Assembly (NCBI GenBank): GCA_025200525.1 | Contig: CM045763.1 | Span: 152,898,246-152,962,245 of the forward strand | DNA length: 64,000 nt | Origin: Camellia lanceoleosa | Taxonomy: Eukaryota > Streptophyta > Magnoliopsida > Ericales > Theaceae | Direction: 5' to 3' | Part shown: in pieces, positions 1 to 64,000 of the stretch | Position numbering within the stretch: position 1 is the first letter of the stretch | Layout: each line of letters starts with the position of its first letter | Program-made: the position numbers and the translations under genes | Notes under the pieces: generated by a model | Told to the model about the DNA's origin: nothing | Database searches by the model: none | Seen by the model: the letters and a program-made list of their open reading frames with translations, nothing else

Positions 1-6
1 TTCCCT

Positions 7-556
7 CCGCTCGAGCAAAAAAGTTAACGCTCGAGCAGACTTTTGGGGTTTCCAGCAATTTTGCAGACGGCCTGAGATTCTAGGAGTTGTGATTCTCCGC
101 TCGAGCGGGGGAGTTTACGCTCGAGCGGACGCCTTTGTTGGTCTTCGCGCTCGAGTGCAAGGTTGGGCGCTCGAGCGGGTCTCCAAGTTGAGTTGTATTT
201 CTGAGGCACGTGGGTTCGTTTTGGGCATCTTATTAGTGTATTGGAACTTTCTTATTTTATTTTGGAGTATTGGTTGAGGTGGTAATATGATGGTAATGTA
301 AGATTGGACCAAAAGCTTTAATTAGAATAATTTGTCTGCGACCAGCCGTCACTCTTTTATCCTTTTCTTTGTCCACACTTTGAATTTGGATGTGAGGTTA
401 GAACCATTGGAAAGCTTATTTCCGGGGCTTCAATTTGGACATAAGAACGACCTAAAACGGAGTCCGGATGGAAGAGTTATACCTGTTCAAAGTTTCGAAA
501 TCTGTGCTGAGGGCAGGTCCGCTCGAGCAGAAATCAGTCCGCTCGAGCGGGAATTA
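7..556. repeat. GCTCGAGC palindrome cluster in LTR
   Basis: Repeated CGCTCGAGCGG-type decamers in two groups, about 8-180 and 520-552. Some copies have C-to-T or G-to-A changes at the CpG. They create spurious ORFs rich in Leu-Glu-Arg-Ser on both strands. Confidence 0.85.
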
Positions 557-2159
557 CGGGGCAGCAGCTTTAAGAACGGGATTTTTGGATCATTTCTTAT
601 ATTTTCTTCTTTCCTCTTCCTTCCTCTTTGCCTAAGTCCGAAAACCTAGCCCCAAATCCTTGATTTCCTCTACTTTGATCAACAATCCACCATGGTTCTT
701 GCATCAAGGATGGAGAACAAGAAAGGATCAACATTCTTAACCGATTGGAACTTGGATTTGCGAAGGATTCTCATTAAAGCTCCGTCCCTTTGCTTGTTTC
801 TTGAGATAGGGTCCTAGTTCTCCTTCATGCTTCCATTGATAAATAGATTTGTGATACTTTTGAGTATATAGATGTAAAACCCATATTTGTTTTGAACATC
901 TAGTGTAGTGTTGATTATGAGAATTGGGGGTTTAGAGTTGGAGATGTTGGAAGTTAAATTGGTGGGTTAAAATGATGGATTGTGAATCCTAGATGTATAA
1001 TCATTGGGAAAATTGGAATAAAAAGTAATGGGTTAATAAGTTAGAATTTTTCTTGAAATTTCAATATTTTCTTGAAACCCTAAGTTGATTAATGATGATA
1101 ACCAATGAATTGGCCCAAATTGAAAGTAGAATAATGAAATTGAGGTATTGAATTATATGTGTTCAAGTTTAAATAGAATTTGGAAATGTTTGAGAATTAT
1201 GTTTAAAATTTGCGAATGAACTTTGTTATGAACATTGGAATTCATGCTTTTATGTGAAGGAAAATTGGGGAAATAATCTATTAATGGTATGAATGATATG
1301 AAGTTGGCTTTGGAATGTTGAAATGGGATTCAAGGATTTATTTTGAATTATGTTAAATTACGAATAGTGTTGATGAACTAAATGTTGACTTTTGTTGAAG
1401 TTATGTTGTGTTGAAAATGTTGAATTGAATGGTGATGTACTATGATAAATTATGTTTGACTTACGTGAATTGTGTAGGGTCAGCTACAGGGGCGGACCAA
1501 GCACCTGAACACTGTGAGTAATAGTACTACAAACGTACATCAATTACTGTTAATAATGAGTATTATTATTAATATTCCATTTTTCCATGGTAATTATGTT
1601 AACATGTTTGTATTTGAAAATTGGTGTGAATATAGAAGGAATTAGCATCCATTGATATGACTCTGAAACTATTCTGTATTCCGTCTATGATTAATGATTT
1701 CGGTAATGTGCTATAATCTATAGAGTAGTGTGTTTAAAAGACATTATTAACATTCTGTTATCCGTAGATTAAGCTTAATGATTCATGGTGAACAAATGGA
1801 ACAATGATGCTTATGTATCCCGAACTATTCAGTTTTATCGAGGATGGTTAAGACTGGTATGAGGTAATTATTTTGTCCCTACAAATAGCATTGTGATGGC
1901 ACCTGTACAATTTGTGAGATACGTTATACGTATTGCTAATGATTATCATTAGTATTCTGTTACACGTAAACTGACTACATTAATTCATGTAAATGATTGA
2001 AATAATCTATGTACCTCTGAATGACCATAAGACCAGTCTATTCTGATAATATCTGTGGTTATTCTGTTATGATGTTCGTTTCGTTTATATTATGACATGA
2101 TGAGACTTATGGATTTATGTTATGGAACAAAGTGCTGTACGGAACTAAGTGCTATACTT

Positions 2160-2720
2160 TGGTGGGAGCCACCTCTAGAATCCGTACGAGCCACCTCTTG
2201 AGTCCATACATATGTTATTTCGGGGCCACTAAGTCGTTCTGATATTTCTAGACCTATGGCCGTTTTGTACATTACTGGGCTTAAAGCAAATTTGTGAAGA
2301 TATGAAAAGTATAAACTTGTGAATTATGAAATTATGAGGCCAAGAGCCAACCTGTGAATTATGAAATTATGGAAACATCGAAAGAGGTTGTGAAGTTATG
2401 TAAGCTATATGTGACACCTTGTGAAATTATGGAAGGTATCAAAAGAATTGTGCGCTATGAACCTATATAGCCAAGGGTCATTTGTGAGCTATGAAGCTAT
2501 GAGGCCAAGGGCCAATATGTGAAATATGAATTTATGAACTTGTGAAACTCAATGGCCTTTTGTGAATGTGTGAACTCACTTGTGAACTTGTGAATCCAAA
2601 GGACTGAGGTCCAATATGATAAATTGTGAATTATGAAACTCAATGGCCCTTTTGTGAATGTGTGAACTCCTCAGGCCAAGGGCCAAATTGTAGAATTGTG
2701 AATTGACAAAGTTGTCCTAC
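2160..2720. repeat. degenerate short repeats inside the LTR
   Basis: Recurrent GAGCCACCTCT, GGCCAAGGGCCAA and TGTGAATTATGAA-type units are repeated with drift. They are non-coding and typical of an LTR U3/R segment. Nothing else is recognisable between 650 and 3200. Confidence 0.55.
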
Positions 2721-3232
2721 AAAGTTACAGAAACAGACAAATCACATGGTTATGGCATTATTTATATACTATTATTCACTGAGTTCGCTCATTTTGTATT
2801 TTGTTTGTCTATTCTGTAGGTAATCAACCGGGAGTTCAGGCCTAACCTTTAAGGCTCGTCTTTCTCTTGTCAGCTTTGATACGTCCAAGCACCACCTGAA
2901 ACCGTGCAATCTGTAAAGTATTGTTAGGTTATTGATTTATGCTTTGGTTGTCTTTCCTTACTGTTTTCGTTACTCGCCCAATTGTGGGTTTATGTATGAA
3001 TGTACAAGTGTGTAACTGAAGTTCGGGTGTATGTTTCTATATATATTGTGTATCTAATGCAATGTGTGTGCGATCCTGGCATGGTAGTGGTAGCTCAATG
3101 GATGATGTTTTATGTTATTTTGTATTGATGATACTTCCGCTCTAGCCCCATATGTTATATATAACAGGTTAAGGGTCCGTTTCTGAATAGGTCATGCCCA
3201 AAACTTTTAGGGGCGAGTTTTGGGTCGTGACA

Positions 3233-3418
3233 AGACCGGTTGACTAATTCAGCCCACTTTATCCCTATGCGCGTGAGAGAGTCGGTAGATCATCTTGCCG
3301 ACTTGTATTTTCGGAACATAGTAAGGTTGCACGGGGTCCCAGTGTCAATTGTCTCAAATAGAGATCCACGTTTTACTGCTAGGTTGTGGCAGAGTTTGCA
3401 GAGTGCCTTGGGCACTAG
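3233..3418 (+). pseudogene. Ty3/gypsy integrase core fragment (element A, upstream piece)
   Basis: Reads as the integrase catalytic-core segment equivalent to 30940-31125 of element C: start of the strand just after the first catalytic Asp region, the HFIPMRVR stretch, then the region of the second catalytic Asp, here mutated to SNRDPRF where sister copies have SDRDPRF. It is cut off on the left by an LTR ending at 3232 and on the right at 3418 by another insertion. The reading resumes at 7290. A dead integrase gene. Confidence 0.85.
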
Positions 3419-6400
3419 TGTAGACGCGCCCTTGGGCCTCACTCTACAGTTCGGACTCAATTTTGTCACGGTTCTAAATCTGAACCAAAGAGTCCAAATT
3501 CGGCAAATCGTTTTGAGAAAACATATTTTTTTTGAAAGAAGTGCCAAACATGGACTGCTTTGCCAGATACAGAGTCGCCACCTAAATATTTTTTAATGGG
3601 GGAATTTAGGAAACCCTGACTCGGTGCCGAAGGCCACATGTCCGTCATCACCAAAGTTGCCTCGGCTCGGGAACTTGGGTACGATTGGGGAAGGTCAGCT
3701 ATGAGTACCCCCTCTCGCCCGATCCGAAGATCGGCCTCTACTAACCATGATATCCGATTTTAAAAACGTTATGTGTTCTTATTCTGGTTATTAGCCTAGA
3801 ATTACTATGTTATGCGCTCAGCAAACAAATATAGACTAGATTGCCTAATTTGGAAATAAGCATTGCATATCCGTTTTGTCTTGAAAAACGCTTTGGAATT
3901 TGCTACTCGCAAGTAGGCTAAAATACGGATTTCAACGAGTTTTTCCAACTCAAACAATCCAACCTTCACCCACAGGCAATCAAACAGTAATATCACATAA
4001 GCGTTTAGCCGCATGGTAAGCATGCTGTCATGTTAACATTCACACTCATGCGAGATGCTAAAGCATAAATACTTACATTGTACTCCGTGCCAAAATAGTA
4101 AACTAGTTAGCAAACATGCGTGATCCTAGTTCATGTTAAAAATGGCTAATGCATCGCATACAGGATATACTTAGGATAGGCTCGGCTAATCCTAAATTGG
4201 CATGTGAAATGCAATCATTCGATGGACGTATTCAAGTTGGATTTGAAATACCAATGCAGTTAGCGTGATGCGCCGAGCCCGGTGCATGCAAGACAAATGT
4301 ATGAATGGACGCATGCATAGCATAAGGTATGCTAATTTAAATATGCCCTAATCTACCATCATAAGCAGGTAAATAAAAGGGAAGAAAGACGTGGGGTTGG
4401 AAGACATACATGCACACGCACCCACACTTATTACAAATTCGCCCTCGCTCAGAGGGACCGAAAGAATATACAGATAATTGACCTACAAGCTAATTAAATA
4501 TTACAGTCCATCTAATTAGTTAAGCAAAATAACTAAACTAGAAGAAACAGTAAACCACCTCGCGAAGAGAGCCCAATGCAATGCATGCTCGGTCTTGCTC
4601 AGAAACGCACTGTCATGCGCAAGCTGCCTCTGTTTTCCTTGCTATACTCCTCTGAAGACTGCCAAAGTCTCAGGGTTGCTTCTCTGGATGTCGGGGAATG
4701 CCACCGGCTGGAAGGAATCATCATCGGCTGTGATTTGGTATCCATCGGCCAAGAATGAATCCATCGGCCACAGATGGATTGCCGGTCGGCACTCTGTACA
4801 GTCGATCGGCAAAAAGTTCCTGCAGAATCTGTTTGACAGTAGCAGAGGACAGAGCTTTGCATGGCAATGCAATTCAAGCAATATATGCTCCAACCACACC
4901 CCTTATCACGTGTATGACTCAAAGGGGCATGGTCCTTGGTTCTCGGACCATCAATCGCGCATTTCCATGCGTGATGGCCAAGAATCAAGTGTGCATTTTT
5001 GATGTCAAATGTAATGCAAACCAACAAACAAAGGCCCAATTCCTATCACTAGATCAAGGAACAAGGCATGCATGCTAATGCAATGCAACCTAAGCATGCA
5101 ATCTAAACATGCAACATGAACATGCAAGCAAGTAATGCACACTAGGCACACAATCTAAGCGAACAAGGAAAACAAGCATGCCACACTGTGCAAACTACTA
5201 GAGCATGCAAGATGTAATCTAATCATGCAACATGCTAGCAATTTGACCAAGGGAATGCATGGCGAATACAAGTGATTTCAAGCATGCAACACATGCAACC
5301 ACAGCATGCAAACATGGGGTAATGTAACAACATTTGAATGGCATGCAAGGGATGGACTTACACTAATTGGACAGCTCTAACTTAGGTCCAAAACAGTGGC
5401 CAAAGCTTAAGAAAATGGGACCAAACACACATGCACACATACACATGTTAAGGCCTAAACACTTAAGCGTCAAAGGACATCTTTTAAGCACACTTAAAAG
5501 GGACAAACATGGACTAATGGCATACATAATAAGCCTTGAAAACATGTAGGAAATGATGCCAAATCAACCTACCAATGCAAACTAGGCATGCAACCAAGCC
5601 CAAGGACTTAAATATGATCACATGACTCATGAAGCAAATGACCAAATTGAATCAAAACAGTCCCAAATCATGCCAAAACAGGGACAAAGGCACACCTAGA
5701 TAGCATCTAAATGGTCCAAGTATAAAGGCATACACAAATGCTTAACATGGAGCATACAATACAAACTTTTGAAGCATCAAAGGAGCATTGAAAGGCAAGC
5801 ATGTGAGCATGTTATAAGGACTGAAATGACATGGTGGGTGGTTCCAAACCACTAAATCAATGCAAGAATGGCATGCTAAAAGGGCCAAAGCTTAAGGCAT
5901 ACAAGAGGGATTACATGGTAGCTATACAACGCAAGGCATGAATGACTCCAATGACTTAAAACAGTCCCTTAGCACACCAAATCATGCAAATAAGCTTCAC
6001 AAAGCTTGGCCAAAACAGAAAAGCATGGTAGTCTAAATACTATGCATGTATTGAGGCAAATCATGGCATTACAAGGTAGGTATGCTAAGCAAGCATGATG
6101 TACCAAAACCAACATACAACAATGCTATTTCATGGAAAAATAAGCATAAATGACAGCCAAGGCATGGTCAACATGAGCCTAAGCTAGGTGCTCCCTCAAG
6201 AGGCAAAAATGGCCCTTTTCAAGGACAACAAGGAGAGGGGGTGGCCCTCTCCTTCTTGGGACCTCAAGGCACCATCCTCACCACTGAAATCCCTCAAGAT
6301 TTCAATGGTGAGGAGGCCCAAACACTATGGTCCCGGAGGTCACCAAAAAAGGCACAAAATGGAGCCTTACAAGGTTTAAGAGGGGTCAAACAACCCCAAA

Positions 6401-7289
6401 GCTTGAAGCAACCTTAAACAACTATTTAAAGGGCCTAAAAACAAAACTTTTATGTATTATATGTTAAGCTCAAAAACAGTTGTAAGGAAGTCAAAAATAC
6501 AATGCAAGAAAGGGGTAAAAGGGGGAAGATTGTTACCCTTGTAGCCCTTCTTCAAAGATGGTGGACTAGCTGGTTCTTCAAGCTCAAACCAGCTCAATAA
6601 CTCTGAAAACAACCCCTTAGAACCTCACTAGCCAAGTGAAGGTGTAATGGTAGGTGTTTATGTGCAATACTATGGCTTAAACACACACAAATACACACAA
6701 GAGAGAGATATAGAGATAGGATATATATAAAACCCTAAACCTAAAACCAGAGCTTCTCTCACAATGTTGTCTAACCCTAATGCCAAGAGAGGGAGCCTCT
6801 TCTTATAGGCAACTCCCTCTTGTAAGGCTTGCAAAACAAGCCATCCAAGAGGGAAATCCCTCCATACACGTATGGAGGGGAACAGAGTGGGTGCCAGCTA
6901 TCACAGTTGGCACAAAATATCTACTAAAAGTAGATGAACAGTGATCGGCCATTCAAAATTGTCATTTTGACAAAATAAATGGCCGACCGGCAACAAAGAG
7001 TGCCAACCGGCAATATATATTGCCGATGGCATAAAATCACTGGTCGGTGGCCTCTAGCCATGGCCGGTGATATGTGGGGATGCCTCACAAGGCATTCCCT
7101 ACCCCTTCAAGGCAAAACACAAGTGTTTGGTGCAAAACCAGACACAAAACAATCGAGTCGAGAGATCCTGAGGCAAGGTGCGCAACCGAGACCTCCGGGA
7201 ACTCAAGACGAACACAAACATGGATGATCACCGAGTGTTCAAGTGGTGACATCCAAGTCTTGAGCACGGTCAAAAATGGGGAGTCTACA
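3419..7289. mobile_element. large solo-LTR-like element (copy 1) with ACTAG target duplication
   Basis: Bounded by a perfect 5-bp duplication ACTAG at 3414-3418 and 7290-7294. The uninterrupted target is seen near 14910 in element B. Termini are inverted, TGTAGAC at the left and GTCTACA at the right, so the 3871-bp unit begins TG and ends CA like an LTR. No credible ORF. Near the left end is the conserved segment around ACAGAGTCGCCACC (3573-3586), whose complement contains TGGCGACTC, similar to primer sites of Tat/Ogre-type gypsy elements. The middle is rich in GCATGC words. GGCCGACC and CGGCCA words occur at 4690-4810 and 6940-7070. A solo LTR of a long-LTR gypsy lineage is the best reading; a non-autonomous element is the alternative. 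Confidence 0.8.
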
Positions 7290-8093
7290 ACTAGATTGAC
7301 CTTTAGCACGGCTTACCATCCTCAGGCTGACGGGCAGTCCGAGCGTACTATTCAGATCCTTTAGGATATGCTTCAAGGTTGTGTTCTTGACTTTAGTGGG
7401 TCATGGGAGAGGCATTTGCCCTTAGTGGAGTTTGCCTACAACAACAGCTTTCAGTCGAGTATCAGTATGGCACCGTTCTAGGCCTTGTATGGCCGACCTT
7501 GTAGGCCTCCAGTTTGTTGGGCCGAGGTGGGTGATGCACCTTTGTTGGGCCCGTAGTTGGTTCGAGAAACAACGAAGAAAGTTGAGCTTATCCGTAGGAG
7601 GCTTGTTACAGCCCAGAGTCGCTAAAAGAGTTATGCCGACCGTAGGAGGAGACCTTTGGTGTTTGAGGTGGGTGATCATGTCTTCTTGAAAATATCACCT
7701 AGGCGGGGTTTGATGAGGTTTGGAAAGAGTGGGAAGTTGTCCCCTCAGTTTATAGGCCCTTTTGAGATTCTTGAGAGGATTGGTGAGGTTGCCTATCATT
7801 TAGCTTTACCGCCGCAGTTGTCCGGGGTACATGGCATGTTTCATATTAGTATGCTTCGGAAGTACGAGACGGATCCATCGCACGTATTAGATTGGACCGA
7901 CTTCGAGGTAGATAAGGATGCCTCATATGAGGAGGGACCAGTTCGGGTCTTGGATAGACGGGACCAAGTCTTGTGAGGCAAGACCATTCCTTTGGTAAAA
8001 GTTTTATGGAAACATCACGGAATGGAGGAAGCCACTTAGGAACGTGAGTTGGAGGTCTGAGAGAAATATCCGGATCTATTTGTGGATATTTGA
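7290..8093 (+). pseudogene. integrase C-terminal half and chromodomain (element A, downstream piece)
   Basis: Continues the integrase after the insertion: the [10 protein letters not shown] and DGQSERTIQ stretch with the third acidic residue, a VEFAYNN block, the GPFEILERIGEVAYHLALP block, and a terminal chromodomain-like segment (VKVLWKHHGMEEAT region) ending at a TGA at 8091-8093. Several in-frame stops, for example CTTTAGGATATG where sister copies have CTTGAGGATATG, and frame changes show it is dead. It is followed by a 3' non-coding stretch and polypurine tract leading into the LTR. Confidence 0.85.
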
Positions 8094-8511
8094 GCATATG
8101 TTGTATATTTTGTTGTATTGATGAACCTTAAGAGTATTGAGTATGTCTTAAGTTGTAAAACATTGTATATTTTCCGGTTTATAGAAGTACTGTAGAACTT
8201 GCCTTGAAATGAAAGTTTATTATAACATTATATATGTTGAATGTGTTGCAGAAATGGAAATATATCATGAACATTGAACATGATATGGGATTGCAAATCT
8301 TGTATATTGGAAATTGTTGGATTTGAAGGAAATGCATGTGATAATGCATGTGTAATATATATTGTAATATGCCTCTTGAATAGAGATGGAATGACCAGTA
8401 ATGGGTCAAGTTATGGAATGTTGGTTGGTAATGTTATTGAGAAATGAGGAAAACTTGTTTTTGAAAACTTATATCTAATTTCGGGGACGCAATTCCTTAA
8501 GGGGGGGAGGT
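8094..8511 (+). other. 3' untranslated region and polypurine tract of element A
   Basis: AT-rich non-coding sequence homologous to 15713-16129 and 31923-32343 in elements B and C. It ends in a purine run AAGGGGGGGAGG at 8499-8510, the expected plus-strand priming site just before the 3' LTR. Confidence 0.75.
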
Positions 8512-10635
8512 TATAGCGATCCCGGTTTTTCCTTCCTTTGTTTATTGTATTCCGGACATGGTTCCGTGGCTATGTTGTTGTTTTATTCTCATTTTCATCC
8601 TTTACTCTTTGTATTTGAGTCTTGGGTTGTATTGGGCAGGTTTGGAATAGGTTGGTTGTGTTTAGAAATCAAAAGTTGATGCCCAGATTTTGGCCTTCAC
8701 TCGAGCGGGCCCTTCGTTTTTGCTTCTTCGCTCGAGCAGGCGTTTTGACGCTCGAGCGTGGTTTTTCATCTCTCAGCATTTTGCTCTGCAGGTCATTGGA
8801 TGCTTGAGCAGGGCTTTTGACGCTCAAGCGGGCCCTTTTGATTTTGTTCCTCCGCTCGAGCGGGGAATTTGACGCTCGAGCGGGGACCATGGTCTGCAAA
8901 ACTTCTGGAAGCGTCCAATCGACGCTCGAGCGTTGCTTTTCACGCTCGAGCGTGAGTCTCTGTCTGACGCTCGAGCGGGGAGTTCCACGCTCGAGCGGGG
9001 CGACTTTTATATCACTCCGAAAAGTGACATTTTGGATCACTTTTTGACTTTCTTTCTCTCTCATACTTTTTCAAAACCTCCATTGGAGAGCACCTCACTC
9101 TAAAACTCCAACTTCTCTCTAGGGTTTGATCTAGTCAGAGTGATCTTCTATCCTTGGGCCTTTGTAAAAAGTGTGGAGCTTGTTGAGGGCATCTGAAAAT
9201 ATTGGAGTTTGGAGCACTTTCAAATTTCTTCATCTTCTCCTTTGAGCTCCGAATTTGAGGTAGGGATAACTACTCATTTTATGGTCTTTGACATAAACTA
9301 TTGGTCATTTTGATGTAATGTTGAAGTTGGGTAATTTTGGGTGTTAGGGTTTCAAAATGAATAAAGAGGGGTTTGGTTATTTTGACTCATAAATGTGTAT
9401 CTTGGGTCTTAAAATGATGGTATTGATGTTGTTGATGATATATGGGACCTTTGAGTCATTGTAGAGAAAAAACGGGAGAAAGCCTTAAATTGTTGTATGA
9501 ATTAATTTATATAATTAATTTGGGAATGTTATGGAAATATGGAATTGAGTTGGAAATAATGTAATTGGCTCATTATAAGAGGGAATGGTGGAGTTGGATT
9601 TATTAATCGCTCACTTATGAAATTGTTGTCAAATTATCTATTGATGCATTTATTATCTGTTTAGAAATAAATTGCTTTGGGCTATCGGTGGAGGATAGTC
9701 TTGATTGCTGTAGACAATGCATGATGATTAGGCGAATTAAAACTAATCAATTGATTATGTCATCGAGTATGACGGTTGGAATAATACATCAAATTTGTTT
9801 ATTGACTGCTCATGTATATGATATGTGTTTATATACATTGTGTTGTGTGGGAGGAGATAGGGGATGCACTCCACGGTTTAAGGGAAGATAGGGGATGGAC
9901 TCCTAAACCGGATATTGTTTGGGAGGAGATAGGGGATGGACTCCATTGATACAGCAAATCTGTGTATCTATTGTGAAGTATGGAAGTGTTTTAATATGTT
10001 AATGATACCGCAAATCTGTGTATCTGTTGTGAAGAATGAAAGTGTCTAATATGAGTTATTATCTCATTTGATTTGTTGATAAATGGAAGTCTTGTTGATA
10101 TGAGCTGTAGTCTCATTAAATTGTTTGGCCAGGTTCTGAGCCATGTTTATGAGCTGAAAATTGGTTAAGTAATGGATAGAGGATTGAAACATGGACATAT
10201 GTGTCATGGGATTGAAACGTGTTATGAGTTGATTTATATGAATTAAACATTTATCAAATGCTAATGTCTTAGTTATTGCTCGTATTATGTTTAGGATATC
10301 TCTACTGGGCGTTGGCTCACCCTATATGGGACATCATTTTCAGGTACAGGTGACATGCCACCTCCAAGGACGTAGCTTGGGAGGCTTAGTGGCTGAGAGA
10401 ACTTTTGATTACTTTTTGTACTACATGTATATCAAGCCAAGGGCTTATTTTGTGTAGAGTTAGTACTCTCCTTTTTGTAACCAATTGTTGACTTGGAAAG
10501 TTGTAAGCCCGTAGGGCATTTACTTTTGTTGTCAACATGTAATACATTCTGTAAGAATACTCTGATTTATGAAATATGATATCTCTTTCTTGTATCATGA
10601 ATGTCTGTTTATGGGTTTATTTTGAGGGTGTTACA
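8512..10635 (+). mobile_element. LTR shared by elements A (3') and B (5')
   Basis: Starts TATAGCGATCCCGG after the polypurine tract of A and ends GTTACA just before the primer site of B. About 2.1 kb. Homologous LTRs are at 16130-18388, 19487-26852 (interrupted) and from 32344. Inside are a palindrome cluster, a pyrimidine-rich transcribed leader (TTCTCTCTCTCAT, about 9050), and repeated GGGAGGAGATAGGGGATG words near 9850-9950. One LTR serving two internal domains is the footprint of LTR-LTR recombination between tandem elements. Terminal TA...CA is non-canonical. Confidence 0.85.
8697..9000. repeat. GCTCGAGC palindrome cluster
   Basis: About ten CGCTCGAGCGG-like decamers at 15-60 bp spacing in the LTR, directly upstream of the pyrimidine-rich leader. 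Several copies are CpG-decayed. Confidence 0.85.
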
Positions 10636-10638
10636 ACT

Positions 10639-10650
10639 TGGTATCAGAGC
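10639..10650 (+). other. primer binding site, initiator tRNA-Met type
   Basis: TGGTATCAGAGC lies 3 bp after the LTR end and matches the complement of the 3' end of plant initiator tRNA-Met, the usual primer for chromoviruses. It marks the start of the internal domain of element B. Confidence 0.9.
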
Positions 10651-11039
10651 GTACCGGGTTTAAATACTTTGGGTACGTGAGAAGTGATTAGTATCACAGT
10701 GGGTTTGTCTCGCTTGTTAGAGACTTTGATGTAGTTTTATGTGCTTATGTGATAACATGTTTATGTGGCTATATGGGTGTGGGATTTAGTTTCTAGGATG
10801 TTGATTGGATCCTTGGGTTTCTGTGAGTCATGTTGGAAAAGCATTTGATCAATGCTGTTTCTAACCAGAACTCTAGTAACGCCTCGGGACTATCATTATC
10901 TAGAAATGAAATTCGTAAGTGCTTATGTGATTATGTGCTTACGTGGAGTGAATTACAGTTGTCCATTACATTAGGACATGAGTGTTATAGCTTCGGCACA
11001 TTTGTGAATGTGCTAATGCTCTTCGTTACCTTTATTAGG

Positions 11040-12240
11040 ATGTCAGGGCGAGGACGTGGTGGTAGGCGAGGTAGGCCTAAGAGGCAGGAGATGCCTATAC
11101 CGGATGAGATTCCGGAGCAGCAGGAGGGTGTTGGTCAAGCCAATATGGCCGAGCCAGTAGGTCAGCAGGCCATGGGCGCCTTAGCCCACGGGATGGCAGG
11201 AGCTTTGAGGGAATCAATGGGCATTCTCAAAACTGAGAATCAGGTTCAGGCCCATGTTGCTGAGGCAGGGCCTTCTTTTCTGAAGAGGGAGTTCTTCTGG
11301 TCTAACCCGGACGAGTTTGTGGGTGATCCGAAAGAGCCACTTAAGGCTGATGAGTGGCTAGAGTAGATGACAAAGACGTTTGAGATGCTTGGCATCGAAG
11401 ACGGGGCTTTGAAGGTAACCTTGGCGTCTTTCCAGCTGAAGGGAGATGCGGGTCTGTGGTGGAAGTTTATTCAAGGCCGTATTGGTGGCACATGGGAGGC
11501 CTTTGTAGATGCTTTCCATGAGGAGTTTCTATCCCCAGTTGTCAGGGAGAAGTTGAGGGACCAGTTTTGTCAGCTCAAGCAGCTGAGTATGCCAGTGGCC
11601 GAGTTTGATGCCGCATTTACCAGTTTGTCCAGGTTTGCACCTGAGGTTGTGGTGTCTGAGGAACGCCGTTGTTTGGAATTTGAGAAGAAGTTGAGGCACG
11701 GGCTCAAGACTAGAGTTGGGGGGTCCATGACCCGGGACTATGGGCGCCTTGTGGATGCTGCGGCCCATATGGAGACTATGATGCGGGGGGAGGAGGAGAG
11801 GATGAGGGGCTCCAAGAGGAGTCAGGATGGCCAGGGAGATGGCAGGAGGCAGAGGGGTCCTAACCCTCAGCAGTCCCAGGGTGCATTGGCTAGATTGACC
11901 TTTCTAGTGCTGAGTGCAGGTTTTGAGAGAGGCAGTCAGGGAGACATTACCTGTTTCAAATGTGGTCAGCTGGGCCTCAAGTCTCCAGCTTGCCTGCAGT
12001 GGGGAGAAGGGCAGATAGTCGCTTCATCTTCGGCTCCACCTCAGAGCCAGAGTTAGGGTAGAGGCCAGCCGCTCTCTTGTTACCAGTGTGGTCAGGCGGG
12101 GCACCTGAAGAGGTATTGCCCGCAGTGGGGTGGCACATCTGGTGCGCCTGGTTCGAGGCAAACGCAGAGTTTTCAAGCCGCACAGTCAGTTCAGGCCTCG
12201 AGGGCCAATCAAGGGGCTTCATTGTCTCAATCTGTGCAAT
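11040..12240 (+). pseudogene. gag of chromovirus element B
   Basis: Encodes the structural Gag. The ATG at 11040 opens an Arg/Gly-rich N-terminus (SGRGRGGRRGR) as in Tekay/Del-type chromoviruses. The retrotransposon-gag domain follows (LKADEWLE, TFEMLGIEDG, then GDAGLWWKF and KLRDQFCQLKQ). There are two CCHC zinc knuckles: CFKCGQLGLKSPAC, where the His is replaced by Leu, and CYQCGQAGHLKRYC, apparently intact. The reading is broken by a TAG at 11364 where element C has CAG, by a stop between the knuckles, and by frame changes after 12060. Upstream 10651-11039 is an untranslated leader. It flows into pol. Confidence 0.85.
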
Positions 12241-12249
12241 AGTCTTTTG

Positions 12250-15200
12250 CTCCGAGAGGTAGATCAGAGACCTTCAAGGCGCGTGTATGTTGTTATTGCG
12301 CAGGATCTTGTACCGGCTCCATCTGTTGTAAGAGGTACCTTTTTGTTTTGCAACTCGTTTGCCAATGTGTTGATTGATATGGGTGCATCCCATTTCCTTT
12401 ATATCTGTTGCATTTGCATCTATTTTGGGGTTGGAGTTGGCCCAGTTAACATCTCCTATTTATGTGGTATCACCTGTTGGGGGTGAGTTGATTTTGAAAC
12501 AAGGGTGTCGAGGCTATGATATAGAGGTAGCTGATCGCCGACTTCCATTTTCTTTTGTAGTTATGGCTATGTCAGGTTTTGATGTAATTTTGGATATGGA
12601 CTGGTTATCGTCATACCGGGCTGTTATTGATTGTTACCGCCAGAGTGTCATTGTATGGACCTTGAGTGGGGATTGTTTCCATTTCTTGGGGGATCGGGTT
12701 GGTAGTGCGCTGCCACCAGGGTAAGATCCGCGAGGACGGAGTGAGCTTAGTGGTCTTCTCACTAGCCTTATGAGTAGTTACTGTGATACGACCGGGATTG
12801 AGTTGCCGAGAGTGGTTTGCGAGTATTCAGATGTTTTCCCTAGGACCTTGTTAGTTTACCACCTTATCGAGAGATTGAGTTCTCCATTGACTTAGTGCCT
12901 AGTACGGCACCGATTTCCATGGCACCTTATCGTTTTGCCCCAACCGAGTTATGTGAGTTGAAGGTTCAACTCCAGGAGTTACTAGATAAGGGTTTTGTTC
13001 GCCCCAGTGTTTCGCCGTAGGGAGCACCGGCCCTCTTTACTAAGAAGAAAGATGGTGCCTTGAGTCTTTGTATCGATCATCGAAAATTGAATCGGGCTAC
13101 GGTTAAGAACAAATACCCTATGCCCCGTATAAACGATCTGTTTGACCAGTTGAAGGGGTCCCGTTGCTTCTCTAAGATAGACTTGAGATCGGGTTACCAG
13201 CAGTAGAGGGTCAGAGACGAGGACATCCCGAAGACGGCATTCCGTACGCGGTATGGCCACTATGAGTTTCTGGTGATGCCTTTTGGGCTTACCAATGCAC
13301 CGGCAGTGTTTATGGACTTTATGAATTGGATCTTCCGTGAATTCTTAGATCGCTTTGTGGTCGTTTTCGTGGATGACATCTTGATTTATTCACCTTCTAA
13401 GGAGGAGCACGAGGAACACTTGAGAGTGGTGCTTGAGTTTCTTAGAGCCCATAAGCTGTATGCTAAGTTTGGGAAGGGTGAGTTCTGGCTAAGCGAGGTT
13501 AAGTTCTTAGGCCATGTAGTTTCCGGGGAAGGGATGTCTGTTGATACATCCAAGATAGAGGCAGTGCAAGATTGGGCACAGCCTAAGAGTGTTTTTGAGA
13601 TCCGTAGTTTTCTGGGATTAGCTGGGTATTACAGTCAGGTTGTGTAAGATTTCTCCAGACTAGCTTCGCCGTTGACTAGATTGACGCGGAAAGAGGTCAA
13701 ATTTGTATGGAGTGAGACTTGTGAAAAGTCGTTCCAGGAGTTAAAAGTTAGATTTACCACCGCTCCAGTGTTGATTATTCCGGAGAGAGGTTTGGGTTAT
13801 GCGGTTTATTGTGATGCCTCACGAGAGGGTTTGGGTTGTGTGTTGATGCAAGAGAGGAAAGTGGTAGCCTATGGCTCACGTTAGTTAAAAATACACGAGA
13901 GGAACTACCCTACACATGACCTTGAGTTAGCAGCCGTGATTTTTTCCATGAAGATTTAGAGGCACTATCTGTATGGTGAGAGATTCGAGTGTTCTCGGAT
14001 CATAAGAGTTTGAAGTATCTGTTTACTAAGAGAGACTTGAACTTGAGGCAGAGGAGATGGATGAAGTTTATTGAGGATTACGATTTTGAGTTGCACTGTC
14101 ACCTAGGAAAGGCCAATGTTGTGGTCGATGCCCTTAGCATAAAATCTATTAGTGATGTAGCTTGGCGAGTTCGATTTGCTTCTGGGAGTGGGAGATGTTG
14201 GGTGCACTTGGCGAGTTCGATTTGCTTCTGGGCGAATCTGTTGAGGCTGCGGCCTTGTTTTCTGTAATTGCGTAACCCACACTTGTGAATCGAGTGTTAG
14301 AGGCACAGGGAGGTGACCTTGAGGTAGAATCCATCTGAAAGAAGATCTCCAATGGGAAGGCTGGGAAGGGTTTGATTGTGTATCCCGACCTGAGTGTGGG
14401 ATACCGAGACCATCTGTTTGTGCCGGAGTCTTGCCGAGAGGAAGTATTCTGAGAGTTTCACCATTCACGCCTTGCGGTACATCCGGGAGGCACTAAGATG
14501 TATCGTGATCTGGGTCGCCAGTTTTGGTGGCGGGGTATGAAGAGAGATGTGGCTGTGTTTGTGTCTAAGTGCCTTACTTGTCAGCAAGTGAAGGCCGAAC
14601 ATAAGAGGCTAGCGAGTTTGTTGCAACCCTTGCCTATTGCCGAGTGGAAGTGGGAGCATGTCACTATGGACTTCGTTGTAGGTCTTCCGAGGGCTCAGCG
14701 GGGTAGTGATGCTATTTGGGTGGTTGTAGACCGGTTGACTAAGTCGGTGCACATCATTCCTATGCGCGTGAGAGATTCGGTAGATCACCTTGCCGACTTG
14801 TATATTCAGGACATAGTGAGGTTGCACGGGGTCCTAGTGTCGATCGTCTCAGATAGAGATCCACGTTTTACTACTAGGTTGTAGCAGAGTTTGCAAAGTG
14901 CCTTAGGCACTAGATTGACCTTTAGCACAGCTTATCATCCTCAAACTGACGGGCAGTCCGAGCGTACTATTCAGATCCTTGAGGATATGCTTCGAGATTG
15001 TGTCCTTGACTTTAGTGGGTCGTGGGAGAGGCATTTGCCCTTAGTGGAGTTTGCCTACAACAACAGTTTCCAGTCGAGTATCGGTATGGCACCGTTTGAG
15101 GCCTTGTATGGTCGACATTGTAGGTCTCCAGTGTGTTGGGCCGAGGTGGGTGATGCACCTTTGTTGGGCCCGGAGTTAGTTCGGGAGACAATGGAGAAAG

Positions 15201-15712
15201 TTGAGCTTATCCGTAGGAGGCTTGTTACAGCCTAGAGTTGCCAAAAGAGTTATGCCGACTATAGGAGGAGGCCTTTGGCATTTGAGGTGGGTGATCACAT
15301 CTTTCTAAAAATATCACCTAGAAGGGGTTCTATGAGATTTTTGAAGAGTGGGAAGTTGTCCCCTCGGTTTATAGGCCCTTTTGAGATCCTTGAGAGGATT
15401 GGGGAGGTTGCATACCGTTTAGCTCTACCGCCGCAATTGTCCGGAGTACATGACGTGTTTCATGTTAGTATGCTTCGGAAGTACAAGCCGGATCCGTCGC
15501 ATGTATTGGATTGGACCAACTTAGAGGTTGATGAGGATGCCTCGTATGAGGAGAGACCGGTTCAGGTTTTGGATAGGTGAGATCAAGTCTTGCGAGGCAA
15601 GACGATACCCTTGGTTAAGGTTTTGCGGAAATATCACGGAGTGGAAGAAGCTACTTGGGAACGTGAGTTGGAGGTCCGAGAAAAATATCCGGACTTGTTT
15701 GTTAACGTTTAA
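12250..15712 (+). pseudogene. pol of chromovirus element B (protease, RT, RNase H, integrase, chromodomain)
   Basis: Domains in order: aspartic protease near 12360-12420 with DTGA changed to DMGA; reverse transcriptase about 12910-13650 with [18 protein letters not shown] and the active-site FVDD at 13366-13377; RNase H about 13720-14150 ([11 protein letters not shown]); integrase zinc finger and core about 14455-14960 ([26 protein letters not shown]); the GPFEILERIGEVAYRLALP block near 15380; a chromodomain-like tail to a TAA at 15710. Many stops and frameshifts split it (for example TAG at 13018 and 13204, and TAG for TGG at 14882), so it is non-functional. In 14160-14235 a short segment of the RNase H/integrase linker is duplicated relative to element C. 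Confidence 0.9.
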
Positions 15713-16129
15713 TTATGTAATGGGAGTTTTGTTTGTATTGATAAACCTTAAGAGTATTGAATATTTCTTAAGTTGTAAAACATGGTATATGTTTTGATTT
15801 ATGGAAGTATTGTTAAATATGCTTGGAAAATGGAAGTTTATTTTAGCATTGCATATGTTAATTCTGTTTTAGAAATGCAAATATATTATTGGCATTGGGT
15901 ATGTAATTGGATTGTGGAATATGTGTTGAAATTGGTGAATTTCAAGGAAATGCATGTTGATAATGCATGTTGTAGAATATGTTGTAATTTGCCCCTTGAG
16001 AAGGGATGGTATGACTGGTGATGGGTCAGGTTGATATATATTGAATTGTAATATTGTTGAGAATTGAGAGAACATGTTTTTGAAACTTGTATCTAATTTC
16101 AGGGATGAAATTCTTTAAGGGGGGGAGGT
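15713..16129 (+). other. 3' untranslated region and polypurine tract of element B
   Basis: AT-rich, homologous to 8094-8511. It ends in the purine run AAGGGGGGGAGG at 16117-16128 before the 3' LTR. Confidence 0.75.
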
Positions 16130-16315
16130 TATAGCGATCTCGGTTTTCCCTTCCTTTGTGTATTTATTCCGGACTCGGTTCCGTGGATGTGTTGTTGTCT
16201 TATTCTCACTTCTATCCTTTACTCTTTGTATTTGAGTCTTGGGTTATGTTGGGCAGGTTTGAAATAGGTTGGTTGTGCTTAGAAACCTAGAGTTGATGCC
16301 CAAATTTTGGCCCAC

Positions 16316-16617
16316 ACGCTCAAGCGGGCCCTTTGTTTTTACTTCTTCGCTTGAGCAGGCGTTTTGACACTCGAGCATGGTTCTTCATCTCTCAGCATTT
16401 TTGCTCTACAAATCAATCGACGCTCGAGCGGGAGTTTTGACGCTCGAGCGGGCCCTTTTGATTTTGTTCCTCCGCTCGAGCGGGGATTCTGATGCTCGAG
16501 CGGGGACCATGGTCTGCAAAACTTATGGAAGTGTGCGATCGACGCTCGACCGGGGGTTTTGACGCTCGAGCGTGAGTCTGTGTCTGACGCTCGAGCGGGG
16601 AATCCCACGCTCGAGCG
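16316..16617. repeat. GCTCGAGC palindrome cluster
   Basis: About eleven decamers in the same LTR position as 8697-9000. Variants such as GCTCAAGC and GCTTGAGC are the expected products of CpG deamination. Confidence 0.85.
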
Positions 16618-17474
16618 AACCTGTTTTTATATCAATCCGTGAAATCACTTTTTGGATCACTTTTCAACCTCTTCTCTCTCTCTAACTTTTCAAAACCTCC
16701 ATTGGAGAGCACCTCTCTCTAAAACTTCAACTTCTCTCTAGGGTTTGATCTAGTTTGAGTAATCTCCTACCTTTGGGCCTTTGTAAAAAGTGTTGAGCTT
16801 GGTGACAGCTACATCTTGATCCGAAAATCTTGGGATTTGGAGCAACTTCAAAATTCTTCATCTTCTCCTTTGAGCTCCGAATTTGAGGTAGGGATAACTA
16901 CTCATTTTTATGAGTTTTGACATAGATTTTGAGCATTTTGTATAAATGATTCGATTTGGATGTTAGGGTTTTAGATTTGGAATGTTGAGAAAGAGGGGTT
17001 TTGTTATTTTAGCCCATAAATGTGTATTTTGGGTCTTAAAATGAGATTAATGATGTTAGTTGTTAATATTTAGACCTTGGGCCAATGTTGAGTAAAGAGG
17101 GAGGAAAGCCCTAATTTTGTTATAAATTAATTTATATAATTAATTTGGGGAAAGTTAAGGAAATATGAAATTGAGTTGAAAATAATGAAATTGGCTTATT
17201 ATGAGATTTAACGACGGAGTTGGAATTATTAATCGCTCACTTTTGAAATTATCGATAAATTATCTGTTGATGCATTTATTATCTGTTTAGAAATAATTGC
17301 TTTAGCCTATCCGTGGAGGATAGTGTTGATTGTTGTAGACAATGCATGATGATTAGGCAAATTGAAACTAATCATGTTGAATATGTCATTGAGTATGACG
17401 GTTGGAATAATACACCGAATCTGTGTATTGATTAATTGTGTATATGATAATTGTTTATATACATTGTATTGTAA

Positions 17475-17775
17475 GGGAGGAGATAAGGGATGTACTCCAC
17501 GGCTTGGGAGGAGATAGGGGATGGACTTCTAAACCGGATATTGTTTGGGAGGAGATAGGGGATGGACTCCATTGACATAGCAAATCTGTGTATCTACTGT
17601 GAAGTATGGAAGTGTTTTAATGATACAACAAATCTGTGTATCTATTGTGAAGTATAGAAGTGTTTTAATGTATTAATGATACAGCAAATCTGTGTATCTA
17701 TTGTGAAGTATGGAAGTGTTTTAATATATTAATGATACAGCAAATCCGTGTATCTGTTGTGAAGTATGGAAGCGT
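17475..17775. repeat. LTR-internal tandem repeats
   Basis: Three GGGAGGAGATAGGGGATG units, then about four units containing ACAGCAAATCTGTGTATCT with spacing of roughly 50-60 bp. Copy number differs among the LTRs, as expected of replication slippage. Confidence 0.7.
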
Positions 17776-18388
17776 CTAATATGAGTTGTTATCTCATTTG
17801 AAATGTTGATAAATGGAAATCTTGTTGATATGAGTTGCAGTCTCATTAAATTGTTTGGCTAGGTTTTGAGCTATGTTTATGAGTTGAAAACTGGTTAAGT
17901 AAAAGATAGAGGATTGAAACATGGACATATTTGCCATGGGATTGAAACGTGTTATGAGCTGATTTATATGAGTTAAACATTTATCAATTGCTAATGTCTT
18001 AGTTATCGCTCATATTATGTTTAGCATATCTCTACCGGGCGTTGACTCACCCTATATGGGACATTATTTTCAAGTACAGGTGATATGCCGCCTCTAAGGT
18101 CTTAGCTTGGGAGGTTGTAGAAGTTGAAGGCTTCTCTTTTTTGTGATTATCATTTTGTATTACGGGTACATCAAGCCAAGGGCTTATTTTGTGTAAAGAG
18201 TTGGAACTCTATTTTTGTGTAACCAAGTGTTGGCTTGGAAAGTTGTAAGCCTATAGGGCATTTACTTTTGTTGTCAACATGTAATACATTTGTAAGCAAT
18301 ACTCTGATGAGTGGAATTAAGTTTTGTTTACTTATGTCTATGCATGTCGATAATGTGGGTTTCTATGGATTATTTTGAGGGCGTTACA

Positions 18389-19486
18389 ATTGTGCCTTTT
18401 AAGAGTAGTAACTCTAAAAAATGTATGGCAAGTTTTATTTAATTCCACCAAAACAGAAATAAGGGGAAAAAAATCATTTTGAACTCTGCCGTTGAAGAAA
18501 AGAGAAATCGAGTCAATCATGTCATTACACAAACTCAAAACCAAATATGAAATTGAAGCGAACAATGATGTTTGGTTAATTAAAAAAATATGAAAATATT
18601 GTATAGATAAAATTATCATTCAATATCATAAATAAATAACAATTTTATAAAAAAAATAAATATTATTTACTTTTATTTTATTGATCTAGATTGGTACTCA
18701 AAATAATAAAACCAACATTATTAATTCGATAAATTTTTTTTACCTAAATATCAACCATATCAAACCGTTTACCTCCCTAATAATTATGGTACACATGTCT
18801 CATGAAGGAATGCACATGATTGTGCCTTTAAAGAGCAATAACTCTAAAAAATGTATGGCAAGTTTTATTCAATTCCACCAAAAAAGAAATAAGGGGAACA
18901 AAATCATTTTGAACTCTGCCGTTGAAGGAAAGAGAAATCGAGTCAATCATGTCATTACACAAACTCAAAACCAAATATGAAATTGAAGGGAATAATGATG
19001 TTTGGTTAATTAAAAAATATGAAAATATATTATGGATAAAATTATCATTCATTATCATAAATAAATAACTATTTTATAAAAAAAAATATTATTTACTTTT
19101 ATTTTATTGATCTCAGACAGTAATCAAAATAATAAAACCAACATTATTAACTTGATAAATTTTTTTACCTAAATATCAACCATATCAAACCGTTTACCTC
19201 CCTAATGATTATGGTACACATGTGTCATGAAGGAATGCACATGATTGTGCCTTTTAAGTGCAGTAACTCCAAAAAATGTATGGCAAGTTTTATTCAATTC
19301 CACCAAAAAAGAAATAAGGGGAAAAAAATCATTTTAAACTCTGCCATTGAAGAAAAGAGAAATCAAGTCAATCATGTCATTACACAAACTCAAAACCAAA
19401 TATGAAATTGAAGCGAATAATGATGTTTGGTTAATTAAAAAATATGAAAATATATTATAGATAAAATTATCATTGATTATCATAAA
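18389..19486. repeat. tandem repeat, period about 425-430 bp, about 2.6 copies
   Basis: Near-identical units start ATTGTGCCTTT at 18389, 18819 and 19244. Each holds the block AACTCTAAAAAATGTATGGC and later AATGATGTTTGGTTAATTAA. Small ORFs at 18786-18980 and 19205-19405 are copies of one another made by the repeat and carry no recognisable domain. The array is bounded on both sides by chromovirus LTR edges (18388 and 19487). Confidence 0.9.
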
Positions 19487-19676
19487 TATAGCGATCCCGG
19501 TTTTCCCTTTTCTGTATTTGTTGTATTCCGGACTTTGGTTCCGTGGAGTTGGTGGTTGTATATCTTGTTGTCATCCTTTAATTCCGTGTGTTTGAGTTTT
19601 AGGATGTTTTGGGCGGGTGTGTTACAGGTTGGTTGAGCCTAAATCTCAAATCTAGTTCCCCAAGTTTTTGGTGCTA

Positions 19677-19990
19677 CGCTCGAGCGGGTCACTCTACGCT
19701 CGAGCGGAGTTTCATTTTTGGTTTTCCGCTTGAGCAGGCCTTCTTGAGCTCGAGCGGGGTCTACACACTCCCAGTATCTCGTGTCCCTGCAAAACTTCTG
19801 CAGGTGTGTTTTCTACGCTCAAGCGGATTTCCTTAAGCTCGAGTGGTAGCGCTAGAGCAGGACATTTGGAGCTCGAGCGGGTAGTTCTTTTTCTGAAAAG
19901 TTCTGGGAGATGAAAATCTACGCTCGAGCGGACTGGTCTTTCGCGCTCGAGCGAGTGTGTTTTGTCTTTGTGTCTTGGCGCTCGGGCGGG
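19677..19990. repeat. GCTCGAGC palindrome cluster
   Basis: About eleven decamers, including decayed GCTTGAGC, GCTCAAGC and GAGCTCGAGC forms, in the 5' LTR of element C. Confidence 0.85.
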
Positions 19991-20564
19991 CATTCTTGCT
20001 CTCAAGCGGACCTAGTTTTTTTGTTCTTGGCCTTTCGGCGTCTGTTCTCGCTTCGGCCGAGGTTAGTCAGATATCAGTTGATAGCTAGGCTATTTTAAAT
20101 CACTTTTTACTTTCCATTCTCTCTCTTACTTTTCAAAAATAGCCATTGGAGAGCTTCTCTCTCTAAAAACTTACCTTCTCTCTAGGTATTGATCTAGTAG
20201 GAGTGATCCTTCACCCTTTGGCCTTTATAAAAAGTGTGTTGATTGTCGAGGGCTTCGTTTTGATCCAAAAAAGTTTGAAGTTTGGAGCACTGTGAGTTTG
20301 GTCTTCTTCTTCTTTTGAGCTCCAAATTTGAGGTAGGGATTCCTACTCACTCTTATGGGCTTTGACCTAGATTTTGGGCTTTCGTATAAATGGTTTTGGG
20401 TTTTGAAAGTTAGGGTTTCAAATGTGTAATTTTGAAAAGAGGGTTATGTTTATTTTGAACCATAAACATGTATTTGGGTTTCAAAATGAGTATATTGGTG
20501 TCGTTGGTAATATTTAGACCCTTGGGGTTAATATTGAGAGATGTGGGAGAAAGCCCTAAATTGC

Positions 20565-23500
20565 TGTAACAACGCCCGCGGGGGACCTCGCTACAGTTCG
20601 GACTCGATTTTGTTGCGGTTCTCAATCTTGAACCAAAGAGTCCAAATCCGGCAAATCGTTTTGAAGGAAAACAGATTTTTTGAAAGAAGTGCCAAACATG
20701 GATCGCTTTGCGAGATAATGAGTCGCCACCTAAATATTTTAAAATGGGAAATTTAGGAAACCCCGACTCGTGCCAAAAGGCCACGTGTCCGCTATCACCA
20801 AAGTTGGCTCGAACTTGGGTACGATTAGGGAAGGTCACATCGTGAGCATTCTCTCGCCGTCAAAGACCGGCCTCTACTAACCATGATATCTGATTTTGAA
20901 AACTTTGTATGCTCTTATTCCGGTTATTAGCCTAGGTTACTATGTGATGCTCGCAGCAAACAAGTATAGACTGGGCCGTCTGAATTGGAACAAAACATTT
21001 CATGTTTGTTTGTGAAAGGTGGTTTGCTACCCGCAGGTAGGCTTAAAATACAGATTTTGCCACAATCTAGTGGGCTTTAACAAACAATCGATGAATTGCT
21101 CCAATTCAAATAACCCAACCTCCACCCACAGGCATTCAAGGCAGTTTATATCACATAAGCACGTAGCCTCATGGTAAGCATGCTATCATGGCAACACTCA
21201 CACGCATGCAAGGATGCTAAAGCATAACCACTTACAGAGTACTCCAAGCCAAAACAGAAAGCTTATTAGAAATCATGCATGATCCTAAAATATACAGAAT
21301 GCCTAATGCAACACATGCAAAAATGCAACTATAGCAGGCTCGGCTATTCTAGAGATGGCATATGAAATGCAACGGCTAACATGTATTCAACTTAGAATTG
21401 AAATACAAATGCAGTTTGTATGATGCGCCGAGCCCGGTGCATGCAAAACAGATGAATGAATGCAAACATGCTATCATGCTGTATGCTAATTGAAATATGC
21501 CCTATATCTAACCATTCAAAGCAGGTAAATAAAAGGGAGAAAGAAATGGGGGTTGGAAGACATACATCACACTCACACACCCTTATTACAACATTGTCGC
21601 CACAGAGGGTCCGAATAAATAATAATACAGACCCGAATAAAAGAATATACAGTCCGAAATGATACAGATTCTAATTGATTAACAAATTAATTACAAAAAG
21701 AATTGAGACTGGCGTGCAAGCCGTGGACCCGCCTCGCTCGTGGATAGTATATCCGGGTCGCTTGCAGAAATCCACCGATGCCCCGATTAGCCTCGCTTGC
21801 GCTTTCTCTAATTGCGTGCCAGATTTTGGAAAGCTTATAATTCTTCATTTTTGCTGCAACGGAGAGCAGGAAAAGGGCATAGCAGTGTATTTCACAAATG
21901 TATGCATGTCTCGATCCTCGCGCCACCAATCACGCATATCGATGCATGATGGCCGAGGAGCCGATTTGCACAACTCAATGTTGGGATGAATACACATGAA
22001 TGCTATGAAAATGAGATGCCTCGAAATGCGTGCCCACGGGCGCGCAAATCGAGGCGATGATGAAAGAATGAAAATCGGTAAAGTGCCTCGGCGCGTGCGG
22101 CCGCTAAATCGAGGCGGCGATGAAAGAATGAAAATCGGATAAAAGCGAAGTGCTCGATGCGTGCTCACGGGTGCGCAAATCGAGGCGATGAAAGAATGAA
22201 AGTCGGATAAACCGGTGCCTCGGCGCGTGCCCACAAAGCGCAAACCGAGGCGATGACGAAGATGAAAATCGGATAAAACCGGTGCCTTGAAGTGCGTGCC
22301 CACAGCGCGCAAACCGAGGCGGCGATGAAAGATGAAAACGGATAACCGGCAAGTGCCTCGCGTGCCCACAGCGCCGCAAACCGAGGCGATGATGAAAGAT
22401 GAAAGTCGGATAAACCGGCGTGCCTGGGCGCGTGCCACAGCGCGCAAACCGAGGCGATGCCGAAGATGAAAACGGATAAACCGGCAGTTTCGGCGCGTGC
22501 CCACAGCGCAAACCGAGGCGATGATGAAAGATGAAAGTCGGATAAAACGAAGTGCCTCGGCGCGTGCCCACAGCGCGCAAACCGAGGCGGCGATGAAAGA
22601 TGAAAACGGATAAAAGCGCAAGTCGCCGCGCCGGTAGCGCAAACCGAGGCGGCGCCGAAGATGAAAAACGGATAAACCGGAAGTGCCTCGGCGCGTGCCC
22701 ACAGCAAAACCGAGACGAGACGATGAAAGATGAAAACGGATAAACCGGTGCCTCGGCGTGCCCACAGCGCAAAACCGAGGCGATGCCGAAGATGAAAACG
22801 GATAACCGGCAGTGCCTCGGCGCGTGCCCACAGCGCGCAAACCGAGGCGATGATGAAAGATGAAAGTCGGATAAAACCGAAGTGCCTCGAAGTGCGTGCC
22901 CACAGGCGCGCAAACCGAGGCGATGATGAAATGCAATGAAATGGCATACGGAATGCCGGGATGGACTTACACCAACATGGGAGAGCCTCACCACTCACAT
23001 AGAGGCCGTCGGTAATAAAGTCGCCAAACGCTACCATGACACGCAAATCGAGGCAATGGCATACAAGCATGAAAACGCGAATTGGGCTTACGCCAACATG
23101 AGAGGGCCTCAACCACACCCACATAGGCTGCCGGAATGATAAAAATGAGGTGCCTCGAAGTGTGTGCCCATTGGCACGCAAACCGAGGCAATGCAAAAAT
23201 GATACGAATAGCCCGGGAAATGCTATGCAAGCATGGTAATGGAATTTCAGCACCTAAATAAGGGGGAAAACAGCCCCGAAACAAATCGAAACGACACCCG
23301 AAGCATGCATTCATCCCGAAAGTGCGAAATTAAGCCCCGAAATGGCCTATAGCCATGCTATACATGCAAAATATGATCATGGCAGCAAGAACAGTAGCAA
23401 GGCAGTCCCAAATATGGCATTTTTTCAGTAATAGACATGGCCAAAATGCAAGCATAGGTATGGCAACAAAAGCTCGCAAGAATACGGTAAAAGAGAGGGT

Positions 23501-25698
23501 TTTCAAAGCAAGTAATATATAGAAAATTCAAATAGAAAAATTTTCTTCTACAACATGAAAGAGAGCCCAAAAATAAGCATATATGCAGAAGATGGTAGCC
23601 TCTAAATCATAAGACAAATATGCTAGAAATAGAAGGCAAAAATGAAGCCATAAGAGGGTATAACCTAAGACATGCAATCTATACACCAAATGACCAAACC
23701 TTCTTCATGAAAAATGTAAAGGGGGTCAAAATAAGACTAAAACCAGTAGGGGTCGAGGTCCCAAAAACAAACAAAAATAGGTCAAAAATTGCATACAAAA
23801 TATGGCCTACTTGATGAAATTGAAGGAAGTGATAGATACAAAGGCCAAATGAAGTTGAGCCTATCTACAATGTTGTAGAGGGGCTCATTTTAAGCACAAA
23901 ATCAGTAGGGGTCGGACCCCCAAAAACCAACACAAATAGGTCAATTTTAGCATGCAAAAATGTTACCAACTTGAGGAATATTGAAGGAACTAGTGTATAC
24001 AAACACCAAATGAGGTTGGGCCCTTCTACAAAGTTGTAGAGGGGCTCATTTTAAGCACAAAATCAGTAGGGGTCGGGGCCCCAATTCTCAACCAATTAAA
24101 GTATAGAAAAGGATCAAGAAAATGCCCTAAAAGTTGGTTTTGAGGACTTACCCTTGAAGACTTGTCTTTCTTTGATTCTTGGCTCTGATTTGTAGCTTCT
24201 CAACCTCTAAAATTCACCTTCTTGCTGCTGAAGTGATGGTAGGGATGGTGAAGCTAGGTGTTGATGAAGGAATGGCCTTGACACTTGAAGCTTCTTTGGA
24301 GTTTAAAGCTATGAAAATGAGGGAATTTGGTTAAGTGTTCTTGAGACCAAAATTTCTAACCTTGAAGAAGGAGGGGGAGAGGCCTTCAAATAGGCAAGAA
24401 GATGGGGTGTAAAAGGGGAGGGAAAGCATCCAATCTTTCCCTCCAAATGTCCCCTGATGAGGGAGACACTTTGAAAAATGGACAGGGACAGTCGAAAGGT
24501 GAGTCCGGGCCGCTGTATTTTGCTCAAGGTGGCTGGCCACCACCCACCATGGCCGGCCACCACCTCCTATGGCCGGCCACCACCTCAAAAATCAACTTCA
24601 AAATTTCTGCCGACCACCATACAACAAAGTGTCCTCCTGTGTGTAGAATAAGGCCCTGTGGTCGAATTTGGCAACACCGAACCAGAGTCACAACATAGAG
24701 CTTGAATGAGAGGCCCAAAAATGAAACTCACGGTTCTCGGCCGACCACCATACCAAAGTGTCCTCCTAGATGTGTGCAACAAGGTTCCAAGGCCGAAATT
24801 GGCAACACCAAGCAGAGTCACAACATAGAGCTTGAAGGAGAGGCCCAAAAATGAAACTCACAGCTTCGGCCGACCAAGAGTTGGTAGGGTCCTCCTGTGT
24901 CCCTCATCACAGATATGTAACTTTGGTTGGAAGAAAGTACCCCAAGGTGTTCAACATTGGCCCTAAGTGAGCAAAACGGGCTCCGAGGAGCGAAACCGGT
25001 TATTCGATAATTGCTGGCCTCCCACCCCCAAAGGATCTTCCCGATGTTGAAACAGAGGTACCGCCAAGTTTGAACAAAAACTAATGAGAAATGAACGTCA
25101 GGCCAAAACCGAGCAAATCGATCCCGAAAATGGGTCGCGGTGCGGAAGTGGTGTTTGGCAATGGTGGGTATCCGCGACCCCAGTGTCCTCTCGAATGACA
25201 AAACAGAGGTATCGCCAAAAACCGAGAAGATGGATGCAAATGAATGTCGACCAAAACCGCATTGGGGTCCCGAAATGGGTCGCCGGCGCAAGTGGTGTTC
25301 GGTCGCTGGCACTGGGGCTCCAGTGTTCCACGGAACACTAAAACAGAGGTCTCCGCCAAAACCGGAGAAGTCGGAGATGGTCGGGCGGTCCCGAGCCGAG
25401 GCACACAGCCTAACGGCCCCGAAAACCGGGAACCGGGCCCCGAAACGGGCAAAATGGCCTACGGCCACGAAAAGTAGCTCACGGCCACCGGGAGATAGTC
25501 TACAAGACCACCTTCCTGAAAGAAAACAGAGAAAACCAAGCCCGGTTCGCAAACCGAGACAAGGTAGAGAAAGGGTTCGAGTCCGGGAGGCGGCGGCCGC
25601 GACTCTGAAACTCTTGAGCAAGCACATGATGCAACATCACCGAGCACTCAACCGGTGACGTCTGAGTCTTAAGGTCGGTCAAAAATGGGGTGTCTACA
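20565..25698. mobile_element. large solo-LTR-like element (copy 2) with ATTGC target duplication
   Basis: Flanked by the perfect duplication ATTGC at 20560-20564 and 25699-25703. The empty site is seen in the 3' LTR of C near 33415. It starts TGTAACAACGCCC and ends GGGTGTCTACA, 5134 bp. Homologous to 3419-7289: both carry CTACAGTTCGGACTC near the left end, GAGTCGCCACCTAAATATTTT soon after, GATGCGCCGAGCCCGGTGCA in the middle, and TCAAAAATGGGG before the right end. It differs by a GC-rich minisatellite (22013-22935) and a GC-rich right third (24.9-25.65 kb). The long ORFs here are not protein-like. Confidence 0.85.
22013..22935. repeat. GC-rich minisatellite with a hairpin in each unit
   Basis: About 13 imperfect units of roughly 60-78 bp. 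Each contains GTGCCTCGG, a CGCGTGCCCACAGCGCGC-like spacer, AAACCGAGGCG and a GATGAAAGATGAAAACGGAT tail. GCCTCGG and CCGAGGC are inverted repeats, so each unit can fold. Single decayed units recur at 23040-23060 and 23150-23190. Long - strand ORFs of about 300-360 codons over the array come from its low stop content. Confidence 0.85.
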
Positions 25699-26154
25699 AT
25701 TGCGCATAAATTAATTGGTGTAATTAATTTGGGAAAGTTATGGGTTTGTGAAATTGAGTTGAATATAACGAAATTGGCTCATTACGAGATGGGATAATGG
25801 AGTTGGATTTATAAATCACTCACTTTTGAAAATGCGGATAATTTATCTGTTAGTGCTTTTATTATCTATTCAGAAATAATTGTTTTGGGCTACCCGTGGA
25901 GGGTAGTCTTGATTGTTGTAGACAATGCATGATGATTAGGCAAACTAAACCTGATCAATTGATGTGTCATAGAATATGACGGTTGAAATAATACATTAAC
26001 TTTATGTATTGATTGGATATGCATATGATCTGTGTTTATAAACATTGTATTGTGCGAGAAGAGATAGGGGATGTACTTCACGGTTTAGGGGAAGATAGGG
26101 GATGGACCTCTAAACCGGGTAATGTTTGGGAGGAGATAGGGGATGGACTCCGTA

Positions 26155-26285
26155 GATACAGCTCATATGCTTATCTATTGAAGTGTTGATACAGCTCATA
26201 TGCTTATCTATTGAAGTGTTGATACAGCTTATATGCTTATCTGTTGAAGTGTTGATACAGCTAGTATGCTTATCTATTGTGAAGT
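26155..26285. repeat. 33-bp tandem repeat in LTR of element C
   Basis: Four units of GATACAGCTCATATGCTTAT plus a TCTATTGAAGTGTT tail. The same array is at 33868-33995 in the 3' LTR. Confidence 0.85.
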
Positions 26286-26855
26286 AGAAAATGTTTAATA
26301 TGAGTTACTTTCTCATTTAAATCGTTTGGCCAGGTTCTGAGCCATAGTTATAAATTAAGAATTGGAAAGAAAATGGAAAATGAAATGGAACATGGACACA
26401 TTTGTCATGTAATGGAGATGGTTTGTGAATTGATTTATGTGAGTCAAAGTACATTTATCAATTGCTAATGTCTTAGCTACTGCTCATTTTATGTTTAGCA
26501 TATCTCTACTGGGCGTTGGCTCACCCTATATGGGACATTATTTTCAGGTACAGGTAGCATGTCACCTCCAAGGACATAGCTTGGAAGGCTAGAGGCAGAC
26601 AGACTGTGTTGTCATTTTGCTTTCTTTTGATGTATTACATGTAAATTCAGGCCAAGGGCTTAATATGTATTTGATTCTTTTTGTAACCAAGTGTTGACTT
26701 GGAAAGCTGTAAGCCCGTAGGGCATTTGTTTTTGTTGTTAACATGTAATACTTTTGTAAGAACTACTCTGATGAATAGAAAGGTGTTTATTTCTCGTATA
26801 TCATTGCATGTCTAAAATGATGAGTATTATGTATTATTTTGGGGGCGTTACAACT

Positions 26856-26867
26856 TGGTATCAGAGT
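26856..26867 (+). other. primer binding site of element C
   Basis: TGGTATCAGAGT lies 3 bp after the LTR end. It matches the initiator tRNA-Met complement except for the last base (C to T). Confidence 0.88.
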
Positions 26868-27255
26868 GTACCGGGTTTGAATACTTTGGGTACGTGGGAA
26901 GTGATGAGTATCACAATGGGTTTGTCTTGCTTGTTAGAGACTTATGTGTAATGTTATGTGCTTATGTGATAACATGCTTATGTGACTACTTGGGTATGGG
27001 ATTTAGTTTTTAGGATGTTGATTGGATCCTTGGGTTTCTGTGAGTCTTGTTGGAAAAGCACTTGATCAATGCTGTTTCTAACCGGAACTCTAGTAACGCA
27101 TCGGGACTATCATTATCCGGAAATGAGATTCGTAAGTGCTTATGTGTTTATGTGCTTACGTGAAGTGAATTACAGTTATCCATGCATTAGGACATGAGTG
27201 TTATAGCTTCGGCACATTTGTGAATGTGCTAACGTTCTTTGTTACCTTTATTGGG

Positions 27256-28475
27256 ATGTCAGGATGAGGACGAGGAGGTAGACGTGGTAGGCGTGGTAGG
27301 CAGGAGATGCCTTTACCGGATGATATTCCGACACAGCAGGAGGGTTGGCTGTGCCACGGGCCAATGTGAAGCCAGGTCAAGAGCTATGGGCGCCTTAGCC
27401 AGTGGGATAGCTGATGCTTTGAGGGAGTCTTTGGGTATTCTTAGAGCTGAGAATCCAATTCAGGCCCAGGTTGTTGATGCAGGGTCTTCTTTCTTGAAGA
27501 GGGAATTCTTCCGGTCTAATCCGAACGAGTTTGTTGGGGACCCGAAGGAGCCACTTAAGGCGGATGAGTGGTTAGAACAGATAAAAAAGACGTTCGAGAT
27601 GCTTGGCATCGAGGACGGAGCATTGAAAGTGACCTTGGCATCTATCCAGCTTAAGGGGGATGCGGGTCAGTGGTGGAAGTACACGAAGGGTCGTATTGGT
27701 GGCACGTAGGAGGCTTTTGTGGATGCTTTCCAAGAGAAGTATTTATCTCCAGCTGTTAGGGAGAAGCTGAGGGACCAGTTTTGTCAGCTTAGGCAGATGG
27801 GTTTGTCAGTGGCCGAGTTTGAGGTCGCATTAGCTTGTCGTGTTTGCACCTGAACTTGTGGCGTCCGAGGAACGTCGTTGCCTCGAGTTTGAGAAGAAGA
27901 TGAGGCGTGGACTCAAGATGAGAGTTGGGGGTTCAATGACCCAGGATTTTGGGCATCTGGTGGATGCTGCAGCCCATATGGAGATCATGATGCAGGAGGA
28001 GGAAGAGGGGCAGAGAGGCTCTAAGAGGAGCCAGGATGGTCAGAGTGATGGCAGGAGACAGAGGGGTTCTAACCCTCAGCTGTCTCAAGAAGGTTTTGCT
28101 AGATCGACCTTTCCAGTGCCGAGTGCAGGCTCGGGGAGAGGCAACCAAGGAGATATCACCTATTTCAAGTGTGGTCAGCTAGGCCACAAGTCTTCAGTTT
28201 GCCCGCAGAAGGGAGGAGGTCAGCGAGCTACTTCTTCTTTGACTCGACCTCAGGGCTAGAGTCAGGGCAGAGGCCAGCCTTTGTCTTGTTATCAGTGTGG
28301 TCAGCCTGGGCACTTGAAGAGGTTTTGCCCGCAGTTGAGTGCCACTTCGGGAGCGTCTGGTTCTAGGCAGACGCAGAGTTTTCAGCCAGTTCAGTCTGTG
28401 CAGGCCTCGAGGGCCAATCCGAGAGCTTCGTCGACCCAATCTGTGCAGCAGTCCTTTGCTCCTAGGGGTGAGTAG
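27256..28475 (+). pseudogene. gag of chromovirus element C
   Basis: The ATG at 27256 opens the Arg/Gly-rich head. The fourth codon is TGA where element B has CGA, and a frameshift follows within about 100 bp. The gag core is readable (LKADEWLEQIKKTFEM, GDAGQWWKY) until TAG at 27707 where B has TGG. It resumes at 27840-28259 with KCGQLGHKSSVC (first Cys of the knuckle mutated to Tyr), then a second, intact CCHC knuckle CYQCGQPGHLKRFC near 28284-28325. Untranslated leader at 26868-27255. Gag would coat the particle RNA; this copy cannot be translated through. Confidence 0.87.
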
Positions 28476-28544
28476 GTGGATCAGGGGCCTACAGGGCGTG
28501 TGTATGCTGTTACCGCGTAGGACCTAGTACCGGCTCCATCAGTT

Positions 28545-31500
28545 GTGAGAGGTACCTTTCTGTTTTGCAACTCGGTTGCTAGTGTATTGATTGATACGGG
28601 TGCGTCTCATTCCTTTGTGTCTGCTGCATTTGCATCTGTTTTGGGGTTGGAGTTGCTGCAATTAGCATCTCATATATGGGTTGTATCACCTGTTAGGGGC
28701 GAATTGATTTTGAAACAAGGATGTAGAGGTTGTGATATAGAGGTCGCCGATCGTCGACTTCCGTTTCCTTTCGTAGTTATGCCCATGTCGGGATTTGACG
28801 TTATTTTGGGTATGGACTGGTTATCGTCATACCAAGCTGTTATCGATTGTCACCGCCAGAGGGTCACAGTATGTACCTTGAGCAGGGATTGTTTCCATTT
28901 TCTGGGGAATCGGGTTGGTAGTGTGTTGCCACCGGTGTATGATCCGCGAGGGCGGAGTGAGCTTAGTGGTCTTCTTGCTAGCCTTTTGAGTAGTGAGTGT
29001 GATGAGACCCAGACTGTATTGCCGAGAGTGGTTTGTGAGTACTCGGACGTCTTTCCCGAGGACCTTATTAGTTTGCCACCTCACCGAGAGATAGAGTTCT
29101 CTATTGATTTAGTGCCCGGCACGGCGCCGATTTCTATGGCACCTTATCGTTTTGCCCCAGCCGAGTTGAGTGAGTTGAAGATTTAGCTCCAAGAATTGCT
29201 AGATAAGGGCTTCATCCGCCCTAGTGTTTCACCGTGGGGAGCATTGGCCCTCTTTGCTAAGAAGAAAGATGGTGCCTTGAGATTGTGTATCGATTACCGG
29301 AAGTTGAATCGGGCTACGGTCAAGAATAAGTACCCTATGCCCCATATAGATGACCTGTTTGACCAGTTGAAGAGTTCCCGTTGTTTCTCTAAGATAGACT
29401 TGAGATCGGGTTACCACCAGTTGAGGGTCAGAGAGGAGGATATTCCGAAGACGGCATTCCGTACGTGGTATGGCCACTGTGAGTTTCTGGTGATGCCATT
29501 TGGGCTCACCAACGCACCGGCAGTCTTTATGGACTTATTGAACCGGATCTTCCGGGAATTCTTGGATCGTTTTGTAGTCGTTTTTGTGGACGACATTCTG
29601 ATCTATTCACTTTCGGAGGAGGAGCACGAGGAACACTTGAGAATGGTGCTTGAGTTGCTTAGAGCCCATAGGCTGTATGCCAAGTTTGGGAAATGCGAGT
29701 TCTGGCTAGGAGAGGTCAAATTCTTAGGCCATGTGGTATCCGGGGAAGGGGTTTCTGTTGATACATCCAAGGTGGAGGCAGTGCAAGATTGGGCACAGCC
29801 TAAGAGTGATTTTGAGATATGCAATTTTCTGGGATTAGCTAGGTACTACCGTCGGTTTGTGAAGGATTTCTCCAGGCTAGCTTCGCCATTGACTAGGTTA
29901 ACGCGGAAAGGGGTCAAGTTTTTATGGAGTGAGACTTGTGAAAAGTCGTTCCAAGAGTTGAAGGTTAGATTGACCACCGCTCCGGTTTTGATTATTCGGG
30001 AGAGAGGGTTGGGTTATGCTGTTTATTGTGATGCCTCACGAGAGGGTTTGGGTTGTGTGTTGATGTAAGAGGGGAAAGTGGTAGCCTATGGCTCACGTCA
30101 GTTGAAAATTCACGAGAAGAATTACCCTGCACATGACCTAGAACTAGCAGCCGTGATTTTTGCCTTGAAGATTTGGAGACACTACCTTTATGGTGAGAGG
30201 TTCGAGGTATTCTTGGACCATAAAAGTTTGAAGTACCTGTTTACACAGAGGGACTTGAATTTGAGGCAGAGAAGGTGGATGAAGTTCATTGAGGACTACA
30301 ATTTTGAGTTGCACTATCACCCGAGAAAGGCAAATGTTGTGGCCGATGCCCTTAGCAGAAAATCCATTAGCAATGTAGCTTGTGTAGCCATTCGGGAGTG
30401 GGAGATGTTGGGGGCACTTGGCGAGTTTGATTTGCTTTTGGGCGAATCTGTCGAGGCTGTGACCTTGTTTTCTGTTGTTGCGTAGCCTACACTTGTGAGT
30501 CGAGTGTTAGAGGCACAGCGAGGTGACCTTGAGGTAGAATCCCTCCGACAGAAGATCTCCAGTGGGAAGGTTGAGAAGGGTTTGACAGTGTATCCCGACC
30601 TTAGTGTGAGATATCGAGACCGTTTGTTTGTGTCGGAGTCTTGCCGAGAGGAGGTACTCCGAGAGTTTCACCATTCACGTCTTGCGGTGCACCCAAGAGG
30701 CACCAAGATATATCGAGATTTGGGTCGCCAGTTTTGGCGGCGGGGAATGAAGAAGGATGTGGCGGTTTTCGTGTCTAAGTGCCTAACTTGTCAGCAAGTG
30801 AAGGCTGAGCATCAGAGGCCAGCGGGTTTGTTGTAACCCTTGCCTATTGCCGAGTGGAAGTGGGAGCATGTCACTATGGACTTCGTTGTAGGTCTTCCGA
30901 GGACTCAGTGGGGTGGTGATGCTATTTGGGTGGTTATAGACCGGTTGACTAAGTCGGCGCACTTTATCCCTATGCGCGTGAGAGATTCGGTAGATTATCT
31001 GGCCGACCTGTATATTCGGGACATAGTGAGGTTGCACGGGGTCCCGGTGACGATCATCTCAGATAGAGACCCTCGTTTTACTGCTAGATTGTGGCAGAGT
31101 TTGCAGTGTGCCTTGGGTACTAAGTTGACCTTTAGCACGGCTTATCATCCTCAGACTGACGGGCAGTCCGAGTGTACTATTTAGATCCTTGAGGATATGC
31201 TTCGAGGTTGTGTCCTTGACTTTAGTGGGAAGTGGGAGAGGCACTTGCCCTTGGTGGAGTTTGCCTACAACAACAACTTTCAGTCTAGTATCGGTATGGC
31301 ACTGTTTGAGGCCTTGTATGGCCGACCTTGTAGGTCTCCAGTTTGTTGGGCCGAGGTGGGTGATGCACCTTTGTTGGGCCCGGAGTTGGTGAGGGAAACG
31401 ACAGAGAAAGTTGAGCTTATCCGTAGGAGGCCGGTTACAGCCCAGTGTTGCCAAAAGAGTTATGTCGACCATAGGAGGAGGCCTTTGGCATTTGAGATGG

Positions 31501-31922
31501 GTGATCATGTTTTCTTGAAAATATCACCTAGGCGAGGTTTGATGAGGTTTGGGAAGAGTGGGAAGTTATCCCCTCGGTTTATCGGTCCCTTTGAGATCCT
31601 TGAGAGGATTGGAGAGGTTGCTTATCGTTTGGCTTTGCCACCGCAGCTATCTGGGGTACATGACGTGTTTCATGTTAGTATGCTTCAGAAGTACGAGCCA
31701 AACCCATCGCACGTGTTGGATTGGACCGACTTAGAGGTAGATGAGGATGCCTCGTATGAGGAGAGACCAGTTCGGGTCTTGGATAGGTGGGATCAAGTCT
31801 TGCGAGGCAAGGCCATACCCTTGGTGAAAGTTTTGTGGAAGCATCACGGAGTGGAAGAAGCCACTTGGGAATGTGAATTAGAGGTCCGTGAGAAATATCC
31901 AGACATGTTTGTTGATGTATAA
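28545..31922 (+). pseudogene. pol of chromovirus element C, best-preserved copy
   Basis: Near-continuous in one frame but cut by stops at 29187, 30066, 30483, 30834 and 31182. Domains: aspartic protease with intact DTGASHSF near 28590; reverse transcriptase 29196-29900 ([27 protein letters not shown], active-site FVDD at 29583-29594); RNase H 29940-30370 ([23 protein letters not shown]); integrase HHCC finger 30660-30800 (FHHSRLAVH, CLTCQQVKAEH); core with [15 protein letters not shown] and DGQSE; then the GPFEILERIGEVAYRLALP module and a chromodomain (VKVLWKHHGVEEATW) ending at 31922. Chromovirus, probably Tekay/Del lineage. Stops at 30066, 30834 and 31182 look like CAA/CAG to TAA/TAG changes. 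Confidence 0.92.
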
Positions 31923-32343
31923 TCATGTATTGAGATTTTGTAATATTGTTGAACTTTAAGAGCATTATATATATCGTAAGTTGTAAAACATTGTAAATGT
32001 TTTGGTTTATAGAAAAATATTTTGGAAACTTGCCTTAAAATGGAAGTTTAGTGTAACATTGCATATGTTGGATGTATTGTAGAATCGGAAATATATCATG
32101 AGCATTGAATATGATATAGAATTGTGAAATGTCGTATTGAAATTTGTGGAATTTCAAGGGATGCATATTTATAATGCATGTTGTGGAAAATGTTGTAATT
32201 TGCCTCTTGAAAAGAGATGGGATGACCAGTAATGGGTCGAGTTGTTGAATTTTGCATTGTAATAATGTGAGGAATTGAGAAAATCTTGTTTTTGAAAAAC
32301 TTGTATTTAATTTCGAGGACGAAATTCTTTAAGCGGGAAAGGT
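31923..32343 (+). other. 3' untranslated region and polypurine tract of element C
   Basis: Non-coding, homologous to the same part of A and B. The purine run AAGCGGGAAAGG at 32331-32342 is one or more substitutions away from the A/B polypurine tract. Confidence 0.72.
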
Positions 32344-34228
32344 TATAGCGATCCCGGTTTTCCCTTTTCTGTATTTGTTGTATTCTGGACTTTGGTTCTG
32401 TGGAGTTGGTGGTTGTATATCTTGTTGTCATCCTTTAATTCCGTGTGTTTGAGTTTTAGGATGTTTTGGGTAGGTGTGTTACAGGTTGGTTGAGCCTAAG
32501 TCTCAAATCTAGTTGCCCAGGTTTTTGGTGTTACGCTCGAGCGGGTCACTCTGCGCTCGAGCGGAGTTTGGTTTTTGGTTTTCCGCTTGAGCGGGCCTTC
32601 TTGCGCTCGAGCGGGGTTTACACACTCCCAGTATCTCGTGTCCTTGCAAAACTTCTGCAGGTGTGTTTTCTACGCTCGAGCGGATTTCCTTACGCTCGAG
32701 CGGTAGCGCTGGAGCGGGCCTTTTAGAGCTCGAGCAGGTAGTTCTTTTTCTGAAAAGTTCTGGGAGATGAAAATCTACGCTTGAGCAGACTGGTCTTTCG
32801 CGCTCGAGCGGGTGTGTTTTGTCTTTGTGTCTTGGCACTTGAGCGGGCATTCTTGCGCTCGAGTAGACCCAGTTTTTTTGTTCTTGACGCTTAAGCGTCC
32901 TGTTCTCTGCTCGAGCGGGTTAGTCGTATATCAGTTGACCGCTAGGCCATTTTAAATCACTTTTTACTTTCCATTCTCTCTCTTACTTTTCGAAAACAGC
33001 CATTGGAGAGCTTCTCTCTCTAAAAACTTACCTTCTCTCTAGGTATTGATCTAGTAGAAGTGATCCTTCACCCTTTGGCCTTTATAAAAAGTGTGTTGAT
33101 CGTCGAGGGCTTCGTTTTGATCGAAAAAGTTTGAAGTTTGAAGCACTTTGAGTTTGGTCTTCTTCTTCTTTTGAGCTCCGAATTTGAGGTAGGGATTCAT
33201 ACTCACTCTTATGGGCTTTGACCTAGATTTTAGGCTTTTGTATAAATGGTTTTGGGTTTTGAAAGTTAGGGTTTCAAATATGTAATTTTGAAAAGAGGGT
33301 TATGTTTATTTTGAACCATAAACCTGTATTTGGGTTTCAAAATGAGTATATTGGTGTTGTTGGTAATATTTAGACCCTTGGGGTTAATATTGAGAGATGT
33401 GGGAGAAAGCCCTAAATTGCACATAAATTAATTGGTGTAATTAATTTGGGACAGTTATGGGTTTGTGAAATTGAGTTGAATATAACGAAATTGGCTCATT
33501 ATGAGATGGGATAGTGGAGTTGGATTTATAAATCACTCACTTTTGAAAATGCGGATAATTTATCTATTAGTGCTTTTATTATCTGTTTAGAAATAACTAT
33601 TTTGGGCTATCGGTGGAGGGTAGTCTTGATTGTTGTAGACAATGCATGATGATTAGGCAAACTAAACCTGATCAATTGATGTGTCATAGAATATGATGGT
33701 TGAAATAATACATTAACTTTATGTATTGATTGGATGTGTATATGATCTGTGTTTATATACATTGTATTGTGCGGGAGGAGATAGGGATGTACTCCACAGT
33801 TTAGGGGAAGATAGGGGATGGACCTCTAAACCGGGTAATGTTTGGGAGGAGATAGGGGATGGACTCCGTAGATACAGCTCATATGCTTATCTATTGAAGT
33901 GTTGATACAGCTCATATGCTTATCTGTTGAAGTGTGGATACAGCTTATATGCTTATTTGTTGAAGTTTTGATACAGCTAGTATGCTTATCTATTGTGAAG
34001 TAGGAAATGTTTAATATGAGTTACTGTCTCATTTAAATAGTTTGGCTGGGTTCTGAGCCATAGTTATAAATTGAGAATTGGAAAGAAAATGGAAAATGAA
34101 ATGGAACATGGACACATTTGTCATGTAATGGACATGGTTTGTGAATTGATTTATGTGAGTCAAACATTTATCAATTGCTAATGTCTTAGTTACTGCTCAT
34201 TTTATGTTTAGCATATCTCTACTGGGCG
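32344..34228 (+). mobile_element. 3' LTR of element C, truncated by the assembly gap
   Basis: Starts TATAGCGATCCCGG and tracks the 5' LTR of C closely through the palindromes (32532-32925), leader, 33-bp repeats (33868-33995) and the CTCTACTGGGCG word, where the gap begins. The last few hundred bases and any target duplication are lost in the gap. Confidence 0.88.
32532..32925. repeat. GCTCGAGC palindrome cluster
   Basis: About a dozen decamers, parallel to 19677-19990. More copies keep the intact CGCTCGAGCGG form here than in the 5' LTR. Confidence 0.85.
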
Positions 34229-34328
34229 NNNNNNNNNNNNNNNNNNNNNNNNNNNNNNNNNNNNNNNNNNNNNNNNNNNNNNNNNNNNNNNNNNNNNNNN
34301 NNNNNNNNNNNNNNNNNNNNNNNNNNNN
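34229..34328. other. assembly gap, 100 N
   Basis: Exactly 100 N, a conventional unknown-size gap. It joins a chromovirus LTR to an unrelated Ty1/copia fragment, so order and distance across it are not guaranteed. Confidence 1.
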
Positions 34329-35068
34329 CTAACACTAAGATTTCTAATACCCTCATTAAGTTTAATGTGAAGCTTAACACTACTGATAGTGTTCCTCTAG
34401 ATGATCCTACTTTATGTTGAGAGCTTTTAAATTGCTTAGTCCATCTAATTGCCACTCACCCTAATCTTGCATATACTGTTTATGTGGTTAGCCAGTTCGT
34501 TTCTGCTCCTCGTTCTACACATTGGGCTACTTTGGTTCGCATTCTTCGCTATCCTTGGGGTACTATATGTCAGGACTTACTGTTGTCTTCTACTTTTTCT
34601 TGGATTTGGTGGCATATGGTCATGTTGATTAGGTTGGTGATGTTAATGACCGTAAATCCACTTCTAGTTTCTATCTATTTTTTGGCGATTTCTTGATGTC
34701 TTGGAAAAGCAAGAAACAAACTATTGTTGCCCGTTCTACTGCCGAACCTGAGTATCATGCTATGGCTTATGTTACTGCTGAAATTGTCTGGCTTCATTGT
34801 CTCCTATTTGATTTGGGCATCCCTCAGTCCTCTCCGACCTCTCTCTATTATGACAACAAGTGCTATTTAGATTGCCCATAACATCGTCTTTCATGAACGA
34901 ACAAAGCATATTGAGATTGATTGTCACTTTGTCCGAAGATCTGCAATTTGGCTTTATCTCGCTTCCTTTCATCTCTTGGCTCTACAACTTGTTGACTTCT
35001 TTACCAAGATTCACACTCGCTTGGTTTCATTTCTTTTTGGTAAACTCAAGATTTTCCCAAACACCTTG
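34329..35068 (+). pseudogene. Ty1/copia pol 3' end (RT tail and RNase H)
   Basis: Shows the end of reverse transcriptase (LVHLIATHPNLAYTVYVVSQF) and the copia RNase H hallmarks SWKSKKQTIVARSTAE, EYHAMA, AEIVWLHCLLFDLGI and YYDN, followed by a frame-shifted H-ERTKHIEIDCHF-like zone near 34890-34930. Stops and frameshifts are frequent. The 5' part is missing in the gap. Orientation +, leading into a copia-type LTR. Confidence 0.85.
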
Positions 35069-35082
35069 AGTTTGAGTGGGAG

Positions 35083-35329
35083 TGTGAGAATAATATTAGT
35101 ATAGTATATATTATTATGTGAATATTTTAGATTGTGTTAGGTTGTGTGAATATTTTGGTTTAGATTTATTCGTGTTTTCTATTTAGGATTGGTTTAGGTT
35201 TATTCTTGTTTCCTATTTAGGATTAGGTCTAGAATTTTTGTATATATGAGATGTACACATTGTATTGATATATAATTTGAATATATAGAAAAACATTGAA
35301 ATCTTCGATTGATATCTACATTTCCAACA
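35083..35329 (+). mobile_element. 3' LTR of the Ty1/copia element
   Basis: Preceded by the purine-rich TTTGAGTGGGAG (polypurine tract). Begins TGTGAGAATAATATTAG, carries AT-rich repeats and a TATATATGAG promoter-like stretch, and ends TTTCCAACA. About 247 bp, a usual size for copia LTRs. Confidence 0.7.
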
Positions 35330-36010
35330 CTAGGATATTCTAATCATCACTAAAGTCTCAACCGGAACATATCACACTCAATAGGTTTAACTTCTATCTT
35401 ATTCTATTTCCAAAACTTTTCATAACAACAAACCGTTCACTATACAACAAAATCTTTACTATCACAAGGTCCTGATGCGCTTCTCAGAACACAAAATAGG
35501 TAAATTAGGTTCACACAAATCTCATAATAAATATTCTTATACTATCCCAGCGTCTCTTATACAATAAGTGGTGCCAATAATTAAAGGTCCAAAAGTTTTT
35601 TATTTGAGGTCACTCTCGTCCTTCATCATATCTGAGAAATAGAGGTAGATTTATCTCGTAAAATAATCCACATGAATCTCATATTCCATACGGGTTATCG
35701 TATGCCTATCACAGTATATCTCACTTCACATAATACGAACAACATAAGCACATAGTCACATAGAGCATATATGAATCACTCTCTAAATATTTAATTCATC
35801 CCATGCGCTCAAAGACTTGAAAGTGGAAAAATTGACGTTGTATTTTGAAAGGATTTTGATGAATCTGATAGAGTGCAAATTTATATCGTAGAAGCAACCC
35901 CGTACCCTATAGTCACACAAATACATAAAGCATGCAAAGGTAAACTAATGTCCTTCTATGATAAACCCATTGTGGCAAAAGTCATATCCCTTGAGCTCAA
36001 GGTATTTAGA
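35330..36010. other. non-coding, probably untranslated leader of a decayed - strand retroelement
   Basis: No ORF of note. It lies downstream (on the - strand) of a primer site at 36019-36030, so part may be the internal leader of that element. No further support. Confidence 0.3.
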
Positions 36011-36042
36011 CTTGGTTGGCTTTGATACCAAGTTGTAACACC
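36011..36042 (-). mobile_element. LTR end plus tRNA-Met primer site remnant
   Basis: On the - strand: GGTGTTACA, then TGGTATCAAAGCC (primer site with one G-to-A change). This is the same LTR-end/primer-site arrangement as at 10630-10650. The LTR itself would extend to higher coordinates but is not recognisable. Confidence 0.6.
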
Positions 36043-38140
36043 ACAAAATTATCAATAAATTTTATAATTAAATCCATTAAATACTTTCCAACCACTACAA
36101 TGAATATCATTAAAGAGTCTTTTATCAAATAATATCTTTATCGATTATTATTCATGATTGTATGTTAATGAACAACGATGTATCATTTCACTTGGAATAG
36201 TACACTATTGAGAGTACATAGATTGTTCATCTTTCAACTCGGAAATGAGGAGAATACAAAAGTAAAAAAAGTGTCCTAATGGCATACACATTTCAGAATA
36301 GTACTTGATTACACAAAAATAGACATTTAGTTCCAAACCACAAATTAGTTTGAGCTTGACAAGTAATATCGAGGGGGCCTTCGTGCTCCTAGTCAAAACA
36401 CATCCATCATTAAGTCACTTGGTGAGAATCATCATCATTTCAGAAATATTGTTAGTTTGGTGTGAGCTATTGCCTAGTAGAAAATACTATTAACAAGATA
36501 TATAAATAGTATCGAGATGCATTATGATCATACCATGCACTTGTTACAAAATCTTTATTTTCTCTTTTAAAAACCAAAAATGTCGAGATGCATGACTTCC
36601 ATTCAAAATGGAATTAAATTGAACATGGGAGTGTAGGCATATGCTATAATGATCTAAAGTAAGAGCCACAAAACCATACTTATATATATAAATTTATATC
36701 TGGAAAAATACTACTACATTTCTTGGGATATTATTATAGCAGAATGGGTACCCAAATCATCCATTTCCCACCATTCTGCCCGACGCTCTGATCTGACGGA
36801 GACCGGTAGACACCCAAAAGCAGTTTCCATTCGTCCAGGAGTAGAAAGCTCAAGGCAGGGCAATTGAACATAACTCCTACGGGTACCAACACAATACACA
36901 ACCATTTCCCAATCAGGCTCAATTACCAAGCTGTACACTATTTACCTCCTTTCAATATTTTCCAAATATCCACAAAAATTACTCTAAGGTCACAAGAATA
37001 AAATAATAATGCACATGATGTGGGTTTTCCGATCAAATTCCTTAAGGTTTGTTCAATTCTATGATATTTAATAATATCAACCATGAGAATTTCTCCAATC
37101 ATAATTTTCACAATCTCAACATCTACCAAAACTTCAATACATATATCGAAAATTCAAAAACCTCGTATCTCCAATACCATTGTCAAATTATTTACCAAAT
37201 TTTAACATTTGCTGGTCGATTTATTTCAAACCCATTATTAATCAAAATTTGAAAACTAGGATTTTGAAAAATTTGGGGTAGATAAACTTGAAACATCTTT
37301 TTACGGCTGAAAATTAACCAGCTCTTAAGTCCTACAAAATGAGATTAGGAACCTCGTCATGTTAAGCTCAGCGACCACTTGACCATTCAAGCGATCCTTT
37401 GTTGATGTGCAAGGCAAGCACTAGAAGCCTATTTTCTTAAGCTTGACGTTTTTTCTTGCTTTCAGCGCTCACAAGGATGAATTTTTACATCATCATTCTT
37501 AATGTTTTGCATCCATTTCTCATGCATAAGACTTTTGGCTCATTTTGTCTTTTTCATTACTTTACTTATTATGTGATTGTAAGCTACCCTATGTCTTGTG
37601 ATGGTTTACATATATCATATAATTATTGTAAATCTTTATTTGTATTTTTGTGTGTGTTGCACTAGTTTCTTTGTATAGGATTATTCATATTTTCCTAGCA
37701 CTAAACGGCTTGGTGTGTGGATGAGTACTAGGTCGGCTGCTTTCGTCTTTTGCATCTCTGTTTGTGCGTTTTGACTATGTCTCATACTACCATGTAGCTA
37801 CTTGCTTACTTGAGATATCTCTTTGTGCCTTAATGGATGGAGGTTATTTCATAGGGGTAAGATGATCTTGTTGATTTTTGTGCATGTTTTGACTCTTTTC
37901 TAAAATGTATGAGATCAAAACATTTAAAAGTAAGTGATTTAGATACATACTCGTTTGCTTCTAGTAATTTTAGCACATTAATAATGTCAGACATGAACAT
38001 ATCTTGGTAATGAATCATATTGTGAATTAGTAGAGGCGATCCATGATCCCGAGTGGTAGAAATTGTAATTTATGACTTGCAGCCTTTAAGTTTAAATTTG
38101 AGATACTTTAGTTCTGACGAGATCATGGCCTTTGGTATAA
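36043..38140. other. intergenic, no gene recognised
   Basis: AT-rich with short ORFs lacking recognisable domains. A GC-richer island at about 36745-36910 reads through on the - strand for about 70 codons; origin unknown. The ORF at 37456-37665 is hydrophobic and low in information, not accepted as a gene. Confidence 0.4.
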
Positions 38141-38149
38141 GTCCGCAGG

Positions 38150-38330
38150 TTCCTGGTTTTCCCCCAAAAGATTGGGTGGCGACTAAAGATGCGGTGATGT
38201 AGTACATTTTTGGCGTCTCTTACGTTGGTGAATTTTCATAAATTTGTCAAATTTGGACTCTCATTCTATTTCACATTGCACTTATGAAACCCGGGCCAAG
38301 AAGGTTTTGAGCGCTAGAGCACACTCTCCC
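38150..38330. mobile_element. remnant of the large solo-LTR family, inverted
   Basis: GGGTGGCGACTAAAGATG, followed after about 60 bp by AATTTGTCAAATTTGGACTC and TTTCACATTGCACTTATGAAA, is the reverse complement of the left-end segment of the copy at 60975-61120. A short scrap in the opposite orientation to the other copies. Confidence 0.65.
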
Positions 38331-41300
38331 GAACACCCTCCCAAATGAGATACCATGGTGATGGCTACACTTTGATGGAGATCTCACAGTTCATAAAATA
38401 GATTTGTTTCAAAGCTTCATATAGATGAGCTCTTGCTTTTAATAATTTTTCTTCCTAGCTCTTTCTTAACAATTGATCATCAATTTTTTAATAAATTAGA
38501 ATCTCAGGTTCAAGTAAATAATGAAAATTAAAATTCATATGAATTTTCCATAAAATTTAATCACTTAATTGGATACAATTCAGATGAAGCCGTAAATATG
38601 TAAATCTCATCTTATATAAAAAATTGTATTTAATTTTATAACAATTAAATTTTTATGCCAAGTAAAAAAAAAAACTAAATTTATATGACTTGGTGTCACA
38701 ATCCTAGAGTGAAATAGAGTTAATGGTCGAATCTCGGAGTCAAGCAATCAGCTAATGGCCACTGTAGCCCTCATTAATTTGGTATATAATTAAAAGTTAA
38801 AAATTAAAAAATTATTTAAAAAGTTTAAAAAACGTTATTTATTAAAGAAGTCGAAAGTCTGTTCTGTATTTCCGATCACCATTTTTCCTGCATCTTAATT
38901 TATCTGATTTTTAATATATATGTTTTATAAAAAATTAAAGGATTAATCGAAAATAATCATATTTTCGCCGATTTTTAGTCAAAAGTTTAAAAAATCTATT
39001 TACTTAAATTTGTTGCTAAGAAGCTATCTGATATAACTTATAGTTTGGAACAAAAATATTTGATAGATGAAAAAAAAAAAAAAAAAACCTAGAATTTTGA
39101 AAGCTGGAACATGAGTCTTTTGACGTATACAAAATATCGATTTTTTTTTTTTAAGCTCATAGCAAGTTGCACCAAATAGCGTCGGTGATTATCCACACAA
39201 CGAGGTTCATAATAGATTTTACTGAAATATCATCTGGGCCTGATTGCAATACTGCTCCATATGTAATCACAGTAGTATTTTTAGTTCAATTTGGATGCAA
39301 TTTCTCTACTGGATAGCGGGATTTCCGTGAAGGGGGGTGTGTGGTGATTGGGTGCTGTTAGATTAGGGTAACCACAAATTTTACTGCAGAACTAGTGGCA
39401 ATTTATGCTGGCTAGAGCAAAATATAGATGTTTCAGCTTGAATTCTTTCCCCCAAAAAAAAAAAAAAACAAAAAAGACAAAATAAAAAAAATCATATTAC
39501 TTTTTCTTGTTTGCTACATTTTATAGTTTCAGGTTGACGTCAATGGAGATTTGAAGAGAATATGTCCAACAAGTTGGGCAATTAGGAAGTGATTCGAGTA
39601 GAAAGAACAGGGAAGAAATCAAGTTTAGAATGCCAAACAAGTAGGCCTAAGCTCTACAAAGAGAACATAAGAAGAAATAAACCTAGAAACCGTTTTGTTT
39701 TTCACCGTCAGTGATATTTAGGTCAAGTTTAATGATTGTAAACGTTAAAAGTCAAAGTTATCATTTGTTGTCAAAGAATTAAAATTAAGAATTTGCTTAT
39801 GTTAGAATTACAATTTTCCTTACTGTAATTAATTTATCTGATTTTTCTGTCTGCGTTTTTCCGCCAGACGACAAAAAGTTAAGCACGGCGTTCGTATTTT
39901 TACCGATTTTTGGTTAAAAAAAGACAAAAAATTATCTTTGTTGACAGCGCAGCCAACTCGGCTTCCACTTAAGCACAATCTAAAATTCAGGCTGTGAAAC
40001 AAAGTTTTCAATGCAATTTGGTGGGCACTTACAAATTTTCTTTCCAAGTATACAATAATTTTTTATTTTTGAGAAGGTATATACAATTTATATTTCCATC
40101 CTAAAGGGAAGGGACTGGTAAGACTCAAAACTCAGTCCAAATTGTCTGGTGAAAGGGCCTAACCATGGGCTGTTCTTTGTCTCATATTACAATGAATTTT
40201 TAAGTGGCTGGTTTCAACAAAAACTCAAACATCTGGGTTAATCAAATATGTTGAGGCTAATACAAGTTGTATTTTGGTACTAATAAAATTTATTAAAAAA
40301 AACAATTCAGTGTCAAAACTAATTACACAAAATGAAGGTGCAACTCTCCCTGTTCCAAAAAAAAAAACCCTCAGAAAAATTACACCCCCACCCCCGATAA
40401 TTAGTTTGATCTATTACACTAATTCCCTAAATTATTGTCTGTGCAAGCTGTCGACATAGCATTTCAAGATTGATGGCACCATTTACCTATAAAATGGCAA
40501 AAAAAATCCATAATTTGGGTTAAATTACACTTTGCAATTCTATAACTACATCAAATCCCACTTTAATCCATTAATTAAGTCCTTAAACTTTGGATTTCAA
40601 GTTGCAATGTTGTCCTTTAATTGTGATCTGAGTGTTAAATTTGTTAATATATAATTATCATGTCACCCTCTCCCACATGATGCATATTTCAGACAAAAAT
40701 GTAATTTTCTTTTATTCTTTATATTTCTCCACCATATTTTCTCTTGGTACTGTATTTTTTAAGCCAACCACCACTAACTAGAGAAGGGGTAGCTGATGCT
40801 GGTGGGCTTAGAAAATATAGTGAAGAAAATAAAGAAATAAGAAGAAAAATTGAAGAAAAATTATATTTTTGCCCGAATCTCTACCGTGAGTCACATGTCC
40901 ATTGCCATTAGCAAATTTAACATCAAATAATGGAAGAACTACATTACAACTTAACCTAAAGTATAAAGATTAACTGTTAAAAATTTAAAAAGAAAAGAAA
41001 GAAACTGTTACAACTACAAAATAGAGAGACTCAAAGTAGGATTGATTGTAAGTGTAGGGCATTAGAGGTGTAACATACTCCCTCAATTTTATCAATCAAC
41101 ATGTTACATGCTCATAAAATAAGCCTCAAATTATATAGTACTATAGAGAAGTTCTGTACAATTCCAATGTATTAATTCTATATTGCTTGCAATATTTGAT
41201 ATTCTATACATTGTTGCAAACGATTTGAAAATCTTTACTTCACTTTTATACCCTTACATCAAATTTTAATCAACCACGGTCAGCTTGCCTATCAAAAAAA

Positions 41301-41389
41301 AAAAAAAAAAACGCTCAGCTCTATTTCCAAAATTCAACTTGCCTTTGTGGATGGTTGTAGAGGGTGTATAAAGAGGAAACCAAATTTGA
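38331..41389. other. intergenic, no gene recognised
   Basis: AT-rich with long A tracts (for example near 39070 and 39457). Small ORFs show no domain. Nothing can be assigned. Confidence 0.4.
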
Positions 41390-41916
41390 CAGATTTATGG
41401 CTAGAATAGACCAAACAATTGCTATGATCCAACAATACAACTGAGACGTTATGCCATTGCCTGCAAAAACAACCATGTGTCGATCATAAAATGCTAGTCC
41501 AACTAATGTTTATACCATTTTAAGGTGAAAAGCAAAAGTAGAGGTTTGCCTTTCTACTAAAAGCCGAGAGAGAGAGAGACGAAGGCGGGTAATACTTACA
41601 CAAATTGCAGAAGCAGCAAAGGCCAGCTCGCTCTCTAGGGTCCTTTGATAGTAGTTTCCCAAAAGTACAGAATTGCAGCATAGTTGCCACATAAATTGTA
41701 GGAACACAAAAGCCTAACAAAAACTGAAAGAAGAGATATGTCCATTAGTAAGGGAAAAATGAGGAAAGATGGAGGAAGGAGTTGAGAATACTCACAGCCA
41801 TCCTATCCCACAACCAAAGCAAGGAAGGGGCTTGTCAAAAGTCCCTAGTTGGAAGTCATCCATCTCTAATAAGGGTATATTTGCCTTTCGGGTCTCCCAT
41901 ATGTCTGTTGCTTGCC
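41390..41916 (-). pseudogene. 60S ribosomal protein L18a-like gene, decayed 3' exons
   Basis: Three splice-bounded pieces on the - strand. Exon at 41796-41916: acceptor AG before it, donor GTGAGT after it, encoding a stretch ending TFDKPLPCFGCGIGWL. Exon at 41600-41723: acceptor TTTCAG, donor GTAAGT, with the family words split over three frames (YAAILYF, GNYYQR, KDPRERAGL, AASAIC). A possible last exon at 41390-41460 follows a TTTTTGCAG acceptor. Plant L18a-like proteins are small proteins with a Cys-rich Gly/Trp motif then hydrophobic segments; this match is from memory. At least three indels mean a pseudogene or uncorrected assembly errors. Upstream exons were not found with confidence. 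Confidence 0.6.
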
Positions 41917-44900
41917 CTGCCAGTGCAAGAATAGTTCAGTATTCTTGACATTTACTTAGTAAAAAGATCCAGTTTCTGTAACAGTTCTCTTTTAACAGAA
42001 AGTAGCATCATATGGATCATATATATTAGTCAAAACAAACTAAATGTGCCATCACTATCACAATCACAACCCATTATTTTTGATGAAAGGCACCACAGTA
42101 AAGATAAAGCTTGATTAGCATGCAACAAGAACTTTTGGGCCAGTTTGGTGTAGCTAAAATTGCAAACTGAAATTTGAATCAGAAAACAAAAAGCTAAAAA
42201 AGTAACCCTTTCCCAACTTCCCAATAATCAACTTTTTCAATTTATATAAGTTATTTTTGCCTCATAAGTTGTAAGCAAGAAGCTGTTAACATAGATTTCA
42301 AAATAAAATTAAAAAAGGCTATAAGCAGCTCAAAAAGCTGCACTAAACAGGGCCTTTGTTTTCAGATGGTAACTGTGTGAATTTATGTGTGCGCTTATAT
42401 AACTAGCCGCTACTTCAGTATGGAGTAAAATCGAATAACAATGACAAGGTGTTGAAGTTTTACTAAATCATAAACAATGGAAGGGTATGTGTTAAAATAA
42501 GTAGTTCCATTAAAATATAAATCCAAAAATCATTAAGATTCTTTAGATTGATATCCTCCCATGCGAAATCAATAAAAATGATACCCAGGGACTTCAAAGT
42601 CACTCAGACCCAGGCAATAGGCAGTCATGAAATGATGCCATGGCATTGGAGAGTATAACCAATCAATTTTTCCTCAATCAGTGATCCAGAAACAGAAAAT
42701 GGATGTACATGTAATTGAAACTTGGGTGGTAGTTTAGGCATGACTTAAGCAAATAAGAGAAGGTCAATGTTTAATTTAATATTGAATAATAGAAAGTACA
42801 ATGAATTTGCATGTAAGCATAAAAAAATGGGTAATTGCATATTAATCACATCAAACAGTATCTACCTTTAAACGGTGAATTGTATTATCGAGCAGAAGGC
42901 CTCAAAAGATCGAACTGCTTATCAAACTGATCTCACCAATTCAAGGCCATTTCTCCAAACTTTCTCCCTCCTCGATTGTAGCATCTGTGACATGAAGAAG
43001 TTCCAATATATAGTCATTAAAAGGTCGAAGGCCATTTTGTTAGTTGTATATTTCCCTCCTTTTCCTTCACTCTCCCATAATTCTGCATGCATAACTTATC
43101 TTAAAAAGAAGACCAAATATTCAATTGGGCATGGAACTTCTAAGTGGGTAAAATATTGCCATATCCTCCTATAGTTACATACAAAATACTTGCAATAGAC
43201 AAACATGTGCAAGTAATTTCAAGAACAGAAAAATGCAATCCACACCATCTATCAATCTTGGAAGGGACTGATGAGCTCCACAATAATTGTCTCTTTGTAA
43301 GCACCAACATTGTGTCCCTTAATCACAACAAAGATTGGAGTTGAATCATTCTCATAAAAGAACTAAAATATTCGTCTTTGACACAATATGTCAGGCATGA
43401 GACGACACAATATAAAAAGATAAACATGAAGCAGCATAAAATTTTCTGCGGAAGCCATATTAAGTTTTTGCATTTGCCTTTTAACCGATATTGGTGCATT
43501 GTCAGACTATTAAACTAACAAGTGCAGTATCGTCCTAGTTGAAATACTTCATCGTAGCATGATATTGAGCATTATTGTTGCTCGTGTAACAATATAGAAG
43601 GGCAGAATAATCAAAATCTATGGACTGGGGTATGAGTATCCGGGTGTGGATGTGGGTGCATGTTCAAGCATCAAACCTTCATAAACTTGAATCTTAGGAT
43701 ATTGGGATATGTATCCAAAAGTGGGATATCGTCACGGTGTCAACATATAGTTGTTAGAATCGCATTCGATTCACATTTGATTCAATATGAGTTTCAACAA
43801 AAACAATTTGAACCATGTTGTTGAATCGAAATTGAGTGAATACGTGCGATTCAATTTATGATTCATTGCAATTCAGTACTATTTCTATTTTGTTTACATA
43901 ACATGAAACAATACCATTTTTCACTAAACTAGAAGAGATTAATTAGTTATATTGATATACATGATTTTATATATATATATAATTTAGTGATATTGATCAT
44001 TTACTTTATTTTAAATATTGCATGTATTTTTTATATGTATATAAATATATAGAATTATATATTATATCAAATAAAATGAATCTTACGATTCACGATTCAC
44101 TATTTTAGCAAAACTATTCACGATTTGACAACAATGCACATATATTGCGCTACGTATAATATTCTTAGATAAGATATAAGTAAAAATGTACTTCAAATTA
44201 AATCTGATTTAGAAAATATATGAAATTTTTGTAACTCATGATGAGATTCTCATCCATGTGAGAAGCTAAAAATGTTTTTACTAGCAAATATGAGTTTCTC
44301 CCTTCTTCCAAACATCATAAAAAATTAGAGGATCCAAGTGTCTAAATTGGAGTGCGTGTGTTGGACATATATCTCACACCCTTACCCTTGCCATATTCGA
44401 TTGGACATGGGTACTTTCGAGAAAAAATAGTAAAGCTCATGTAACATAGATCAAAATATGGAAGAAAAATTTATAACTGGCAAACTCATGTTTTGTTATC
44501 TCTCTCTACTAGTGGTTGGTTGAGAGAATATTCAAGTAACTTGCCCAAACAAGAATGCATGACCAAATATAGTTTAGAGGCAAAATGAGAGGATACTTTG
44601 TGATTTTTAGTTTATAAATTAGAATTGAATCACCTGGCTAATGCCTTTCTTTTATATTGCAACCAAAGGGTTAATTCACTTATCTTCACAATCAAGAAAC
44701 TGGAACGGCTGTTAAACGTAGTGGGATAAGAATTCTCTGGCTTCTCTATTCTTCAAGCTTATTATATTTGTATCATATATCTCATACTAGATGATGGTAT
44801 ACTTGATATACTCGGAGGAGTCAACATGAGAAGAAGCAGCAGCAGAAAAAGAAATTGACAATATCAAAAAACTGTAAATTTATGTTTCTATACTGAACAC

Positions 44901-46309
44901 AAAACTAATTAGGTAAATAGAAATCAAGTCAATTACTTGGTTCCATGTGCAGTATTGCTGATGTGTCGAGAAGATTGAGGTTTTCGGTTATGCAACCACC
45001 CTCCAATCAAATTACCTGCTTCAAGTAATTAAAAAGAGTTTCAAATTTAGTGTTATCACGTTCGTTTCTAATACAGATTTCACCTCGTATAGCTACACTG
45101 GTTGGCGTTAAACAAATGCAAATCAAATGGTGGAATCTTAAAACTAATTCTAGGGTCAAAAAGATTTAGATGTCAGCCAAAACTCTGCTGTTTATTTGCA
45201 TGGGCATCATTTCCTGTGGAGCACACATCGATAAATCAAACAAATATTTTACTCAATAAAATGACAGCAGAGTTGACCAGTCTTGTTAGGTTTACATATC
45301 ATGAAATGATGAATGTGAAGTATTTGCCTAACAAAGAGCCAAATTTCAATTTCAGCTACTCAGCTCTTCTTACCCGTGCTTTCAATTGAGGCGTGGAAAA
45401 TAAATGGCTTTCATTGATATGTTCTACTACCTGGAAAAAATAATTTCACTGATGGCCATGTAAAACTTACCATAATCTCCTAACATTCTCCATTCTTAAT
45501 ATCACCTTGAATAAGATCATCTCCAATTGTATGCACAACCTCATACCAAAGCCAAAATTTGGGATTTAAGCATAGAAGAAGAACCACTCCAATGGTGTGC
45601 CAAAATTTGGCATTGTAATATATTTGGGCAGCAAGTGTAGCAAAATGCCAAATTTTAGCACATTTGATCAGTTGACATTTTGCTTAAAATTTACAAAGTT
45701 GTTATTTTTCCAATTTCAGAATTTACATTTAGACACGGATAAACACATTGTACGGTGTACATTGAATCATATGGTGGTTAAAAAAAAATTGAAGATGCCA
45801 CACTTGTGTGTAGATATCATATATATACCTGTGTGTGTGTCACTTCATCAAGACATTATGATTTGGGAATTAGGTTAAAAAAACTGAAATTCATTCCGAA
45901 GCTAGAAAATAGGCTAAATTTCATGTTCAAAGCCAATAAAAATCTTAACAAATCACAAAAGAGAAAAAATTTAACTCAAAGAATCAATCTTACCATCAAA
46001 ACTGAAACAACCCCAAGGCAAAGCAATTACCTATAGCAAAAGTATCACATTCTACCCCAAAATAAAACACCCAACGTTGAAATAAAATCTACAATGCACA
46101 TATAAAAACACACACATAGAAGCACAATCACCATATTGACAATAAATTTATAACTTGGAAGAGGCTAACAAAAAGCACAACTTGCCTTTGATGAATGAAA
46201 TCGCAGATCAAGTTTTAGAGGGAATAAGGGAGATGTCTCAAGTAATTACACGATAAATAAGATTTCTTCTCGGCATTAAACCACTGAAGCTGAAGGACAT
46301 TGACCCCTC

Positions 46310-46313
<4 letters not shown>
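41917..46313. other. intergenic or intronic, no firm gene
   Basis: Could include introns and 5' exons of the - strand L18a-like gene. One splice-like ORF on the - strand near 44935-45025 opens after a GAAGCAG acceptor and reads about 27 codons, not assigned. Near 45515-45670 CCAAAATTTGG-type palindromic words recur, as in small non-autonomous DNA transposons; the family is not identified. Confidence 0.35.

Positions 46314-46348
<35 letters not shown>
46314..46348. repeat. (CT)n microsatellite
   Basis: About 17 CT units. On the - strand a GA tract, as is common in plant 5' untranslated regions; it may belong to the L18a-like gene to its left. Confidence 0.9.
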
Positions 46349-46349
<1 letters not shown>

Positions 46350-47735
46350 GTCGTCGTTTTCGTTTGTAGGAATGTAAAAATGATTTATACTTAATGGTGC
46401 TTTTCATATATAGTTTTTGTTGTTTCCTTCTTCTGCCCTTTTAACATCGAAAGGAAGTGATTGATGAATCAATCAGCGACTGGATAATAAACTTAGGAGA
46501 AATTACAAGTCACGTAATTTGATTGGATTGGAGGATGGATGGCTTCAAAGTGTCAGCTGACTGATATTTTGGTGTTGTTTAGGAACAAAAAAAATAAAAA
46601 ATGGAATTTTATCCTTTTGTAACAAATTAATTTCCAAACACTATTTTTGTACAATTAAAAAACTCCCATTATTTTTTTCAATTTTTTTTTAGTGAATTTT
46701 TTTAGATTAAAGGGTATTCTCTGAGTTCTTGGAGAACCGTTCATTTTATAAAATCTTTCACATATATTATTTATTAAAAAAAAATTAAATCAATTAGATA
46801 ATCGTAACTAATTGATATATCGTTATTCGGATACACCAATAGGTCATTCTTATTTTTTGATGACAAACATAATAAATTAAATAAGTTATAATTATCATGC
46901 TCGATTTAATTTTTTTTATCAATAATATAAACAAAGATCTTATAAAATAAATAATTAAGATTATCGAGATCTTGTGTGAACTCCACAGATTCAAACAATA
47001 CCTTCTAACCCAAATGCATGACTAGAGGGGAGCCTACTCTTCTTTTTCTTATATTTGTGGCAATAGTTTTCACTTTTTGAGTCTACGCAGTTTAGAAAGG
47101 TTTAGGAAACCCCACAAAAATAAAAATAAAAAAAAAATAAATTAAAAATAAGTGAGATTTTTTAATTTTTATTTTTAAACTTTGGAGGTCCTTCTGTAGG
47201 ACTCTACGTGATTTTTTATTATTTATTTTAGAGGTGAAGATAATCTAACAAAAATTATTAAAATTTAAACTTATAACTTAATTCAACACTTAAAATTTAA
47301 TATATAATTTAAAAATTAAATAATTCCATTTAATAGCCACAATTATTGTTATTTAAGTTTTTTTTAGGAGTTTTCCTTAGGTGTGCAACCCACAAAAGGT
47401 GTAAGTGGGTTGCACACATGTGCCACTCACACAAAAGGTGTAAGTGTAAGGTGTAAGGTGTAAGTGTAAGTGGAAGGTATAAATGAAATGTATAAGTTGC
47501 ACACCATGTGCTTACTTACAAAAAATGTAAGTGCAAGGTAAAAAGGTGTAAGTGTAGTAGAAGTGAACACAAAAAGGTGTAAGGTGTAAGTTGCACTATA
47601 GCATTACCCTTTTTTATTGCTCTTAAAATATAAGTTAGAGGTTAGGAAAAATTTAAGTAATTAAAACCTTGTGTAGTGCTAATTGAATTTATAATTACTT
47701 AGGGATAAATATTGATGAGCACTGTTGTGACACCT
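46349..47735. other. intergenic with GTGTAAG-rich stretch
   Basis: AT-rich, no gene seen. 47390-47600 is a low-complexity series of GGTGTAAGTGTAAG words, only about 300 bp before the viral mosaic. Confidence 0.5.
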
Positions 47736-47927
47736 CGTTGATACTACCACCACCACCCCTACCATTGTCCAGCCTCAGATATTTGTCGGTGGAGAAAGAT
47801 ACGAGAGATATGCTTTTGCAGTTGGAGAGTTATTACACTGAGGTGATTTTCTGGTACCTTGTTTCGTCCTTCCTTTTCTTTCTGCCATTTTTGTCGATTT
47901 ATTTGGTATACAATGTTGTACTCCTAG

Positions 47928-49010
47928 AAGAGTATCCCACAATGCCCATGCCCAAAGAACAACTCTTAGAACTCCTCAGTCTCTCCTCCAACTAGCTTGT
48001 CACCATACTACATACTTAGTAAAGGAGCTCCATGAAGATAAAACCCTTACCTTTATGCCATGGTTCAATGCACGAAGAAGATCCAAACTTCTGACTCGAG
48101 CTTTTTCGATCTCAATGGAACCAATGGAAGGTTCTACCAGCCGAATATAGCAAAACTCCACTCGCCAACAGCAAGTCGACAGTACATACAGAAAGAGGGT
48201 GAGTTCGCCGAATGGGGAGAATTTTCATCTAAGGAGAGAAGTCCTTGAAAAACAAATATGAACTGGAGGAATACTTGGCGAAAGCGAAGCGGAGGAACAA
48301 TTCTTTGCTCTCTGAAAGAAAGATGTCCCGCAAATTCGTCACAAAATTTCTGAATTAAAACATTTTCGAGGATCACTACAAAAGAGAGAGGCCCCCATAT
48401 ACTAGCCCTTTTAATTCATTTCCTTTTAAATGAAGAAGTAAAAAATGGGCGTAAAATAATATTTGTTTGTAAGTCGAGATTTTGTTAAGTCTGAGTTATG
48501 TCAAAATTGTTGCCTCTCCGCTTTGGAGGAAGGCGACTTCCTTAGATTAGGGATACACAAAAACAAAATCAATAATTTATATACTGACGAAGAACTGTCC
48601 TCCTCCTCTGATAACATGAACCAGAGCAGAGGCCCATCCGCCCAATCTCCCTCTACCTTGAAGGACCCTCAAGAACAGGCAAAGCCGCCTGGGCCAGAAG
48701 CCTCGGACGACACAATTACTTCTCCGGCAGAATAAGCTTCAAGGACTACGACTAAGACGCCGTCTACAACGTCATAGACGACATCAAATACTCGATAGTC
48801 CTTACCGAATTAATGAAGAATTTAGTAGGATGCCAGAGAGATTTCCATGTATTTGTTAAGTTCCAACCAGATCTCACTATTAGAGGAGGAATTCCTTGTA
48901 TTTTATTAACAAATGGGGACAGTAGTTGGTTAGATGCAATGTCCCCAAAAATGAGAGAATGGTTTGATGTTAATGTAACCACTGTCATCATTAATGAAAA
49001 ATTTTATTAA
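47928..49010 (+). pseudogene. geminivirus replication initiator protein (Rep), copy 1
   Basis: Rep nicks and joins the viral origin and carries an SF3-type helicase. Visible here: a motif-I-like spot (TATCCCACAATGCCC, about 47932); a zone resembling motif II near 48060; the FFDLNGTNGRFY region; the catalytic-Tyr motif III YIQK at 48183-48194; then in another frame Walker A GPSRTGK at 48663-48683, Walker B with VIDD about 48768-48779, and motif C GGIPCILLTN about 48874, ending at TAA 49008-49010. Breaks: frame changes between motifs II and III, a stop after EFSSKERSP (48246), a one-base loss near 48440, and TAA at 48753-48755 before Walker B. A candidate intron lies at 48469-48629. The N-terminus is poorly preserved; the start is uncertain. 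Confidence 0.88.
48469..48629 (+). other. candidate intron in Rep copy 1
   Basis: Donor GTAAGT at 48469-48474, acceptor GCAG ending at 48629, a branch-like CTGAT about 20 nt before the acceptor, 161 nt long, phase 0. The frame open before the donor and the Walker A frame after the acceptor are brought into register. The unspliced frame stays open past Walker A until 48735, as a RepA-type product would. The donor is conserved in Rep copies 2 and 3. Confidence 0.55.
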
Positions 49011-49036
49011 TTTTATTTATAAAACCACTCAAAGTT

Positions 49037-49909
49037 TTATTTACTTAGTACATTTCCCTTATCATCAACTGTTACATCTTGAGTCACATCACTATTTTTT
49101 ACACTGATGATTACATTTCGTAAAACATTAGAAAATTTTGTTGGATCCATAACAACTGATCCTCTACGATCAACTTCCTCTTTGCTAACACCAACCTCTG
49201 AAATCGACGGACCAGGATCAACATCACTGGTGTCATCACCACCTCTGCGTACATCCATCTCTGACAAACTCAGACGACCTCTGCGTTCATGAATAACTGA
49301 AACCACTTTCCCCAAAACCTCCTAACAACAAATCTCTTCGCCTCTCCGGTAAACCAACAAACTTAGTCCGTGTCAGAATGGGAATGGCCTTCGTTGGAGG
49401 ACAATGCAAACATCAACATTATCATTAGTATATTTTTAGATAACACAACAATAGAGGGGCCCTCATTTGAATCTTCGGCATGTCACTTTCGTACAATACT
49501 TGAGATAATTCTTCATTTTACAATCGTAACCCCCCTTTTAATATTGGAATTTTCAAGTCGATACTTCACCATCCATGGCTTTTGTTTGTCGATTAATTGA
49601 ACAATAACCATTCCATAATAGACTAACTCGCATTGACAATCCTAATGGAAAAATAAACCACGCTTACAAACTGTCATTATCGTCTAACCTCCGATCATAA
49701 ACATTTACTCGACCAACCCACTAGCATTGGAGTGCAAAGGAGAATATTTTATCAATATTTTATCAACCTTAATACTTTTTGTTTGTATCTTAACCTCAAT
49801 TGAGAAAATAAATTAGGCAACGCAAGTTCAATACAACTAAAATCACTTCTTTGAAACACCTTCAACAACCCCAGCTTTTTATATCGCCCACCTCCATTAA
49901 CACGAACAT
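49037..49909 (-). pseudogene. geminivirus movement protein (BC1/MP-like), copy 1
   Basis: MP of this family moves viral DNA between cells at the plasma membrane and plasmodesmata. Start ATG at 49907-49909 (aligned to the clean start of copy 3) and end TAA at 49037-49039 give about 290 codons, a usual size for the family. The C-terminal 92 codons (49315 to 49037) are open; upstream the reading is scattered over frames, with RVNVYDRRL-like sequence near 49690. It converges on Rep copy 1 with only 26 bp between the stops and is preceded by the CP tail. Confidence 0.82.
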
Positions 49910-49967
49910 TAGAAATAAAAATACATCAAATTACAATTCTAAACAATTTTAAAGTACATTTGACTCC

Positions 49968-50273
49968 TTAAAGTAATTTTGCATTCCTTTCCATTAACGA
50001 GTAGCCACTAAATATATGGCACCCTTTTGAATCTCGCCAACATTTAGAAGTAATTGTGTTGTCAGGGCTTAGGCTGACGGTTTTGCTGTTCTTGAGGTCC
50101 TTGAGGTAGAGGGAGATTAGGCGGATGGGCCTGCTCTTTGCCAGTTCTGTTATCGAGGAGGAGGAGGGCCTTCTTCGTCGATATAAATAACTCCAAATAT
50201 CTGAGGCTGGGCATTGTGGGTAGGTGAGGAAAACATTCTTGGCATGAAAACGGAAAGAGGCTTGGCGAGGCAT
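49968..50273 (-). pseudogene. chimeric ORF: Rep N-terminus joined to internal Rep and coat-protein tail
   Basis: A single open frame of 101 codons. Residues 1-23 are a well-preserved Rep start with rolling-circle motif I (FLTYPQC). The next part derives from Rep sequence around the intron/Walker A region, but out of its native frame (YLYRRRRPSSSS onward). From about 50046 it continues into the coat-protein C-terminus (CWRDSKGCHIF, then MERNAKLL) and stops at 49968-49970. A deletion junction follows codon ~23 and an inversion junction lies near 50046/50047. It sits directly downstream of the viral origin and its TATA box. It lacks motifs II and III and the helicase. Confidence 0.8.
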
Positions 50274-50311
50274 TATTTAGCTTATTTAGTGATTAACACT
50301 TAACTTACACT

Positions 50312-50358
50312 GGTGTGAATGTTGTTAGTCGAGGCTTTATATAGGGGGAGGTCACACC
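50312..50358 (-). promoter_or_regulatory. Rep promoter TATA box with flanking iteron-like repeats
   Basis: On the - strand CTATATAAAG (50335-50344) lies 62 bp upstream of the Rep ATG. GGTGTGA at 50312-50318 and its inverted copy GTCACACC at 50351-50358 flank it, and another GGTGTGAC is at 50508-50515. This resembles the iteron arrangement by which geminivirus Rep recognises its own origin. Confidence 0.7.
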
Positions 50359-50364
50359 AGCTGG

Positions 50365-50399
50365 GGGGGGCGCTATATATAATATTACTAGCGCCCCCC
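50365..50399. promoter_or_regulatory. viral replication origin stem-loop with TAATATTAC
   Basis: Two 11-nt arms (GGGGGGCGCTA at 50365-50375 and TAGCGCCCCCC at 50389-50399) pair perfectly around a 13-nt loop whose last nine bases, 50380-50388, are TAATATTAC, the geminivirus nonanucleotide where Rep nicks. Confidence 0.93.
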
Positions 50400-50482
50400 T
50401 GTTGAAATTGTACCCGATAGGTAATTTCACCCGTCGATGGACGTACGGATGGTGACGTGTAAGGCGGAGATTAAATCTGTAA

Positions 50483-50514
50483 TCACACTAAATAGTAATC
50501 ACTATTTGGTGTGA
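50483..50514. repeat. second inverted repeat in the viral intergenic region
   Basis: TCACACTAAATAGT and ACTATTTGGTGTGA pair at 13 of 14 positions around a 4-nt loop. Each arm includes an iteron-like GTGTGA word. Confidence 0.8.
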
Positions 50515-50661
50515 CTTGGTAGTAGGCGTGGCCAAATCCTGTCCACCCGTGTCACGATCATGGTGGTTTTGCTTGGATAAAAAGCAAAGGTGCCGCAAAA
50601 TTCCGTGAATGAGCGATAATGGGCGGAATTCAAATTTCATATTTTGAATCTCCGTATTTGT

Positions 50662-50715
50662 AGGAGGTTTTGGGGAAAGTGGTTCAGTTATTCATGAACG
50701 CAGAGGTCGTCTGAG
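50662..50715 (+). pseudogene. short movement-protein fragment in block II
   Basis: About 54 bp nearly identical to the reverse complement of 49268-49325 in MP copy 1 (GGTTTTGGGGAAAGTGGTT and TTCATGAACGCAGAGG words). It joins directly to inverted Rep sequence, with GAG shared at the junction (50713-50715). Confidence 0.8.
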
Positions 50716-51360
50716 ATTGGACGGGTGGGCCTCTACTCTGGTTCCTGTTATCAGAGGAGGAGGACAGTTCTTCGTCAGTATATAAATTATTGATTTTGTT
50801 TTTGTGTATCCCTAATCTAAGGAAATCGTCTTCCCTCCAAACGGAGAGGCAACAATTTTGACATAACTCGTACTTAACGAAATCTCGACTTACAAACAAA
50901 ATATTATTTTCTGCCCATTTTTTTACTTCTTCATTTAAAAAAGGAAATGAATTAAAAGGGCTAGTATATGGGGGCCTCTCCCTTTTGTAGTGATCCCTGG
51001 AAAATGTTTTTAATTGGGGGAATTTTGTGACGTAATCGATGGGATATCTTTCTTTACAGAGAGCAAAGAATTGTTCCTCCGTTTACGCCAAGTATTCCTC
51101 CGAGTTCGTCTCTATTTTTCAAGGACTTCTCCCTTAGATGAAAATTCTCTCCATTGACGAACTTCGCCCTCTTCTCGTATGTCTTGTCGACTTTGTTGTT
51201 GGCGAGTGGAGTTTTTCTATATTCGGATGGTAGATCCTCCCATTGGTTCCAATGAGATCGAAAAATCTCAAGTTGGAAGTTTGGATCTTCTTCGCATTGA
51301 ACCATGGCATGGTGAGGGTTTCCATCTTCATGGAGCCCTTGCAACAAGTATGTAGTATGG
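50713..51360 (-). pseudogene. Rep, copy 2, central part
   Basis: Reads on the - strand from a motif-II-like region (NPHHAMVQC, about 51310) through a FFDLIGTNGRIYHPNIEK block and the motif III area (mutated and frame-shifted), then EEVKKWAENN, the conserved GTAAGT donor, and on to 50713, stopping before Walker A. Both ends are junctions: with the MP scrap at 50713-50715 and with MP copy 2 at 51360/51361. On the 51361 side an ORF (51463 to 51134) runs across the MP-Rep junction, giving a fortuitous fusion. Confidence 0.82.
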
Positions 51361-52113
51361 CCGATCCTCTACGATCAACTTCCTCTTTGCTAACACCAAC
51401 CTCACGAAATCGACGGACCAGATCAACATCCTTTGGTGTCATCACCACCTCACGTACATCCATCTACGACAAACTCGGGCGACCTCTGCGTTCATGAATA
51501 ATTGAACCACTTTCCCAAAACCTCCTAACAACAAATCTCTTGGCCCCTCCAGTAAACCAACAGACTTAGTCCGTGTCAGAATCGGAATGGCCTTCGTTGG
51601 AGGACAATGCCAAACATCAACATTATCATTAGTATATTTTTTAGATAACACAACAATAGAGGGGGCCCTCATTTGCGAATCTTCTGGCATGTCACTCGTA
51701 CAATACTTCAGATACCCCTTCATTTTACAATACGTAACCCCCTTTTAATATTGAAATTTTCAAGTCGATACTTCACCATCCATGGCACCTGTTTATCGTT
51801 AATTGAACAATAACCATTCCCATAATAGACTAACTCGCATTGACAATCCACTGGGAAAATAAACCACGCCGCAAACTTGTCATTCTGTCCTAACCTCCGA
51901 TCATAAACATTTACTCGACCAACCCACTAGCATTGGGTGCAAATGGTAGAATATTTTATCAATATTTTATCAACCTTAATACTTTTTTGTTTGTATCTTA
52001 ACTTTGAATTGAGGAAATAAATTAGGCAATGCAAGTTCAATACAACTAAAATCACTTGTTGAAACACCTTCAACAACCCCGCTTTTATATAGTCCACTCA
52101 TTAACTTGAACAT
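51361..52113 (-). pseudogene. movement protein, copy 2, lacking its C-terminus
   Basis: Start ATG at 52111-52113 by alignment. N-terminal frames are scrambled. The longest readable part (51723 to 51442) has VDVWHCPPTKAIPIL and GLLEGPRDLLLGGFGKVVQLF, corresponding to the middle and late portion of geminivirus MP. It ends at KEEVDRRGSA, where the junction with Rep copy 2 removes the last ~35 codons seen in copy 1. It lies 58 bp downstream of the CP stop. Confidence 0.82.
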
Positions 52114-52171
52114 TAGAAATAAAAATATATCAAATTACAATTCTAAATGCTTTTAAAGTACATTTGACTCC

Positions 52172-52872
52172 TTAAAGTAATTTTGCATTCCTTTCCACTA
52201 GCGATATGACCATTAAATATATGGCACCCTTTTGAATCTCGCCAACATTTCCCATGACATATATCTTTGTAGTCCGTCCAAACATCAATGGAAGAACTGG
52301 GTCCACAACTTATCCCGTGATTTAACGCATTTCTTTGTCCTTGCCACCAACGAGCTTGAACCTCATTTCTTTAGCATCCAAACCGTCGAGTCGGGATCAA
52401 CAATCAAGTCTCGGGATTACCTCGCCAACTCAATAAATATCTTGTCGGTGTAGGGCGGAATCGGCGGACTATTATCCTTGATGACAAAAACAACACGTGG
52501 TGGACCCACGGCCGCCTTAGCATCTTGTCCCAATTGAACATTACCAATGAATTTGATACCCTTAACCACGATCTTGTCTGATTGACGGTCAAATCTCTTA
52601 TTACCCAACTCAATACCATTAAGTAATCTCGCCACGCCTTTATTATCAAACTTAACGTCCCTTAATTGTTCATCGTATAGCTGTAATTTCCTTACTCCCC
52701 TTTTAGTCTTCTTAATAAATCGGGAAATATTCTGAATGTATCGTCTACGAACATACTGGGTCTTAAAAGGTGCACGACTACGGTAACTACGCCTATATCC
52801 ACTGGCTGCCGGTGTCCTTGACCTCCGGTACGCAAGGGGGGTCCAGTAATGGCTGCTTCCTATTCCTTCCAT
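52172..52872 (-). pseudogene. geminivirus coat protein, only long copy
   Basis: The CP packages single-stranded DNA and carries nuclear-import signals. ATG at 52870-52872, stop position 52172-52174, about 233 codons, close to the family's usual length. The first 151 codons are open: a basic, Arg/Tyr-rich N-terminus (RRSRTPAASGYRRSYRSR), KKTKRGVRK, then the conserved core pattern NGIELGNKRF and KGIKFIGNVQ followed by RVVFVIKDNSPP. A TAA at 52417 and later frameshifts break the C-terminal third, which ends ERNAKLL as in the tail fragments. A begomovirus nuclear-shuttle protein is the alternative, as CP and NSP are related; its position upstream of MP in one unit favours CP. Confidence 0.78.
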
Positions 52873-52898
52873 TTTTAATAAATAACTCCAAATCTTTT

Positions 52899-52946
52899 AT
52901 ATAGTGGCTGCTACTGTTAGTGGAAAGGAATGCAAAATTACTTTAA
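52899..52946 (+). pseudogene. coat-protein tail fragment in block IV
   Basis: The last ~14 codons of CP (GTGGAAAGGAATGCAAAATT, then TAA at 52944-52946) in + orientation, immediately beside the inverted start of the long CP copy. The TATATAGTGG at the join is ambiguous: on the - strand it reads CTATATAAAAG and could be a leader/TATA element of the long CP. Confidence 0.75.
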
Positions 52947-53004
52947 GGAGTCAAATGTACTTTAAAACTATTTAGAATTGTAATTTGATGTATTTTTATT
53001 TCTA

Positions 53005-53690
53005 ATGTTCAGGTTAATGGAGGTGGACGATATAAAAACTGGGGTTGTTGAAGGTGTTTCAGCAAGTGATTTCAGTTGTATTGAACTTGCTTTGCCTAAT
53101 TTATTTTCTCAATTGAGGTTAAGATACAAACAAAAAAGTTTTAAGGTTGATAAAATATTGATAAAATATTCCCCCATTTGCGCACCCAATGCTAGTGGGT
53201 TGGTCAGAGTAAATGTTTATGATCGGAGGTTAGACGGTAATAGCGGTTTGCGTGGTTTATTTTCGATGAGATTGTCAAGAGTTAGTCTATTATAGGAATG
53301 GTTATTGTTCAATTAACGATAATGCCATGGGTGAAGTATCGACTTGAAAATTCAATATTAAAGAGGGGTTACGTATTGTAAAATGAAGGGGTATCTGAAG
53401 TATTATGCGAGTGACATGCCGAAGATTTCTATTCGATTTTGACACCGGACTAAATCTGTTGGTTTCTTCAGGCGAAGAGATTTGTTAGTATTCATGAACG
53501 CAGAGGTTTCTAGGTTTGTCGACGATTTCAGAGGGTTGGTGTTAGTAAAGATGAAGTTGATAAGAGGATCAATTTTTATGGATCCAAGAGAATTTTCTAA
53601 TGTTTCTGAAATGTAATCATCGGTGTAAAAAATAGTGATGTGACTCAAGATGTAACGAGTTGATGATAAGGAAATGTACTAAGTAAATAA
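53005..53690 (+). pseudogene. movement protein, copy 3
   Basis: Clean ATG at 53005. The first 96 codons are open and show the best N-terminus of the three copies: ELALPNLFSQLRLRYKQKSF, KVDKILIKYSP and NASGLVRVNVYDRRL, which follow the BC1/MP pattern. After the stop near 53295, pieces continue in other frames (GYLKYYASDMP near 53393, then the GRLSLSE-like zone) to a TAA at 53688-53690. At 686 bp it is about 190 bp shorter than copy 1 because of internal deletions, including the WHCPPTKA segment. Confidence 0.83.
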
Positions 53691-53716
53691 AACTTTAAGT
53701 GGTTTCATAAATAAAA

Positions 53717-54505
53717 TTAATAAAATTTTTATTAATCATGGCGGTGGTTACATTAACATCAAACCATTCTCTCATTTTTGGGGACATTGAATCTAACCAA
53801 CTCATCCCCCATTAGTTAATAAAATACAAGGAATTCCTCCTCTAATAGTGAGATATGGTTGGAACTTAACGAATACATGGAAATCTCTCCGGCATTCTAC
53901 TAAATTCTTTATTAATTAGGTAGGTACTACTCCAGTATTTGATGTCGTCTATAGCGTTGTAGGCGGCATCTTGGTGCAAGTCTTTGAAGCTTATTCTTTG
54001 GAAAAGTAATTGTGTCGTCGAGACTTAAAGGTTTTACTGTTCTTGAGGGTCCTTCGAGGTAGAGGGAGATTAGGCGGATGGGCCTTTCTGCCTCACGTTG
54101 CTCGAGTTATCGAGGAGGAGGACAGTTCTTCGTCAGTATATAAATTGATTATATTATTTTTGTGTATCCCTAATCTAAGGAAATCGTCTTCCCTCCAAAC
54201 GGAGAGGCAACAATTTTGACATAACTCGTACTTAACGAAATCTCGACTTACAAACAAAATATTATTTTCTGCCCATTTTTTTACTTCTTCATTTAAAAAA
54301 GGAAATGAATTAACAGGGCTAGTATATGGGGGCCTCTCTCTTTTGTAGTGATCCCTGGAAAATGTTTTTAATTGGGGGAATTTTGTGACGTAATCGGTGG
54401 GACATCTTTCTTCTGAGCAAAGCGAAATTGTTCCTCCGTTGCTTTCGCCAAATATTTCCCTCGAGTTAAATCTTTGTTTTTTGAAGGGCTTCTCTCCTTA
54501 GATGA
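53717..54505 (-). pseudogene. Rep, copy 3, C-terminal two-thirds
   Basis: Read on the - strand from a point equivalent to just after motif III (about 54505) through KKWAENNILFVSRDFVKYEL, the DEELSSSS stretch, a damaged Walker A (GPSRTVK, the Gly before Lys replaced by Val, about 54030-54055), the Walker B zone (about 53950) and GGIPCILL (about 53845), to the end near 53717. Multiple frameshifts. The left neighbour is the MP copy 3 stop, 26 bp away, the same convergent spacing as in block I. Confidence 0.82.
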
Positions 54506-54710
54506 GTTTATAGCCGTTGTACTTCCATCATTACCAATTTGAATATCTTCCACTCCATCATTACAAATTTGAATATCTTTCACTTGAACCTTTTGAACCT
54601 TTTGGCCTTTTGAACCTTATAATAGTTTATAGCCGTTGTACTTCCATCATTACTAATTTGAATATCTTCCACTTGAACCTTTTGAACATTTTGGCTATTA
54701 TTTGTGCTAA
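54506..54710. repeat. two-copy ~121-bp tandem duplication beside the viral mosaic
   Basis: GTTTATAGCCGTTGTACTTCC recurs at about 54505 and 54626, each followed by TTTGAATATCTTCCAC and CTTGAACCTTTTGAAC words. It directly abuts the right end of the viral sequence. Confidence 0.8.
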
Positions 54711-54989
54711 AATTGTTTGAATCTTTGTTTAATTTGTTTTGAACTCATGATTTAATAAAATATTAAATACATTCTAACAACATTTAGGATAAAGGTTTAG
54801 GTGAGAAATAATTGGACAAAATAAATTTTGATTCTATTTTTCTTTTTCAAATAAATCATCAAAATAAATTTTGATTAAAATATAATTAAATAAATCATCA
54901 AAATAAATTTTAGATTCTATTTTTTTCTTTCAAATAAATTAAAACATAATTAAATAAATCATCAAAATAAATAAGTCTAACAAAGATCT

Positions 54990-55420
54990 ATTCCTAGATG
55001 ATTAGGTCCAAGAAGACAAGAGCTCGACCCTAAGTGAGCAGATCTCGGATTCCAAATCTCGGATCCCAAATCCTAGAAGACAAGATCTCGGTCTAGATGA
55101 GTAGGTCCGAAAAGACAAGAGCTCAGCCTAAGTGAGCAGATTCCGAATTCCAGATCCCAGAAGCCAAGATCTCGGCCTAGATGAGTAGGTCCGAGAAGAC
55201 AAACTTTAACCTAATTGAGCGGATCTCAATTCCAGATCACGGATCCCGGGTCCTAGAAGACAAGATCTCGGCCTAGATGATTAGAGTGCGAGAAGACAAG
55301 AACTGACCTAAGTGAGCGGATCTCGATTCGGATCTCGCATCCCGGATCCTAGAAGACAAGATCTTTGCCTAGATGAGTAAGTCCAAGAAGACAAGAGTTG
55401 ACCTAAATGAGCAAATCCAG
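54990..55420. repeat. tandem repeat, period about 85-100 bp, about 4.5 copies
   Basis: Units contain AGAAGACAAGAGCTCGACC, CTAAGTGAGCAGATCTCGG, GATCCCAGAAGACAAGATCT and CGGCCTAGATGAGTAGGTCC with drift. Not coding. Confidence 0.8.
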
Positions 55421-55454
55421 ATCCCAAAAACAAAAAAGCACATAAGATCGTGAA

Positions 55455-55690
55455 ATCGGTCGGGTTCTTTCTGTCGGTAGAAGGCCATCTGTACAGAAGG
55501 ACTTTTACTGGACCTCTATTGCAATGTATACATCTTTCCCAGGTTGAAGACCTTTTACACGATATCCATGCAGGGGACAAATTCCTTGCCCATAGAGCTA
55601 TATCATAGGGATTCTGGTGACCTTACATGCAAAAGGATGTCGAAGCCTATGTAAAAAAAGCATGAAAATGTTGTTGGAATTCATGATTGT
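55455..55690 (+). pseudogene. Ty3/gypsy integrase zinc-finger relic
   Basis: Reads GHLYRRTFTGPLLQCI, LLHDIHAGDKFLAHRAIS and PYMQKDVEAYVKKA, the pattern of the integrase HHCC region of Tat/Ogre-like gypsy elements, where a similar HxIHxG, LAHKAL, Y-W-P-T-M-xxD series is known. Stops are present and the cysteines are lost. Confidence 0.6.
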
Positions 55691-55715
55691 GCAATAAGAC
55701 CAAAATGTCTTATGG

Positions 55716-56835
55716 CGATGTTCCCATGGTGAACATGACGAGTAACTTAGACTTATCATATGGTAAAGTTGAATTATACTTGCATATGATAGAGTTGAAC
55801 TAAGTTGGCGATATTTCTGAATGAAACATAATGAGTAACTTAGACTTATTCTATGGCAGAGTTGAATTATACTTTCATATGATAGAGTTGAACTAAGTTG
55901 GCGATGTTTTTAAATAAAACGTGACAAATAACTTAGACTTATTATATGGCAGAGTTGAATTATACTTGCATATAATAGAGTTGAACTAAGTTGGCAATAT
56001 TTCTGAATGAAACATGACGAATAACTTAGACTTATTATATGGCAGAGTTGAATTATACTTTCATATGATAGAGTTGAACTAAGTTGGCGATGTTTTTAAA
56101 TAAAACGTGACAAATAACTTAGACTTATTATATGACAGAGTTGAATTATACTTGCATATAATAGAGTTGAACTAAGTTGGCAATATTTCTGAATGAAACA
56201 TGACGAATAACTTAGACTTATTATATGGCAGAGTTGAATTATACTTGCATATAATAGAGTTGAACTAAGTTGGTGATATGTCTGAATGAAACATGTCGAA
56301 TAATTTAGACTTATTATATGGTAGAGTTGAATTATACTTGCATATAATAGAGTTGAACTAAGTTGACGATGTTTCTGAATGAAACATAACGAATAACTTA
56401 GACTTATTATACGGCAGAGTTGAATTATACTTGCATATAATAAAGTTGAACTAAGTTGGCGATATTTCTGAATGAAACATGACGAATAACTTAAACTTAT
56501 TATATGGCAACGTTGAATTATACTTGCATATAATAGAGTTGAACTAAATTGGTGATGTTTCTGAATGAAACATGACGAATAACTTAGACTTATTATATGA
56601 CAGTGTTAAATTATACTTGCATATAATAGAGTTGAACTAAGTTGGCGATGTTTCTGAATGAAATATGATGAATAACTTAAACTTATTATGTGGTAGAGTC
56701 GAATTATACTTGTATATAATAGAGTTAAACTAAGTTGGCGATACGTCTGAATGAAACATGACGAATAACTTAGACTCATTATATGGCAGAGTTGAATTAT
56801 ACTTGCAATTCAACTCTGCCATATAATGGAGTCGA
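55716..56835. repeat. 93-bp satellite-like tandem array, about 12 units
   Basis: AACTTAGACTTAT recurs at 55744, 55837, 55930, 56023, 56116, 56209 and 56302, exactly 93 bp apart, and onward to about 56770. Units also carry AGAGTTGAATTATACTTGCA and GTTGAACTAAGTTGGCGAT. At the right end (about 56810-56830) a unit piece is present in inverted orientation (CAACTCTGCCATATAAT). Confidence 0.93.
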
Positions 56836-56839
56836 ACTA

Positions 56840-57685
56840 AATTGAATTAACCTAGACTTGCCATATCGACAGAGTCAAACTCAGAATGGAACTAAGTTCA
56901 TTAACAAATAAACCAAAGCTGAAACACCTCGGGAAGCCTTTGTTTGAATCTGACTTCGGCAAAAGACCATAGTCACATGCTTAATGTGAATTTAAGTGAA
57001 ACTTAGGTTCACATTAGGGAGCAGAGAGCTGGAGTGATGAACAAACTGAAGAGTTTGACACTTGTTGAAATTTTCAGAAATTGGCTTAACACTTGTTGAA
57101 ATTTCGGAGAAATTTACAAGGTGGAGTTAGCCGATGCAATGATGAAATAAAGTATTCGAGATACATGTTACCCGAGATGACCAACCAGGTTGTCAAAACT
57201 TGTAAAGGGTGAAGTCTTAATAGAAGATAGCGTATGGAGGTAAAAAAACAATAACACTTGTAAAAATATTTTTATTTTTAAAGTGTTAGCCGAAATATGA
57301 AAATGGTTAGTAGGGCAAGCAGGTCAAGGTTTATTCGAGGTATTGTATCCCAGAGTTATTATATAGTTAAGGTACACTTTGAAGAAATGCAAAAATATTC
57401 TAAGTTTGGAAGCATGAAAAGCATGAAAGAAAGCAGCAAACATGCATAGAAGAAAAGAAGACATACATTCAACACTTGGAAAAAAATATAAGACTTGCAT
57501 TCAGAAAAGAAACTTGTTTAGATACAAAAAGGCACTTCGGCCTGGCATAAGAGATTACTTGTTCATTTACAAAGACAAAAGGGGCACATCAGCCAAATAT
57601 AAAGCTAATATTTTTCAAACAAAAGATTACAGTTGTCCAAAAGTAAGAAGGAAAAGTACAAAAAGGAGGAAAAACCAAAGTTCAT
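56840..57685. other. non-coding, no gene recognised
   Basis: AT-rich. An ORF at 57442-57801 is Lys/Arg-rich, lies opposite the acidic - strand ORF, and is not accepted. Confidence 0.4.
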
Positions 57686-57689
57686 GCAT

Positions 57690-58225
57690 TTTCCACAGTC
57701 TGCGCTATCTTGGCAATTGGCATTGTGTCAGCCTCGGCAGACAGCTGGGCAGATTTTTCAGCTTGGACCTCGGCGTCGATCTCATGCAGTGTGTCATCTA
57801 AGCTCTTGTTGGCAGTCTCGACCTCAGCCTCAGAAATGGTCTTTTAAACCTCATCCTCCTCATCCTGAGTAAAGTGAAGGACTTGTCCATAAAGAGTTGT
57901 GGACTTGGCTACTTGGCGATTTGATTCTTTCTCGGTAACCTCAGCATCAGCCTTTTCCTTGTCTTCGGCCTCCTCGTCATCTGCCTCTTCTACTTCCTCG
58001 GCCTCATCCTCAAATTGATTAGGAGAGGGAGAAAAAAGGGACATTGAGCTGACCCATATGACGGAGGGGTGAGTCCTCAGGAACAGACATCTTTTTGAGC
58101 GCTGTCATCCAATCAAGATAGTAGCCTTTGTTGCAGGCTATGTTGACTTTTTTTTTTTTTTTGCCTTAGCAATGGCCTCGGCTTTGGCAGCAGTAACTTC
58201 GTCCACTTGCTTCATATTGATTTGC
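57690..58225 (-). pseudogene. acidic coiled-coil ORF, retroelement-like, broken
   Basis: On the - strand a coding-like stretch begins about 58215 (MKQVDEVTAAKAEAIAKA), crosses an A17 homopolymer (58149-58165), continues with CNKGYYLDWMTALKKM, then 58044-57847 is open with FSPSPNQF and an Asp/Glu run (EEVEEADDEEAEDKEKADAE), and after a TAA continues as ISEAEVETANKSLDDT to about 57690. This resembles the C-terminal coiled-coil part of ORFs carried by plant gypsy or DNA transposons; the family is not certain. The homopolymer and stop mean it is not functional. Confidence 0.4.
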
Positions 58226-58229
58226 TAGA

Positions 58230-60965
58230 GGCATGAGCATGTTGGATTGACTACAAGGAGATGGAGTGGATTGCACAGTTATGATAGCAGGGATGTGAAC
58301 AAGAAGGTCTTCTACGACAAGAGTTCAGCGAGACATGTCGTCATTGGTTACGGTGATGGTTACTCACAGATAAAGCGATTAGAAAATTATCAAGGTCTAA
58401 GGCTGGGAGCTTAGGACCTCAGTGTTTCCTGTTCTTGGTTCTAGCTGCAAGATTGTTGCTATGTCGATGTTTTCACTGCCATTGAGATAGTGGGTTGATG
58501 TGTGGAGCAACTGATGAATTGCTTGGCTGTTAGTCTGGTTCAGCTAGTAGAGTTTGAACCTTGGGCACAAAGGAAGTCTTCATAGTAATGAATGCTTCAA
58601 GAATAGCGATGATGGCTTGTAGAGGCCAAGAGAAAGAGAGTCTAGGGACACGGATTATTGGTTCGGAGAAAGAGTAACAATGTGTATCTGTAATAATCAA
58701 TTTACTTGCAATTAATAAATGTTTCAAAATCGATTTTTTTTATAGATTGCCAGACAAGATACCCATAGCACTCCATCTTTATTAATTATTTTCAAACATT
58801 ACACAAAATGAAGCACTTCGATAGATGATGGAGTTGTGGCCCATCATGTCGATCATCCTAAAATTGTTATAAAATATCAAAACTAGTCAAATAAAAACCA
58901 ATGCATGACACAAACAAAGGAGCAAAAAGATTGATATTTTATAGATTGATTAGTAAAATCAATCTACAAAATATAATCTATTTAATTGGTGTAAACATTA
59001 ACAAAGAAACCGTAGTCTATTTAATTGGAGTAAAATCTATAACATATATAAAAAGTGCATAAGCTTGTTCTAATCGTTCTAACACTAAGTAATTTGTCCA
59101 CCTTGCCTCATCTTGGAAAATTTTTTGCGAGATTGTTCGTAAGCTACTACAACAAGCCATCTTTGATGAGTGGTGCCGTATTTGAGGTGTATGCCAAAGG
59201 TGTTGCTAGACAAGCTTGCTGCTTTATAATCGAAAGGGAAGCCAACCAACAAACTCCATGCATGCTGTCTAGAGAATTCTTTTTAGTAGTTATCAAATTT
59301 CAGATTCTAAAAAATCAAAATTTTTCATATGCTTTGGCGATTTCAATATCGTGGATGTTATCACGGTTGTTTTCGACAACCAAATAACCTGGTATGTTAT
59401 TTTTTTACTCCTTTACTATAATCTGTTACTTTTTATTTCTGTTAATCCTTCTTTTTTCTTGATGGATTTTTGTCTTGTTGGTGTTTGAATGAACTACTAC
59501 AATTTTATATTTTGCTTTCGCCATGCGTTTGACGATATGTCCAATAAAGAAATGAAAACCATCTTTTTAGTCTTGCATTCTTATTCACTGGTTGGAAAAG
59601 ACAATGGAATTAATTTGTTTGCTTGTTTTCCCTGGTTGAACTTTCACAAAAGAATCTATCAAATACAATTATTTATGTTGTATAATATCCAACCATGTTA
59701 TTTTGGTTCTTGTACCTTTCTCTATATTTATGTAAACTATGTGTTTGTCAATATGTCTAAACGAACAAAGAAGTATAACAACTTGATTTGGGCAATTTGA
59801 TTAGGGTAATTTTTATTGAGTAGGAGAGTTCTATGATTAACTTAATTTTTTATTCTACTTTTTACAATCATTTTTGTATAGGTCTTTCGTTGATTATATG
59901 TACTAATCTTTTGCTTTTGTTTTTGGTTTATGTGATGTACCTTGGCAATAGATCCTAAATTTACTTTTGTCAAAAATATATATGAATCACATAGTCAAAA
60001 GTAGATATACATATTAGTGAAACTTCTTCAAAGTTTTAGTATGCGTAGAAGTTAGATGTTTCCACATTTCTTGAAATATAGACAAGTAGTTAATACAAAG
60101 TCAATAGCTGGAAAAAAAATTCCTCAATTCTTCTTTTTAATATATGTTGCATCTATTATTTGTTTTCATAAAAACATAGCTTTTCCAATGTTCTATTTTT
60201 TTCAAAATTCAACTAGACAAAGTCATTGTCAGAGTAATTGTGATTTTCTATATGAACCCTTCCTCACCACTTCTTGCAATCTTAGCATAATTTTGTTAGA
60301 TCATAATAAAGAAGTAAAAAAGTTAATAGTGATTCTTCATTTTCCTTCTCTAGATTTTTTTTTTTTTTTGGGTGAATAACCAAAAAAAGAAAAACTACAA
60401 CCAGCTTCTTTCTCCCTGGTTATTTTGGTAATTATTAGACTTCATCTTAACAAAATGTTAGAAATTGATTTCCTATTTGGTTCAAATTTAATACTGTAGG
60501 CCTTTAGTTCATGACTATGTACCATTTTTTAGGTTGCTGGCTGTTGGAGGCCTTAGAACATCATGAACTTGGAAAAAAATTATATAACTTTTTGGTGTTG
60601 CAACATAAAGCTATAATTGCAACTTTTTAGGGCCTGCAACATATAAGTAATGATAGTAAGCATATTTTTCCCTCTCTTGAGCACTTTTTTCTATGATTAT
60701 TTTTTCCTTTGTCTTCTTTTAATTTTAATTTTTCCGTTGCCTAATTTATTTTACTTTATGAACATTAGGTGATTTTGCAGCTATGATCCTTTTACTCTAA
60801 TAATTTCTTTCACATTTTTTACACTATTTCTTTTCTTTTCAATCATGGGATTTGCATTTATGCATATGCAGATACAATACCATTAAAATCTCCAGAATAT
60901 GTAGAAGCATCAGTGTAGGTTGCTTTTCGTGTTTCTCGGAGGGATTTAGTCTCCTCGGATACGAT
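58230..60965. other. AT-rich intergenic, no gene recognised
   Basis: ORFs at 59055-59387, 59489-59800 and 60056-60379 are Phe/Ile/Tyr-rich, as expected of AT-rich non-coding DNA, and show no domain. Poly-T and TATA-rich runs are frequent. Confidence 0.4.
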
Positions 60966-62330
60966 AGCCCTACAGTTCGGACTCCCGTGATTCTGAATCT
61001 GGTTTCATAAGTGCAATGTGAAATAGATTAAACAAATGATAGTCCAAATCTGACAAATCTAAGAAAATCCATTTATCACCAGAGATGCTAAAAATGGACC
61101 ACATTGCCAGATTACAGAGTCGCCACCAAAATATTTTTGAGAAATTTAGGAAGCGATGACTTGTGCCAAAGGCCACTTGTAAAATCATAACCAAAGTGTT
61201 TTGGCTCGAGAACTTAGGTATGAAAGGGAAGGTCATAAATTGAGCACCTCACTTACCCAACCAAAGATTGGCCTTTATTAATCATGATGTAATTTTTATT
61301 TACATTACATGCTCTTGTTTGATTAATATGTTCACATTATTATGTGATGCACACAACTATAGCCTATTTCTTCCACTTTGGAATGCTTTAATTTCATGTT
61401 TATTTGACAAGAATTTTGAATATGCGCTACTTGAAAAGGTAAACTCATATGTACATTAATCAAAATCATCCCAACTTAAGCGAATAGCCTTCATCCACCA
61501 ACATTCAAACATGTATATCACATAAGTACTTAACCTCATGGAAATATGCTTGATATGACAATACAAACACACATGCACTATGCTAAATCAAAAATGCTCA
61601 CCTAGTACTCCGAGGCAAGCTAAAGAAAATAAAATAATTAGAAAAATGCATGGTCTAATATGCAAAGTGACTAGTGTCACACATACAAAATGCAACTACG
61701 AGGTTCGGTTTTTAGCATGTCATGTGAATCAACTCAAAGCATGCGGTAGCGCACGTATTCAAGTCAATAGGAAATGACAATGATGTTAGAATGATGAACC
61801 GAACTCGATGCATGCAAAAATGGATATTTAAGCATGGCAATGATAATATGATGCTACCATGATAAGCATGTAAATAAAAGGGAGAAAGAAATGGGGGTTG
61901 AAAGACATATACAATATTACAAGTGTTTACAAATTTGCCTCGCATACGAGGTCGAAATGAATGTCCTAATTAACTAATTATTACAACATAATTAAATAAA
62001 ACTGAATTAACTAGCTATTACAAATTCAAATGAATCTAACTAACTAACTACACATATTAATATTAAAGCACTAATTAAATGGAACGGGACACGATGAGTT
62101 ACATGTGTGCAACCGAGAACAACCTCCCGGAAACCTCTCTGTTTGCTAGAATACTACTTGCTTGGTCAAAAAATTCTTCTGTTTTGGCCTCAGGTTCTGC
62201 TCTATTCTGCCACAAAAATGCCACTGCCTAGACAAAAATAGGTGGATGGCCGGTCGGCCTTGGAAAATGGTCGGCCGTACAAAGTGGTGGCTGGCCGACC
62301 ACTATTTTTGAAGGATACCCTGCTGCCACA
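60966..62330. mobile_element. large solo-LTR family, copy 3, partial
   Basis: Shares landmarks with 3419-7289 and 20565-25698 in the same order and orientation: CTACAGTTCGGACTC (60970), ACAGAGTCGCCACC (61114-61127), GGCCTTTATTAATCATGAT (61270), ATAAAAGGGAGAAAGAAATG (61873), and CGGCCGACC-like words (62230-62300). The left terminus is not TGTAGAC and no target duplication is visible, so it is older or truncated. Confidence 0.75.
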
Positions 62331-64000
62331 GAATTGAAACAAAGCAAAAACAGAATGTTTCTAGAAGATGTTTTTCCTCTCTGCCCCTCCCTATCATGAA
62401 GATGATCAAGAGAGGAGTAGATTCGGTTAACAAATCATCAATTTTCGCACGTTTGTTATGTGATGATCTTAGAACTGATAGGACAAAAGCTCAATAAAAC
62501 AAAATGAAAGACCAATAACACCTCCTCCCTATCATGGAGTTACCTCAAGGGAAGGGGTAAACATTGCTTATTGAATCATTGAACATTACTAAAGAGTATG
62601 CAATGAGCCAAGACACAATAGGTTCAATATAATGTCCAATTGAACCCAACTCAATTTTATTACCTTTTTTTTACCTCTTTTAATCCAATTTTATTAGCCT
62701 CTTTTACATTTCCTTTCCATTTTCTTATTTTTTCCTCATTTTTGTTCAAAAGTGATGAATACGTCCACTAAGTCCAAAAGCAATAAAGATAGCAAGCATA
62801 ACTTGACTCGAGAAATGAGCTTGTTAAGCCCTTTTCTTCAGGAAAAATTACAAAAGAAGAATCAAACTCATTTAAAAGTGATAATGACTAGTCAAACTCA
62901 AAAAAGCAATAATGACATAGCCAAACCCAAAATGAGCGATAATGATTCCAAATCCAAACTTGATAATAAGCTATAATGACACTTTCCTTTGTGATTTCCA
63001 AGGGTCTAACTAGAAAGTTAGTCCCTTAGAAGTAATGCACCAGCGATGAAGAGAAGTATCAAACTAGAGATTGTGCTTAGCATAAGAGAGATGTAATGCC
63101 CTAGTAATGAACCTCCGAAGAGATTAAACCATTTAACATGAAAGGTCTCTTTCTTATGCTTTGAACAACAACAACTCTTAATCAAAATAAACAAAGAAAT
63201 GAGGGAGATTACAGAGTGCTAATGGAAAGTGGGTGATTATAATGATATGAACATGCATGAAAGCTATAAAAAAATTAAAGAAAAGACTATCAACTCAAAT
63301 GGATTGAAAGCTATATCCGCGAGGACTTACAACAACACATCTATAGGATTTAAAGCATAATTTAACACACAAAATAGCACTAAAACAACACAAAAGCGAT
63401 TGCTAAAATTTGAGTTTTGAGGTGGAAAAAGTGAGGAAAAATGGACTAAAGTCAAGAGGTTTCAAACAACCAACAAGCCTAAGGAATGGTGGCTAACCCC
63501 TCCTCTTTTTTGTGACTTAAAATCACATTTTTAAGCTTAAAAACTCTAAAAAACAGTGTGAAAAAGAAAAGAAAAGAGAGAAAAAATGGTACAAAAGCTC
63601 AAATGTCCAGTGACCAGGGCTGGATTCGTAACTAGCTAATCCTGAAATTTCTTAGATTAATTCCAAGTAATTAAATTAAATAATGCAACGGATTAAAATA
63701 AAAGATGTAGATAAATATCTGAAGAGTACATAGAAATTATTATTTATGTAACGATGTAACATCAGTCAGATAATGATTACCGAAAAAAAAAAAACATAAT
63801 ATCCATATCAAATTTGAGGTTTTGATCCACAGGGTAAAACCATCATTCTTTAAATTTCTTTACCTGAAAGGGGTTTTAACAGCTATAAGCACATGGCAGA
63901 ATGAGAAATATTATACTGAGAGCATGGGGGTATAAAAATCACCATGGACAATTATTTAGGATAAACGATGAATAGTTTGGTTTGAATAAATTATTTTTTA
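62331..64000. other. probably continuation of copy 3, unassigned
   Basis: AT-rich. The ORF at 62752-62976 is Lys/Ser/Asn-rich and low in complexity. No right terminus (GTCTACA) of the element is seen before the window ends. Confidence 0.35.

What the first reader, a model, noticed from the sequence alone, without database searches (positions are those of the whole stretch)
47928..54505. Endogenous geminivirus mosaic carrying Rep, coat protein, movement protein and an origin
Three geminivirus gene families plus a replication origin are integrated in plant chromosomal DNA. Sequence shows Rep motif I (FLTYPQC), YIQK, Walker A GPSRTGK and GGIPCILLTN; an MP with NASGLVRVNVYDRRL; a basic-headed CP; and TAATATTAC in a hairpin. 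Known endogenous geminivirus sequences are mainly Rep/origin fragments; CP and MP together with the origin are less usual.
Basis: partly seen in the sequence, partly recalled or inferred. Interest (0 to 1): 0.93.

Follow-up and report, generated by a model that had tools for sequence, protein, structure and literature searches.

The report
Decayed geminivirus insertion in plant DNA
Broken, shuffled copies of an ancient plant virus sit in this plant's chromosome; they closely resemble virus fossils already described in tea plants, so this is a good example of a known thing, not a new one.

Summary
Between about 47.93 and 54.5 kb lies a degraded, rearranged endogenous geminivirus (EGV) locus: three Rep copies plus one internally deleted Rep piece, three movement-protein (MP) copies plus a scrap, one near-full coat-protein (CP) copy plus two CP tails, and one TAATATTAC hairpin origin. 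Each copy is broken by stops, frameshifts, truncation or rearrangement. Contiguous blocks imply a monopartite parent with CP then MP on one strand and Rep convergent. Named protein relatives are from Camellia sinensis (CP 74-87%, MP 78%, Rep 76% over a short stretch), Sarracenia purpurea (MP 91%) and Rhododendron molle (fragment), so the host is probably in the order Ericales; it was not identified. Sharma et al. 2020 (PMC7758297) described this kind in tea: an assembled 4.6 kb 'integron' with CP, MP, repA, repB and TAATATTAC, and 1,601 of 2,165 Rep loci with other geminiviral domains. Differences between copies are even over codon positions (few sites) and most indels break the frame, fitting neutral decay after integration. 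Most likely a silent fossil. New member of a known kind; interest low to moderate.

The parts
47753..47927 (+). left junction stretch; 47753-47785 resembles the Rep N-terminus/filler of Rep piece D (80.6% of 36 columns) and includes a 17-nt exact match (47769-47785); the rest is of unknown origin
47928..49010 (+). Rep copy A, broken (frameshifts, stops); begins near Rep residue 19, runs to the Rep end
49037..49895 (-). MP copy A (Gemini_BL1-like by its match to the other copies and relatives), broken; convergent with Rep A
49942..50045 (-). CP C-terminal tail belonging to copy A
50046..50188 (-). Rep helicase-region piece D (about 79% identical to copies A and C)
50189..50207 (.). filler at an internal deletion in Rep piece D; mostly within a 17-nt match (50194-50210) to the left junction stretch
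50208..50273 (-). Rep N-terminus with FLTYPQC
50274..50660 (+). large intergenic region: origin hairpin 50365-50399 with TAATATTAC 50380-50388; GGTGTGA-type repeats at 50310, 50352 (inverted) and 50507
50661..50719 (+). MP C-terminal scrap; 7 nt (50713-50719) shared with the next block
50713..51360 (-). Rep copy B, broken; 87.9% identical to copy A
51363..52097 (-). MP copy B, broken; 90.8% identical to copy A over 51363-52250
52146..52872 (-). CP, near full length, broken (in-frame stops and frame changes); first 119 residues 94% identical to an unnamed relative (P0002)
52898..52972 (+). CP C-terminal tail belonging to copy C
53005..53690 (+). MP copy C, broken, with small internal deletions
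53713..54505 (-). Rep copy C, truncated and with indels against copy A; ends at the right junction
48462..48481 (+). GTAAGT splice-donor-like 20-mer in Rep A, identical in Rep B (50881-50900 -) and Rep C (54239-54258 -)
   Evidence: splicing itself is inferred

Best explanation
This is an old, non-functional endogenous geminivirus locus in a plant chromosome, probably of the order Ericales, and of the kind reported as Camellia 'Clade 3' EGV. Multimeric or several related viral DNA molecules were joined into the chromosome by end joining, giving blocks in both orientations, some with deletions (inferred from the breakpoints, a 7-nt overlap at one junction and a filler copied from, or shared with, the left junction stretch). 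The copies then decayed without selection on protein (supported by flat codon-position divergence and frame-breaking indels). Today it is most likely silent methylated DNA, at most feeding the small-RNA pathway (inference from PMC7758297, not tested here).
For: Pfam Gemini_AL1, Gemini_BL1 and Gemini_coat hits. Relatives encoded on contigs of 174-256 Mb of Camellia sinensis, 248 Mb of Sarracenia purpurea and 45 Mb of Rhododendron molle; the named Rep relative is C. sinensis on a 2.2-Mb contig. The tblastn hits (E <= 1e-3) of the 25 relatives held all fall inside 47.92-54.5 kb of the 64-kb window. Block map from self-comparison. Mismatches by codon position, pooled pairs: MP 13/176, 10/178, 12/178 (P = 0.81); Rep 6/105, 9/104, 6/106 (P = 0.63); these are the 532 of 2,314 (MP) and 315 of 1,843 (Rep) aligned columns where both copies had the same assigned frame. 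Indels not a multiple of three: 28 of 28 (MP A-B), 24 of 27 (MP A-C), 15 of 18 (MP B-C), 18 of 19 (Rep A-B), 23 of 26 (Rep A-C), 6 of 10 (Rep B-C). Origin hairpin. Gapless flanks. Published precedent.
Against: Host species not identified; the genome search did not complete. No read data, so a local chimera cannot be excluded outright. Codon-phase tests rest on only 35 and 21 mismatches from non-independent pairs, and on a minority of the columns. Genus placement was not tested: 4 viral-contig scans gave no relative, so no exogenous reference was compared. The CP piece is just under the Pfam cut-off and finds no PDB sequence.
Confidence: 0.92

Rival explanations
1. The segment is an assembly chimera: reads of an episomal geminivirus infecting the sequenced plant were wrongly built into a chromosome scaffold.
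For: A 100-N scaffold gap lies in the same window (34229-34328), and no reads could be inspected.
Against: The gap is 13.6 kb away from the viral block. Copies differ from each other (K2P 0.06-0.10 in the main alignments, 0.02-0.18 over short pieces) and carry many frame-breaking indels and stops, which a replicating virus would not be expected to carry. Relatives are encoded on chromosome-size contigs of other plants.
Confidence: 0.04
2. Both DNA-A and DNA-B of a bipartite begomovirus-like virus integrated here, because the MP is of the BL1 (DNA-B) family.
For: MP matches Gemini_BL1. Sharma et al. note potential nuclear shuttle proteins in C. sinensis loci. A bipartite olive virus has a virion-sense BL1-type MP on DNA-B (PMC8000510 section 3.2). 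The Pfam family matched by the CP piece covers both CP and BR1.
Against: MP runs straight into the Rep end in blocks 1 and 5 (48225-49209 matches 54505-53520 across that boundary), and CP sequence lies directly before MP in blocks 1, 4 and 5. Block 1 alone holds Rep, MP and the CP tail in a row. These blocks could share one early rearrangement, but a Rhododendron molle protein also shows a CP fragment followed by an MP start (P0022), and the published Camellia unit has CP, MP and Rep together.
Confidence: 0.06
3. The locus is domesticated: the host keeps part of it for a function such as an expressed Rep or antiviral small RNAs.
For: Yam EGV Rep showed signs of selection (PMC5014472 abstract); Camellia Rep-HSP70 co-transcripts with some sites under purifying selection are reported.
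Against: The ORFs here are broken and divergence between copies shows no codon-position bias. Small-RNA function could not be tested.
Confidence: 0.06

Closest known systems
Camellia sinensis Clade 3 EGV 'integron' (Sharma et al. 2020, PMC7758297)
   Same: CP, MP (BC1 in their figure 5 legend), repA and repB homologues, TAATATTAC; integrated in an Ericales genome; clustered copies. CP of this window is 86% identical to C. sinensis P0001 over 99% of the piece, Rep 76% to P0023 over 39%.
   Different: This locus is a specific rearranged array with blocks in both orientations; host and clade membership were not confirmed by a tree here. Whether this exact locus was in their set is unknown.
Macadamia EGE (PMC8626973)
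   Different: Begomovirus-like AC2, AC3 and AC4 and no MP in the Results; here a BL1-type MP, and no AC2/AC3 match among the 10 pieces scanned.
Yam EGV1/EGV2 (PMC5014472)
   Same: Endogenous; EGV1 tandemly repeated, with a GC-rich stem carrying TAATATTAC.
   Different: No CP homologue detected there; Rep under selection there (abstract and passages read).
Citlodavirus-type viruses (CCDaV, CaCDaV)
   Same: Rep of Clade 3 EGVs is reported as sister to these and MMDaV. A spliced Rep and a BL1-like MP on a single molecule are recalled from memory; searches gave no passage on it.
   Different: CP of the Camellia unit reportedly clusters with grabloviruses; not tested here.

Membership tests
Endogenous geminivirus (family Geminiviridae) | Rep with geminivirus catalytic domain (Gemini_AL1) | tested here: met
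   48060-48248, 1.4e-10, above cut-off; PDB Rep chain 1l2m_A, 6.1e-5
Endogenous geminivirus (family Geminiviridae) | Geminivirus coat protein | tested here: met
   Gemini_coat 4.1e-8, 0.5 bit under cut-off; relative P0001 at 1.6e-27; against: no PDB sequence match
Endogenous geminivirus (family Geminiviridae) | TAATATTAC in a GC-rich hairpin upstream of Rep | tested here: met
Endogenous geminivirus (family Geminiviridae) | Linked to host DNA on both sides | tested here: inconclusive
   Gapless flanks in the assembly; no reads
Camellia Clade 3 EGV | Same gene set (CP, MP, Rep, TAATATTAC) | tested here: met
Camellia Clade 3 EGV | Rep branches within Clade 3 | not tested
   No reference Reps were held and no tree was made
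Camellia Clade 3 EGV | Host in Ericales | tested here: inconclusive
   8 of the 25 relatives carry a species name, and all 8 are Camellia, Sarracenia or Rhododendron (their order is partly recalled); the window's species is unknown
Bipartite begomovirus | MP and NSP on a second molecule (DNA-B), apart from Rep and CP | tested here: not met
   MP contiguous with Rep (blocks 1 and 5) and with CP (blocks 1, 4 and 5)

The most novel reading that the evidence does not exclude
A lineage of monopartite geminiviruses with a DNA-B-type movement protein entered several Ericales families (Theaceae, Sarraceniaceae, Ericaceae; families recalled), and relatives may still circulate. The MP here is 91% identical to a Sarracenia copy and the CP 86-87% to the closest Camellia copies, while near-full CP ORFs 59-69% identical sit on unnamed contigs of 3.3-3.9 kb (P0005, P0006, P0007), about the size of a free genome.
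Probability: 0.2. Interest if true: 0.45.

Novelty: new member of a known kind. Interest (0 to 1): 0.27.

Why it matters
It documents a multi-gene geminivirus fossil whose MP is closer to a pitcher-plant (Sarracenia) copy than to the one tea copy found, so it could help date geminivirus invasions across Ericales and show how a DNA-B-type MP sat on a single-component genome. It does not change the picture already published for tea.

Tried and rejected
TAATATTAC alone as evidence: rejected, since 0.91 copies are expected by chance; the hairpin and its position carry the weight.

Four scans of IMG/VR confirmed no relative, so no exogenous reference could be compared. The PDB gave nothing for the CP piece. 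Rfam (gathering threshold) and tRNA scans of the window found nothing and gave no clue to the host. Paper searches: Sarracenia with geminivir gave 1 listing, unrelated by title and abstract start; two of endogenous geminivir, Rhododendron, Ericales gave 119 papers, 15 listed, with no further EGV paper by title; 'endogenous geminivir' since 2021 gave 15 papers, 14 listed; two searches listed 14 and 12. (passages of PMC8073023) were a search for an account of citlodavirus splicing and MP and gave none. No structure was predicted.

Single-base indel excess: by BLASTN, EGV pairs show 1.6-2.9 substitutions per indel, against 15.5, 21.3 and 6.6 for three other repeats of the window with similar divergence (Fisher P = 0.001, 4e-6 and 0.016 for MP A-B) and no indels in most comparisons of the 93-bp array. 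Against it: a GC-rich minisatellite at 22 kb gives 0.9-2.4 and some other element pairs 3.7-5.8, and a three-copy realignment gives MP 61 substitutions to 21 indels and Rep 73 to 13. It is noted and not claimed.

The hairpin background script was flawed: the N run was matched to itself and inflated its counts, in the window and in shuffles. In the part of its output that was shown, the window has four non-N stems of 11 bp with 9 or more G/C, the origin being one; 0 of 20 shuffles had such a stem. It is not used as evidence.

Full report
What was checked. Of 10 ORF pieces scanned against Pfam, 6 match geminivirus families and 3 pass the curated cut-off: Gemini_AL1 at 48060-48248, Gemini_BL1 at 53005-53295 and 51442-51723. 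Gemini_coat at 52417-52872 falls 0.5 bit short, but its relative P0001 of Camellia sinensis passes with 1.6e-27. Four of the 10 pieces gave no geminiviral match. The nonanucleotide occurs once, which chance alone would give, but it lies in the loop of a perfect 11-bp stem, fold z = -3.25, 107 bp upstream of a Rep start.

Anatomy. Self-comparison and tblastn with 25 relatives give these blocks along the + strand. Block 1, 47928-50045: Rep A (+), MP A (-), CP tail (-). Block 2, 50046-50660: a Rep helicase piece and a Rep N-terminus on the - strand with the middle of Rep missing and a short filler between them, then the intergenic region with the origin. A 59-nt MP scrap follows (50661-50719). 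Block 3, 50713-51360: Rep B (-), sharing 7 nt with that scrap. Block 4, 51363-52872: MP B (-) and CP (-). Block 5, 52898-54505: CP tail (+), MP C (+), Rep C (-). Blocks 1 and 5 both show MP and Rep convergent, and blocks 1, 4 and 5 show CP sequence just before MP, so the parent most likely carried CP, MP and Rep on one molecule; a rearrangement shared by all blocks cannot be excluded from this window alone. A GTAAGT donor-like 20-mer is identical in all three Rep copies; a spliced Rep is inferred, and fits the repA/repB of the published Camellia unit.

The filler of Rep piece D lies mostly in a 17-nt stretch that occurs exactly once more in the window, at 47769-47785 in the left junction stretch (none in 100 shuffles). 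Either the filler was copied from there during end joining, or both come from one earlier rearrangement; this was not resolved.

Decay. Stops lie inside the alignments of Rep A and B, MP A, B and C, and CP to their relatives, and frames change along them; Rep C is truncated and has indels against Rep A. K2P distances of the main alignments are 0.062-0.067 between MP copies and 0.072-0.095 between Rep copies A, B and C; short pieces range from 0.02 to 0.18. Differences fall evenly over codon positions (P = 0.81 for MP, 0.63 for Rep), on 35 and 21 mismatches and on the minority of columns with an assigned frame. This fits neutral decay after integration better than divergence as live virus.

Relatives. 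CP: 14 of 32 candidates at E <= 0.01; the 4 named ones are C. sinensis (74-87%), the best full-length one 86% over 99% of the piece. MP: 8 of 12 candidates; the 3 named are Sarracenia purpurea (91% over 77%), C. sinensis (78% over 85%) and Rhododendron molle (91% over 35%). Rep: 3 of 3 candidates, one named, C. sinensis, 76% over 39%. The R. molle protein also shows a CP fragment followed by an MP start (sequence; my reading). The host is therefore probably in Ericales but was not identified.

Literature. Sharma et al. 2020 (PMC7758297; abstract and the whole results section read) report Rep homologues at 2,359 loci, up to 967 in one tea variety, other geminiviral domains at 1,601 of 2,165 extended loci, and a 4.6 kb Camellia unit with CP, MP, repA, repB and TAATATTAC. 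Sarracenia and Rhododendron do not occur in its main text; its supplements were not seen. Macadamia (PMC8626973, abstract and Results read) has a multimeric, broken insertion. Yam (PMC5014472, abstract and passages) lacks a CP homologue. The olive virus paper (PMC8000510) was read in abstract and section 3.2; of PMC8073023 only passages were seen.

Verdict. The claimed rarity of CP, MP and origin together is not supported. The locus is a fossil of a known kind.

Noticed in passing
window 34229-34328: 100-N assembly gap directly after an LTR-retrotransposon repeat copy that ends at 34228; the geminiviral block lies 13.6 kb to its right.
   Followed up: yes
window 7290-34228: Ty3-type LTR retrotransposon sequence: 4 of 8 long ORFs scanned match gag, protease, RT or integrase-related families; repeat pair 25698-26515 / 33415-34228 at 95.7% looks like an LTR pair.
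   Followed up: partly
window 55732-56807: Array of 11.6 copies of a 93-bp unit with 0% indels, 1.2 kb right of the viral block; other repeats of about 96 bp at 55153-55412.
   Followed up: no
window 22028-22931: GC-rich 66/67-bp minisatellite with many small indels; several long ORFs on the - strand overlap it.
   Followed up: no
window 48003-54505: Viral copies show few substitutions per indel by BLASTN (1.6-2.9) against 6.6-21 in three other repeats of the window of similar divergence; weaker after realignment and matched by the 22-kb minisatellite.
   Followed up: partly
protein hits P0005, P0006, P0007: Near-full CP relatives (59-69% identical) on unnamed contigs of 3.3-3.9 kb, possibly free viral genomes or short EGV contigs.
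   Followed up: no
window 54496-54695: Short host-like tandem repeats start right at the right viral junction (59-nt unit at 54496 and 54615, 93%).
   Followed up: no
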